Shown here piece after piece: positions 1 through 64,000 of a stretch of DNA of 64,000 nucleotides. The stretch is from Gammaproteobacteria bacterium (GTDB lineage: Bacteria > Pseudomonadota > Gammaproteobacteria > Burkholderiales > Gallionellaceae), in contig JAHJNJ010000039.1 of assembly GCA_018820925.1 (NCBI GenBank), positions 1-64,000 of the forward strand. The letters are read 5' to 3'. The translations under genes and the position numbers were made by a program. The notes below the pieces were generated by a model, which was not told the DNA's origin, made no database searches, and saw nothing but the letters and a program-made list of their open reading frames with translations. Positions within the stretch are counted from its first letter, which is position 1; every line of letters begins with the position of its first letter.

Positions 1-2
1 AA

Positions 3-764
3 AAATATAAAGGCAATTTCATTCTCGCAGTGGAAGGCAACCCGCCGCTGAACGAAGACGGCATGTTCTGCATTCACGGTGGACGTCCCTTCGTCGAGGT
101 GTTGAAAGAAACTGCAGCAGACGCAAAAGCCATCATCTCCTGGGGCGCATGCGCTTCCTGGGGTTGCGTGCAGGCGGCCAAGCCCAACCCCACGCGCGCC
201 ACACCCGTACACAAAGTCATCACCGACAAACCCATCATCAAAGTGCCGGGCTGCCCGCCCATCGCCGAGGTGATGACGGCTGTTGTGACTTACATGCTCA
301 CCTTCGACCGCATCCCCGAGCTGGATCGCCAGGGGCGCCCGAAAATGTTTTACGGTCAGCGCATTCACGACAAATGCTATCGCCGTCCGCACTTTGATGC
401 CGGCCAGTTCGTCGAGCAATGGGATGACGAAGCCGCGCGTCGCGGTTACTGCCTGTACAAGATGGGCTGCAAAGGCCCCACGACTTACAACGCATGTTCC
501 ACCGTGCGCTGGAACGGCGGCGTGTCTTTCCCCATCCAGTCCGGTCACGGTTGTATCGGCTGTTCCGAGGACGGGTTCTGGGACAAGGGCGGGTTCTACA
601 ACCGCGTTACCGACATCAAGCAGTTCGGCGTCGAATCGAATGCGGACAAGGTCGGCGGCACGGTGGCGGCAGTGGCGGGCGCGGCGGTGGTGGCACACGC
701 GGCAGTCAGCGCGCTGAGCAAGGCGCGCGGCGGCAAGAGTGAAGAGAAAAAGGGAGATAAATAA
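3..764 (+). CDS. hupS: [NiFe] uptake hydrogenase small subunit, 5' truncated by window edge
   Basis: Frame is open from base 3 ([21 protein letters not shown]...); motifs [51 protein letters not shown]-terminal hydrophobic segment. Confidence 0.97.
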
Positions 765-766
765 TC

Positions 767-2566
767 ATGTCAGCTTACGAAACTCAGGGCTTCAAGCTCG
801 ACAACAGCGGCAAGCGCGTGGTGGTCGATCCGGTATGCCGCATCGAAGGACACTTGCGCGTCGAAGTGAATCTGGACAGCAACAACGTCATCCGCAATGC
901 CGTTTCCACCGGCACCATGTGGCGCGGTCTGGAGGTGATCCTGAAAGGCCGCGACCCTCGCGATGCCTGGGCGTTCACCGAGCGTATCTGCGGTGTGTGC
1001 ACCGGCACGCATGCGCTGACTTCGGTGCGCGCAGTGGAAGACGCGTTGTCCATCCAGATTCCCGAGAACGCCAACACCATCCGCAACATCATGCAGCTCA
1101 ACCTGTATGTGCACGATCACCTGGTGCACTTCTACCACTTGCATGCGCTGGACTGGGTGGACGTGGTATCCGCGCTCAAGGCCGATCCGAAGAAGACTTC
1201 CGATCTGGCGCAGAGCATCTCGAGCTGGCCGCTATCGTCGCCCGGTTATTTCCGCGATGTGCAAAATCGTTTGAAGAAGTTCGTTGAGTCCGGTCAGCTC
1301 GGCCCGTTCAGCAACGGTTACTGGGGCAGCCCGGCCTACAAGCTGCCGCCGGAAGCCAACCTGATGGCGGTGACGCATTACCTCGAAGCGCTCGATTTCC
1401 AGAAAGAGATCGTCAAGGTCCACACCATTTTCGGCGGCAAGAATCCGCACCCGAACTGGCTGGTGGGCGGCGTGCCGTGCGCGATCAACCTGAACGATGT
1501 CGGCGCAGTCGGCGCGATCAACATGGAACGCCTGAACCTGGTGAAGAGCATCATCGACCGCAGCAAGGAATTCGTGGAGAAGGTGTACATCCCCGACCTG
1601 CTGGCCATCGCGTCGTTCTACAAAGGCTGGGGTTACGGCGGCGGACTGTCGTCGAAGAACTTCATGTCCTACGGCGATATTCCGCAGCACGCCAACGATT
1701 ACACCGCGCCCAATCTGTTGTTGCCGCGCGGTGCCGTCATCAACGGCGACCTCAGCAAGATCCACGAGATCGACCTGCGCAATCCGGATGAGATCCAGGA
1801 GTTCGTTTCGCACTCCTGGTACAAGTATGCAGACGAGAGCAAGGGCCTGCATCCCTGGGACGGTATCACCGAAGCCAACTATTCTCCCGAAGGTCCGAAC
1901 TTCAAGGGCTCGCGTACCAGGATCGAGAACCTCGACGAGAGCGCCAAGTACTCCTGGATCAAGGCACCACGCTGGAAAGGCAATGCCATGGAAGTCGGTC
2001 CGCTGTCGCGCATGGTGCTGGGCTATTTGCAGCCCAAGCAATATCCGGTCATCAAGGACACCATCGACGGCGTGCTGAAGAAACTGGACCTGCCGGTGAC
2101 GGCCTTGTTCTCCACGCTGGGCCGCACGGCGGCGCGCGGCATCGAGGCGTTGTATTGCGCCGACCTGCAAGTGCAGCAGTTCGACAAGCTGATGGCCAAC
2201 CTCAAGGCCGGCGACGACTCCACGGCCAACGTCGAGAAGTGGGAGCCGTCCACCTGGCCCAAGGAAGCCAAGGGCGTGGGCTTCACCGAAGCACCACGCG
2301 GCGCACTGGGTCACTGGATCAAGATCAAGGACACCAAAATCGACAACTACCAGTGCGTGGTGCCGACTACCTGGAACGGCAGTCCGCGCGATGCCAAAGG
2401 CCAGATAGGCGCGTTCGAAGCTTCGCTCATGAATACACCCATGGCCAAGGCCGATCAACCGCTGGAGATACTGCGCACGCTGCACAGTTTCGACCCCTGC
2501 CTGGCATGCTCCACGCATGTGATGTCGCCGGACGGGCAAGAGATGAGCCGTGTCACGGTTCGCTAA
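767..2566 (+). CDS. hupL: [NiFe] uptake hydrogenase large subunit
   Basis: N-terminal [12 protein letters not shown] and C-terminal DPCLACSTH motifs, followed by a cleavable extension [15 protein letters not shown]. Confidence 0.98.
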
Positions 2567-2587
2567 CGCGCACGAAAGGAGACTGTC

Positions 2588-3292
2588 ATGTCAGTTACAA
2601 CACAAGACGACGACTCGGCGCTCACCGCCGCGGGCAATACGGTGTATGTGTACGAAGCACCGGTGCGCGCGTGGCACTGGATCAACGCACTGAGCATCGT
2701 GACGCTGGCGATCACCGGCTGGTTCATCGCCAGTCCGCTACCGAGTGTGAGCGGAGAAGCGAGCGAAAACTTCCTCATGGGCAATATCCGCTTCGTGCAT
2801 TTTGCGGCGGGCTATGTGTTTGCCATCGGCTTGCTGGTGCGTCTGTACTGGGCGTTCGTGGGCAATCATCATGCGCGCCAGTTGTTCCTGCTGCCGGTGA
2901 CCGACAAGAACTGGTGGGCCGGTTTATTGCAGGAGATTCGCTGGTACGCGTTCCTCGAAAAGTATCCGAAGAAATATGTGGGCCATAACCCGCTCGGACA
3001 TCTGTTCATGTACTTCGCCATTACGCTGAGCGGCACATTCCTCATCGTCACCGGCTTCGCGCTGTACGGCGAAGGTGCACAGGAAGGACACTGGTCACAC
3101 ACGCTGTTCACCAGCTGGGTGATCCCGTTGTTCGGGCAAAGCCAGACGGTGCATACCTGGCATCACCTGGTGGCCTGGGGCGTGGTGTGCTTCGTGATCA
3201 TCCACGTGTACACGGCGATCCGCGAGGACATCATGTCGCGGCAAACCATGATCAGCGCGATGATTGATGGCAAGCGGACGTTCCGTGAGTAA
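2588..3292 (+). CDS. hupC: Ni/Fe-hydrogenase b-type cytochrome subunit
   Basis: Hydrophobic multi-TM protein with RAWHWINALSI and HTWHHLVAWGVVCFVIIHVY; directly follows hupL. Confidence 0.95.
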   Translation: MSVTTQDDDSALTAAGNTVYVYEAPVRAWHWINALSIVTLAITGWFIASPLPSVSGEASENFLMGNIRFVHFAAGYVFAIGLLVRLYWAFVGNHHARQLFLLPVTDKNWWAGLLQEIRWYAFLEKYPKKYVGHNPLGHLFMYFAITLSGTFLIVTGFALYGEGAQEGHWSHTLFTSWVIPLFGQSQTVHTWHHLVAWGVVCFVIIHVYTAIREDIMSRQTMISAMIDGKRTFRE

Positions 3293-3341
3293 ACGGTTCG
3301 GTCTTCCCTTGCGACAGCCTTCCCTTAAGGTTAACAACGCC

Positions 3342-3674
3342 ATGTCGCAAGCGTTGAAAGCAAACGCGGGCAATCGCCCGCGTTTCTTTTGGGCCGCACC
3401 GCGCACGCCGGTGCATCCCGGTCATTTCCTCGAAACCCGCTATCTGCAGCCCGGCAAGATCTCGCAAGAGGCACTTGCTGACGCGCTCGGCATTTCCCGT
3501 CGCCGCGTCAACGAACTGGTCTGTGGAAAGCGCGTGATCACCCCCGATACCGCCGTGCGCCTGGCCTTGCATTTCGGCACGGATGTGGCGTTCTGGCTGG
3601 AGTTGCAGTTCGCCTGGGATCTGCATCAGGCGCAGCAACTGTATTACGGTAAGGTTATATCCGTTCCGGAGTAG
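3342..3674 (+). CDS. HigA/VapI-family XRE antitoxin-like HTH protein, no toxin ORF seen nearby
   Basis: HPGHFLETRYLQPGKISQEALADALGISRRRVNELVCGKRVITPDTAVRLALHFGTDVAFWLELQFAWDL matches the HigA HTH pattern; ATG at 3342 chosen over the longer ORF start. Confidence 0.85.
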   Translation: MSQALKANAGNRPRFFWAAPRTPVHPGHFLETRYLQPGKISQEALADALGISRRRVNELVCGKRVITPDTAVRLALHFGTDVAFWLELQFAWDLHQAQQLYYGKVISVPE

Positions 3675-3685
3675 CCGGTAACCGG
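3675..3685. repeat. Short palindrome CCGGTAACCGG just after the HigA-like stop codon
   Basis: Read directly; function unknown. Confidence 0.4.
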
Positions 3686-3690
3686 TCAGC

Positions 3691-3704
3691 CAATGTCCAC
3701 ATTG
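3691..3704. promoter_or_regulatory. 14-bp palindrome CAATGT-CC-ACATTG, candidate activator site
   Basis: Perfect inverted repeat about 70 bp upstream of a sigma54-like promoter; binding protein unknown. Confidence 0.4.
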
Positions 3705-3771
3705 AAACAGTCAGATTTATGGCTGTGCAAGTAACACATTAATTTCTATAAATAATCCAGTTTTCGGCAGT

Positions 3772-3787
3772 TGGCATGAGTCCTGCT
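3772..3787 (+). promoter_or_regulatory. Candidate sigma54 (-24/-12) promoter TGGCATGAGTCCTGCT
   Basis: GG-N10-GC spacing preserved; matches TGGCACG-N4-TTGCW except two positions; about 30 bp upstream of the hupD ATG; sigma54 activator encoded in the same locus. Confidence 0.65.
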
Positions 3788-3815
3788 GTTACACAGTGCG
3801 TAACAAGGAGGAGAT

Positions 3816-4427
3816 ATGAATAAAAACAAACTGCTGATACTCGGTATCGGCAACATCCTGTGGGCAGACGAAGGCTTTGGCGTGCGCTGTGTGGAAACGC
3901 TGAATGCCGCTTACCAGTTTGGCGACGATGTGACCGTGCTGGATGGCGGCACGCAAGGCCTGTACCTGCTGCCTTTTCTCGAAGAAGCGCGCTACCTGAT
4001 CGTGTTCGATGCCGTGGACTACGGCAAGACGCCAGGCGAAATGGTCATCGCCAAAGACGAGGAAGTGCCGCGCTTCATGGGTGCCAAGAAAATGAGTCTG
4101 CACCAGACCGGTTTCCAGGAAGTCATCGCCTGTGCCGCGCTGGGCGAGAAATTGCCAGAATCCATGATGCTCATCGGCGTGCAGCCGGAACAACTGGAAG
4201 ATTTCGGCGGCAGCCTGCGCAACATCGTCAAACAACAAATTCCGCGCGCACTGGATGTGGCGCTGCAACAAATCCGGCAATGGGGTTTCACTTATTCGCC
4301 GCGCAGCACGAGCGTGGTGGATGAACATCAGCATGTGCTGCAGATGGATGAATACGAGGCGGGACGGCCCTCGGCCGAACTGGCTTGCCGTCATGGCGAC
4401 GAGCGATTCATGAGCGGGCAGGTTTGA
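3816..4427 (+). CDS. hupD: Hydrogenase maturation endopeptidase
   Basis: ILGIGNILWADEGFGVRCVE and VLDGGTQGLYLL motifs of the HupD/HyaD/HoxM family. Confidence 0.96.
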   Translation: MNKNKLLILGIGNILWADEGFGVRCVETLNAAYQFGDDVTVLDGGTQGLYLLPFLEEARYLIVFDAVDYGKTPGEMVIAKDEEVPRFMGAKKMSLHQTGFQEVIACAALGEKLPESMMLIGVQPEQLEDFGGSLRNIVKQQIPRALDVALQQIRQWGFTYSPRSTSVVDEHQHVLQMDEYEAGRPSAELACRHGDERFMSGQV

Positions 4428-4428
4428 T

Positions 4429-4737
4429 ATGTGTCTCGGTATCCCCATGCAGGTTATTGAAGTGCACGAAACCACCGCGCTGTGCGCAGGCCGCAACGGG
4501 CAGATGTTGATCAACACCATGCTGCTGGAAAAAGTGGAAGTCGGGCAGTGGCTGCTGACTTTCCTGGATGCGGGGCGCGAGGTGATCGATGCGGAGCGCG
4601 CGGCGCTGGTGAATGCGGCGCTGGACGGGTTGCAGGCGTTGTCGGACGGCAGCGAGGTGGATATGGATGTGTTCTTTGCCGACCTGGTGAACCGGGAGCC
4701 GACGCTGCCGGAATTTTTGAGAAAGGACAGGATATGA
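4429..4737 (+). CDS. hupF: HypC/HupF-family hydrogenase chaperone
   Basis: MCLGIPMQVIEV start typical of HypC/HupF; operon position. Confidence 0.93.
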   Translation: MCLGIPMQVIEVHETTALCAGRNGQMLINTMLLEKVEVGQWLLTFLDAGREVIDAERAALVNAALDGLQALSDGSEVDMDVFFADLVNREPTLPEFLRKDRI

Positions 4738-5216
4738 GCGAGACGGTGGAGTTCTCCGCGATACGTGCGGCTGAAATGAAGGAGAGTTTTAATCTTTTGC
4801 TGGAACGCTTGCGCGCACAAAGCAAGATCATGTTGCTGGACGCGGAAGGTCTCGAATCCTTTGTGATGGAGGGCGATGATGGCATGGTGCTGTTCACGCA
4901 GGAGCCGGACCAGCAACCCGAGACCTGGGACGTGGCGGTGATCCTGCCCGAAGTGCTTAAACTGACCGGCGACCGCTTGCGCGCCGCGATCATCTCGCCC
5001 GAATTGGCGCGCAAGGAAAAAGCGCGCTTCGGCATCACGCGCTGGCCCACGCTGGTGTTCGTGCGCGACGGCGGCTATGTCGGCGCGATCGAAGGCATGC
5101 GCAACTGGGACGAATACACGCGCGAGATCGCGGAGATGCTGGATAAGCCGGTGGGGCGCGCGCCGTCGGTGGGGATTCCGGTGACGGCGGTGGGCGAAGC
5201 GTCGGCTTGTCACTAA
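4734..5216 (+). CDS. hupG: HupG/HyaE thioredoxin-like hydrogenase assembly protein
   Basis: ATG overlaps hupF stop; WDVAVILPEVLKLTGDRLRAAIISPE...FGITRWPTLVFVRDGGYVGAIEGMRNWDEY. Confidence 0.88.
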   Translation: MSETVEFSAIRAAEMKESFNLLLERLRAQSKIMLLDAEGLESFVMEGDDGMVLFTQEPDQQPETWDVAVILPEVLKLTGDRLRAAIISPELARKEKARFGITRWPTLVFVRDGGYVGAIEGMRNWDEYTREIAEMLDKPVGRAPSVGIPVTAVGEASACH

Positions 5217-5228
5217 TAGATTATCGAT

Positions 5229-5333
5229 TCCCTCCCCCTTGCAGGGGGAGGGGTAGGGTGGGGGTAGAAAAAAGGTGCGACAGTTGTCCGTTCTTACCCC
5301 CATCCCAGCCTTCCCCCTTAAAGGGGGAAGGAG
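5229..5333. repeat. Palindromic intergenic element CCCTCCCCCTTGCAGGGGGAGGGGTAGGGTGGGGGT...ACCCCCATCCCAGCCTTCCCCCTTAAAGGGGGAAGG
   Basis: Two local hairpins inside long imperfect inverted arms, between hupG and hupH. Confidence 0.8.
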
Positions 5334-5389
5334 CGTGAGGCAGGTATCCACAGAATTTGGCGAAGGCAAAAAAATTTAAGGAGCAATCC

Positions 5390-6262
5390 ATGATGAAAGA
5401 ATTCCCCATCCCCCTGGTCGCAATCGGCCCCGGCTCCCAGCCGGAGGAAGAGGCGCTGCAATACATGCCGCTGCCCGCCTCGATGATGACGTTTGCCCTG
5501 CCGGTGCTCAACGAAGAAGCCGATCCCGCCCTGATGGCCGCCGCCTGCCGCGTGGTGGAGCAACTGCGCGACAAGATGCGCGTTACGCCGCTCGGCTCAC
5601 CCGACATTCCGCAAGCCGAGCTGCATGAGGTGGATGCCGAGGTGGTGCAATTGCTGAACCAGACCCTGGGCGAGGGCGAGGTGAGTATCGCGGTGCGCGG
5701 TTCGGGCCAGTACCGTATCCAGGAAACGGTGTTCGCCAGCGTGTGGCGCGTGCATGAATTCGCGACCGACGGGCGTCTGATCGGCGATACCATCATGGCC
5801 TGCGCGATTCCGCCCATGGTGGTTCAGTGGGCGCGGGACGGCGTGTCGCTGGAGTGCCCGATTCCGGAAAAGACGCCGGGCATCATGAATGCGCTGTCGG
5901 TGTTGTCGGAGATCGTGGGCAAGGCCGGGGCATTCAAGTCGGGCGATGCTGCGCATGTCGTCAACCTGACTTTGCTGCCCATGTCGCCGGAAGACATGAA
6001 TTGCCTGACGATGGCGCTGGGCGTGGGGGCGGTGACCATTCTCTCGCGCGGTTACGGCAATTGCCGCATCACCAGCACCCGGTTGCCGAATGTGTGGTGG
6101 GTGCAGTACTTCAACAGCATGGACACGCTGATCCTGAACACCCTGGAAGTCAGCGAAGTGCCGGAAGTGGCGCTGGCCTCGCAGGAGGACTATGAGGACA
6201 GCATCGAACGCCTGGGCGAATGGCTGCACGTGATGCAGGCGCCGGAAGATATGAACGAATAA
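5390..6262 (+). CDS. hupH: HupH/HyaF-family hydrogenase expression/assembly protein
   Basis: KEFPIPLVAIGPGSQPEEEALQYMPLPASM...RGYGNCRITSTRLPNVWWVQYFNSMDTLILNTLEV. Confidence 0.93.
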   Translation: MMKEFPIPLVAIGPGSQPEEEALQYMPLPASMMTFALPVLNEEADPALMAAACRVVEQLRDKMRVTPLGSPDIPQAELHEVDAEVVQLLNQTLGEGEVSIAVRGSGQYRIQETVFASVWRVHEFATDGRLIGDTIMACAIPPMVVQWARDGVSLECPIPEKTPGIMNALSVLSEIVGKAGAFKSGDAAHVVNLTLLPMSPEDMNCLTMALGVGAVTILSRGYGNCRITSTRLPNVWWVQYFNSMDTLILNTLEVSEVPEVALASQEDYEDSIERLGEWLHVMQAPEDMNE

Positions 6263-6263
6263 T

Positions 6264-6482
6264 ATGAGCATGTTCGAGGGCTCTTTTCTGGGCGACAATA
6301 GGAAATTATCGGATGATGCGGTGCGGATGGAATGCGGCATCTGCTGGGAGGTGTACGATCCTGCCTTGGGCGATGCGGTTTGGCAGATCGCACCCGGCAC
6401 CCCGTTCTCGCAATTGCCGGAGCACTGGACCTGCCCGAACTGCGATGCGCCCAAGCACAAGTTTATGGTGGAAAACGTATGA
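6264..6482 (+). CDS. hupI: HupI rubredoxin
   Basis: CGICWEVYDP...WTCPNCDAPKHKF rubredoxin motifs. Confidence 0.95.
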   Translation: MSMFEGSFLGDNRKLSDDAVRMECGICWEVYDPALGDAVWQIAPGTPFSQLPEHWTCPNCDAPKHKFMVENV

Positions 6483-6502
6483 ACCTGTGAAATGCGGTTG
6501 TC

Positions 6503-6590
6503 GTAGGTGCGAATTTATTCGCACATAACTTCTGGTTCGTGCGAACACCCACAGGGTGCAAGAACCTCGGCGAGGTAAATTCGCACCTAC
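6503..6590. repeat. Palindromic element GTAGGTGCGAATTTATTCGCAC...GGTAAATTCGCACCTAC
   Basis: Inverted arms read directly, between hupI and hupJ. Confidence 0.8.
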
Positions 6591-6615
6591 AAGCGCCCAA
6601 TTTGCGGATATCAAA

Positions 6616-7134
6616 ATGAACGAAATCGAACAAAAACTGGAAAAGGTATTCACCGACATCGCCAACACGCGCATGGCGGGGCTGCCCATCTGCAATCCCG
6701 TGCTGCGCGTGCAGGCGGTTGGGTTTCGCGAGTGGCAGGAGCACTGGGTGGGCGTGCTGGTCACGCCGTGGACCATCAGCTTGGTGCTGATGCCGGGTGA
6801 AAAAGGCCCGCTCAAGACGCTGGGCGCGGACGAGAAGATGACTTGGGAATTTCCTTCGGGCAATTACGAGTTCATGGGGTTGAACGAACCGGCGCTGGGC
6901 AGTTGCCAAGTGTGTTCGCTGATTTCGCCGGTGGGCGATGTGGCGTCTCACGAGGATGCGGTGACGATTGCCGGGCAGGTGATGGAAGCCCTGTTCGTGG
7001 CGGACAATTCCGACCAAAGACGCGATGCGCAACGCAGACAGGAATTCGAGACCGCGCGCATGCAGGGCGAGCCGGTGCTGGATAAACCGCTTTCGCGGCG
7101 CGATTTTCTGCGCGGCAATTTCCTGGGGATGTAG
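6616..7134 (+). CDS. hupJ: HupJ/HybE-family [NiFe]-hydrogenase assembly chaperone
   Basis: MAGLPICNPVLRVQAVGFREW...VGVLVTPWTISLVLMPG...WEFPSGNYEFMG; ATG at 6616 avoids translating the upstream repeat. Confidence 0.9.
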   Translation: MNEIEQKLEKVFTDIANTRMAGLPICNPVLRVQAVGFREWQEHWVGVLVTPWTISLVLMPGEKGPLKTLGADEKMTWEFPSGNYEFMGLNEPALGSCQVCSLISPVGDVASHEDAVTIAGQVMEALFVADNSDQRRDAQRRQEFETARMQGEPVLDKPLSRRDFLRGNFLGM

Positions 7135-7136
7135 GT

Positions 7137-8219
7137 TTGGTGGATGTCGGCAAGTTAACGCTGAGTGTGATCCGGGACGGCAATTCGGTCAGCGCGACGG
7201 AGATCCGTTCCACGCGCCCGATGGCGGCGCAGATACTGAAAGGCAAGACGCCCGCGCAGGTTCTGCAGATTGTCCCCCTGTTGTTCAGTGTGTGCGGCCG
7301 CGCACAGGGCGCGGCGGCCGCAGCCGCGTTGCAGGCGGCAAGGCAGGGCGATGCGGCTGCTTCGGCTGCGGAAGAGCGGACAATTGTCTGCGAAGCCATA
7401 CAGGAACACTTGTGGCGCATCCTGCTCGATTGGCCCAAGTTGCTGGGTTTGCCCCAACAGGAGCAACGTTTCGCGGGGTGGTATGCGCTGTTGCGCAAGA
7501 TCGGCGCGGGCGAGGCTGCCATGGATATTTTCCTGCATGAGTTCGAGCGCGCTAGCCTGGGCATGCCGGTTGCGGAATGGCGGTTATTCAGTGATTATCA
7601 CGCGTTGCAAACAGGGTTTAGCGAGGCGCATAGTCCGGTGGCACAATTGCTGTCTAAACTGGACGCATTGCAGCATGACGGTAAGCGTCCGGACACGGTC
7701 CGGCTGTTGCCCGCCTGGACGGCGACAGAAGCCAGCCGGGCATGTGCCGGAAAATGGAATGCCGATTTCTCCGCCCACCCTGAATGGCTTGGGAACGCGG
7801 CGGAAGCGGGTGCGTGGACTTACTATGCAGACGACAAGTTGCTGTGCGATGTGCGGCAACAGGGCGGTTCGGCAGCATTGATCCGCGTGCTGGCCAGGGT
7901 GCTGGATGTGATCGAAATGGCAAGCGGCAGTGCCGCGAAGCGGCTGGATGTTGTCAGCCCGGCGCCGGGCGAAGGCATTGCGGTGGTGCGCACCGCGCGC
8001 GGCTTGCTGATGCATCACGTGCGATTGGCGGCGGAGCAGGTGAAGGAATACGAGATCGTGGCACCGACGGAATGGAATTTTCATCCGGACGGCGCATTCG
8101 CGCAGGACATGCGCGGTCTGGAAGTCGAAGACGCGGAACAGTTGCAACAACTGGCGCAGATTGCCGCCTTGTCGCTCGATCCCTGCGTTGCATACGAAGT
8201 GGAGATTCGCAATGCATGA
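7137..8219 (+). CDS. hupK: HupK, HupL-like hydrogenase assembly scaffold
   Basis: TTG (or GTG at 7140) start; PTEWNFHPDGAFAQDMRGLE and LDPCVAYEVEIRNA resemble the HupL C-terminus without the full active-site motif. Confidence 0.85.
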   Translation: MVDVGKLTLSVIRDGNSVSATEIRSTRPMAAQILKGKTPAQVLQIVPLLFSVCGRAQGAAAAAALQAARQGDAAASAAEERTIVCEAIQEHLWRILLDWPKLLGLPQQEQRFAGWYALLRKIGAGEAAMDIFLHEFERASLGMPVAEWRLFSDYHALQTGFSEAHSPVAQLLSKLDALQHDGKRPDTVRLLPAWTATEASRACAGKWNADFSAHPEWLGNAAEAGAWTYYADDKLLCDVRQQGGSAALIRVLARVLDVIEMASGSAAKRLDVVSPAPGEGIAVVRTARGLLMHHVRLAAEQVKEYEIVAPTEWNFHPDGAFAQDMRGLEVEDAEQLQQLAQIAALSLDPCVAYEVEIRNA

Positions 8220-8553
8220 GATGTCGTTGGCGGAGGGCGTTTTGCAGTTAATTGAGGATTCGGCCAGGACGCAGGATTTCAGCCGCGTCAAAACCGTGTG
8301 GCTGGAGATCGGCCAACTGGCGGGCGTGGAAGTGGAGGCGATGAAGTTCTGTTTCGATGCGGTGGTGCATGACAGCATCGCCGAGAATGCGGAATTGGTG
8401 ATTATCGAAATACCCGGCCAGGCCTGGTGCATGCATTGTGCCGAAGTCGTGCATGTGCAGGCCCTGTTCGATGCCTGTCCCCAGTGTGGCAGCCATCAGG
8501 TGCAGGTGACGGGCGGAAATGAAATGCGAGTCAAGGAACTCGACGTGGAATAG
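8212..8553 (+). CDS. hypA: Hydrogenase nickel incorporation protein HypA
   Basis: MHEMSLAEGVLQLIED start; zinc site CMHC...CPQCGS. Confidence 0.97.
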   Translation: MHEMSLAEGVLQLIEDSARTQDFSRVKTVWLEIGQLAGVEVEAMKFCFDAVVHDSIAENAELVIIEIPGQAWCMHCAEVVHVQALFDACPQCGSHQVQVTGGNEMRVKELDVE

Positions 8554-8562
8554 GAGGATGTA

Positions 8563-9597
8563 ATGTGTAATGTTTGCGGTTGCGGTGCGGGAGAAACAAC
8601 GATTGACGGCAAGGCCGTGGAGCATGACGGGCATGGCCACAGCCACGGCGGTCATTTCCACGTGCATGCGGACGGTACCGCGCACGATCACGATCACGAC
8701 CACGATCATGATCACACCCACGACCATGCGCAGGCAAAACACGTGCACTACCACCTGCATGAGGACGGCACCTCACACGAGCATGTGCACGATCATGCCC
8801 ACGGCCACGGCCATTCGCATACGCATGATCACGATCATGAACACAGTCATGCACACGATGCGACTATCCACTACGGGCTGGGCCCGGCCGGCGCGCATGC
8901 GCCCGGCATGAGCCAGTCGCGCATGGTGAAGATCGAGAAGGATATCCTGTCCAAAAACGACAGCTACGCCAACGACAATCGCGGCCATCTGGCCGGGCAT
9001 GGCATCTTCGCCCTGAACCTGGTGTCCAGTCCCGGTTCCGGCAAGACCACGCTGCTCGTGAAAACCATCGGCGCGCTGAACGGCAGCCTGCCGCTTGCGG
9101 TGATCGAGGGCGACCAGCAGACCGACAACGATGCCGCGCGCATCCGCGCCACCGGCGCACCCGCGCTGCAAATCAACACCGGCAAGGGATGTCACCTGGA
9201 TGCGTTCATGGTGGGCAAAGCCATTCACCAGCTTGACCTGCAGGACGACAGCCTGTTGCTGATCGAGAACGTCGGCAACCTGGTGTGTCCCGCCAGCTTC
9301 GATCTGGGCGAGGCGCACAAGGTCGCGATACTTTCCGTGACCGAAGGCGAAGACAAGCCGCTAAAATACCCCGATATGTTCCTCGCTTCCGACCTGATGC
9401 TGTTGAACAAATGCGACCTGCTGCCGTACCTGACCTTCGATGCCGACCTGGCCGTGGCCAATGCGCGCCGCGTCAATCCGGATATCAAGGTGATCCGCAT
9501 CTCTGCCACCAGCGGCGAGGGTATGGAAGAATGGCTGGAGTGGATCAGGGCGGGTTGCAGGAAAGCGGTAGACAGAAAAACGATAGATGGCAGGTAA
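8563..9597 (+). CDS. hypB: Hydrogenase nickel incorporation GTPase HypB with long His-rich N-terminus
   Basis: CxxCGC motif MCNVCGCG; His/Asp-rich stretch; P-loop [19 protein letters not shown]. Confidence 0.98.
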
Positions 9598-9599
9598 AC

Positions 9600-9630
9600 G
9601 TAGGATGGGTGGAGCGCAGCGATACCCATC
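9600..9630. repeat. Half-copy of the GTAGGATGGGTGGAGCG(C/T)AGCGATACCCATC repeat
   Basis: Matches one arm of the 31010-31088 palindrome with one mismatch. Confidence 0.85.
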
Positions 9631-9659
9631 AAAAAAATGAATCGCAAAACCAAAAAATC

Positions 9660-9781
9660 AGCCACAGAGATCACAGAGAAAACGGCACCGGCTTTCCTCT
9701 GTGAGCTCTGTACCCGCAGGGGGCAGGCCGTGGTTGTAAGGGGCTTAAGCCCCAACAACACACGCTCTGTTCTCTGTGGCT
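9660..9781. repeat. Nested inverted repeats: AGCCACAGAGA...TCTCTGTGGCT enclosing GGGGCTTAAGCCCC
   Basis: Read directly in the hypB-hypF gap. Confidence 0.75.
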
Positions 9782-9803
9782 ATAATCGGTTTTAAAGGCA
9801 GTT

Positions 9804-12107
<2,304 letters not shown>

Positions 12108-12109
12108 AC

Positions 12110-12364
12110 ATGTGTCTCGCCATTCCCGCCCGCATCGAAGAACTGACGACTCCGGGCAGTGCCATCGTCAACCTGGGCGGTGTGCGCAAGGAAATTTCTC
12201 TGGCGCTGGTGGACGACGCCACCACCGGTGATTACGTCATCGTGCATGTCGGCTATGCGCTGCAGAAACTGGATCAGGAAGAGGCCGAACGCACGCTGGA
12301 AATATTTGCCGAGATGGGGCAGATGGAAGAGTTGCGCGAGGAATTGTCCGGAGGCGCAGCATGA
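12110..12364 (+). CDS. hypC: Hydrogenase assembly chaperone HypC
   Basis: MCLAIPARIEEL; DYVIVHVGYALQKLDQEEAERTLEIF. Confidence 0.96.
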   Translation: MCLAIPARIEELTTPGSAIVNLGGVRKEISLALVDDATTGDYVIVHVGYALQKLDQEEAERTLEIFAEMGQMEELREELSGGAA

Positions 12365-12404
12365 AACTGGCACCTGTCTTGAATGTCATTCCGGCGGTGT
12401 CCTC

Positions 12405-13517
12405 ATGAAATATGTAGACGAATTCCGCGACGGTGAACTCGCCAGGAACATCTCCGCCAACATCGCGCGCGAAGCCGACTCGAAGCGTAATTATCGATTA
12501 ATGGAATTCTGCGGCGGACATACGCACGCCATCTCGCGCTACGGTATCGCCGACCTGTTGCCGTCCAATGTGCGCATGATCCACGGTCCCGGTTGTCCGG
12601 TGTGTGTGCTGCCCATCGGCCGCGTGGATCAGGCCATCCGCCTGGCGCGCGAGCACGGCGTGATCCTGTGTACCTACGCCGACACCGTGCGCGTGCCCGC
12701 TTCCGACAATCTTTCATTGATGCGCGCCAAGGCCAACGGCGCCGATGTGCGCATGATCTATTCGACGCAGGATGCGCTGAAGGCCGCGCGCGACAATCCC
12801 GGGCGCGAAGTGGTGTTCCTCGCCATCGGTTTCGAGACCACCACGCCGCCGACTGCCGTGGCGATCAAACAGGCCGCCGCCGAGGGTTTGAAGAATTTCA
12901 GCATCCTGTGCGACCACGTGCTCACCCCCGCCGCGATGCATGCCATTCTGGCGGTGGAGGGCGGCGTGGAGATCGACGGTTTCGTCGGCCCCGCGCATGT
13001 GTCCACCGTGATCGGCAGCAAACCGTACGAACCTTTCGCGGACGATTACGGCAAGCCGGTGGTCATCGCCGGGTTCGAGCCGCTGGATGTGATGCAGGCG
13101 ATATTGATGCTGGTACGCCAGATCAACGACGGACGCGCCGCCGTCGAAAACGAATTCACGCGCGCCGTGACGCGCGAAGGAAACCTGAAAGCACAGGAGC
13201 TGGTGGCGGAAGTGTTCGAACTGCGCGACATGTTCGAATGGCGCGGCCTGGGCAGCGTGCCGAACAGCGCGTTGAAACTGCGTTCCAGGTACGCCGCCTT
13301 CGATGCCGAGCTGAAATTCAAGGTGGATTACGTGGCGGTGCCGGACAACAAGGCCTGCGAATGCGCCGCGATCCTGAGAGGCCAGAAACGCCCGCAGGAA
13401 TGCAAGATATTCGGCACGGTATGCACGCCGGAGAATCCGGTCGGTTCGTGCATGGTGTCGTCGGAAGGGGCGTGTGCGGCGCACTATAGTTACGGAAGAT
13501 TCAGGGAAGCTGCCTGA
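12405..13517 (+). CDS. hypD: Hydrogenase formation protein HypD
   Basis: MEFCGGHTHAI, GPGCPVCVLP, CAAILRGQKRPQECKIFGTVCTPENPVGSCMVSSEGACAAHY. Confidence 0.97.
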   Translation: MKYVDEFRDGELARNISANIAREADSKRNYRLMEFCGGHTHAISRYGIADLLPSNVRMIHGPGCPVCVLPIGRVDQAIRLAREHGVILCTYADTVRVPASDNLSLMRAKANGADVRMIYSTQDALKAARDNPGREVVFLAIGFETTTPPTAVAIKQAAAEGLKNFSILCDHVLTPAAMHAILAVEGGVEIDGFVGPAHVSTVIGSKPYEPFADDYGKPVVIAGFEPLDVMQAILMLVRQINDGRAAVENEFTRAVTREGNLKAQELVAEVFELRDMFEWRGLGSVPNSALKLRSRYAAFDAELKFKVDYVAVPDNKACECAAILRGQKRPQECKIFGTVCTPENPVGSCMVSSEGACAAHYSYGRFREAA

Positions 13518-13524
13518 TGAATTT

Positions 13525-13604
13525 GTAGGGTGGGCACGTTGTTTGTGCCCACGCGGTGCAATGTACGAGAATCCGCGTGGGCACAACAAACGTGCCCACC
13601 CTAC
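13525..13604. repeat. Long palindrome GTAGGGTGGGCACGTTGTTTGTGCCCACGCGG...CCGCGTGGGCACAACAAACGTGCCCACCCTAC
   Basis: About 32-bp near-perfect inverted arms between hypD and hypE; same family at 28068 and 39023. Confidence 0.9.
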
Positions 13605-13636
13605 GCACAGACACGGATTTACAGGAAATCAAAGTA

Positions 13637-14685
13637 ATGAACACAGTCAAACCCAACTACACCCGCGCCCTCGACATCAAACACGGCCGCGTCGACATGT
13701 CGCACGGTTCTGGCGGGCGCGCGATGGCGCAGCTCATCACGGAGCTTTTCTCTTCCGCTTTTGATAACGAATACCTGGCGCAGGGTAATGACGGCGCGAC
13801 GTTGCCACATGCCGACGGCCATCTGGTGATGGCGACAGACAGCCATGTGGTGTCGCCGCTGTTTTTTGCGGGCGGCGACATCGGCTGCCTGTCGGTGCAT
13901 GGCACCATCAACGACGTGGCGGTGATGGGGGCCAAGCCGTTGTACTTGTCGGCGTCGTTCATCCTCGAAGAGGGCTATCCGCTGGCCGACCTGAAGCGCA
14001 TTGTCGACTCGATGGCGCAGGCTGCGCGCGACGCGGGCGTGCCCATCGTCACCGGCGATACCAAGGTGGTGGAGCAGGGCAAGGGCGACGGCGTGTTCAT
14101 CACCACCACGGGGGTGGGCGTGGTGCGCGACGGTATTCATCTGTCCGGCGACCTGGCGCAGCCGGGCGACAAGATATTGTTGTCCGGCAGCATCGGCGAT
14201 CACGGCATGGCGATATTGTCGCAGCGCGAGGGGTTGACGTTCTCGGCGCCCATCGTGTCGGACACGGCGGCGTTGCATGGACTCATCTCGGTGATGCTGG
14301 ACAGCGGGGCGAAGCTGCGCGTGCTGCGCGATCCGACGCGCGGCGGGCTGGCGACGACGCTGAACGAAATCGCCAAACAATCCGGCGTGGGCATGATGCT
14401 GCACGAATCGGCCATTGCGGTGAACCAGCCGGTCGAGGCGGCCTGCGAATTTCTCGGGCTGGATCCGCTGTATGTGGCGAATGAAGGCAAGCTGATCGCG
14501 ATCTGTGCGCCGGAAGATGCAGCGCGTTTGCTGGAAGTGATGCGCGCCCATCCGCTGGGCGGCGCCGCGTCCATCATCGGCGAAGTGCAGGAAGATGCGC
14601 ACGGTTTTGTGCAGATGACCACCAAACTGGGCGGCCGCCGCGTCGTGGATTGGCTGGCCGGGGAACAGTTGCCGAGGATCTGTTG

Positions 14686-14686
<1 letters not shown>
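13637..14686 (+). CDS. hypE: Hydrogenase expression/formation protein HypE
   Basis: HGSGGRAMAQLI; DSHVVSPLFFAGGDIGCLSVHGTINDVAVMGAKPLYLS; C-terminal LPRIC. Confidence 0.97.
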
Positions 14687-16129
<1,443 letters not shown>

Positions 16130-16137
<8 letters not shown>

Positions 16138-17143
16138 TGTGGCAACACCTCTCAACCTGCTCTGGCTGCAATCGGGCGGCTGCGGCGGTTGCACGCTGTC
16201 GCTGCTGAATGCGGATTGCCGCAACCTGGTCGACACGCTGAGAAGTTTCGGTATCAACCTGCTGTGGCATCCCTCCCTGTCCGAACAGAGTGCGGACGAG
16301 GCGCGCAGGATTTTCGAGATGTGCGCCAGCGGGGAAACGCGGCTGGACATCCTGTGCCTGGAAGGAGCAGTGCTGAAGGGGCCGTTCGGCAGCGGCGGTT
16401 TCCACCGCACCACGGGCAACGAGTCGATGATGCATCTGCTCGAGCGCCTGGCCGGGGTTGCACGGCACACGGTGGCGGTGGGCAGTTGCGCCGCGTTCGG
16501 CGGGGTGACGGCGGCCGGTATCAACCCGGCCGATGCCTGCGGCATGCAATATGACATCGATGAGCAGGGCGGCTTGCTCGGCGAAGATTACCGCGCGGGC
16601 GACGGCTTGCCCGTGATCAACATCGCAGGGTGTCCCACGCATCCCAACTGGGTGATGGAAACGCTGGTGGCGATTGCGCAGGGCGAGATGTATGAATCGA
16701 ACCTGGATGTGTACCGGCGTCCGCGCCTGTATGCGGACCATCTGGTGCATCACGGTTGCAAGCGCAACGAGTTCTATGAATTCAAGGCCAGCGCGCACAA
16801 ACCCTCCGACCTGGGGTGCCTGATGGAACACATGGGTTGCAAGGGCACGCAAGTGCATGCCGATTGCAACATCCGTTTGTGGAACGGCGAGGGTTCCTGC
16901 ACGCGCGGCGGCTATGCCTGCATCGCCTGCACCGAGCCGGGCTTTGAAGAACCGGGTCATGCATTCGGCATCACGCCCAAAGTGGCGGGTATTCCCATCG
17001 GTCTGCCGACGGACATGCCGAAAGCATGGTTTGTCGCGCTGGCGGCCTTGTCCAAATCGGCCACGCCCAGGCGCGTGAAAGAGAATGCGGTGGCCGACCA
17101 TCAGGTGGTCGTCCCGGCGAACAAGAGGACGCGATTGAAATGA
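16130..17143 (+). CDS. hoxB: Regulatory (H2-sensing) hydrogenase small subunit HupU/HoxB
   Basis: LLWLQSGGCGGCTLSLL start without Tat signal; AVGSCAAFGGVTAAG; GEGSCTRGGYACIACTEPGFEEPGH; ATG overlaps hoxA stop. Confidence 0.93.
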
Positions 17144-18588
17144 GCCGCCGTATCGTTGGGCCGTTCAACCGTGTTGAAGGCGATCTGGAAGTCACGCTCG
17201 ATATCGAGTCCGGTCGCGTGCGCGCGGCTTTCGTGAATTCGCCCATGTACCGCGGCTTCGAGCAGATCCTGGCGGGCAAGCATCCGCTGGACGCGCTGGT
17301 GTTTGTGCCGCGCATCTGCGGGATTTGCTCGGTGGCGCAATCGGCGGCGTCGGCACAGGCGCTGGCGCAAAGCATGGGCATCCAGCCTCCGCAAAACGGC
17401 CGCCTGGCGGCCAACCTGACGCTGGCCGCGGAAAATCTGGCAGACCATCTCAGCCATTTTTATTTGTTCTTCATGCCGGATTTTGCGCGTGACGGTTATC
17501 GCGATCGCGCGTGGTTTACCGACGTGCAGGCCCGTTTCAAGGCGGTGACGGGTTCGGCCACGGCAGATGTATTGCCGGTGCGTGCCAAATTCATGAATGT
17601 GATGGGCTATCTGGCGGGCCGCTGGCCGCACACGCTTTCCCTGCAGCCCGGCGGTTCGTCGCGCCCGCTGGAAGAGGCGGAGAAATTGCGCCTGAAAATC
17701 CTGCTCGCCGAGTTTCGTGCATTTCTGGAAAACACTTTGTTCGGCGATAGTCTGGAAGCGGTGGCGGCACTGGATTCCGAAGCCGCACTTTATGCGTGGA
17801 TGGAGCCGCGCGCACAGCGCGCAGACTTCCCGCGTTTCCTGAACATCGCGCGCGATATCGGGTTGCAGCACATGGGTCGCGCCACGGACCGGTTCATCAG
17901 CTATGGCGCGTATTCCGACGGCACGGCTCCCCTGTTTGCGGCGGGAGTGTGGGCGGAAGAAATATTGCATAAATTGGACATCGGCGCGATCCGCGAGGAT
18001 GTGACGCGCAGCTGGATGGCGGGCGATGCCGCACTGGCCCCGCACGAGGGCCGTACCCAGCCGGATCCGGACAAGGCGGATGCCTATTCGTGGTGCAAGG
18101 CGCCGCGCCTGTCCGGGAAAGTGGTGGAGACGGGCGCGCTGGCGCGCCAGATGGTGGCCGGGCATCCGCTGGTACGCGACATGGTGAATCTCCACGGTGC
18201 CAGCGTGACGGCAAGGATTGTCGGGCGTATGCTGGAATTTGCGCTGGTGCTGCCCGCGATGGAAACCTGGTTGCGGCAGATACTGCCGGGCGACACGTAT
18301 TGTTTGCCGTCTCACGAGCTTGAGGATGCGCGCGGCATCGGCCTGATCGAAGCGGCGCGCGGTGCGCTCGGGCACTGGCTGGATGTGCGCAACGGGAGAA
18401 TCCATAATTACCAGATCATCGCACCCACCACCTGGAATTTCTCCCCGCGCGATGCCGTCGGGGAGCCCGGCGCACTGGAGCAGGCGCTGGTCGGGCTGGA
18501 AGCGGAAGAAGGCGGGGACGCGGCGCCGCTGCAGGTGCAGCATGTGGTCAGGTCGTTCGATCCGTGCATGGTGTGCACGGTGCATTAA
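17140..18588 (+). CDS. hoxC: Regulatory (H2-sensing) hydrogenase large subunit HupV/HoxC
   Basis: VPRICGICSVAQS; terminates directly at DPCMVCTVH with no cleavable extension. Confidence 0.94.
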   Translation: MSRRIVGPFNRVEGDLEVTLDIESGRVRAAFVNSPMYRGFEQILAGKHPLDALVFVPRICGICSVAQSAASAQALAQSMGIQPPQNGRLAANLTLAAENLADHLSHFYLFFMPDFARDGYRDRAWFTDVQARFKAVTGSATADVLPVRAKFMNVMGYLAGRWPHTLSLQPGGSSRPLEEAEKLRLKILLAEFRAFLENTLFGDSLEAVAALDSEAALYAWMEPRAQRADFPRFLNIARDIGLQHMGRATDRFISYGAYSDGTAPLFAAGVWAEEILHKLDIGAIREDVTRSWMAGDAALAPHEGRTQPDPDKADAYSWCKAPRLSGKVVETGALARQMVAGHPLVRDMVNLHGASVTARIVGRMLEFALVLPAMETWLRQILPGDTYCLPSHELEDARGIGLIEAARGALGHWLDVRNGRIHNYQIIAPTTWNFSPRDAVGEPGALEQALVGLEAEEGGDAAPLQVQHVVRSFDPCMVCTVH

Positions 18589-18600
18589 CCGGAGAAAATC

Positions 18601-19044
18601 ATGGAACGCTTCACCATCTCACTCGATGAAAAACTCGCCAGCGAATTCGACCGGCTGATCCGCGAGCGCGGCTACCTGAACCGCTCCGAGGCGGTGCGCG
18701 ACATGTTGCGCGGCAAGATGGATACGCTGCGCCTGCAGGAAGCGCAGGCGCCGTTCTGCGTGGCCAGCCTGTCCTATGTATACAACCACCACGAGCGCGA
18801 TCTGGCCGAGCGGCTGACCGAACTGCAGCACGATCATCACGATCTGGTGGTGGCGTCGACGCATGTGCATCTGGATCACGACAATTGCCTGGAAACGGTG
18901 ATGCTGCGCGGCAAGACCGAAGTGGTGCGGCGCTTTGCCGATGCGCTGATCGCCGAGCGCGGCGTGCGCCACGGCCAGGTCAATCTGGTGCCGGTCGATG
19001 CGGATACCGGTCACGGCCACGTGCACAGCCATCCGACGTCCTGA
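18601..19044 (+). CDS. nikR: Nickel-responsive regulator NikR
   Basis: RHH domain MERFTISLDEKLASEFDRLIRERGYLNRSEAVRDMLR; Ni-site pattern HVHLDHDNCLE. Confidence 0.95.
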   Translation: MERFTISLDEKLASEFDRLIRERGYLNRSEAVRDMLRGKMDTLRLQEAQAPFCVASLSYVYNHHERDLAERLTELQHDHHDLVVASTHVHLDHDNCLETVMLRGKTEVVRRFADALIAERGVRHGQVNLVPVDADTGHGHVHSHPTS

Positions 19045-19060
19045 TCAGCGGCAGACCGCC

Positions 19061-20407
19061 ATGAGTCCCCATCATACTTCCCCCACCCGCCTGCCGATCC
19101 CGAGCGAGCTGGATCCGTTCTCGGAATCCGCCTGGATCGAAGTGGTGCGTTCGATGGACGAGGTGTACAACGAGCTGCTGCAATACGAAGTGGTGCTGGA
19201 GCAGAAAAATTCCGAACTGGAAGAATCGCAGCAATTCATTTTCAGCATCCTCACGTCGATGTCCGACCTGCTGGTGGTGTGCGACCGCAACGGCGTGATC
19301 GAGGAGGTGAATCATTCGCTGCTCGCCTTTACCGGCAAGCGCGAGCAGGAAATGAAGGGCGCAAAGTTGTCGTCGCTGTTTGCGGACGAAAACGATTGCG
19401 CCACGGCAAAGCGGGTGATCTCCAGCCTGACGACTGAACCCGCCAACGACGTGGAGCTGCAATTCCGCACGCGCGACGGCACCACCACCCCGGTGGCGCT
19501 CAATTTCACGCCGCGCCTGTCCGCCGCCAAGAAATTGCTGGGCGTGGTGATCACCGGGCGCCCGGTGGGCGAACTGCGGCGCGCCTATCACAAGCTGCGC
19601 GAAGCGCACGACGAACTCAAGCGTACCCAGCAGCAATTGCTGCAGTCCGAGAAAATGGCTTCGCTGGGCAAGCTGGTGGCGGGGGTGGCGCACGAGTTGA
19701 ACAACCCGATCAGTTTCGTGCTGGGCAACATGCATGCGATGCAACGTTATACGCCGCGCCTGAAACGTTACCTGGATGCAATCCACGGCGGCGAATCGCG
19801 CGAGGTGCTACAGAAGCTGCGCACCGAATTGCGCATCGATCACGTTCTGGCCGATCTGCAACCGCTGCTGGACGGGTCGGTAGAAGGGGCGGAACGCACG
19901 CGCGTTATTGTGGACGGCTTGAAGCGCTTCTCCGCCGCGGATCGCGACGAGAATGTCGAGTTCAACCTGGCCGAAACCATCGAACGCTCGGTGCACTGGG
20001 TAACCCGTGCCACGCCGACCAATTTCCGCGTGCAGATCGACCTGCCCAAAGACATGCCGTTTTACGGTTCGCCCGGACAGATTCAGCAGGTGATCACCAA
20101 CCTCGTGCAGAACGCATCTGACGCCACGGAAAAAATGCCCGATCCGATGTTGACTGTTACGGCCGAGGTGGTGGGTGAGGTGCTTTGCATCCGTTTCCGC
20201 GACAACGGCCCGGGCATTTCGGAGCAGGCACTGAGCAAGATATTCGATCCGTTCTACACCACCAAGCCGGTCGGCAAGGGTACCGGACTCGGGCTGTCGA
20301 TCAGCTACGGCATCATCGAACGCCATGGCGGGCAGCTTTCGGTGAGCAACGCGGAAGGGGGCGGTGCCGAATTCAAGTTGTGCCTGCCACGCGCAAACCG
20401 GAAATAG
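19061..20407 (+). CDS. hupT: PAS-domain sensor histidine kinase HupT/HoxJ
   Basis: H-box VAGVAHELNNPISFVLGN; N/G boxes DNGPGI, GKGTGLGLSISYGI; follows hupUV. Confidence 0.92.
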   Translation: MSPHHTSPTRLPIPSELDPFSESAWIEVVRSMDEVYNELLQYEVVLEQKNSELEESQQFIFSILTSMSDLLVVCDRNGVIEEVNHSLLAFTGKREQEMKGAKLSSLFADENDCATAKRVISSLTTEPANDVELQFRTRDGTTTPVALNFTPRLSAAKKLLGVVITGRPVGELRRAYHKLREAHDELKRTQQQLLQSEKMASLGKLVAGVAHELNNPISFVLGNMHAMQRYTPRLKRYLDAIHGGESREVLQKLRTELRIDHVLADLQPLLDGSVEGAERTRVIVDGLKRFSAADRDENVEFNLAETIERSVHWVTRATPTNFRVQIDLPKDMPFYGSPGQIQQVITNLVQNASDATEKMPDPMLTVTAEVVGEVLCIRFRDNGPGISEQALSKIFDPFYTTKPVGKGTGLGLSISYGIIERHGGQLSVSNAEGGGAEFKLCLPRANRK

Positions 20408-20575
20408 GCTCAAAGCAAATCGGAAGGCAGCTTTCCAGTGGTTTTCTTCCTGATTTCCCTGTCCACTTTTCGCAAGCCCCATTTGTTTATTTTTATAATA
20501 TTTTGACGTTATGAATTAATGCGTTGCGAGCGCACCGCAAGTAGGCCTACTGCAACATGGATTATTCGCTTTTCA

Positions 20576-20591
20576 TGGCATGGTTCTTGTA
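20576..20591 (+). promoter_or_regulatory. Possible weak sigma54-like element TGGCATGGTTCTTGTA upstream of the Ni/Co permease
   Basis: -24 box as at 3772 but -12 GC replaced by GT; a sigma70 promoter is also possible. Confidence 0.3.
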
Positions 20592-20625
20592 AGAGAATAT
20601 ATAAAATCTTCTTACAGGAGGCGTT

Positions 20626-21441
20626 ATGGAAAGCGTACATGCCAGTATTTACCCGCTGATCATGCTGGCTGTTGTGCTCGGCATGAAGCACGGCATGGAC
20701 GCCGACCACCTCGCCACCATCGACGGTCTGACCCGTTTCAATGCCGCTGCCGGACGCAAGAAGCTGGCGCGTCTGTGCGGTTTCCTGTTCTCGCTCGGCC
20801 ACGGGATCGTGGTGTGCATCGTCGCGGTTGCCACCAGCTTGTTATTCCAGCAGGGTGCAGTGCCGGAATGGATGGACGATGTCGGTGCCTGGGTGTCGGC
20901 TTTTTTTCTGGTCACGCTGGGCGTACTCAACCTGTATGCCGTGTTTTCCACCCCTGCACATGAAATGGTACAGATGGTCGGTCTCAAGGGCCGCTGGCTG
21001 GGCCAGCTCAGGCATGCCAGCCATCCCGTGCTGATCGCCATGGTGGGTTCGCTGTTCGCGTTTTCGTTCGACACGCTGTCTCAAGCCACCCTGTTTTCCG
21101 CCACTGCCACGCAATACGGCGGCGTCATGTCCGCATTCCTGCTGGCGGTGTGTTTCATGCTCGGCATGATGGTGACCGATGCCGCCAACGGCTTGTGGAT
21201 CTCGCACCTGCTGCAGCGCGCCGACGCGACCGCCCGCGCCGCCTCGCGCATCATGGGCGTGACCGTGGCCCTGCTCAGCCTGTTCGTGGCGGCGCTGGGT
21301 CTGTCGCGCCGCTTCTTCCCCGAAGCCTCGTCCTGGCAGGAAGGACGCGAATTGTTCATCGGCTGTTCCATCGTCGCGGTGGTCGCCCTCAGTTTCCTGT
21401 TTGCGCGCTACACCCAGCAGCGCGTATCTGCTCCAGCCTGA
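20626..21441 (+). CDS. NiCoT-family nickel/cobalt permease
   Basis: GMKHGMDADHLATIDGLTR signature; LFSLGHGIVV; several TM segments. Confidence 0.9.
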   Translation: MESVHASIYPLIMLAVVLGMKHGMDADHLATIDGLTRFNAAAGRKKLARLCGFLFSLGHGIVVCIVAVATSLLFQQGAVPEWMDDVGAWVSAFFLVTLGVLNLYAVFSTPAHEMVQMVGLKGRWLGQLRHASHPVLIAMVGSLFAFSFDTLSQATLFSATATQYGGVMSAFLLAVCFMLGMMVTDAANGLWISHLLQRADATARAASRIMGVTVALLSLFVAALGLSRRFFPEASSWQEGRELFIGCSIVAVVALSFLFARYTQQRVSAPA

Positions 21442-21485
21442 TTTCCCTTGCATTGGTTCGATGTAGATTTTTATTCGGAGGAGTT

Positions 21486-23564
21486 ATGAAGAAAAAGAAA
21501 TTCGTCTTAATTGTGTTGATATTGCTGTCTGAGAATAGCTTTGCCGCCGGTATCCCGACCTTGGACGAGGTGTCCGTCACCGCAAAATCCACCGATCAAC
21601 TCGGCGTGGCTTCGACTTCCAGCGAAGGCACGGTGACTGCCGAACAGTTGGAGAACCGCCCGCTGCTGCGTCCCGCCGAGGTGCTGGAAGTCGTGCCCGG
21701 CCTGATCATCAGCCAGCACTCGGGCGACGGCAAAGCCAACCAGTATTATTTGCGCGGTTTCAACCTCGATCACGGCACCGATTTCTCCACCTCGCTGATG
21801 GGCATGCCGGTGAACATGCCGACGCATGCGCACGGGCAGGGTTACACCGACCTGAATTTCCTGATCCCGGAACTGGTGGAGCGCGTGCAATACCGCAAGG
21901 GAACTTACTACGCGGGCGACGGCGATTTCTCGGCTGCGGGCTCGGCACGCATCGATTATGTGCGCAAAGTGGAAGAACCGTTCGCGCAGGTGACGCTGGG
22001 CGGGGGCGGATTCTCGCGCGCATTGGCGGCGGCATCACCGGAGGTGAAAGAAGGCAACCTGCTGCTGGCTGCCGAGAGTTACCACAACGACGGGCCGTGG
22101 ACGGTGCCGGAACATCTGCGCAAGGACAACGTGGTTGTGCGCTACGGGCAGGGGCAGCGCGACGACGGCTGGGTGGTGTCGCTGCTGGGCTATGACGCGA
22201 AGTGGAACGCGACGGACCAGATCGCCGAACGGGCGATGGCGACGGTGGGGCGCTACGGCAGCCTCGATCCCAGCACCGGCGGTAACACGCACCGCTACAG
22301 TCTGTCCGGCGAGTGGGCGGAGGCGGACGCAGACGGCGCGAGCCGCGCCAACGTCTACCTGATCGACTACGCGCTGAACCTGTGGTCCAACTTTACCTAT
22401 GCCACCGATACCGTGCACGGAGACCAGTTCCTGCAGGCCGACAAGCGCAGCATCGTCGGCGCGAAAGCATCGCACAACTGGCTGCAGGACATGCACGGCA
22501 TACCGGTCGTCACCACCATCGGCACCGACGTGCGCCACGACGACATCAGCGTGGGATTGTTCTCCACACAGAACCGGGAAAAATGGGGCACGGTGCGCGA
22601 CGACAAGGTCAAGCAGACCAGCGTCTCGCTGTGGGGAGAGATGCAGATGCAGTGGAACGAAAAATTCCGCTCCATCCTCGGCTTGCGCGGCGACAGCTAC
22701 CGCTTCGACGTGAACAGCGATACCGCCGCCAATTCCGGCAACAAGAGCGATGCCATCGTTTCGCCCAAATTGTCGCTGGTGTTCGGCCCGTGGGACAGGA
22801 CCGAGTATTACCTGAACGCGGGGCGCGGCTTCCACAGCAACGATGCGCGCGGCACCACCATCACTACCAACCCCGACCCGCGCCCCGGCACCCGGCCGGG
22901 CTGCACGGGAGAAGCGGGCGAATGCACCGGCGACGCCATCGACCCGGTGCGCCCGCTGGTTCCCGCCACCGGTTACGAAGTCGGCGTGCGCAGTGCCGTG
23001 CTGCCGGGGCTGCAAACCTCGCTCACATTCTGGCGTCTGGATATCGATTCGGAACTGGTCTTCGTAGGCGATGCGGGCACCACCAGCGCCTCGCGCCCCA
23101 GCCGCCGTCAGGGTGTGGAATGGGCGAACTACTGGAATCCGGTTGCGTGGTTGCTGGTCGACGGCGATGTGTCGCTGTCCAGCGCGCGCTTCACCGACAG
23201 CGATCCTGCCGGTAACCGCATCCCGGGCGCCATCGAACAGGCGGCTTCCATCGGCGTGAGTTTGCAGGAAAGCGAACCGTGGTCGGCGGGTTTGCGCCTG
23301 CGCTACTTTGGCCCGCGCCCGCTCATCGAGGATGACAGCGTGCGCTCCAAGTCGTCCACGCTGGTCAACATGCTGGTCGGTTACCGCATCAGCAAGCCGC
23401 TGAAGATCAGTATGGAAGTGCTGAATCTGTTCAATGCCCAAGTGAGCGACATCGATTACTACTATGCTTCGCAATTGTCCGCAGAAGCGTCGCCCGTGGA
23501 CGACATTCACTCCCATCCCGCCGAACCGCGAACAGTGCGCGTCACGCTGAGGTTGACGCTTTGA
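21486..23564 (+). CDS. TonB-dependent outer-membrane receptor, candidate Ni/Co receptor
   Basis: Signal peptide MKKKKFVLIVLILLSENSFAAG; plug RPAEVLEVVPGLIISQHSGDGKANQYYLRGFNLDHGTDF; C-terminal VRVTLRLTL; ATG preceded by GGAGGAG. Confidence 0.9.
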   Translation: MKKKKFVLIVLILLSENSFAAGIPTLDEVSVTAKSTDQLGVASTSSEGTVTAEQLENRPLLRPAEVLEVVPGLIISQHSGDGKANQYYLRGFNLDHGTDFSTSLMGMPVNMPTHAHGQGYTDLNFLIPELVERVQYRKGTYYAGDGDFSAAGSARIDYVRKVEEPFAQVTLGGGGFSRALAAASPEVKEGNLLLAAESYHNDGPWTVPEHLRKDNVVVRYGQGQRDDGWVVSLLGYDAKWNATDQIAERAMATVGRYGSLDPSTGGNTHRYSLSGEWAEADADGASRANVYLIDYALNLWSNFTYATDTVHGDQFLQADKRSIVGAKASHNWLQDMHGIPVVTTIGTDVRHDDISVGLFSTQNREKWGTVRDDKVKQTSVSLWGEMQMQWNEKFRSILGLRGDSYRFDVNSDTAANSGNKSDAIVSPKLSLVFGPWDRTEYYLNAGRGFHSNDARGTTITTNPDPRPGTRPGCTGEAGECTGDAIDPVRPLVPATGYEVGVRSAVLPGLQTSLTFWRLDIDSELVFVGDAGTTSASRPSRRQGVEWANYWNPVAWLLVDGDVSLSSARFTDSDPAGNRIPGAIEQAASIGVSLQESEPWSAGLRLRYFGPRPLIEDDSVRSKSSTLVNMLVGYRISKPLKISMEVLNLFNAQVSDIDYYYASQLSAEASPVDDIHSHPAEPRTVRVTLRLTL

Positions 23565-23646
23565 GGTGATGGAAGATGTAACACGTGTCCAGCCCGATTT
23601 TTTCCAGTTTGGTTCGTTGTTGCTTTTCGGTCAGCCTGCATTCAGC

Positions 23647-24423
23647 TCATCCCTGTGTTTCCCGGCACGCGGCATCGATCATGCGCCAGGCAAGGCTCAT
23701 CGGTTCCGGCAATGCGGGCAAAGCACTGCGCGGAAACCAGCCCGCATCCTCGATTTCCGCCGGGTCGGGCTGGATGGTCCCGCTTGCATAGTCGGCAAAA
23801 AAGGCGACCATCAGGGAATCCGGGAACGGCCAGGACTGGCTGCCGAAGTAGCGCAGGTTGGCGATTTCCAAGCCAACTTCTTCGCGCACTTCGCGTGCCG
23901 CGCATTGCTCCAGGGTTTCTCCCGTTTCGACAAATCCGGCCAGGGCGCTGAACACGCCGGGTTTGAAGCGGTGGCTGCGCGCCAGCAACAGTTCATCGCC
24001 GCGGCTGATCAGCACCATGACCGCCGGCGAAATCCTCGGGTAGCTGACCAGGCCGCATGCCGGGCACGCCATGGAATGCTCGCGCGGTTTCCTGTTGGTG
24101 GGTGTGCCGCACTTGCCGCAGTAGCGGTGGTTTTTCTGCCAGTCCAGAAGCAGCGTGGCGCGTCTGGCCAGGGAGATGGTTTTCTCGTCAGCAAAATTGA
24201 ACAGGCTGCGTATCGGTATCAGTTCTCCCGGCACGTTGGGTGGGACTTCATCCAGTTCGGCCGCATAGCACGGCAGTCCCTGCAATTCACCCACCTGCAA
24301 TACATCCCCGGGGTTCCCGAAATCCGACGCATGTCCGCGCGGGAAAATGATTCCGTCGCCATCCTCGGTTGTGGTGAACAGTTGACTCTCGATTCGCAAA
24401 AGCCAGTAGGCCAATTCATGCAT
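23647..24423 (-). CDS. nudC: NAD(+) diphosphatase (Nudix)
   Basis: Zinc CGKCG...CPACG; Nudix GFVETGETLEQCAAREVREEVGLE; SQSWPFPDSLM. Confidence 0.95.
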   Translation of the reverse strand: MHELAYWLLRIESQLFTTTEDGDGIIFPRGHASDFGNPGDVLQVGELQGLPCYAAELDEVPPNVPGELIPIRSLFNFADEKTISLARRATLLLDWQKNHRYCGKCGTPTNRKPREHSMACPACGLVSYPRISPAVMVLISRGDELLLARSHRFKPGVFSALAGFVETGETLEQCAAREVREEVGLEIANLRYFGSQSWPFPDSLMVAFFADYASGTIQPDPAEIEDAGWFPRSALPALPEPMSLAWRMIDAACRETQG

Positions 24424-24506
24424 GGTGATTTCCGGGTGAGTTTGAAAATGATTCAGGTAAAGGCAAATCCTGCTACAGGACGCATATGCGGGATCACGTG
24501 GAGTCG

Positions 24507-24776
24507 TTAGCGTTTGGCGGAACGGCTGGACTTCTCCTGTTGCAAACGGGCCAGTTTTTCAGCCTTGTCGATTCTGATCGTCAGCGCTTTTTGTACCAAA
24601 GAGTAGAAACCAACCAGATCCTGCGCGGGGTAATCATCCATCACGCCGCCATCCTGGAAGAATTCCGCAAGCCACAGCGAATCCAATACTTCCTTGCCGG
24701 TCTCCTGCCAGTATTCCAGCGCGGCCATCTCGACATATTCAGTCAGTTTGCGCATCAATCCACCTGATGAGTTCAT
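24507..24776 (-). CDS. Small conserved hypothetical protein
   Basis: Compact coding-like ORF MRKLTEYVEMAALEYWQETGKEVLDSLWLAEFFQDGG...; start 24776 or 24755. Confidence 0.6.
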   Translation of the reverse strand: MNSSGGLMRKLTEYVEMAALEYWQETGKEVLDSLWLAEFFQDGGVMDDYPAQDLVGFYSLVQKALTIRIDKAEKLARLQQEKSSRSAKR

Positions 24777-24864
24777 TCTTTTGAAATGCGATTGCCATGT
24801 GGCAGCGGGGGCGTTCCGGTGTATTCCTGACTCCTGTTGCCATTGCCGGGTTAGTGCAGCGATC

Positions 24865-26286
24865 CTATTTCTTTTTGCGGTAGGCTTCCGCAATCTCGCG
24901 AAACTGCTTGAGTTCGGTCTCGATGGTGGAAAGCTGGTAGTAGTCATTGCCGGCTCGTTTGGCCAATTCCAGTTGGTCGATCGCACCGAACAGGTTGCCG
25001 TGCAGAATGTAGTTGTAAGCCAGCACGTGATGCTCTTCCTGATGCCTGCCCAGGGCCGCATAGGCACGGGCCTGCAGTTCGTAGAGTTTCGGGTCATTGC
25101 CGTCGCGATTGACTTGTTCATCGAGCAGTTTGAGCGCTTCGTTGTAACGCCTGTCCTGCAGCAGCAATTCGGCATAGTCGTAGATCAGCGCATGGTGCTC
25201 CGGAAAGTTCTTCAGTGCGGTGCGATAGAACGCAAAGATTTCCTTGTCCTGCTTGTCCAGTTGCTTGATCTGCCCGGCCAGCGTCTCTATGGTCGCGTTG
25301 AGCGGCGATTGTTTGTGCAGGATGGCGAATTCCTGCCCGGCGCGTTGCGGTTGGTGGTTGCGCAATAATGCCAGCACCAGGCCGTAACGCTGGGCGATGG
25401 GGTTGCCGAATTTGTTTTTTCCCAGGGCGCCTTCGAAATAATCGACTGCATCCTGCGCCAGTTTTTGATTGGCAATCAGGCGCGCGCGCATCAGCTGGAA
25501 ATCCAGGCTGTCCGGTACAAGATGATAGGGGATTTGTTGCACGCGACCATCGACATCGGCAATACGTTCGTGGGTGATCGGGTGGGTGCGCAGATATGAG
25601 GGGGTGTTTCCTTCCACCAGTTGTGTGGCTTTTTGCATGCGCTCAAAAAACAGCGGCATGGCACGGGTATCGAAGCCGGATTTTTCCAGAATGCTGAGGC
25701 CGATACGGTCAGCCTCTTTTTCATGTGTGCGGGTAAAGTTGAGCTGGCGCTGGACCGACCCTGCTTGCGTGCCGATGATGGCGGCATTTGCCGTTTCCGG
25801 GCTGTTGCGCGCGGCCAGGATGGCCACGGCAAGCGTCGCCAGGGCGGCGAGCGAATCGTAGCGCTGGCCGGACACCATGCGCGCATAGTGGTGCTGGGTA
25901 ACGTGCGCAATTTCGTGGCTCAATACCGAAGCGAGTTCGGATTCGGTTTGTGCCAGCAGTATCAATCCGGTGTTGACCCCGACATAGCCTCCCGGCAGGG
26001 CGAAGGCGTTGATGGCCCGGTCGTCGATGGCGAAGAACTCGAAAATGTCTCCCGGTTCCGGGCTGTTCGAAACCAGACGTTCGCCCAGTTGGTTGAGGTA
26101 ATCGGAGATCTCGGGATCGTCCATGTAACTCTTGTCGGCACGAATCTGGAACATGCTTTGTTCGCCGATCTGTTTTTCCATCTGCGGGGAGATAATTTCC
26201 TGGGATATATCGCCCATATCCGGCAGGCCGTCTGCGTGTGCATGCAGCGGCAGGGAAAATAGCAGGGATAAAAGGAATTTTTTCAT
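24865..26286 (-). CDS. M48-family periplasmic metalloprotease with TPR region (BepA-like)
   Basis: Signal peptide MKKFLLSLLFSLPLHAHA; HEIAHVTQHH; TPR-like C-terminus. Confidence 0.93.
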   Translation of the reverse strand: MKKFLLSLLFSLPLHAHADGLPDMGDISQEIISPQMEKQIGEQSMFQIRADKSYMDDPEISDYLNQLGERLVSNSPEPGDIFEFFAIDDRAINAFALPGGYVGVNTGLILLAQTESELASVLSHEIAHVTQHHYARMVSGQRYDSLAALATLAVAILAARNSPETANAAIIGTQAGSVQRQLNFTRTHEKEADRIGLSILEKSGFDTRAMPLFFERMQKATQLVEGNTPSYLRTHPITHERIADVDGRVQQIPYHLVPDSLDFQLMRARLIANQKLAQDAVDYFEGALGKNKFGNPIAQRYGLVLALLRNHQPQRAGQEFAILHKQSPLNATIETLAGQIKQLDKQDKEIFAFYRTALKNFPEHHALIYDYAELLLQDRRYNEALKLLDEQVNRDGNDPKLYELQARAYAALGRHQEEHHVLAYNYILHGNLFGAIDQLELAKRAGNDYYQLSTIETELKQFREIAEAYRKKK

Positions 26287-26542
26287 GGATGCTATGATAA
26301 CACTGCGCTCCGATGAGTTCCCCGGGGCGCTGAAATTCCTTGTAAAGCTCGTGGTTGCTGGACAGGTCGTCGCCCAGCCTTCAGAATGCGCGCGGGAAAA
26401 TATTAATCTCGCGTAGCGATTCGATTGTTCTCTCTCCCGCATGCGGGATAACCAATGACTTGGCTGTTGTCTTTGGACAGCCTAGTCAGATGGCTAGTTG
26501 TTTCACCCAGAGAGTTAGAGAGAGGGGCGCGCAGGCAAGGCT

Positions 26543-27838
26543 ATGATGGATAAGATTGGTAAATACGAGATTGTCAAGGAGTTGGGCCGCGGTGCGACAA
26601 GCACGGTGTATCTTGCGCTCGACCCGTTCAGCCAGCAACAGGTGGCACTCAAAGTATTCAATTTGCACAATTTGCGCGATGCCAATCGTGCCAAGGCTTA
26701 TCGCAAGCTGTTACTTACCGAGGCATCCCTGGCCGGGAAACTGTCGCACCCGCATATTGCAAAAATCTACGATGCGGTGATGGAAGGCGATGTGAATTAC
26801 GTGGTGATGGAATACATCGAGGGCGAGACGCTGGAAAAATACGGCGAAGTCGACCACCTCATGGATTTGGGCCGCATCGCCGAAATTATCTACAAATGCG
26901 GCAAAGCCCTGGAATATGCGCAATACCAGGGGGTTACGCATCGCGACATCAAGCCCGCCAATATTCTTCTGCGCGGCGACAGCGACATCAAGATCTCGGA
27001 TTTCGGCGCGGCGGTGGTCGAGAACCAGCAGAGCACGCAGGTCAGCGGTGTGGGCTCACCGGCCTATATGTCGCCGGAGCAGATCAAGGAGCAACCGCTG
27101 ACGCACCAGACCGATATTTATTCGCTGGGCGTGACCATGTACCGCCTGCTCACCGGCAAGCTGCCGTTCGATGCCGCCAACAGTTACAGCATGATCTACC
27201 AGATCATGAACATCGACCCGCAGCCACCCAGCACTTTCCGCCCGGAAATTCCGCGCGAAATGGATGCCATCGTGCTGCGCGCCATGAGCAAGGATCTGAC
27301 GCAGCGCTACCAGACATGGGACGAGTTTACGCGCGACCTGGTCTCGTTGATCAGCTACAACGTGCCGCAACAGGATGAATTCTTCGATACCGAAAAATTC
27401 AATACGCTGCGTGCGCTGAGCTTCTTCAGCAATTTCAGCGATGTCGAGCTGTGGGAGGTGCTGCGCATCAGCGATTGGCACAAGGTTCCCGGGGAGGAAT
27501 CGATCATTTCCGAAGGCGAGGAAGGCGTGAACTTTTTTGTCATCGCCAGCGGCTCGGTGCGCGTGGTCAAGCAGGGCAGATTGCTGAGTCTGCTGCACCA
27601 GGGCGATTGTTTCGGGGAAATGGCGCATCTCTCCGGCAAGGATGCGCGTCGCTCCACCGACGTATTCGCAAAAACCGATGTGACACTGATCGAAATCGAT
27701 CCGGAGGTGCTGACGCGCGCGTCGCCCAACTGCCGCTACCAGTTCAGCGAAGCATTCCTGGGAATGCTGGTGAAACGCTTGTCCATGGCGAATACGCGGA
27801 TTTCACGTTTGCTGAGCGACGATAAAGACGAATCATGA
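26543..27838 (+). CDS. Ser/Thr protein kinase fused to a C-terminal cyclic-nucleotide-binding domain
   Basis: GRGATSTVYLA, VALKVF, HRDIKPANILL, DFGAAV, YMSPEQ; then LRISDWHKVPGEESIISEGEEGVNFFVIASGSVRVVKQG...CFGEMAHLSGKDARRSTDV. Confidence 0.93.
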   Translation: MMDKIGKYEIVKELGRGATSTVYLALDPFSQQQVALKVFNLHNLRDANRAKAYRKLLLTEASLAGKLSHPHIAKIYDAVMEGDVNYVVMEYIEGETLEKYGEVDHLMDLGRIAEIIYKCGKALEYAQYQGVTHRDIKPANILLRGDSDIKISDFGAAVVENQQSTQVSGVGSPAYMSPEQIKEQPLTHQTDIYSLGVTMYRLLTGKLPFDAANSYSMIYQIMNIDPQPPSTFRPEIPREMDAIVLRAMSKDLTQRYQTWDEFTRDLVSLISYNVPQQDEFFDTEKFNTLRALSFFSNFSDVELWEVLRISDWHKVPGEESIISEGEEGVNFFVIASGSVRVVKQGRLLSLLHQGDCFGEMAHLSGKDARRSTDVFAKTDVTLIEIDPEVLTRASPNCRYQFSEAFLGMLVKRLSMANTRISRLLSDDKDES

Positions 27839-28071
27839 GTGACGTCATATTCGATGCGGAGCTTGATGTGCGGCAGTTGGCCTGTCCGCTGCCCATTCTG
27901 CGCGCCAAAAAGTCGCTGTCGGCGATGGAGGCCGGGCAAGTACTGAAAATTGTCGCGACAGACAAAGGCTCGCCCAGGGATTTTGTGGATTTTTGCGGCA
28001 AGACCGGGAATGAGCTGCTGTCTTCAACGGAACTGGGCGGCGAATTCATTTTCCTGATTCGCCGCCGGTAG
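27835..28071 (+). CDS. TusA/SirA-family sulfur carrier protein
   Basis: LDVRQLACPLPILRAKKSLSAMEAGQVLKIVATDKGS; 4-bp ATGA overlap with the kinase gene. Confidence 0.93.
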   Translation: MSDVIFDAELDVRQLACPLPILRAKKSLSAMEAGQVLKIVATDKGSPRDFVDFCGKTGNELLSSTELGGEFIFLIRRR

Positions 28072-28146
28072 GGTGGGCACGAACAACGTGCCCACCCTGA
28101 AACCCTTTCCGCAACCGCGTGGGCACTCAAAACGTGCCCACCCTAC
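28068..28146. repeat. GTAGGGTGGGCAC-family palindrome between convergent tusA-like gene and valS
   Basis: GTAGGGTGGGCACGAACAACGTGCCCACCCTG...GCGTGGGCACTCAAAACGTGCCCACCCTAC. Confidence 0.9.
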
Positions 28147-28148
28147 AT

Positions 28149-30956
28149 TTACCCCAGCTTCTTGCGTTGCGTCTGCAACTGCGCCAGCGTCGCACCGAAC
28201 TCTTCCAGCCGTTTCTTTTCCTGTTCCACCACTGCCGCCGGTGCGCGCGCGACAAAGCTCTCGTTGCCGAGCTTGGCTTGCGCCTTGGTGATTTCGTTGG
28301 AGAGGCGCGCGATTTCCTTGTCCAGGCGTTCGCGTTCGGCGGCGACGTCGATCTCCACCTTCAGCATCAGCTTGAAGTTGCCGACGATGGAAACCGGCGC
28401 GTCGCCTTCCGGCAACTCGGCGACGACCTGCACTTCGCTCAACTTGCCGAGACTGCTGATGTAGGGCGCGAGCGTGTTCAACGTGGCGGCATCGCCGGCG
28501 GCGATCAGCGGCACGCGTGCGGCCGGCGACAGGTTCATCTCGCTGCGCAGGCTGCGGCAGGCGTTGGTGAGCTCCTGCAGTAGCACGATCTGTTCGATGG
28601 ATGCTAGGTCAATCTTGTTCGCATCGCTCTTCGGATAGGCTTGCAGCATGATGCTGTCGCCCTTCTTGTTTGCCATCGGTGCGACCGACTGCCACAGTTC
28701 TTCGGTGATGAACGGAATGATGGGGTGCGCCAGACGCAGGATGCTTTCCAGCACGCGCACCAGCGTGCGGCGCGTTCCACGTTGCTGTGCCTCGTTGCCA
28801 TTCGCGATTTGGACTTTCGCGAGTTCTACGTACCAGTCGCAATAGGTGTTCCACACCAGTTCGTACACCGCACGCGCGGCCATGTCGAATCGGTAGTCGG
28901 CGAAATGCGTCGCCATCTCGGCTTCGGCCTTCTGCAATTCGCCGATCATCCACTTGTCGGCAGCCGAGAATTCCAGCGGCAGACTCTCGTCGAGACCGAC
29001 ATCCTTGCCGTCGCAATTCATCAGCACGAAGCGTGTGGCGTTCCACAGCTTGTTGCAGAAGTTGCGATAGCCTTCGCAGCGCTGCATGTCGAACTTGATG
29101 TCGCGACCGGGCGAGGCGAGCGAGGCGAAAGTGAAGCGCAGCGCGTCGGTGCCGAAGGCGGTGATGCCCTCGGGGAATTCGCGGCGCGTGCGTTTTTCGA
29201 TCTTCTCCGCGTCCTTCGGGTTCATCAGGCCGGTGGTGCGTTTCTTCACCAGGTCTTCGATGCCGATGCCGTCGATCAGGTCGATGGGGTCGAGCACATT
29301 GCCCTTGGATTTGGACATCTTCTGGCCTTCCGCATCGCGGATCAGGCCGTGTACGTACACATCCTTGAACGGGATCTTGCCGGTGATGTGCTTGGTCATC
29401 ATCACCATGCGCGCCACCCAGAAGAAGATGATGTCGAAGCCGGTGACCAGCACCGACGAGGGCAGGTATTGCTTCACGAATGCGTTCTGCGCGTCGAAGG
29501 GCCTGCCTTCTTCCCAGTCCAGCGTGGAGAACGGCCACAGCGCGGAGGAGAACCAGGTGTCGAGCACGTCGGCATCGCGCATGAGCATTCCGGCATAACC
29601 GGCCTTGTCGGCGAGCCTGCGTGCCTCGGTCTCGTCGTGGGCGACGAACACTTCGCCGTTGGTGCCATACCACGCGGGAATCTGGTGGCCCCACCACAGT
29701 TGGCGCGAGATGCACCAGTCCTGGATGTTGTTCAGCCACTGGTTGTAGGTGTTGACCCAGTTCTCGGGGTGGAACTTGATCTCGCCGGAACTCACACATT
29801 CCAGCGCCTGCTCGGTGATGGATTTGGATGGCTTCCCATCCTTTTGCGGCCCCGCCTTGCTCATGGCGACGAACCACTGGTCGGTCAGCATCGGCTCGAT
29901 GACGACACCAGTGCGGTCGCCGCGCGGCACTTTGAGTTTGTGCTTGTCGGCTTTGATGAACAGTCCGATGGCTTCGAGATCGGCCACGATCTGTTTACGT
30001 GCGGCGAAACGGTCCATGCCCTGATATTTGACAGGTGCATGTTCGTTGATCTTCGCATCCAGCGTAAGGACGGAGATCATCTCCAGCTTGTGGCGCTGGC
30101 CTACCGCATAGTCGTTGAAGTCATGCGCAGGCGTGACCTTCACCACGCCGGTGCCGAATTCCTTGTCCACGTATTCATCGGCGATGACGGGGATGGTGCG
30201 CTCGCACAGCGGCAGCGTGACCTGCTTGCCGATGAGGTGTTTGTAGCGCTCGTCCTCGGGATGCACCATCACCGCCACGTCGCCGAGCATGGTCTCGGGG
30301 CGGGTGGTGGCAACGGTCAGATGGCCGGAGCCGTCCGCCAGCGGATACTGGATGTGATACATGAAACCGTCTTCTTCTTCCTGCACCACTTCAAGGTCGC
30401 TCACTGCGGTGTGCAGTTTCGGGTCCCAGTTCACCAGGCGCTTGCCGCGATAGATCAGGCCTTCGTTGAACAGGCGCACGAAAGTTTCGGTGACGGATTT
30501 GGATAAACCTTCATCCATGGTGAAGCGCTCGCGCGACCAGTCGGGCGAGGTGCCGAGGCGGCGCATCTGCCTGGTGATGGTGTTGCCGGAATATTCCTTC
30601 CACTCCCAGACCTTCTCGATGAACTTCTCGCGGCCGAGGTCGTGGCGGCTGACGCCCTGTGCATCGAGCTGGCGTTCGACCACGATCTGCGTGGCGATGC
30701 CCGCGTGGTCGGTGCCCGGCTGCCACAGGGTGTTGTCGCCGCGCATGCGGTGGTAGCGCGTGAGCGCGTCCATCAATGTCTGGTTGAAGCCGTGGCCCAT
30801 GTGCAGCGTGCCGGTGACGTTGGGCGGCGGCAGCAGGATGCAGAAGTTGTCTGGTTTTGCGGCGTCGAGTCCGGCCTTGAAGTAACCGGCGTTTTCCCAG
30901 GTGGGGTACCAGCGGGCTTCAATATCTTTCGGGTCAAAACTTTTTGCGAGTTCCAT
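28149..30956 (-). CDS. valS: Valyl-tRNA synthetase
   Basis: [51 protein letters not shown]; start alternatively 30965. Confidence 0.97.
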
Positions 30957-31009
30957 TGCGGTCATTTCGGGAAATGCAGGGGTTCTAGAGAGGGCGGAAT
31001 TATACAGTT

Positions 31010-31088
31010 GTAGGATGGGTGGAGCGTAGCGATACCCATCAATTGAATGTGAAAAACGATGGGTATCGCTACGCTCCACCCATCCTAC
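31010..31088. repeat. Palindrome with 30-bp perfect arms GTAGGATGGGTGGAGCGTAGCGATACCCAT
   Basis: Left and right arms are exact reverse complements, 19-nt spacer, between holC and valS. Confidence 0.95.
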
Positions 31089-31097
31089 GGCGGCGTT

Positions 31098-31517
31098 TTA
31101 TGTCTTGCGCAGGTCGAAATGGCGCAGCTCGTAGCCTCTATCCTTGTAGAACTTGTAGCGATCGCGCCCCTGTTTGGCATCCTCATCGTCCTGGCCGACG
31201 ATTTCGATCACACGTTCGAAACGGCTGAAGAAGGGCAGGCATACGTTATGCAGGCTGATGAGCAGTTCGGAATGCGGAAAACTTTCGTCGCGACCGATGA
31301 CGACAGGCAAGGTCGCCGCATCCGCCTCGTGGCTGTGGCAATGCGGCATGAAAGCCGTTGCCGGGAAGTGCCATAACAACTGGTCCAGCTTGCGGGCAAC
31401 GCTTTCGTCCGGCGCGTGCAACAGCACGCGCAGACCGTTCTGCATTGCCTTGTGGCTCAGCTGGCAGGCGGTGCGCAGCTTGTCTTCACTGCCTGTGTAG
31501 AAGTCGACTTTGGTCAC
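31098..31517 (-). CDS. holC: DNA polymerase III chi subunit
   Basis: TKVDFYTGSEDKLRTACQLSHKAMQNGLRVLLHAPDES; GTG start overlapping the pepA stop region. Confidence 0.9.
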   Translation of the reverse strand: MTKVDFYTGSEDKLRTACQLSHKAMQNGLRVLLHAPDESVARKLDQLLWHFPATAFMPHCHSHEADAATLPVVIGRDESFPHSELLISLHNVCLPFFSRFERVIEIVGQDDEDAKQGRDRYKFYKDRGYELRHFDLRKT

Positions 31518-33001
31518 TTGGTTGCCGTGCGGTTGATGAGGTATTGCGTGAGCAGCGGCACCGGACGTCCCGTTGCGCCCTTTTCCTTGCCCGACACATT
31601 GGCGGTGCCCGCGATGTCCAGGTGCGCCCAGCGATAGTCCTTGGTGAAGCGCGCCAGGAAGCAGGCTGCGGTGATGGTGCCGCCCGCGCGTCCGCCGATG
31701 TTTGCCATGTCGGCGAAGTTGCTGTCCAGCAGCGGCTGGTAGTCTTCCCACAGCGGCAGTTGCCACACGCGGTCATGCGACTGCTCGCCCGCTGCCAGCA
31801 GTTCCCTGGCGAGCTTGTCTTCGTTGGCGAACATGCCGCTGGCGACATGCCCCAGCGCGATGACGCAGGCGCCGGTGAGGGTGGCGATGTCGATGACGGT
31901 GTCGGGGTTGAATTTCTTCGAGTAGGTCAGCGCGTCGCACAGGATGAGGCGGCCTTCGGCGTCGGTGTTCAATATCTCGATGGTCTGGCCGGACATGCTG
32001 GTGACGATGTCGCCGGGCTTGGTGGCTTTGCCGGAAGGCATGTTCTCGCAAGTCGGGATGACGCCCACGACGTTGATCTTCAGGCCCATCTCGGCAATGG
32101 CTTGCAGCGTACCGAGCACGCTGGCCGCGCCGCTCATGTCGTACTTCATCTCGTCCATGTCGGCGCCGGGTTTGAGCGAGATGCCGCCGGTGTCGAAAGT
32201 GATGCCCTTGCCCACCAGCACGATGGGTTTCTGTGTTTTGGCCGTACCGGAATATTCCAGTGTGATGAGCTTGGCCGGTTGTTCGCTGCCGCGCGTGACG
32301 GAAAGCAGCGAACCCATGCCCAGCTTCTGCATGGCTTTTTCATCCAGCACGGTGGTCTTGATGCTCTTGTGCGCCTTGCCCAAAGCCAGCGCCCTGGCGG
32401 CGAGGTAGGTCGGGGTGCAGATGTTGCCCGGCAGGTTGGCGAGGGTCTTGGTCAGTTCCATTCCGCTGGCGGTGGCGGCGGCCTGGTCGAGAGCGACCTT
32501 CAATGCGGCTGCGGGTTTATCCAGAGTGGCGAAGGTGATGCTTTTCAGCGCGGCGGGTTTGGAGGGTTTGCTCTTCATGCCGTCGGCGCGGAAAGCCTGC
32601 CCGGACGCGGAGAATACGGCTTGCTTGACGACCCATCCGCCATCCTTGCCCACGCCTTCGTCGAGGATATACAGCGCCGCATCCTTGGCTTGCGTTGCGT
32701 TCAATGCCTTGAATGTCGCATTCAATATCTCGAGACTGGTCTTGTTGTTCAGCTCACTGACTTTGCCCAAGCCGACCAGCAATACGCGCTCGGCCGCGAC
32801 ACCGGCCAATTTGTGCAGCAACAGAGTAGAGGCGGATTTGCCCTTCATGTCGCCGCGCGCGATGAGATCGCTGAGGGCATGTTTGGCAGCCTTGTCGAGC
32901 ACCTGTGCCGCTTTCGACAATTTGCCGCCGTCGAACACGCCAACCACCACGCAACCGCTCTTCAGTTTTTCCGGACTGCCTTGTTTTATGCTAAATTCCA
33001 C
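31514..33001 (-). CDS. pepA: Leucyl aminopeptidase
   Basis: LVGKGITFDTGGISLKPG; NTDAEGRLILCDALTY. Confidence 0.97.
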   Translation of the reverse strand: MEFSIKQGSPEKLKSGCVVVGVFDGGKLSKAAQVLDKAAKHALSDLIARGDMKGKSASTLLLHKLAGVAAERVLLVGLGKVSELNNKTSLEILNATFKALNATQAKDAALYILDEGVGKDGGWVVKQAVFSASGQAFRADGMKSKPSKPAALKSITFATLDKPAAALKVALDQAAATASGMELTKTLANLPGNICTPTYLAARALALGKAHKSIKTTVLDEKAMQKLGMGSLLSVTRGSEQPAKLITLEYSGTAKTQKPIVLVGKGITFDTGGISLKPGADMDEMKYDMSGAASVLGTLQAIAEMGLKINVVGVIPTCENMPSGKATKPGDIVTSMSGQTIEILNTDAEGRLILCDALTYSKKFNPDTVIDIATLTGACVIALGHVASGMFANEDKLARELLAAGEQSHDRVWQLPLWEDYQPLLDSNFADMANIGGRAGGTITAACFLARFTKDYRWAHLDIAGTANVSGKEKGATGRPVPLLTQYLINRTATK

Positions 33002-33035
33002 GCGATTCTCCTCATTAAACTCAAAATTGCTCCCG

Positions 33036-34169
33036 ATGCCGGATTATCCGCAATCCCAACCACTAAAGTCAAAAAGGCCTTGCAAGCACGGCATCTTTTA
33101 TTGGTCGCTGGTGCGCGAATTTGCGAGTACGGGTTTGCTTGTGTCCTCCATTTTGCTGGGTATTGTCGTGTTTACCCAGTTGGTGCGCTTGCTGGGCGAT
33201 TCGGTCAGCGGCGTGCTGGCGGTGGATGGCGTACTGGCGATCATGGGATTCAGTTCGCTCAATTACCTGCCCGTCCTGCTTTCCATCGGCCTGTTTCTGT
33301 CCGTACTGTTGACGCTGACGCGCAGCTATCGCGATAGCGAGATGGTGGTGTGGTTTACTTCCGGCATCGGGTTGACGCGCTGGATACGCCCGGTGCTGGG
33401 CTATGCGCTGCCGGTGACTGTCTTGATTGCGCTGCTCAGTCTGGTGCTGTCGCCGTGGGCCTTGTCCAGGGTCGACGAATTCAAGCGCAGGCTGGACAGT
33501 CGCGATGACGTGTCAGCCGCGACGCCGGGCGCATTCCGCGAATCCAAACAGGCCGACCGCGTGTTTTTTCTGGAAGAAGTGGATGTGGAGAAAAAACGTG
33601 TCGGCAACATTTTCGTGCAATCTTCACAGAATGGCCGGGAAGGAACGATGGTCGCCAAGGAGGGCTTCCAGGAAACGGCCGCCAACGGCGACCGTTTTCT
33701 GGTGATGCTTAACGGCACCCGTTATGAGGGAATTCCGGGGCACGCAGATTTCAGGATCGTCGAATTCGAACGTTATGCCATGCGTATCGAACCGGCTGAA
33801 TTGCGCAAGGAGCAGCCAAACCACAAGGCTTACCCCACTATATATTTGCTGAGGAACATGACGCCGGAAAATATTGCCGAGCTGGAATGGCGCGTGGGCT
33901 TGCCGCTCAGTGCATTCGTTCTGGCATTGCTGGCGATTCCGCTGAGTTTTGTGAATCCGCGTGCCGGACGTTCCCTGAATCTGATCACCGCCATGGCGAT
34001 CTATATGTTCTACAACAATATGATCAGCGTAACCAATTCCTGGGTCGGGCGCGGCACGATCAACCCGGCGCTCGGCCTGTGGGGGATTCATCTGTTTATG
34101 TTCTCGGTGATGCTGATATTGTTCTATCACCGCTCGTCGCCGTCTGCCTGGCGCTGGTTCAAGCGATGA
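33036..34169 (+). CDS. lptF: LPS export permease LptF
   Basis: LVREFASTGLLVSSILLGIVV...; YjgP/YjgQ-type C-terminus; start approximate. Confidence 0.9.
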   Translation: MPDYPQSQPLKSKRPCKHGIFYWSLVREFASTGLLVSSILLGIVVFTQLVRLLGDSVSGVLAVDGVLAIMGFSSLNYLPVLLSIGLFLSVLLTLTRSYRDSEMVVWFTSGIGLTRWIRPVLGYALPVTVLIALLSLVLSPWALSRVDEFKRRLDSRDDVSAATPGAFRESKQADRVFFLEEVDVEKKRVGNIFVQSSQNGREGTMVAKEGFQETAANGDRFLVMLNGTRYEGIPGHADFRIVEFERYAMRIEPAELRKEQPNHKAYPTIYLLRNMTPENIAELEWRVGLPLSAFVLALLAIPLSFVNPRAGRSLNLITAMAIYMFYNNMISVTNSWVGRGTINPALGLWGIHLFMFSVMLILFYHRSSPSAWRWFKR

Positions 34170-35242
34170 AACTGCTTACCCGTTATCTGAGGCGTGAGGT
34201 TTATGCCAGCATCGCGCTGGTATTTGCGGCACTCATCATGCTGTTTGCCTTGCTTGACCTGATCAACGAACTGAACTCAATGGGGCGCGGCGACTACAGT
34301 CTGGGTTATGTGCTGTTGTTTGTGGTGTTGACCGTTCCCGGGCATATCTATGAATTGTTTCCGGTCGCGGTGCTGATAGGAACCATTTTTGCCATGGTGC
34401 AAATGGCGGCCAATTCCGAACTGACGGTGTATCGCAGCTCCGGCGTGTCGCTCAAGCAGATGATAAGCGCATTGCTCAAGATCGGTTTGCCGCTGGTTGT
34501 TTTGTGTTTCCTGTTCGGGGAAATCGTTTCTCCGCCGAGCGAACGCATGGCACAGCAATTGCGGTTGCAGGCGCAGAAAGCGAAAGTGTCGGTAAAGGCA
34601 TTCAGGTCGGGCGTGTGGGTGAAGGATGAGAGCAGCTTCATCAATGTGAGGAGCGTGTTGCCCGATACTTCGTTGCTGGAAGTCAGTATCTACGAGTTCG
34701 ATGATCAGTATCATTTGCGCAGCATTACCGTCGCGGAACGGGCTTCGTACCTGGCTGTTGAACGCTGGCAACTGGAAGGCGTGCGGCAGACACTTTTCAA
34801 TGGCAATGGGGCCACTACCGACAACCGGCCGCGCGCAGAGTGGCACTCCTCGCTGAATCCGGACATTTTGAGCGTATTGCTGGTGGTGCCCGAACAGATG
34901 TCGGCCTGGAACCTGTATCAATATACCGGGCACTTGAGAGACAACCACCAGAAGACCGCACGCTATGAAATCGCGATGTGGAACAAACTGGTTTATCCGT
35001 TCGCGGTGCTGGTGATGATGCTGCTCGCCTTGCCTTTCTCCGCTTATCAGCGCCGCGAGGGCGGCATCAGCGGCAAGATATTCATGGGCATCGTGCTGGG
35101 CTTGAGTTTTCACTTTATCGGCAGGCTGTTTGCCAACGTCGGTGCTTTGAACGATTGGTCGCCCTTGTTGAGTGCTACCACGATGAGCTGGTTGTTTCTG
35201 GCGTTGGCGTTGGGAATGCTCTGGCGTACCGAACGGCGGTGA
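34166..35242 (+). CDS. lptG: LPS export permease LptG
   Basis: MKLLTRYLRREVYASIALVFAALIMLFALLDLINELN; 4-bp overlap with lptF. Confidence 0.93.
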   Translation: MKLLTRYLRREVYASIALVFAALIMLFALLDLINELNSMGRGDYSLGYVLLFVVLTVPGHIYELFPVAVLIGTIFAMVQMAANSELTVYRSSGVSLKQMISALLKIGLPLVVLCFLFGEIVSPPSERMAQQLRLQAQKAKVSVKAFRSGVWVKDESSFINVRSVLPDTSLLEVSIYEFDDQYHLRSITVAERASYLAVERWQLEGVRQTLFNGNGATTDNRPRAEWHSSLNPDILSVLLVVPEQMSAWNLYQYTGHLRDNHQKTARYEIAMWNKLVYPFAVLVMMLLALPFSAYQRREGGISGKIFMGIVLGLSFHFIGRLFANVGALNDWSPLLSATTMSWLFLALALGMLWRTERR

Positions 35243-35342
35243 CCATTTTCGTGCAGGTTAACTGCACAGAAAATTGCCTGCCTTTGGTGCTGAGCATTCG
35301 CATGCAAGCACGTTATTCTTGTGCCGGGTCGAAAAACGGCTG

Positions 35343-35732
35343 CTAATGGCCGGGCGCGGCGGGTGTTTCGGGGGCTTGTTGCTCGCGCACCATTTTTTTG
35401 ACCGCTTCGCGTTTGTCTGGCGGGACTTTGCTGAAGGCCTTGTATTTTTCACGGGCGCGCTGCCGCTGCTCGGGAGTGAGTTTGCTCCAGTGTTCCATGC
35501 GCGAGTGCAGACGTTGTTGTTTTTGCGCATTCAGCCTGGGGTAGTGTTTGGCAATCGCCAGAAAATTGGTCTGCTGAACTTCGGACAAGGAATCCCATGT
35601 GCCGGCAAGGGGTGCCAGCGCTTCCTTTTGTTGTGGATTCAAGCTCTCCCAGGATTGTGCATTGGCGGCCAAAGGCAGGCACAACAGCACCAGGAACGCG
35701 ATGGACAAGTATTTTCTAGGCAAACTGGGCAT
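35343..35732 (-). CDS. DUF3106-like secreted protein
   Basis: Signal peptide plus repeated LNPQQKEAL / LSEVQQTNF / LNAQKQQRL / LTPEQRQRA. Confidence 0.85.
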   Translation of the reverse strand: MPSLPRKYLSIAFLVLLCLPLAANAQSWESLNPQQKEALAPLAGTWDSLSEVQQTNFLAIAKHYPRLNAQKQQRLHSRMEHWSKLTPEQRQRAREKYKAFSKVPPDKREAVKKMVREQQAPETPAAPGH

Positions 35733-35750
35733 CAGGCGATCCGCACCGGG

Positions 35751-36098
35751 TTAATCGACGTACATGCCGACAGGCAGGTCGTCAGTCAATATGGCAATGT
35801 CGATTTCGGCGTGGTCGCGTTCGCCGGTTTGTTGCGCATGGTAAACGCTGCCCAGTAGAACTATTGCCAGCAGCATGGTTATCCCGAAACCGAGCGTTTT
35901 ATGGCCGGTTGACGAATGATTGTTAATCAAGCCGTGTTGCGTCAGCCAGGAAAGTACGGGCGCTTGCTGGTGTTTTTTCTGGTAATTCAGTGCGGTGCGA
36001 CGGGCGGACTGTAATTTGTCCAAAGTTTTCCGGTCGAGTTGATCTGCGGAGCGGTCAAGCAACCGTCCGACCTCGCGAGTATTCAATGTGTCGTTCAT
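35751..36098 (-). CDS. DUF3619-like single-TM protein, possible anti-sigma factor
   Basis: Soluble N-terminus, TM TLGFGITMLLAIVLLGSVYH, C-terminal ILTDDLPVGMYVD; ATGA overlap with sigma gene. Confidence 0.8.
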   Translation of the reverse strand: MNDTLNTREVGRLLDRSADQLDRKTLDKLQSARRTALNYQKKHQQAPVLSWLTQHGLINNHSSTGHKTLGFGITMLLAIVLLGSVYHAQQTGERDHAEIDIAILTDDLPVGMYVD

Positions 36099-36760
36099 GA
36101 CAGGTCTATGCCTTTCTCTTTCAGTAGCACGGTGAGCGTGTGCGTAGCGCGCGAACAATGCGTCTTGACGCTGCCCTCCGAGCAGCCCATCGCGGCTGCC
36201 GTTTCTGCCGTATCCATTTCTTCCCAGTAACGCAACAGGAAGGCTTCGCGTTGACGCGCCGGGAGTTTGCCCAATGCTTCCTCAATTGCCGCAACCAGTT
36301 GCAATTGTACCAATGCATCGTCCGGGCGTGCCGGTTGCGTGTTGTTGCCTTCATCCTGCAGGGTATCCAGGGGGTCGAACGCCTCTTCCTCGTGGCGCGG
36401 CGTGAACGACGAAAACAGGGTGGTCCAGAACGAGCGCACCTTCTGGCGGCGGTAAAAATCGCGGATGGTGTTCTGCAGGATACGCTGGAACAACATGGGA
36501 AATTCTTCGGCCGGACGATCCCCGTAGCGCTCGGCGAGCTTGAGCATGGCATCCTGCACGATATCCAGTGCGACATGCCCGTCGCGAACGGCGAATTGCG
36601 CCTGTTTGTACGCACGGCGTTCGACCTGGGTGAGGAATTCGGAAAGTTGCTGTGGCGTGGACAGTTTCGTGGGCTCCGGCGTGAACGGGGCGGATACTAG
36701 CAAAATACTGCGCAGATTAGGGATTCCAACGCTATTTGGAGCCCTGCGGGGGTTGACCAA
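36095..36760 (-). CDS. ECF-type RNA polymerase sigma factor
   Basis: DIVQDAMLKLAERY; LQNTIRDFYRRQKVR; LPARQREAFLLRYWEEMDTAETAAAMGCSEGSVKTHCSRATHTL; start uncertain, ORF N-terminus probably over-extended. Confidence 0.9.
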   Translation of the reverse strand: MVNPRRAPNSVGIPNLRSILLVSAPFTPEPTKLSTPQQLSEFLTQVERRAYKQAQFAVRDGHVALDIVQDAMLKLAERYGDRPAEEFPMLFQRILQNTIRDFYRRQKVRSFWTTLFSSFTPRHEEEAFDPLDTLQDEGNNTQPARPDDALVQLQLVAAIEEALGKLPARQREAFLLRYWEEMDTAETAAAMGCSEGSVKTHCSRATHTLTVLLKEKGIDLS

Positions 36761-36818
36761 AACGCCGCCAGCCTTTATCTTGCGCGGTCTTTCATTGCAT
36801 TCTCAAGGTAGTGGGTTC

Positions 36819-38525
36819 ATGGAACTGACAGGCGCAGAAATTACCATCCGCTGTTTGCAGGAAGAAGGGGTCGAATACGTTTTCGGCTACCCCGGCGGCG
36901 CGGTTCTTTTCATCTACGATGAGCTGTTCAAACAGGAACAGGTCAAACACGTGCTGGTGCGCCACGAGCAGGCGGCGGTGCATGCTGCAGACGGCTATGC
37001 GCGCTCTACCGACAAGGTCGGCGTCGCACTGGTCACCTCCGGCCCCGGTGTGACCAATGCCGTCACCGGCATTGCGACAGCCTACCTTGATTCCATTCCG
37101 CTGGTGGTGATCAGCGGGCAGGTGCCGACCAGTTTCATCGGCGAAGATGCTTTCCAGGAAGTGGATGCAGTCGGCATCACACGCCCCTGCGTGAAGCACA
37201 ATTTCCTCGTGAAAGACCCCAAGGACATCGCCAGCACGCTGAAGAAAGCGTTCTACCTGGCCAAGAGCGGACGTCCCGGCCCGGTGCTGGTGGACATCCC
37301 CAAGGACGTATCGAACCAGAAGGCGGAATTTTCCTATCCCGCGACCGTGAACATCCGTTCCTACAATCCGCAGGTTCAGGGCGACATCGGCCAGATCAAG
37401 CGTGCAGTCCAGATGCTGCTGGAAGCCAAGCGTCCGATGGTCTATGCGGGCGGTGGTGTGATCCTGTCCGACGCGGCCAAACAGTTGACCGAACTGGTGC
37501 ACCTGCTGGGCGCGCCCTGCACCAACACGCTGATGGGCCTGGGCGGCTTCCCGGCGAGCGACAAGCAATTCGTGGGCATGCTCGGCATGCACGGCACCTA
37601 TGAAGCCAATATGGGCATGCAGAACTGCGATGTTTTGCTGGCGGTGGGCGCACGTTTCGACGACCGCGTGATCGGCAACGTGTCGCACTTCAATTCGGTG
37701 CCGCGCAAGATCATCCATATCGATATCGATCCCGCTTCCATCTCCAAACGCGTGAAGGTGGATGTGTCCATCGTCGGCGATGTGGCGCATGTGGTGTCCG
37801 GTCTGCTGGAGGTGCTGAAAAGCAGCAAGCAAAAGCCGGATGCGACTGCACAGAAAGACTGGTGGAAGCAGATCGCCGAGTGGCGCAGTGCGAATTCACT
37901 GTCGTACAAGAACTCCAGCGAACTCATCAAGCCGCAATATGTGATCGAGACCCTGCACAAGATCACCCACGGCGATGCCTTTGTGACCTCGGATGTGGGC
38001 CAGCACCAGATGTGGGCGGCGCAGTACTACAAATTCGACCAGCCGCGGCGCTGGATCAACTCCGGCGGCCTGGGCACCATGGGCTTCGGCCTGCCTGCGG
38101 CGATGGGCGTGCAACTGGCGCACCCGGGCGCAACCGTGGCCTGCGTGACGGGCGAGGGCAGTATCCAGATGAACATCCAGGAATTGTCCACCTGCAAACA
38201 ATATGACCTGCCGATCAAGGTCATCGCGCTGAACAACCGCTATCTGGGCATGGTGCGCCAGTGGCAGGAGTTCTTCCACGGCAACCGCTATTCGCATTCC
38301 TATATGGATGCGCTGCCTGACTTCGTCAAGCTGGCCGAGGCTTACGGCCATGTCGGCATTCTGGTGGAGAAACCTTCCGATGTGGAAGGCGCGCTGCAGG
38401 AAGCGTTTGCGCGCAAGGACAAGCTGGTGTTCCTGGACTTCCGTACCGACTCGACCGAGAACGTGTATCCCATGGTTCCTGGCGGCAAGGGCTTGTCCGA
38501 AGTGATTCTGGCGGAGGATCTGTAA
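36819..38525 (+). CDS. ilvB: Acetolactate synthase large subunit
   Basis: MELTGAEITIRCLQEEGVEYVFGYPGGAVL; DVGQHQMWAAQYY; ThDP-binding region. Confidence 0.97.
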   Translation: MELTGAEITIRCLQEEGVEYVFGYPGGAVLFIYDELFKQEQVKHVLVRHEQAAVHAADGYARSTDKVGVALVTSGPGVTNAVTGIATAYLDSIPLVVISGQVPTSFIGEDAFQEVDAVGITRPCVKHNFLVKDPKDIASTLKKAFYLAKSGRPGPVLVDIPKDVSNQKAEFSYPATVNIRSYNPQVQGDIGQIKRAVQMLLEAKRPMVYAGGGVILSDAAKQLTELVHLLGAPCTNTLMGLGGFPASDKQFVGMLGMHGTYEANMGMQNCDVLLAVGARFDDRVIGNVSHFNSVPRKIIHIDIDPASISKRVKVDVSIVGDVAHVVSGLLEVLKSSKQKPDATAQKDWWKQIAEWRSANSLSYKNSSELIKPQYVIETLHKITHGDAFVTSDVGQHQMWAAQYYKFDQPRRWINSGGLGTMGFGLPAAMGVQLAHPGATVACVTGEGSIQMNIQELSTCKQYDLPIKVIALNNRYLGMVRQWQEFFHGNRYSHSYMDALPDFVKLAEAYGHVGILVEKPSDVEGALQEAFARKDKLVFLDFRTDSTENVYPMVPGGKGLSEVILAEDL

Positions 38526-38526
38526 C

Positions 38527-39018
38527 ATGCGACATATCATTTCCTTGCTGATGGAAAACGAATCCGGTGCGCTGTCGCGCGTATCCGGCCTGTTCTCGGC
38601 GCGGGCTTACAATATCGAGTCGCTCAACGTGGCGCCGACCGAAGACCCGACCATGTCGCGCATGACCATTGTTACCAGCGGCTCCGACGACGTGATCGAA
38701 CAGATCAACAAACAACTGAACAAACTGGTGGATGTGGTCACGGTGATGGATCTGACCGACGGCGACCATATCGAGCGCGAACTGATGCTGGTCAAGGTGC
38801 GTGCCGTAGGCAACGACCGCGAAGAGCTGAAGCGCATGGCCGACATTTTCCGCGGACGTGTCATCGACGTTTCGGACAATACCTATACCATCGAGTTGAC
38901 CGGCACGGAGCTCAAGCTGGATCGCTTCCTGCAGGCGATCGATCATGCGCTGATCCTGGAAACGGTGCGCACCGGCGCATCGGGCATCGGGCGCGGCGAC
39001 CGGATTTTGAAGCTTTAA
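38527..39018 (+). CDS. ilvH: Acetolactate synthase small subunit
   Basis: MRHIISLLMENESGALSRVSGLFSARAYNIESL. Confidence 0.97.
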   Translation: MRHIISLLMENESGALSRVSGLFSARAYNIESLNVAPTEDPTMSRMTIVTSGSDDVIEQINKQLNKLVDVVTVMDLTDGDHIERELMLVKVRAVGNDREELKRMADIFRGRVIDVSDNTYTIELTGTELKLDRFLQAIDHALILETVRTGASGIGRGDRILKL

Positions 39019-39022
39019 ACAG

Positions 39023-39055
39023 GTAGGGTGGGCACAAAAGACGTGCCCACCCTAC
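39023..39055. repeat. Minimal GTAGGGTGGGCAC hairpin, 13-bp perfect stem and 7-nt loop
   Basis: GTAGGGTGGGCAC-AAAAGAC-GTGCCCACCCTAC between ilvH and ilvC. Confidence 0.95.
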
Positions 39056-39072
39056 ATAATTATTTTTACTGA

Positions 39073-40098
<1,026 letters not shown>

Positions 40099-40103
40099 AA
40101 GGC

Positions 40104-40187
40104 AGTCGTTAGACGTTAGTCGTTAGTCGTTAGTTAAGGCACGGCCTGGCTTTCAACTAGCGACTAGCGACTAGCGACTAATGACTA
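40104..40187. repeat. Inverted heptamer arrays (GTTAGTC-like)n...(GACTAGC)n overlapping the psd start
   Basis: TTAGTCGTTAGTCGTTAGTT and AACTAGCGACTAGCGACTAGCGACTAATGACTA read directly. Confidence 0.9.
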
Positions 40188-40825
40188 TGAACAACTATCC
40201 ACATCCCATCATCGCCCGCGAGGGCTGGCCTTTCCTGGCGATCTCACTGGTATTGGCCATCGCCGTCACCGTCTGGTGCGCAGCCTGGGCTACACCGTTG
40301 TGGATCATCTTTATATTCGTTTTGCAGTTTTTCCGCGATCCGGCGCGTGTCATTCCGCAAGAAGCCGGCTTGGTTCTTTCGGCTTGCGATGGCCGTGTCA
40401 TCAAGGTCGAGCGTACGCAGGATCCCTATGCTGAACGCGAAGCGATTCTGGTCAGCGTGTTCATGAATGTATTCAACGTTCATTCCAACCGCAGCCCGGC
40501 GGATGGCATTGTAAAAAAAGTGCAATATTTTCCCGGCAAATTCGTGAATGCCGATCTGGACAAGGCCTCCACGCATAATGAGCGCAACGCAATGGTGCTG
40601 ACGACAGCGGACGGGCAGACGATCACCTGCGTGCAGGTTGCCGGGCTTATTGCCCGCCGCGTCCTGTGCTACATCAAGGAGGGCGACAAGCTGGCGCGCG
40701 GCCAGCGTTACGGCTTTATCCGTTTCGGTTCGCGCGTCGACATTTATTTGCCGCTGACGGCTACCGTCAAGGTTGCCATCGGTGATAAAGTGTCTGCCAC
40801 TTCAACCATTCTGGCCAAGCTCTAA
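40181..40825 (+). CDS. psd: Phosphatidylserine decarboxylase, proenzyme type
   Basis: [38 protein letters not shown]-terminal [11 protein letters not shown]. Confidence 0.94.
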
Positions 40826-40835
40826 TCCCAATCCA

Positions 40836-41594
40836 ATGACCGACCCGATTCAGCGCAAGCAGCAAATGAACTTACGGCGGCGCAGCATCTACCTGCTGCC
40901 CAACCTGTTCACCACGGCTGCGCTGTTTGCGGGCTTTTACGCCATCGTGCAGGCGATGAACAGCAAGTTCGAATATGCCGCCGTGGCCGTCTTCATTGCC
41001 ATGGTGCTGGACGGCCTGGACGGGCGTGTGGCGCGCATGACGCACACGCAGAGTGAATTCGGTGCGGAGTACGACAGCCTGTCGGATATGGTGTCGTTCG
41101 GGGTTGCACCCTCCATCCTGATGTACGAATGGGCGTTCCGCGACTTGGGCAAGTGGGGCTGGTTCGCTGCCTTCATCTACTGCGCGGGAGCGGCGTTGCG
41201 TTTGGCGCGTTTCAATACCAATATCGACGTGATCGACAAGCGGTTTTTCCAGGGATTGCCCAGTCCGGCGGCGGCGGCGCTGGTGGCCGGATTCGTCTGG
41301 GTCATGCTGGACAACCGTTTCACCGGTTACGAATTGCGCTGGTATGCCGTGGCACTTACCGTGTTTGCGGGACTGAGCATGGTGAGCAGTCTCAAGTACT
41401 ACAGTTTCAAATCGTTCAACATGCGCAAGAGCGTGCCATTCATCGTCATTTTCCTGTTCGTGCTGTTCTTCATCCTGGTCTCGGTCGATCCGCCGTTGCA
41501 TTTATTCCTGCTGTTTTTCGGCTATTGCCTGTCCGGATACATCATGTGGCTGCTCGGTTTGCGCAAGCCGAAAACACCGCCACCCCTGCCTTAG
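40836..41594 (+). CDS. pssA: CDP-diacylglycerol-serine O-phosphatidyltransferase
   Basis: MVLDGLDGRVARMTHTQSEFGAEYDSLSDMVSFG. Confidence 0.95.
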   Translation: MTDPIQRKQQMNLRRRSIYLLPNLFTTAALFAGFYAIVQAMNSKFEYAAVAVFIAMVLDGLDGRVARMTHTQSEFGAEYDSLSDMVSFGVAPSILMYEWAFRDLGKWGWFAAFIYCAGAALRLARFNTNIDVIDKRFFQGLPSPAAAALVAGFVWVMLDNRFTGYELRWYAVALTVFAGLSMVSSLKYYSFKSFNMRKSVPFIVIFLFVLFFILVSVDPPLHLFLLFFGYCLSGYIMWLLGLRKPKTPPPLP

Positions 41595-41630
41595 CCACCT
41601 GTTGAATAAGCCGCGAGCGCAGCGGTCTGG

Positions 41631-42161
41631 CTAGCGTTGCCACAGCGTTTCGGTTTGTCCAGCTGCTTGATTCAGCACGCGGCATAACACAAACAACAAA
41701 TCCGAAAGCCGATTGAGATATTGCAGCCCCTCTTGCGGGGCTGTCCTGTTTTGCGACAACTGCAGGTAGTCGCGCTCCGCTCGCCGTGCAACGCATCGCG
41801 CGACATGGCACAGCGCGGCGGCACGCGTGCCGCCGGGCAGGATGAATTCCTTGAGCGGCGGCAATTTCGCGTTGTGGCGGGCGATGGCGTCATCCAGCCG
41901 GGAGAGTTTGGCCGCATCGAACGGTGCGCCGGGCGATGCGAGCAGGGCGCCGAGATCGAACAGATCGTGCTGGATGCGCAGCAATTCCCCGCGCACATCC
42001 TCCGGCAGGGTTTCGGCGAGCAATACGCCGAGATGGCTGTTCAGCTCATCCACGCTGCCGATGGCGGCTATGCGCGGATGATCCTTGGGCAAGCGTGATC
42101 CGTCGGCCAACCCCGTGGTGCCATCGTCACCCGTGCGGGTGGTGATTTTGGACAGGCGCAT
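41631..42161 (-). CDS. Cob(I)yrinic acid a,c-diamide adenosyltransferase, PduO type
   Basis: ITTRTGDDGTTGLADGSRLPKDHPRIAAIGSVDELNSHLG. Confidence 0.95.
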   Translation of the reverse strand: MRLSKITTRTGDDGTTGLADGSRLPKDHPRIAAIGSVDELNSHLGVLLAETLPEDVRGELLRIQHDLFDLGALLASPGAPFDAAKLSRLDDAIARHNAKLPPLKEFILPGGTRAAALCHVARCVARRAERDYLQLSQNRTAPQEGLQYLNRLSDLLFVLCRVLNQAAGQTETLWQR

Positions 42162-42162
42162 G

Positions 42163-42585
42163 CTATTGCTTCTCCAGACAGTCCAGATAAATCAGGGGAT
42201 CCGGCGCAGTCTTGTTGCGCTGGGCCTGCCAGATCATCTCGCCGAGACAATCCATGATGGCATGCTGCGCTTCATGCTCCGACTCGTATTTCTGGGTCAG
42301 GCGCACGAACTGCTCGCGGATACCCTGCGGTTGGCCGATGGAAATCTGCTCTTCGATCGTCAGGTGCATCATCAGGTGCAGGAACGGATTCACCGCATTG
42401 CCGTCCGGCGCGTAGTCCTTGTCCTGATTGCGTTCCGGATCGCTGAACAGCTCGTGATATTCGTGGTGTTTGTCGATGAGCTGGGCGGTCAGGTCTTCAA
42501 GCGGCGTAAGCAGCTCGCCTGCACGGCGTTTGCGCCAGGATTCGAACAGGAAGTTTCTTGCTTCGTCTCGGGTCGGGTTGAACAT
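42163..42585 (-). CDS. DUF1841-like protein
   Basis: MFNPTRDEARNFLFESWRKRRAGELLTPLE...NPFLHLMMHLTIEEQISIGQP. Confidence 0.85.
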   Translation of the reverse strand: MFNPTRDEARNFLFESWRKRRAGELLTPLEDLTAQLIDKHHEYHELFSDPERNQDKDYAPDGNAVNPFLHLMMHLTIEEQISIGQPQGIREQFVRLTQKYESEHEAQHAIMDCLGEMIWQAQRNKTAPDPLIYLDCLEKQ

Positions 42586-42745
42586 AAGGCTTGCCTATTT
42601 AGTGCGCTGGATTGTCCTTGCATCGGCCGCTTCCGTCAACGCACTCCTGCCGCGCACCGCTTCGGGCTGGACCGGAAACAAGTTCATGTAGAATGAGCGT
42701 GAGCATGTCTCATCCGGAAAAAACATTCAGTTAAAGGAGAGAAAG

Positions 42746-43603
42746 ATGCAGAACGCAATTACAGACGGTGCTGGCGATTCCATGATCTTTGCGGCAAAAC
42801 TCCTGAAGTCGGAGCGCATCACACCGGAATCTTCGCGGGAAGAAGTCCGGCGACTGGTTTTCCATACGGACAATCGTTATTTCGACTGCAAGGTGGGCAG
42901 TTGCATCCGCGTGCTGGCTCCCGGACAGTACGGCAATCCCTATCACGCCCGGTTCTATTCCATTGCCGACTGCGAACAACCCGACGATGCTGCCGAGTTC
43001 GAGATTTGCGTCCGCCGCTGTTTTTACATCGACGACGCGAGCGGCGAAGAATACGAAGGCGTTGCTTCAACTTACCTGTGCGATCTGAAACCGGGGAGCG
43101 TCATCAAATTTTCCGGTCCGGTCGGCTATCCGTTTGTGGTTCCGGAAAATCCGGATGCGAACCTGCTGATGATCGGCATGGGGACGGGTGTCGCCCCGTT
43201 CCGCGGGTTGATCCGGATGATCTACGAAAAACACGGCGGCTGGCAAGGCAAGGTGCGGCTGTTCCACGGATCGCGCACGGGTCTGGAATCGTTGTATATG
43301 AACGATGTCAACAACGATATCGGCAACTATTTCGATCAGCCGACTTTCAAAGCCTTCCAGGCGGTGAGTCCGCGTCCCGTCTTCAATGCGCCCATCGCGC
43401 TGGATAAAGTGGTTGAACAGAATGCGGCCGAGGTTTGGGAAATCGTCAACAGTCCGGATAGTTGTATCTATGTCGCGGGCATGAAGCAGATGCTGGGCAT
43501 GATTGACAATGCGATGGCCGGCATTGCCGGATCCCCCGATGCGTGGCTGTCAAAACGCAACGAGATGGCTGCTGCAGGCCGCTGGCTGGAAGTTCTCTAC
43601 TAG
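42746..43603 (+). CDS. Ferredoxin-NADP(H) reductase-like flavoprotein
   Basis: ARFYSIAD FAD motif; GMGTGVAPFRGLIRMIYE; LFHGSRTGLESLY; YVAGMKQML. Confidence 0.88.
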   Translation: MQNAITDGAGDSMIFAAKLLKSERITPESSREEVRRLVFHTDNRYFDCKVGSCIRVLAPGQYGNPYHARFYSIADCEQPDDAAEFEICVRRCFYIDDASGEEYEGVASTYLCDLKPGSVIKFSGPVGYPFVVPENPDANLLMIGMGTGVAPFRGLIRMIYEKHGGWQGKVRLFHGSRTGLESLYMNDVNNDIGNYFDQPTFKAFQAVSPRPVFNAPIALDKVVEQNAAEVWEIVNSPDSCIYVAGMKQMLGMIDNAMAGIAGSPDAWLSKRNEMAAAGRWLEVLY

Positions 43604-43660
43604 CGCGTTGAGAGCATGCCGGGAACATTCATGCGAATGATCGAATCGCGCGCGAGTTGA

Positions 43661-44278
43661 TCAAACTCCCAGGCAAACCAGAAATGTGGAACCCTTGACG
43701 ATGCTGTCCGTGTCGATACTCGTGCCGCCAATTGTTTTGGATGCCATCATGGCGCCTGTTGCGGTATTTCCGTCATCCATGACCAGGTCGAGCTGCTTGA
43801 CGAGCTTGCCGTCGATATTGTTCGTACAGATTGCGTAATTGCTTCTGAAGCCGGCGATCGGCGTGCTGGCAGTTCCCGGTTTGCCAATGTTGCTGCCGGA
43901 CGCTCCCAGTGCAATATAAGTGCTCGAATATACCGAGCCCTTTGCCGGATCGGCCGGACGGGCATTCTGCCAGAGATTGAAAATTTCTCCCGAAGCCGAC
44001 TTCCAGCTCCCTAAAGTATTTTCACGCCTGTTGATGTGCGTGGTTGCATCCGGCGAACGCGAAGAAGCTTTCTGCAAATTACCCTGCTTTGAGCCTGAAC
44101 TGATTTGAGTTTCATACAGCACCATCTGAAGACTGTTGAAGTCCTGCTTCAGGCGGTTCACTTTCGAGCTGATCGTGAAATTCTGCCCGATCACCATAAT
44201 AGTGGCCAGCAGACAGGTGAGTACGATCACAAAGGTGATTTCGAACAGGGAGAATCCCGATTGTATTTTTTGCGGCAT
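43661..44278 (-). CDS. Orphan type IV pilin/pseudopilin-like protein
   Basis: Prepilin motif SGFSLFEITFVIVLTCLLATIMVIG. Confidence 0.8.
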   Translation of the reverse strand: MPQKIQSGFSLFEITFVIVLTCLLATIMVIGQNFTISSKVNRLKQDFNSLQMVLYETQISSGSKQGNLQKASSRSPDATTHINRRENTLGSWKSASGEIFNLWQNARPADPAKGSVYSSTYIALGASGSNIGKPGTASTPIAGFRSNYAICTNNIDGKLVKQLDLVMDDGNTATGAMMASKTIGGTSIDTDSIVKGSTFLVCLGV

Positions 44279-44470
44279 TATCCGTTTCCATGAGGAATTT
44301 AAACTTCCCCAACTGTTCCGCAATATCCATGCCAACTCGGCAAAACACCAGGAGATACGCCCCTTATGGGTTATGGCCTACTCTGATAATGGGAATGAAT
44401 GGCGGCTGTCGGGGGGCGGTCAGCGCTTGACGGATAAGGGTCGCCAATCAGGCAGAAACAGCCGGAAGAT

Positions 44471-45118
44471 TTACGGCTGCCGGGACTCGAAATTCTTTTC
44501 CCTGAATTCGCACAGTTCTTGAATGATGCACTCGGCGCACTTCGGTTTGCGCGCCACGCACACGTAACGCCCGTGCAAAATCAACCAATGATGCGCATCG
44601 TGCTTGAATTCGTCCGGGACGAACTTCAACAGTTTCTTCTCGACTTCAGTCACGTCCTTGCCGGGCGCCAGGCCGATGCGGTTGCTGATGCGGAAGATAT
44701 GCGTATCGACAGCGATGGTGGGCTGTCCGAAGGCGGTATTGAGGATCACATTGGCGGTTTTGCGGCCCACGCCGGGCAGGGCTTCCAGCGCTTCGCGCGT
44801 CTGCGGCACCTGGCCGCCGTGCTGCTCCAGCAGCATGCGGCACATCTGGATGATGTGCCTGCTCTTGGTCTGGTACAGGCCGATGCGCTGCACGTAGTCG
44901 CGCAGGCCGGCTTCGCCCAGGTCGAGGATTTTTTGTGGCGTGTTGGCGACGGGGAACAGTTCGCGCGTGGCGAGGTTGACGCTTTTGTCGGTGGCCTGCG
45001 CCGAGAGGATCACTGCAACCAGCAACTCGAACGGCGTCGAATGAACGAGTTCGGTGGTGGGGTGGGGGTTGGCTGCCTGCAGTCGCAAGAAGATCTCGCG
45101 GCGTTTCGCAGGGTTCAT
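44471..45118 (-). CDS. nth: Endonuclease III
   Basis: [38 protein letters not shown]; Fe[18 protein letters not shown]. Confidence 0.97.
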
Positions 45119-45816
45119 CCTTGTGCGGCTTCCGGGCTGGCGCTCGCAACGGCGGCGGGTTTGCTGCGCGCTTTTTGCTCGGCGCGCAGATTGAGCCAGT
45201 TTTTGCCTGCGATCAGCAGGCCCAGTCCGATGAAGGCGCCGGGCGGCAGGATGGCGAGCAGGAAGCCCTTGTAATCGGGAATGACATGCAGCACCCAGCC
45301 CTGCGCCATATCGCCCAGGGCGAGGTCGATGCCGGAAAACAGCGTGCCTTTGCCGACGATCTCGCGCATCGCGCCCAGCGCGCCGAGCACGGCGGTCAGC
45401 CCCAACCCCATGGCGAATCCGTCCAGCGCGGATGGCAGGCCGGAATTCTTGGAAGCGAAGGATTCGACGCGCGCCAGCACGATGCAGTTGGTGACGATGA
45501 GCGGGATGAAAATGCCGAGCACCACGTACATGCCGTACATATAGGCGTTCATCAGGTATTGCACCACGGTGACCAGCACCGCGATGATCAGGATGAATAC
45601 CGGGATGCGGATCTCGTTCGGCACGTAACTGCGGATGGGGGCGATGCTGCCGCTGCTGACTGTCATGACCAGCGTGGTGGCCAGGCCGAGGCTGACGCCG
45701 TTCACCACGGTGCTGCTCACCGCCAGCAGCGGGCACAGTCCGAGCAATTGCACGATGCCCGGGTTCTGTTTCCACAGGCCGTTGTACATGATGTCTTTGA
45801 ATTCCAGGAAATTCAT
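45115..45816 (-). CDS. rnfE: Rnf/Rsx electron-transport complex subunit E
   Basis: [34 protein letters not shown]; operon context. Confidence 0.95.
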
Positions 45817-46460
45817 GGCTTCGTCTCCTTCTCCGGCTCATTTGCCGCCAACAGCTTGTCGCGGTTCTCGCCGAAATATATCAGGGCCTTGTTCACGGCT
45901 TTGACCACGGCGCGCGGCGTGATGGTGGCGCCCGCCATATGCTCGAATTGTCCGCCGTCCTTCTTTACTTTCCAGTCGGCATCTTTATACACCGCGCGCG
46001 ACTTGCCGTCGAAAACCTTGATCCAGGTGCTTTTGGTCAGCTCGATGTAGTCGCCCAGGCCGGGCGTTTCCTTGTGCGCGACAACGCGCACGCCGGCCAG
46101 TTCGCCATTGGCGCGCACCGCAAGCACGAGCGATATCCTGCCGCTGTAGCCGTCCGGCGCGACGGCTTCCAGCACCACGGCAGTCGGTTCGCCCTTGAGG
46201 CGCGCGCGGTAGGCAATGGTGACGTCATCCGTGCCCAGCAGCTCGCTGGGGGGGATGGAGAGAGTGTCCTGGATGATGTCGTTGTCGAGCAGGGTCGCGG
46301 GGACGATCTGCATGATGAGTTTCAGCTTCACCGCCTCTTCGCTTTTCACGATTGCGTCGCGCGTCATGAAGAAGGTGGTGGACAGGATTGCCGTGGCGAG
46401 GATGGCGAAAAACACCAGGTTGGCTGCGGTCTGCAGCGTGGAGCGCGCGATGCGTTTCAT
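45813..46460 (-). CDS. rnfG: Rnf/Rsx electron-transport complex subunit G
   Basis: [12 protein letters not shown]; flavinylation-like [16 protein letters not shown]. Confidence 0.95.
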
Positions 46461-47485
46461 TTGCCGCCCCCTTTCTTGCCGAACACTTTGGGCTGCGTCC
46501 AGATGTCGATCAGCGGCACACAGATGTTCATCAGCAGCGCGGCGAACGCCACGCCATCCGGGAAACTGCCGAAGGTGCGAATCAGGAAGGTGATGAGCGC
46601 CGCGCCTGCGGCGTAGAAAATTCTGCCCCGGAACGTGGTCGATCCGCCGACCGGATCGGTGAAAATGAAAAACGCGCCCAGCATGGCTGCACCCGCGAAC
46701 CAGTGGAACAGCGGTGTGACGTAGTGCACCGGATCGGCCAGATGAAAGATGCCGGCGACGACAAACAGCGTGCCGAGATAAACGGCCGGGATGAGCCAGT
46801 TGACGACGCGCGCGAACACCAGATATATCCCGCCGATGGCGAACCCGATTGCCACCATCTCGCTGCCTTTGCCGGCCAGTCGCCCGTAGATCGGCATGTC
46901 GCGTATGTCGCTCACTTGCAGGCCGAGGTGCAATTGCGTCTTCAGCGTGTCCAGCGGCGTGGCCATGGTCACCGCATCCAGCGTCATCCCGCCGGGCAGC
47001 ACGCCGTAGAAGATGTAATTCAATTGGCCGGCAAACGATAGTTCGGTACCGCCCAGCAAATTAGGCGTAATCCAGTGCGTCATGTGCAGCGGGAACGAGA
47101 TGATGAGCACGGCATAGCCGACCATCGCCGGATTGAAGACGTTGTTGCCCAGTCCGCCGTACAGATGTTTGGCGACGACAATGCCGAACGCGGTGCCGAC
47201 CACCACCAGCCACCAGGGGGCCAGCGCCGGAATGGACAAGGCCAGCAACCAGGCGGTGATCAGCGCGCTGTTGTCGGACAGGAACGGCTTGAGCGGGCGG
47301 TTGCGCAACTTGAGCATAAGCGCTTCGGTCGCCAGCGCGGTGATCGAAGCCAGCGTGATCGACACCAGGATCGCCGGGCCGAAATACCAGACATAAAACG
47401 CGATGCCCGGAATCAGCGCGATCAGCACGCGCAACATGATCTGGCTGACGCTGCTGGGGGTAGTGATGAAAGGCGATGACCACAT
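46457..47485 (-). CDS. rnfD: Rnf/Rsx electron-transport complex subunit D
   Basis: Polytopic; SDNSALITAWLLALSIPALAPWW; PLDTLKT region; PVGGSTTFRGRIFYAAG. Confidence 0.95.
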   Translation of the reverse strand: MWSSPFITTPSSVSQIMLRVLIALIPGIAFYVWYFGPAILVSITLASITALATEALMLKLRNRPLKPFLSDNSALITAWLLALSIPALAPWWLVVVGTAFGIVVAKHLYGGLGNNVFNPAMVGYAVLIISFPLHMTHWITPNLLGGTELSFAGQLNYIFYGVLPGGMTLDAVTMATPLDTLKTQLHLGLQVSDIRDMPIYGRLAGKGSEMVAIGFAIGGIYLVFARVVNWLIPAVYLGTLFVVAGIFHLADPVHYVTPLFHWFAGAAMLGAFFIFTDPVGGSTTFRGRIFYAAGAALITFLIRTFGSFPDGVAFAALLMNICVPLIDIWTQPKVFGKKGGGK

Positions 47486-47499
47486 GGTTTGATTGTCCC

Positions 47500-49206
47500 T
47501 TAACTGTGTTTCGGCGGCTCGTCGTCAGCGCCCGGATGTGCTGCAGCTTCGCGCAGCTTGGCGCGGCGCGCCTCGATCTCGGCGATCTCCGCCTGTTGTT
47601 GCGGGGTGAGCACCTCGGTGTTCTTCGGGTTCTCGGCGGCGACCTGCGCCTTGGCGCGTTCGATGGCCGCGTTGATGCGCATCTGCTGCGTATTGTCCGG
47701 TTCAAAGTCGGGGTCTGCCGCCTGTTTTGCCGCCTGTTTGGCGGCCAGTGCCTGGGCCAGGGTGATAGCTTCCCTGGCTGCGGTGGCCTCGCGTTCTTTC
47801 TGTGCCAGACGCTCGGCTTTTTCCTGTTTCTCGCGCTCGATGCGCGCCAGGCGGAACTCGTGGCGTTCGCGCGCGACTTCGGCGGCCTGCGATTCGCGCT
47901 CGCGCTGCCAGATCTCGCTCTTGGCGAAACGGAAATACTGCACCAGCGGGATGTGGCTGGGGCAGACGTAGGCGCAGGCACCGCACTCGATGCAATCGAA
48001 CAGGTTGTATTCCTGCGCCTTGCCGAAATCCCTGGCTTTGGAAAACCAGTGCAACTCCTGCGGCTGCAGGTCGGCGGGGCACGCCGCCGCGCAGCGTGTG
48101 CAGCGTATGCAGGGCATGGCCGGCTCGGCCGGCGGAAACAGCTTTGCCGATTTGACGATGATGCAATTGCTGCCCTTCACCACCGGCAAGCGCAAATCCT
48201 CGATATCCACGCCCATCATCGGGCCGCCGAGTATGTAACCCGTCACGCCGGGCAGAGGTTCCGCGAGCCGGACCAACTCTTGCAGCGGCGTGCCGATCAG
48301 CACCTCGATGTTTTGCGGGGTGCGCACATTGCCGGTCACGGTCATCTGGCGCGAGATGAGCGGCTCGCCATAATCGACGAAGCGATGGATCGCAAAGGCG
48401 GTGGCCACGTTGCTGCAGGCCACGCCGATGCCGGTGGGCCTGCCGCCGGAAGGCACTTCCTTGCCGGTGAGTATCTTGATGAGCTGTTTTTCGCCGCCCG
48501 AGGGATAGAGCGTGGGGATGATGACGACTTCAATGTCGCTGTCGGCGCAGGCCGCCCGCATCGCGGCAATGGCCTGGGGTTTGTTGTCTTCGATGCCGAT
48601 CAGGGTTTCCGCCGGCGCCGCCAGATGGCGCAACACTTCGATACCGCGCACGATTTCCGCAGCGCGTTCGCGCATCAGCCTGTCGTCGGTGGTGATCCAG
48701 GGTTCGCATTCGGCACCGTTGATCACCAGCGTCTGTATGCGCTGGTCTGGTGCCAGGCTGTATTTGACGTGCGTCGGGAAGGTCGCACCGCCCAGGCCCA
48801 CGATGCCGGCTTCGCGCAGTTTGGCCAGCAACTCGGACTTCGGAATGGCGCGGTATGCAAGCGGCGCATGCTCTATCCACTGGTCTTTCCCGTCCGGCTC
48901 GATGTGTACGCACAACCCGGGTAACTGGGAAGGGTGGGGTACGGCGTGCGGCCGGACCGCCGTGACCGTGCCCGAGGTCGGGGCGTGAATCGCCGCGCTC
49001 ACCATGCCCTGCGCACTGGCCAGCAACTGTCCCTTCAATACGTGATCGCCGGCCTGCACCTGCACCTTGGCCCCGGCGCCGATATGCTGGTGCAAGGACA
49101 GGATCAGTTGCGGCGGCAGCGGCGCGATTCGGCTCGGCAACTCGGACGATTCGAGCTTGTGTTCGTCCGGGTGGATACCACCATGAAAATGATCGAGCCT
49201 TCTCAT
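47500..49206 (-). CDS. rnfC: Rnf/Rsx electron-transport complex subunit C
   Basis: [31 protein letters not shown] and [22 protein letters not shown]; charged Ala/Glu-rich C-terminus. Confidence 0.95.
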
Positions 49207-49778
49207 GATGTCGGCATCTCGCGGGTTGGGTTTTTTGGCTGGGCAAGCGTATAGACGGGATAAGGCCATTTCCAGGTTTGAATACTCTCGGGCAATCCCA
49301 TCATGCTGATGCAATCCACCGGGCAGGGGGCCAGGCACAATTCGCAGCCCGTGCATTCGGAGGCGATGATGGTGTGCATCTGTTTTGCCGCGCCGACGAT
49401 GGCATCCACCGGGCAGGCCTGCAGGCACAGCGTGCAGCCGATGCAGGTGTTCTCATCGATGAATGCGACCGCTTTGGCTCTGGGGCCTGCGCCTTCGCCG
49501 AACGGTTTGTAATCGACGCCGAGCAATTCGGCCAGTTTGCGTATGCCTTCCTCGCCGCCGGGCGGGCACAGGTTGATATCGGCCTCGCCCTTGGCGATGG
49601 CTTCGGCATAGGGCTTGCAGCCGGGGAAGCCGCATTGGCCGCATTGCGTCTGCGGCAACACGGCGTCGATCTTCTCCACCAGCGGATTGCCCTCGACCTT
49701 GAATTTGATCGCGGAATAACCCAATACCGCGCCCAATAACAAAGAGATGCCGACCATTACCCAGAGTGCAGAGATCAT
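49203..49778 (-). CDS. rnfB: Rnf/Rsx electron-transport complex subunit B
   Basis: [48 protein letters not shown]. Confidence 0.97.
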
Positions 49779-50350
49779 TTCACCAGGCCCGAGAACCCCA
49801 TGAAAGACAGACTCATCAGCCCGGCGGTGACCATGGCGATGGCCGAGCCCTTGAAGATGCCGGGCACGTCCGCGCCTTCCATGCGCTCGCGAATGCCGGC
49901 GAACAGGATCATCACCAGCGTGAAGCCCATCGCGCCGCCGAAGCCGAACAGCAGGGATTGCATGAAGTCATGTTTGGCCTGCACGTTGAGCAGGGGGATG
50001 CCGAGCACGGCGCAGTTGGTGGTGATCAGCGGCAGGTAGATGCCGAGTATCTGGTACAACTCGGGGCTGGTTTTCTTGATTACCATTTCGGTGAATTGCA
50101 CGATACCGGCGATGACCACGATGAACGACAGCGTGGTGAGGTAAGCCAGGTCGGGTCCCAGCAGGTAGTGCTGGATGAGGTAGCTGGCGCCGGACGCGAG
50201 GGTCAGCACAAAAGTCGTGGCTGCGCCCATGCCGATGGCGGTTTCGAGCTTCTTGGATACGCCCATGAACGGGCATATTCCAAGTATCTTCACCAACACG
50301 ATGTTGTTCACCAACACCGTGCTGACGAGGATGAGTAAGTATTCGGTCAT
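49775..50350 (-). CDS. rnfA: Rnf/Rsx electron-transport complex subunit A
   Basis: [29 protein letters not shown]. Confidence 0.97.
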
Positions 50351-50624
50351 TCAGCCAGCACTCCTGAGAAGGCGGCGATTATCCGCCGAATCAGGTGCAG
50401 CTTCAACTACCGCAAATACAATAAGGGAATAACCCTGCAATATTCCGGACAAGGACGTGAAGAAATGGTTAGACCGCGTGATGTATCCCGCGCCAACGCA
50501 GCAGCCGGCAAATGAAACCACAAGAAAACACACAGGCTGCGCCGGACTTTGCAGTGTAATCAAGCGCGAAAACGGGGTCCCCGGCAACCGGCAGGCCGAC
50601 CTGGAGAGACGGCAGGAAGCGCCG

Positions 50625-52502
50625 TCACAGCATGACCCTGGTGCCCAGTTCGACCACCTGGTTGGCGGGCAGGTTGAAGAAGCTCGTTGCGCCTTCGGAT
50701 TGGCGCGTCATCCACGAAAACAGTGCGCAACGCCAGGCGGACATGCCGCCGGGGCCCTCCATGACACTGGAACGGGCGACGAAGTAGGTGTTGATCATCG
50801 GTTCCAGTTCCACGCCATGCTCCGCCAGGCCTTCCAGCGCCGCCGGGATATCGACTTCCTGGCGGAAACCGAAGTGCGCGGCGATGTCGTACATGCCGGG
50901 AGCGAGCCTTTTCACCTGCAACCGTTGTTTGTGTCGGACATAGGGCACGTCGGCGGTAATCACATGCACGAACAGCGTTTGCTCATGCAGCACCTTGAAG
51001 TGTTTGAGGTTGTGGAACAGCGCGCTGGGTACCATGCTCGGATCCGCCGTCAGGTAGACCGCCGTGCCGGGCACGCGCGGCACTTCGGGCTGCGTGCCGG
51101 AGATGAACTGATCCATCGGGATATCGAGCTTGCGCCGTTGTGCGGCGATGAGGACACTGCCTTTCTTCCAGGTGGAGAGCAGGACGAACATGCCCACGCC
51201 GAAGGCGAGCGGCATCCAGCCGCCGTGGAACAGTTTGGTCAAATTGGAAGCGAGAAACGTCATTTCCAGCAACACGAATATGAGCAATGCCGGCAACAGG
51301 TAAGCGCGCGTCCGCGCAGTCAGGTGCAAAGCGACGAATGCGGTGAGCAGGGTGGTGATGATCATGGTGCCGGACACGGCGATGCCGTAGGCGGCAGCCA
51401 GCGCGTTGGACGAACCGAACTGGAACACGAGGATGATGACGCCGGTCAGCATCATCCAGTTCACGGCGGGGATGTAGATTTGTCCGCGCTGCGCGTCGGA
51501 GGTGTGCTGGATGAACAGGCGCGGCAGGTAGCCCATGCGCATCGCCTGCAGTGTCATGGAGTACGCGCCGGAAATGGTGGCCTGCGAGGCGATCACGGTG
51601 GCTGCCGTGGCCAGCGCGACCAGGGGCAGCATGAACCAGTCCGGCGACAGCAGGTAGAACGGATTCTGGATTGCGTCCGCCGTGCGCAACACCAGGGCGC
51701 CTTGCCCGAAATAGTTGATGAGCAGGGCCGGACAGACCAGCCCGAACCATGCCAGGCGCACCGGCCTGGCACCGAAATGCCCCATGTCCGCATACAGCGC
51801 CTCCCCGCCGGTGAGCGCCAGGAAAACGGCGGACAAAAGCATGAACATGCCGAACGGATGCTCCAGCGCAAAGCCGATGGCGTACATCGGGTCGAGGGCG
51901 CGCAATACCGATGGCGTTTGCGCGATGCTGAGCGCGCCGAGCACGGCCAGTGCGGTAAACCACAACAGGGTGACTGGCCCGAATAATTTGCCCATGCTGC
52001 CGGTGCCGCGGTGCTGGATGAAAAACAGGCCGGTGAGCACGCCGATGGTGACCGGGATGATGAGGTGCTCCAGCGCGGGCGCGGCGACACTGAGGCCTTC
52101 GACGGCGGACAGCACCGAGATCGCCGGGGTGATGAGTGCATCGCCGTAGAACAGGGCGGCGGCAAAGATGCCGGCCGTGACGATGGCCAGTTTCAGGCGC
52201 GTTGCTTGTTGTGCGCAGCGGTTGGCCAACGCGGTCAGGGCGAGCACGCCGCCTTCGCCGTCGTTGTCGAACTTGAGCATGATCCACACGTATTTCAGCG
52301 AAATGATGAGCATCATCGCCCAGAACATGGCAGATAACGTGGCCAGTACGTTGGGTTCCGTGGCGGCGAGCCCGTGCGGACCGATGAAGGCTTCCTTGAA
52401 GGCATACAGCGGGCTGGTGCCGATATCGCCATAGACCACGCCGAGTGCTGCCAGCGTCAAAGCGCCGGTGGATGCGTTTTTATTCGTGTGCGGGACGTTC
52501 AT
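50625..52502 (-). CDS. kup: Low-affinity K+ transporter Kup/TrkD
   Basis: LGVVYGDIGTSPLYAFKEAF; YGDALITPAISVLSAVEGL. Confidence 0.97.
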   Translation of the reverse strand: MNVPHTNKNASTGALTLAALGVVYGDIGTSPLYAFKEAFIGPHGLAATEPNVLATLSAMFWAMMLIISLKYVWIMLKFDNDGEGGVLALTALANRCAQQATRLKLAIVTAGIFAAALFYGDALITPAISVLSAVEGLSVAAPALEHLIIPVTIGVLTGLFFIQHRGTGSMGKLFGPVTLLWFTALAVLGALSIAQTPSVLRALDPMYAIGFALEHPFGMFMLLSAVFLALTGGEALYADMGHFGARPVRLAWFGLVCPALLINYFGQGALVLRTADAIQNPFYLLSPDWFMLPLVALATAATVIASQATISGAYSMTLQAMRMGYLPRLFIQHTSDAQRGQIYIPAVNWMMLTGVIILVFQFGSSNALAAAYGIAVSGTMIITTLLTAFVALHLTARTRAYLLPALLIFVLLEMTFLASNLTKLFHGGWMPLAFGVGMFVLLSTWKKGSVLIAAQRRKLDIPMDQFISGTQPEVPRVPGTAVYLTADPSMVPSALFHNLKHFKVLHEQTLFVHVITADVPYVRHKQRLQVKRLAPGMYDIAAHFGFRQEVDIPAALEGLAEHGVELEPMINTYFVARSSVMEGPGGMSAWRCALFSWMTRQSEGATSFFNLPANQVVELGTRVML

Positions 52503-52572
52503 TTCGCCTCCCTTTTCCGCTTGCTGCGGAAGAGTGGGGCGGCACTCTACTCCTGGGGTTGGCCGAGTGCAA

Positions 52573-53595
52573 TCAGGGGCGGCGGACGGCTTTGCAGCAC
52601 TCCGTCACCAGTTCCTGGCCGCGATAGATCATGCCGCTGTAAATCTGCACCAGCGCCGCTCCGGCCGCCATTTTTTCCCGTGCATGTTCGCCCTGCAGAA
52701 TGCCGCCCACGCCGATGATGGGCAGCGCCCCGTTCAGTTCGGCGGCAAGCTGGCGGATGACGGCGGTGGACTTGTCGCGCACCGGTGCGCCGCTCAGGCC
52801 GCCTGCCTCGTTGCCGTGCGGCAGGCCTTCCACGCCTTCGCGCGACAACGTGGTGTTGGTGGCGATGACGCCGTCGATGCGGTGCTTGATGAGCAGCGCA
52901 GCAATGCTCCTGATCTGATCTGCGTCGAGGTCGGGCGCGATCTTCACCGCCAGCGGCACGTACTTGCCATGCAGTTGCGCCAGTTTTTCCTGTTCTGCTT
53001 TGAGTTGTCCGAGTAGCGCGTCGAGTTCGTCGCCGCCCTGCAACTGGCGCAGGTTCTTGGTGTTGGGCGAGGAGATGTTGATGGCGACGTAGCTGGCGTG
53101 TTGGTACACCTTGCGCAGGCCGATGAGGTAATCGTCCGCCGCTTTTTCGATGGGGGTGTCGGCGTTCTTGCCGATGTTGATGCCGAGGATGCCTTTGTAC
53201 TTGGCGCGCTTGACGTTGGCGATGAGCGCATCCACGCCTTCGTTGTTGAAGCCCATGCGGTTGATGATGCCCTGCGCTTCGGGCAGGCGAAACATGCGCG
53301 GTTTGGGGTTTCCGGGTTGCGCGCGCGGGGTGACGGTGCCGATCTCGATGAAGCCGAAACCGAAGGCAGCGAGCGCGTCGATGACTTCGCCGTTCTTGTC
53401 CAGGCCTGCGGCCAATCCGACCGGGTTGGGAAAGGTCAGGCCCATCACCGTGCGCGGATCGTCGGCCGGGCGTTTGAATACCAGCGACGTGAGTCCGAGG
53501 CAGCTTGCCGTCTTCAGCCCTTCGATGGTGGCGTGGTGCGCGATCTCGGGGTCGAGCGCAAACAGGGCGGGGCGGAACAACTGGAACAGGGACAT
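52573..53595 (-). CDS. pyrD: Dihydroorotate dehydrogenase (quinone)
   Basis: [48 protein letters not shown]. Confidence 0.97.
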
Positions 53596-54473
53596 TACTG
53601 GTCTTTCCTGGTGACAATGGGAATGGGGAACGGTTTTTTCCTGAACACTTCGCCGCGCGGTTTTCCGCGCCAGTGTTCGGCAACGGCATCGCCGATTTGC
53701 AGGCAGAGCAAACCGAATACGCCAAGCCCCGCGACCAGTTGCCACGTGCCGGTGTCGAGGTAGAGTGCGCCGCCGCTGAAGCGATATACCGCCAGTGCGA
53801 AGCCGCCGACCACGATACCGGAGATTGCGCCCAGCAATATCCGGCTCCAGTCGCCTTGCGCCAGGCCGGAAAAGACGGTGCTTTCGTTCCACAGCAATTG
53901 CAATGCGGCAAGCAGCAGCAACGGGGATAGCCAGAACAGCCAGCCCAGAAGGTCTGTCCGGATCGTGCCGCCGGCCAGTCCGGTCAGCGCGAGCAACAGC
54001 AGAAGAATGGCGGCGGTTTCAGGCGGCAATGCCGGCAGGGCGAAGCGACGTGTACCCAGACGAACCAGGCCGGGCAATCCGGCCAGCCACAGGCGCGAGA
54101 TCAAGATGACGGGCAACAGCACCGTGCCGGAAAATGCAGCAACCAGGAGTGCCTGCGTTGCCGAAGCCGCGGTGAACCACGATTCCGCGAACAGGTTCAG
54201 GTAGGCGATCAGCGTGCCCGTCACCGTTCCCGCCACGCCGCTCCACAGCAGGTAGCTGCGCTGCGAACGCAACAGGCTGTGGCCGGTGCGATGGAAGGTG
54301 AGTGTGTCCAGCAGGATGCCGAAAGCGAGTACGGCAAGGATGCCGGATAATGCCGGCAGCCAGACCGCGCCTGCAATGGGCGCGGGGGCAAACCACTCCT
54401 GTCCGGCGAGCACGAGCGCGACGGGGGGCAGGAGCAACAGCGCGACAGCGAAGGTAAGCAGGCGGTTCAGCAT
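53595..54473 (-). CDS. Polytopic membrane protein of unknown function
   Basis: Multiple hydrophobic helices; TAATG coupling to pyrD. Confidence 0.75.
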
Positions 54474-55207
54474 CGGGATTGTTTCTGCAGGATGGGTTGC
54501 CATATGCCATCCTGCAAGCCCTGTAGCGGCTGGAATTTGACCTTGTATGCCATCTTGCGGCTGCCGGCGATCCAGTAGCCGAGATACAAATAGGGCAGTT
54601 TCAGCTTGCGGCACAGTTCGATCTGCCACAGCACGTTGTAGGTGCCGAAACTCGCGTGCGGCACATCGGTATCGTAGAACGTGTAGACCGCGGACAACCC
54701 GTCCTGCAGCACATCGATCACGCTCACCATGCGCAGCACATCCTTTTCCCGGAATTCCACCAGCAGCGTGTCGACATGGCTTTGCAGCAGGAAATTGCGG
54801 TATTGCTCCGGGCTGTCGTCGTCCATGCCGCCGTCGCGGTGGCGGGCCTCCTGATAGCGGCGGTATAACTCAAAATATTCCGGCTTGTCCTGCAGCGCAT
54901 GCAGCGTCGCATTCAGGTCGTAATGCTGCCGGCAACTGCGGCGCTGCGAGCGCGTCGGCTGGAAGTCTTCAGTCACCACGCGCACCGGCACGCACTGCTG
55001 GCAGGTATCGCAACGCGGACGGTAGGTGAAAGTGCCGCTGCGGCGAAAGCCGTGGCGTACCAGTTCCGAGTACACGGCAGTGGAGATGAGGAAGCTGGGT
55101 GTGGCAACCTGCGAGCGCGCTTCCGCCTCCGGCAGATAACTGCACGGGTAGGGTGCAGTCAGGTAGAGGTGTAAAGCGGACAGCGGGATGTCGTTGAGCA
55201 GGCTCAT
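54467..55207 (-). CDS. bpt: Aspartate/glutamate leucyltransferase (Bpt/Ate family)
   Basis: [47 protein letters not shown]. Confidence 0.95.
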
Positions 55208-55944
55208 ATGAACAGGTCTTTATCGAATTGCCAGACAGGTACAGGGCTACAGTTTATCAAGTCTTGCAGGCGGGCGATGAAATCCTTGCGCGGAATTTCG
55301 CGGGCGCCCAGCGAGGCCAGATGCGGCGTATTCATTTGACAGTCGATCATGCCGAAATTCCATCTCGCGAGTTGCGCGGCAAGATGGGCGAGCGCGATCT
55401 TGGACGCATCCGTCCTGCGGCTGAACATGGATTCGCCGAAGAACATTTTGCCCAGCGCCACGCCATAGAGTCCGCCGACCAGTTCGCCATCCAACCATGT
55501 TTCCACCGAATGCGCATGGCCCAGGCGGTGCAATTCGCAATAGGCGGCAATCATTTCCTCATGTATCCACGTGCCGCTGGCGCCTGCGCGCGGTGCGGCG
55601 CAGGCGCGCATTACTTGCTCAAAGCCTGTCCTGAGCTTGTCGAAGTGACCTGTCCTGAGCCCCGTCGAAGGGGCATTGTCGAAGCGCACCTCGTGCCGGC
55701 CATTGCGCAAGGTTTTGCGCAGCGAATTGGATATTTTGAATTCGTTTGGGAACAGCACCATGCGCGGATCCGGGCTCCACCACAGGATGGGCTCCCCCGC
55801 ACTGAACCAGGGAAAAACTCCGTGGCGGTAGGCTTCCAGCAAGCGGTCCGCGGAGAGATCGCCGCCCGCCGCGAGCAGGCCGTTGGGCGAGCGCAAGGCT
55901 TGCGTGACCGGCGGAAAAGTATTGTTGTGCAGTAGCGGAATCAT
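55204..55944 (-). CDS. aat: Leucyl/phenylalanyl-tRNA-protein transferase with an in-frame repeat insertion
   Basis: [60 protein letters not shown]. Confidence 0.96.
55624..55671. repeat. 48-bp dispersed-repeat insertion inside aat (tandem CCTGTCCTGAGC...GTCGAAG)
   Basis: Two direct half-copies encoding [16 protein letters not shown] between RFDNA and FEQVM. Confidence 0.85.
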
Positions 55945-56041
55945 TGCAAATTAATGTTTTGGGACTTCTGACATATGGTAAGTGCTGTCGATTTGTGCTT
56001 ATATTATGACCCATACAAAGAGCGTGAACCTGGGAGACGCC

Positions 56042-57574
56042 ATGTTAGGCATATTTGGCAAGAAATCGGATCACCCGCTGGCGGATATCAAATCGGCGCA
56101 GCAGGTGCTGCAGGATATCCCCAAGAACGATGCGCTGAGTACGGTGCAGGAGCTGACGAGCTGGATAGAATCCATCCTCGAGTTGGCCGATGATTTCCGT
56201 CTGGATCATGAATTTGCCGTGCTGCGCATGTTCGACGAGGCGGCTCAACCGCATGTGCGCAAGCTGATGCGCGATTACTTTGCCGTACAACCCGTTTCGA
56301 AATTCCAGGAGAACCGCCTGTGGATGGTGCTCGACGGGTTTTATACGCAGAGCGAACTGGTGCATTACGATGTGCTGACACGCTATATCAACGATGGTCG
56401 CGGTGCTTCGGGCGTCAAACCGGATTTGGCATTGCTGGTGTCGCGCGGCATTGCGGCACTGACCGGGCGTTTGAAAATGTCGGCGGCACGTTATGCGCTG
56501 GTTGAGCCGTCATTATGGAAACACCTGGCGGATTTCTATGCACATGCCGAGACGCACGATTATCAAGACGATGTCGTGGGCTTGTATCCGGGCGTGCCCG
56601 GTGACACTTCGGTGAAACAGGAGATTGCCGCTTTGCTGGTCTGGTACGGTGTGAGTGCGGGCGTGTTGAACCCTTTGCACGAACATATCACCGAACGCCT
56701 GATTGCCTATGCGGGCAAGGGGCTGCGGGTGGACGGGCAGTACAACGCCAATGCACTGTTCGTGTTCGATCTTGCCCAGCCGACACCGCCTATGCGCGTG
56801 GCAAGCGACGCCACGCTACACCCCGCACTGCGTTTCTTTTCGGTCGCTGAAGAGCTGAAACAGCTGTCATTGCTGTCCAAAACACTGGAAAAAGGCATCG
56901 TGCCGGACGATGTCAATTTTGGCGGGGCGAACTACGATGTCGAACTGGTGCGCGATATTTTGCGCAAACTGATAGACCACTTGACCCAGCCCCTGCCAAC
57001 CCGCCGCAACCCGCGTCGCAAAATCAGCGTGAACCTGAAAGTGGCGAACGGCTTCTTCAGGATGCTGGAACAGGCGGATGTGGGGCTGAACTTTTTCAAT
57101 CCGGACACGGCGGAAATCTGGGATGTCGAAGACATCAGCGCCACCGGTTTTCGCAGCGTGCTTCCGGCTTCGCATGTGGACGGGATCAAGATCGGCTCCC
57201 TGATCGGCAGCAAGCCGGAAAATGTCCAGAACTGGGGTGCGGGCATCGTGCGCCGCCTGAGCCGGGACGAAAAAAACAATCTGCACGTCGGCGTGGAAGT
57301 GCTCAGCACACAGATTGTCGGCATCTCGCTGACCGACCGTGCCCAGCCGGCCGACGAGGACATGCAGATCGCCTTGTATTTGAACCGCCCCGGCGATACC
57401 AGCGGGGAAGCCTGGCTGCTGATGCGCCCCAACACCTTCTCTCCCAACCGCAGCCTGAACATGGACTTGAACGGCAAGGGATACCTGTTGCTGCCGCTGG
57501 CATTGGTGGAGACCGGCGACGACTACGACCTGGCGCGTTACCGTCGCATGGAACAGGAAGCTGCAGCCGAATAG
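56042..57574 (+). CDS. Protein with C-terminal PilZ-like domain, candidate c-di-GMP effector
   Basis: RRNPRRK followed by EDISATGFR (DxSxxG) and WGAGIVRRLSR; long helical N-terminus. Confidence 0.7.
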   Translation: MLGIFGKKSDHPLADIKSAQQVLQDIPKNDALSTVQELTSWIESILELADDFRLDHEFAVLRMFDEAAQPHVRKLMRDYFAVQPVSKFQENRLWMVLDGFYTQSELVHYDVLTRYINDGRGASGVKPDLALLVSRGIAALTGRLKMSAARYALVEPSLWKHLADFYAHAETHDYQDDVVGLYPGVPGDTSVKQEIAALLVWYGVSAGVLNPLHEHITERLIAYAGKGLRVDGQYNANALFVFDLAQPTPPMRVASDATLHPALRFFSVAEELKQLSLLSKTLEKGIVPDDVNFGGANYDVELVRDILRKLIDHLTQPLPTRRNPRRKISVNLKVANGFFRMLEQADVGLNFFNPDTAEIWDVEDISATGFRSVLPASHVDGIKIGSLIGSKPENVQNWGAGIVRRLSRDEKNNLHVGVEVLSTQIVGISLTDRAQPADEDMQIALYLNRPGDTSGEAWLLMRPNTFSPNRSLNMDLNGKGYLLLPLALVETGDDYDLARYRRMEQEAAAE

Positions 57575-57578
57575 CGCT

Positions 57579-58268
57579 TTATTCGGAAAGTCTCTGCGTC
57601 AGCCACTGCTCAATATCGCGAATCTCTTCCGGGCACACCGAGTGCGGCATGGGGTAATCGTGCCAATCCAGCGGGTAACCCTGCCGCAATAGTTCCTCAC
57701 ATGACGCCCGTCCGAAAGCATACGGAATAACCGGATCGATCTGCCCATGTGCCATGAAAATGGGGACGGTTTTGGCCGCCGCAGTCGCTTCTGCGGCCAA
57801 GGTCTGCTTCAGCGGCAGATAAGTTGAGAGCGCCAATATCCCTCCCAGTTTTTCCTTGTGGCGTAACCCGGTATACAAAACGACCGCGCCGCCTTGGGAA
57901 AAACCCGCGAGGAAAATGTTTTCGGCGGCAATACCGCGCTGCCTTTCCTGCGCGATCAATTTTTCCACCTCGGCCTGCGATTCGCGCAGCCCTTGCGCAT
58001 CCTCGTTCCGCCCGATGCTGGCGGAAAACTCTGCCGATGCGGCGGCGGTCAGGATGTCATACCAGGCGCGCATCACATAACCGCCGTTGATGGTTACCGG
58101 GCGCATGGGGGCATGCGGGAAAATGTAGCGGACTGCAACGGGGAGTTGCATCTCTTCGGCGATGGGCACGAAATCTTCGCCATCCGCGCCCAGTCCGTGC
58201 AACCAGATGATGCTGTGTTTGGGATTGGAGCCGGTATCCAGGGTGATGTTGGGGAGAATAGAGGTCAT
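57579..58268 (-). CDS. Phospholipase/carboxylesterase-family hydrolase
   Basis: IIWLHGLGADGEDF; AGFSQGGAVVLY; FMAHGQIDPVIPY. Confidence 0.93.
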   Translation of the reverse strand: MTSILPNITLDTGSNPKHSIIWLHGLGADGEDFVPIAEEMQLPVAVRYIFPHAPMRPVTINGGYVMRAWYDILTAAASAEFSASIGRNEDAQGLRESQAEVEKLIAQERQRGIAAENIFLAGFSQGGAVVLYTGLRHKEKLGGILALSTYLPLKQTLAAEATAAAKTVPIFMAHGQIDPVIPYAFGRASCEELLRQGYPLDWHDYPMPHSVCPEEIRDIEQWLTQRLSE

Positions 58269-58297
58269 TACGGTGCTTCCGCTCTGTACAGTCTGAA

Positions 58298-58819
58298 TCA
58301 ATCTGGTTCGGGAATAATGTCTCTAAGAACCTGAAACAGTTCGCGGTAACTCTTCGGCGGTTTCAGGAGCTCTTTCTCCTTGTGCGCATTGCGGATCAGG
58401 GTGCGCAAGTGCTGCGCATCGGCTTGCGGGTGCGCAGCCAGCAGTTCGGTGAGCGCATCCGGTTGCTCGATCAGGCGGTCGCGCCAATGCTCGACCTGGT
58501 GCAGGTATGCCGTGTGCTGGCGCGATACGCCGTTCCAGGCATCAAGCTTGGCCTGGATGGGGGCGGGGTCCACCTCGCGCATCAAACGGCCGATATATTG
58601 CAGTTGGCGACTGAGCGCGCCGAACTTGGTCATGCGCTTGTAGTCCAGGATGGCTTGCAGCAAGTCTTCTTCCAGATTGAGTTCTTTCAGCTTCTCTTTG
58701 GACAAGGCAGTCAGCGTTTTGCCCAGATCCTGCAGTCCGAGCATCTGCTTCTTGATTTTGGTTTTGCTGGGGGGAAGCTCTTCTTCCAGTTCGTCGTCGT
58801 GTCTTTGGCGCGTATTCAT
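58298..58819 (-). CDS. yjgA: YjgA/DUF615 ribosome-associated protein
   Basis: PPSKTKIKKQMLGLQDLGKTLTALSKEKLKEL. Confidence 0.93.
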   Translation of the reverse strand: MNTRQRHDDELEEELPPSKTKIKKQMLGLQDLGKTLTALSKEKLKELNLEEDLLQAILDYKRMTKFGALSRQLQYIGRLMREVDPAPIQAKLDAWNGVSRQHTAYLHQVEHWRDRLIEQPDALTELLAAHPQADAQHLRTLIRNAHKEKELLKPPKSYRELFQVLRDIIPEPD

Positions 58820-58885
58820 GGGGTCGGTAAGTTCAACAGATGTTGCTATGATAGCGCCTCCCGACGAACCAGCCCCGCGAATTTT

Positions 58886-60232
58886 ATGAACAGCAAAGTT
58901 TCCAAAGCCTTTCACAGCGCCGATTCCCTGCAGCAACTGGCCGCCGATGTCGTCCACTACGCCCGCCAGCAGGGCGCTTCCGCGAGCTCGACCGAGGTGT
59001 CGGAAGGTTTCGGCCAGACCGTTACGGTGCGCCACGGCGCGGTCGAGACCATCGAATACAACCGCGACAAGGGCATGAGCGTCAGCGTGTATATCGGCCA
59101 GCGCCGTGGCAACGCGAGTTCCTCGGACTTTTCGAAGAAAGCGCTGCGCGACACTGTGGATGCCGCGCTCAACATCGCGCGCTACACCGCGGAGGACGAT
59201 TGCGCCGGGCTGCCTGACGCCGACCAACTCGCCACCGAATTTCCCGACCTCGACCTGTATCACCCGTGGCAGATCAACGTCGAACAAGCCATTGCGCTGG
59301 CAAGCGAATGCGAGCAGGCCGCGTTCCGCACCGACAAGCGCGTCAATAACTCCGAAGGCGCCACCGTCAACGTCAATGAGGGGCGCTTCGTGCAGGCCAA
59401 CAGCCTGGGTTTCATCGCCGGTTATCCCAGTTCGCGCCACAGCGTGAGCTGCTCGGTGATCGCCGGCAAAGGCGACGGCATGCAGCGCGACTACTGGTAC
59501 GGTTCGGCGCGCGATGCGCGCGAAATATTGAAAGTGGAAGAGATCGGCCGTATCGCCGCCGAGCGCACCGTGCGCCGCCTGAACGCGCGCAAACTCGACA
59601 CCGTGCAGTGCCCGGTACTTTTCGAAGCGCCCATCGCAGGCGGGCTGTTCGGCCATTTTGTCAATGCGGTGAGCGGTAGCAGCCTGTACCGGAAATCCTC
59701 GTTCCTGCTCGATCAACTGGATAAACCCGTTTTCTCCAACAACATCCGTATCGACGATGTGCCGGACATCCCGCGCGGACTGGGCAGCAGCGCCTTCGAC
59801 GACGAAGGCGTGCGCACCCGCCGCCGCGCCGTGGTGGAAGAAGGCGTGCTGCGCGGTTACTTCCTCGGCAGCTATTCCGCACGCAAGCTCGGCATGCAGA
59901 CCACAGGCAACGCGGGCGGCACGCACAACCTCATCATCCGGCCGGGCGAGCTGGACTTCAACGGACTGCTGCGCAAGATGCAGCGCGGCCTGCTGGTCAC
60001 CGAACTGCTCGGCCACGGCGTCAATCCTGTTACCGGCGACTATTCGCGCGGCGCGGCCGGTTTCTGGGTCGAGCACGGCGAGATCCAGTACCCGGTGGAA
60101 GAGATCACCATCGCGGGCAACCTCAAGGATATGTACAAACACATCGCCGCCGTCGGCAACGACGTGCTGGTGCAGGGTGCGCGCCAGTGCGGTTCGGTGC
60201 TGATCGAAAACATGACGGTGGCGGGTCGGTAG
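58886..60232 (+). CDS. pmbA: TldD/PmbA-family metalloprotease subunit
   Basis: TVTVRHGAVETIEYNRDKGMSVSVYIGQRRGNASSSDFS; LGSYSARKLGMQTTGNAGGTHNLIIRPG. Confidence 0.95.
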   Translation: MNSKVSKAFHSADSLQQLAADVVHYARQQGASASSTEVSEGFGQTVTVRHGAVETIEYNRDKGMSVSVYIGQRRGNASSSDFSKKALRDTVDAALNIARYTAEDDCAGLPDADQLATEFPDLDLYHPWQINVEQAIALASECEQAAFRTDKRVNNSEGATVNVNEGRFVQANSLGFIAGYPSSRHSVSCSVIAGKGDGMQRDYWYGSARDAREILKVEEIGRIAAERTVRRLNARKLDTVQCPVLFEAPIAGGLFGHFVNAVSGSSLYRKSSFLLDQLDKPVFSNNIRIDDVPDIPRGLGSSAFDDEGVRTRRRAVVEEGVLRGYFLGSYSARKLGMQTTGNAGGTHNLIIRPGELDFNGLLRKMQRGLLVTELLGHGVNPVTGDYSRGAAGFWVEHGEIQYPVEEITIAGNLKDMYKHIAAVGNDVLVQGARQCGSVLIENMTVAGR

Positions 60233-60244
60233 GAAGCCGCCGGC

Positions 60245-60793
60245 ATGGAGACGGGTGGGCTCACTTTCCGCCGTGCCGCAGTTCCGGATGCGGCAGCCCT
60301 GGCCGATCTCATCAATTCCGCCTATCGGGGAGAAACAAGCAGGAAGGGATGGACGACGGAAGCCGATCTGCTGGACGGGTTGCGTACCACTGCGCAGGAG
60401 ATACGGCAGCTCATTGAGGGGCGGGATTCATTCTTTCTTCTCTGCCAGCGTGGCGCAGTGCTTGCAGGATCTGTGCAAGTCGAAAAGCAGGGGGAACAGG
60501 CCTATATCGGCATGTTTGTTGTGCGGCCGGATATGCAAGGCGCCGGAATCGGCAAGCGCTTGCTGGAAGAGGCCGAAACTCAGGCAAGAAGAGAATGGGG
60601 CGTGACCTCCTGCATCATGATCGTCATCACCTTGCGCCAGGAATTGATCGCGTTCTATGAGCGGCGCGGCTACCGGCGTACCGGCGAGCTGAGCGAGTTT
60701 CCGGTGAACCCGGCGCTCTGGGCTCCCAGGGTGAGCGGACTGGAAATGGAAAAGATGGAGAAGCGCTGCAACCCGGATGGCGCGCATATATAG
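60245..60793 (+). CDS. GNAT-family N-acetyltransferase
   Basis: GMFVVRPDMQGAGIGKRLLEEAE. Confidence 0.9.
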   Translation: METGGLTFRRAAVPDAAALADLINSAYRGETSRKGWTTEADLLDGLRTTAQEIRQLIEGRDSFFLLCQRGAVLAGSVQVEKQGEQAYIGMFVVRPDMQGAGIGKRLLEEAETQARREWGVTSCIMIVITLRQELIAFYERRGYRRTGELSEFPVNPALWAPRVSGLEMEKMEKRCNPDGAHI

Positions 60794-60887
60794 GGTGGCA
60801 ACGCCAATTCTCCCGTTGGCAAAGGGTAAAACAGAATCGCGGAGTGGAATGCTGAAGTGAACAATTATTACAAGTCAGGGAGTGAAC

Positions 60888-61322
60888 ATGGGATTCTTTT
60901 CAAAATTGTTCGGGCATAACGCAGGCAACGAGGCGAAAATGCGCGAGGCCATTCGTTCGGAAATAAGTATTCCTGAAGCTATCGATGTACATATGAGGTG
61001 GAAGGGACGTTTGCAAAGCTATGTGGACGGGACGTCAAAGGAGCAACTTGATCCAATGGTTATTTGCCGCGACGACCAATGCGATCTGGGAAAATGGATA
61101 CTCGGCCCCGCGCTGCAATACTTTCATGATGACGAAGGCTTCGAAAAATTGCGTTCAGACCATGCCAATTTCCATTTTGTGGCAGGTTCCGTGGTGATGA
61201 AAGTGAAGGACAACGATCTGGCCGCTTCGGAGGCGTTGTTGAATAACGAATATGCACGCGCATCCCGCGATGTGATTCAGGATTTGACTGAATTAAACAA
61301 ACTTTTGCGCCAGGAAGAATAG
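60888..61322 (+). CDS. Stand-alone CZB (chemoreceptor zinc-binding)-like protein
   Basis: DVHMRWKGRLQSYVDG...CDLGKWILGPALQYF...SDHANFHFVAG. Confidence 0.82.
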   Translation: MGFFSKLFGHNAGNEAKMREAIRSEISIPEAIDVHMRWKGRLQSYVDGTSKEQLDPMVICRDDQCDLGKWILGPALQYFHDDEGFEKLRSDHANFHFVAGSVVMKVKDNDLAASEALLNNEYARASRDVIQDLTELNKLLRQEE

Positions 61323-61356
61323 GGTGGGCCGCATCAATTTCTGCGGAGCAGAATAG

Positions 61357-61379
61357 CCAACGGCCCAGGAGACCGTTGG
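61357..61379. terminator. Hairpin CCAACGG-N9-CCGTTGG between convergent genes
   Basis: 7-bp perfect stem; no clear U-tract. Confidence 0.35.
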
Positions 61380-61422
61380 AAAACCAGTTTGTGGAATCGC
61401 ATTCGCGTCCTGTGGACACGTG

Positions 61423-61881
61423 TCAATAAGCAAAGAATCTCTTTAGCGCATTATTCAGCCAGCCGGCCGCTTCCTGGTCGTCGCTCTCGGTAATCGTTCT
61501 CACCGACTCGACATAATCGCGATCCTCGCCTTTGATGTGACTGGCCAGCCAGCCTTTCAGCAAGTTCAGCAGTTCCGGCGCGATATCTTCGCCATGGGAG
61601 GAGCGTTCCCTGATGGAGGCCACTTTCTTCATGAAAACTTCATGGATGCGCCGGTGCGCTTTCAGGTAGGGATAGCCGGCTTTTTCCTGCAGGTCTTCCT
61701 CGAATTCGAAGTGGGTAACCGTGTAATTGAGCAGACCTTCCATGACGTGATTGGTCTCTTCGGCGTTACCCGTTTCGAGCGCGTCATTCAGTTCGTTGAT
61801 GAAAGCAACAATCCGTTTGTGCTGGTCATCGATGACCGGAATGCCAAATTCCAGATCGCGAGTCCATTCCAGAAATGCCAT
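61423..61881 (-). CDS. Bacteriohemerythrin
   Basis: FGIPVIDDQHKRIVAFINELN; HFEFEEDLQ; HRRIHEVF; HIKGEDRDY. Confidence 0.95.
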   Translation of the reverse strand: MAFLEWTRDLEFGIPVIDDQHKRIVAFINELNDALETGNAEETNHVMEGLLNYTVTHFEFEEDLQEKAGYPYLKAHRRIHEVFMKKVASIRERSSHGEDIAPELLNLLKGWLASHIKGEDRDYVESVRTITESDDQEAAGWLNNALKRFFAY

Positions 61882-62005
61882 GCTTCCCCCTGATTGAGTT
61901 CGTTATTATTTAGAGCAACGGCGATTATTCAGCGCACGATACCCGATTTGGCGCCCGGCATCAAAGCCGTATTCCGGATAGGGCTGAAGTGTTCAGGGGT
62001 ATTCC

Positions 62006-62911
62006 CTAGCGCGGCTCGATTTGCCACAGGTGTTGCGACACCGAGAACCACGCACCCAGCCAGCCCAGGTAAGCCGAGAACCCCAGCAGGGTCACGCTGT
62101 CGGCCAGCGAGAGGTGTTGCAGGCTGAAGTTGCCGGCGTAGAGCTGGGTGAGCGTGCCGACCTGGTGGTTTAGCAGCAACAGGCTGCCAGCCACCAGCAG
62201 CCATGCGGCGATGCCGCCCAGCAGTCCCTGGGTGAAGCCGAAATAGAGGAAAGGGCGGCGGATGAAGGCGTCGGTCGCACCGATGAGTTTCGCCACTTCG
62301 ATTTCTTCGCGGCGGGTGAGGATTTGCAGGCGGATGGTGTTGAAGGTGATGGCAATCAGGGCGAAGCTCAACAGCGCGGCGAGAATGGCGACCGCCATGC
62401 GCCCGAAATCCAGCAGCGCTTCCAGTTTGTGTATCCAGGCCGAATCGAGTTGCACATGCTCGACGTGTTGCCAGGTCTTCAGTTCATCGCGCAGCGCCTC
62501 CAGCGCCTTCACGCTGCCGTCCCCGGGATACACGACAAACGCATCCGGCAGAGGATTTTGCGACAGGCCGCCGATCACGTCGGAGAGTCCGGTGCTTTGC
62601 TGCAGTTTTTTCAATGCCACTTCGCGCGAAACGAACTCGATGCTTTTGATGCCTGCCTGCTGTTTGAGTTTGTCGCCGATGTGTTCGATGTCGCCGCTGC
62701 CTGTGCCAGTGGCGAGGAACATACTGATCTGCGGTGTGCCCGCGATTTGTGCGCCGAGTGCCTGCACGCTCTTCAACAATACATAGCCGCCGACCGGCAG
62801 GCTCAGTGCAATGCCTATGATCAGGACGTTGAGCAGCGTGGAGTTGGGCGTGAGCAGCAGGCGGCGCAAGGTATGGTGCAGCACACGCAGATGTTCGATC
62901 AGCGTTTTCAT
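62006..62911 (-). CDS. ftsX: Cell-division ABC transporter permease FtsX
   Basis: Overlap with ftsE; LNVLIIGIALSLPVGGYVLL; IEVAKLIGATDAFIRRPFLYFG. Confidence 0.95.
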   Translation of the reverse strand: MKTLIEHLRVLHHTLRRLLLTPNSTLLNVLIIGIALSLPVGGYVLLKSVQALGAQIAGTPQISMFLATGTGSGDIEHIGDKLKQQAGIKSIEFVSREVALKKLQQSTGLSDVIGGLSQNPLPDAFVVYPGDGSVKALEALRDELKTWQHVEHVQLDSAWIHKLEALLDFGRMAVAILAALLSFALIAITFNTIRLQILTRREEIEVAKLIGATDAFIRRPFLYFGFTQGLLGGIAAWLLVAGSLLLLNHQVGTLTQLYAGNFSLQHLSLADSVTLLGFSAYLGWLGAWFSVSQHLWQIEPR

Positions 62912-63561
62912 GCTTGCAGTTCTCCCTGTTTGAGGTGTAACGCGCGTGCCGGGAACATGCGCAGGATGCTTTCGTCGTGGGTGGAGATGAGCAGCGTGAC
63001 ACCGACCTGATGGAACGATTTGAAGATGTTCATGATCTCGTTGGCATACTCGGTGTCGAGATTGCCCGTGGGTTCGTCCGCCAGCAGGATGGTGGGGCGG
63101 TTCACGATCGCGCGGGCAATGCACAGGCGCTGCTGCTCGCCGCCGGAGAGCGCGATGGGGTTGGCCTTTTCACGGTCGAGCAGGCCGACTTTGTCCAGCG
63201 CGGCGCGCACGCGCTTGGCCGACTCGCGGTGCTCGAAGCCGCAGATTTGCAGCGGCAGCATCACGTTGTCGAAGGCGTTGCGGTCGAACAACAGCTTGTG
63301 GTCCTGGAAAATCAGCCCGATGTTGCGGCGCAATTGCGGGATGGCGGCGGATTTGATGGAGCGGATGTTCTGTCCCTTGACGAGCACGCCGCCGCTGCTG
63401 GGGCGCTCGATGGCGGCGATGAGTTTGAGCAGCGTGCTCTTGCCCGCGCCGGAGTGGCCGGTGAGATACACCATCTCGCCCTCGGCAATGTCGAAGTTCA
63501 CATTTTTCAGAGCTTCATGGCCGCCGGGGTAGCGCTTATAGACCTGGTTGAATTTGATCAT
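62908..63561 (-). CDS. ftsE: Cell-division ABC transporter ATPase FtsE
   Basis: [41 protein letters not shown]. Confidence 0.97.
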
Positions 63562-64000
63562 TACTCAAGACCCAGAAGTGCTGCCACAAAATCTTCTGCC
63601 ACGAATGGACGCAAATCGTCCAGACCTTCGCCAACGCCGATAAAACGCACAGCGATCGGATGCGCCTTGGCGATGGCGGCGATGACGCCGCCTTTGGCGG
63701 TGCCGTCGAGTTTGGTCAGCACCAGGCCGGTGACCTCCAGTGCATCGTCGAAGGCCTTGACCTGCGACAGCGCATTCTGTCCGGTGTTGGCATCCAGCAC
63801 CAGCAGCACTTCATGCGGCGCCTCGGGCATGGCCTTGGCGATGACGCGTTTCACCTTCTTGATTTCTTCCATCAGGTGCGCCTGCGTGGTCAGGCGTCCG
63901 GCGGTATCCGCCAGTACTACGTCAATGCCGCGTGCCTGTGCCGCCTGCACCGCATCGTAGATCACCGCGGCGGCATCGCCGCTTTGTTGCGCGATGACCG
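63561..64000 (-). CDS. ftsY: Signal recognition particle receptor FtsY, N-terminal part outside window
   Basis: DVVLADTAGRLTTQAHLMEEIKK; TKLDGTAKGG; IRFIGVGEGLDDLRPF. Confidence 0.95.
   Translation of the reverse strand, partial: VIAQQSGDAAAVIYDAVQAAQARGIDVVLADTAGRLTTQAHLMEEIKKVKRVIAKAMPEAPHEVLLVLDANTGQNALSQVKAFDDALEVTGLVLTKLDGTAKGGVIAAIAKAHPIAVRFIGVGEGLDDLRPFVAEDFVAALLGLE

Follow-up and report, generated by a model that had tools for sequence, protein, structure and literature searches.

Eukaryotic PKG, as represented by the Plasmodium enzyme (4RZ7, 5EZR), combines a kinase and a cyclic-nucleotide-binding (CNB) fold with a canonical phosphate-binding cassette in one chain, in which tandem N-terminal CNB domains precede an AGC kinase. 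The bacterial Hanks-type kinases are exemplified by the PknB/Stk1 type, and sulfur oxidisers contain rhodanese-TusA relay gene pairs, as in rhd-tusA-dsrE2. To our knowledge, switching of a bacterial Hanks kinase by cAMP or cGMP via a fused CNB domain has no biochemical demonstration. An 'Other_bacterial' class of CNB proteins, with the consensus GEMALLDGEPRSATVVA and with fusions to kinases, rhodanese and other domains, is described in the available text of Kannan et al. 2007 (PMC2246266).

The stretch of DNA analysed here (64,000 nucleotides, referred to as the window) encodes a soluble kinase-CNB protein followed by a TusA-family protein (Table 1). It is proposed that this kinase is switched by a cyclic nucleotide (cNMP) and leads a short operon with a rhodanese and TusA, a reading that, taken as a whole, is moderately favoured by the evidence below.

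Table 1. Coordinates in the window of the kinase-CNB gene, its domains and the flanking features
Feature	Position	Strand	Basis
BepA-type M48 metalloprotease with TPRs, divergent upstream neighbour of the kinase	24865..26442	-	Pfam, NCBIfam, related loci
Hanks-type Ser/Thr kinase with C-terminal cyclic-nucleotide-binding domain, 431 aa in length	26543..27838	+	Pfam, alignment, structure prediction
Kinase catalytic domain, aa 8-257, catalytic motifs all intact	26564..27313	+	Pfam, alignment, fold search
cNMP-binding domain, aa 314-391; phosphate-binding cassette FGEM...RRST; G328, E359, R370	27482..27715	+	Pfam, alignment
Predicted long C-terminal helix, aa 395-429, CAP C-helix-like	27725..27829	+	Structure prediction alone, with low confidence at the final residues
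TusA-family sulfur carrier, 78 aa, CPLP motif	27835..28071	+	Pfam, alignment
Strong nested inverted repeat (GTAGGGTGGGCACG...CGTGCCCACCCTAC) between the convergent tusA and valS	28068..28146	.	Repeat search, RNA folding
Valyl-tRNA synthetase (valS), convergent downstream neighbour, closing the syntenic block of the family	28149..31079	-	Pfam, related loci

Architecture of the kinase-CNB protein

In a Pfam search, the 431-residue protein matches PF00069 (Pkinase, 4.5e-53) over the whole catalytic domain and, above the cut-off, PF00027 (cNMP_binding, 1.1e-14) over the CNB domain. The kinase motifs are G15xG17, K37, E60, HRDIKPAN (133-140), DFG (153-155) and SPE (177-179), and an alignment of 119 relatives shows little or no variation at the catalytic positions. 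No TM segment was found in the protein, the maximal 19-residue Kyte-Doolittle mean being 0.98. The original prediction of a complete Hanks kinase, fused in a single chain without TM segment to a cNMP fold retaining FGEMA...RRST, and in the reverse of the PKG domain order, is thus borne out. Read from its sequence, the protein has a kinase-CNB architecture with an intact active site and a canonical cNMP pocket, and this combination of architecture and motifs is far beyond chance.

The AlphaFold2 model, built on a 42-sequence alignment (pLDDT 86.7, pTM 0.80), contains two folded domains, the kinase and a CNB beta-roll, and a long C-helix, which is a possible dimerisation element. The alignments of most relatives begin at residue 2, so translation may start at the second ATG, at 26546. 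Named relatives of the kinase come from Sideroxydans, Gallionella and other Gallionellaceae, and a Sideroxydans-like bacterium is the most probable source of the window. Kinase-CNB relatives are encoded in at least 570 candidate stretches found in one scan, and full-length matches occur in 40/110 genomes of the order and 33/232 of the class. Kinase-CNB genes on two contigs labelled Mycobacteriaceae and Bordetella parapertussis (L054, L057) probably stem from mis-binned or mislabelled assemblies.

The bepA-linked gene block and its lost rhodanese

Within the family, the block reads bepA, then kinase, rhodanese and tusA, then valS, which belongs to it in Gallionellaceae and in some other groups. 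Eight GTDB families have the order bepA-kinase-(rhodanese)-tusA; besides the family of the window, these are seven other families of the same order, in which bepA is collinear. Most related loci have a bepA orthologue next to the kinase, and the true start of bepA in the window probably lies near 26289, at the signal peptide. The kinase is still located beside bepA in families f44 and f46, and in f46 a tusA-rhodanese pair is found about 6 kb away. In a quick tree of 70 kinases, with SH-aLRT support only and drawn with a midpoint root, the bepA-linked kinases group together, apart from the tandem paralogues on contig C34 and the Rhodocyclales type; judged by this tree, the kinases at the bepA site are one lineage. 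The tandem paralogues of the window's genome (L112, G000:C34:353000-369000, about 6950-9940) are two kinase-CNB genes, 44-50% identical, located by recG and ubiA and conserved in the genus.

In all 60 of the 60 linked loci, the gene after the kinase is encoded on the same strand; the median gap is about 10 nt where a rhodanese follows and about 60 nt where tusA does, values that are approximate because the starts come from profile matches. Kinase-(rhodanese)-tusA is in all likelihood an operon. Conservation of the kinase-tusA pair, proposed as a check on the original prediction, therefore extends beyond close relatives, with the block in eight GTDB families and the same strand throughout.

A single-domain rhodanese (PF00581, 3.4e-21; CxxGGRS loop) lies between kinase and TusA in most Gallionellaceae relatives, usually a few bases from each. 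It is absent at the window locus and in a minority of relatives, and no close copy was found elsewhere in the genome of the window, where the best match is only 46% identical. The rhodanese has been deleted in this genome, and the earlier operon had three genes: kinase, rhodanese and tusA. The direct contact between kinase and tusA thus exists because the rhodanese was lost in a minority of lineages. The kinase stop and the tusA start overlap by 4 nt (ATGA) in the window, while the two genes are separated by about 30 nt in an 87% relative (L001), abut in L003 and are joined by TAATG in L022; these differing junctions suggest more than one deletion. As a signature of translational coupling, the ATGA overlap was rejected, since it is not kept even in 83-87% relatives. 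Of the kinase-TusA pairing put forward initially, the operon-like coupling stands, and the conserved unit is kinase-rhodanese-TusA, the third gene having been missed.

The TusA-family protein matches PF01206 (2.9e-21), and its CPLP corresponds to the CPxP motif, which is conserved in 37 aligned sequences; a TusA-like protein with CPxP whose gene overlaps that of the kinase by ATGA is therefore present, as had been claimed. It scores 48 bits against a cut-off of 78 on the tRNA 2-thiolation equivalog NF001423 of NCBIfam, and is therefore assigned to the TusA family without being called an orthologue of E. coli TusA. The inverted repeat downstream overlaps the tusA stop, contains two 26-nt direct copies (GTGGGCAC...CGTGCCCACCCT) and folds as RNA with z = -6.3; it is a candidate repeat element or bidirectional terminator. 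A strict search for the GTGGGCAC palindrome gave no match because the loop length differs, and the element is visible by repeat search and folding. Scanned for promoters and terminators, the operon scored no better than shuffles.

Additional arrangements were found in related loci. In L111 (4422-7602), the order is kinase-rhodanese-tusA-kinase, with a second kinase-CNB copy after tusA. In L125, L126, L132 and L133, from four families, a second, divergent kinase-CNB gene is located about 10-12 kb from the bepA-linked one on the opposite strand, and the genes between the two copies look housekeeping. In the family of L126, a COQ7 gene (13828-14466) follows rhodanese-tusA.

The strongest rival to the proposal is that the cNMP-regulated kinase is merely an inherited neighbour of an old bepA/tusA/valS group, functionally unconnected with the sulfur relay, and its chances fall only a little short of even. 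Among 90 genomes of the family, orthologues of the kinase are present in 56, of TusA in 69 and of both in 41, against 42.9 expected (Fisher p = 0.44), with orthologues called by bit score and counts uncorrected for phylogeny; outside the window's own genus the two occur together in 17 genomes against 21.8 expected, if anything a negative association. Relatives without the kinase retain bepA-rhodanese-tusA-valS or bepA-tusA-valS, and those with it lose tusA, rhodanese or both; since such separate losses of rhodanese, TusA or kinase are common, the case for an obligate partnership is weakened. Similarly, bepA and tusA are close to each other in family f22, with a chromate transporter between them and no kinase, and tusA lies near valS without a kinase in several families. 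Mere inheritance is harder to reconcile with the tight same-strand spacing in every linked locus, with the persistence of the block in a single kinase lineage spanning at least eight families, and with 20 sampled genomes of other families, lacking a kinase at the locus, where no bepA turned up within roughly 4 kb of tusA. If the proposed kinase-led operon holds, co-transcription would most likely reflect shared expression timing in a common physiological state; that the kinase shares a process with the sulfur relay can be suggested only tentatively, and the balance is somewhat against it.

Cyclic-nucleotide pocket and the suggested control of sulfur transfer

The equivalents of Gly169, Glu200 and Arg209 of PKA are G328, E359 and R370, and all three are kept in 78/78 aligned bepA-type kinases. 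The spacing from Glu to Arg in the cassette is 11, which by our count exceeds that of CAP by one residue and that of PKA by two; with this longer spacing, the pocket could bind something else. According to the available text of Kannan et al. (PMC2246266), Gly169 and Arg209 mark cAMP-binding CNB domains and CNB scaffolds are known to switch ligand, those families with other ligands typically losing the Arg. A CNB domain that binds no cyclic nucleotide and serves dimerisation or another ligand, as in FNR, CooA and CprK, would fit this record of ligand change, the longer cassette and the paralogous Rhodocyclales-type kinases, in which the Gly169 equivalent is mostly lost (Gly in 2/26; most of the eight sequences scored without R370 have an Arg at the preceding position, which was treated as a shift in the alignment and not as a loss). 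The joint retention of Gly, Glu and Arg in every bepA-type kinase, and of the Arg in particular, makes this alternative unlikely.

The genome of the window contains nine class III cyclase matches and 19 CNB domain matches, so that a ligand is available in principle. Given the fully conserved cNMP residues and these cyclase matches, a cNMP-regulated soluble kinase is likely. Binding of a cNMP by the kinase-CNB protein is put forward with considerable confidence, and control of kinase activity by the bound nucleotide with somewhat less, as reasonably probable. In the proposed mechanism, class III cyclases would make a 3',5'-cyclic nucleotide, which the C-terminal CNB domain would bind; binding would shift the C-terminal helix and toggle the kinase between a less and a more active state. 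The kinase would be the first gene of a short operon next to bepA, originally also comprising the rhodanese and the TusA sulfur carrier, and the rhodanese deletion would have brought tusA into translational coupling with the kinase.

Another cluster of the same genome (L178, G000:C39:61500-73500, 1139-9487) encodes, in one direction, a CHASE2-Hanks kinase, a PP2C, an FHA protein, a CHASE2-class III cyclase, a metallo-beta-lactamase-fold protein matching class II cAMP phosphodiesterase and a CNB-rhodanese fusion, relatives of which are found in 11/110 genomes of the order. On contig C18 (L179), a protein with two TusA domains is encoded near a cas6 gene (2915-3388), and another tusA is located with dsrE2 and a sulfate permease (15518-18440).

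The original prediction went further and suggested phospho-regulation or cNMP control of sulfur transfer, a suggestion that the present data do not favour. Co-occurrence of kinase and TusA is at chance level, and a comparison of kinase-linked TusA with TusA elsewhere yielded no kinase-specific Ser/Thr: T42 and T57 hardly vary in either group (97-100% conserved), and the enrichment of S27 beside the kinase (0.69 vs 0.23) is confounded by phylogeny. Direct control of TusA therefore stays a guess. The operon coupling and the C39 cluster, with its kinase, PP2C, FHA, cyclase and PDE-like genes and its CNB-rhodanese fusion, would suit phosphorylation of TusA or the rhodanese by the kinase, or direct cNMP control of sulfur transfer through it, but the invariance of T42 and T57 regardless of the kinase, the independent losses of kinase, rhodanese and TusA, and the lack of any report of TusA phosphorylation by such a kinase in the literature searched, which lies largely outside subscription journals, make it very improbable that either protein is a direct substrate. 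A wider view, in which the cNMP-gated Hanks kinase and the rhodanese-TusA relay would form one regulated sulfur-trafficking module in betaproteobacteria, with the C39 locus in the same cNMP-sulfur network, is also improbable; it is not rated lower because the C39 locus is the only other tie between cNMP sensing and a rhodanese here.

Comparison with known systems

The kinase-CNB architecture is common and, as a fusion class, has been in print since 2007 (PMC2246266); in its available text, that study describes neither this kinase lineage nor the rhodanese-tusA operon. Cyclic-nucleotide domains are unmentioned in two surveys of bacterial kinase architecture (Krupa 2005, Tyagi 2010), and the same literature, largely outside subscription journals, yielded nothing on this operon and no account of a bacterial Hanks kinase activated by a cNMP. 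Because this soluble lineage is widespread and its pocket is conserved throughout, cNMP-kinase switching could be tested with one purified protein, and the conserved kinase-rhodanese-TusA operon offers a concrete lead as to which process such a kinase might serve. A link between kinase and sulfur relay, if real, would join second-messenger signalling to intracellular sulfur transfer.

In comparison with rhd-tusA-dsrE2, relatives of the window likewise have neighbouring single-domain rhodanese and TusA genes, a likeness of gene order only; there is no dsrE2 at the site, the kinase leads the operon and the rhodanese is lost in the window. The kinase shares its fold and motifs with PknB/Stk1-type kinases and gives a strong partial match to PknB_PASTA of NCBIfam (272 bits against a PASTA-kinase cut-off of 450), but it lacks the TM and PASTA segments and carries a CNB domain instead. 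It likewise differs from PKG in placing the kinase first, followed by a single C-terminal CNB domain. By PDB sequence and fold search, the kinase domain is nearest to bacterial PknB and not to PKG, whereas the CNB half, compared by sequence because the fold search was filled with kinase matches, is nearest among solved structures to the CNB domains of apicomplexan PKG and PKA RI (PDB sequence matches to 8e-21).
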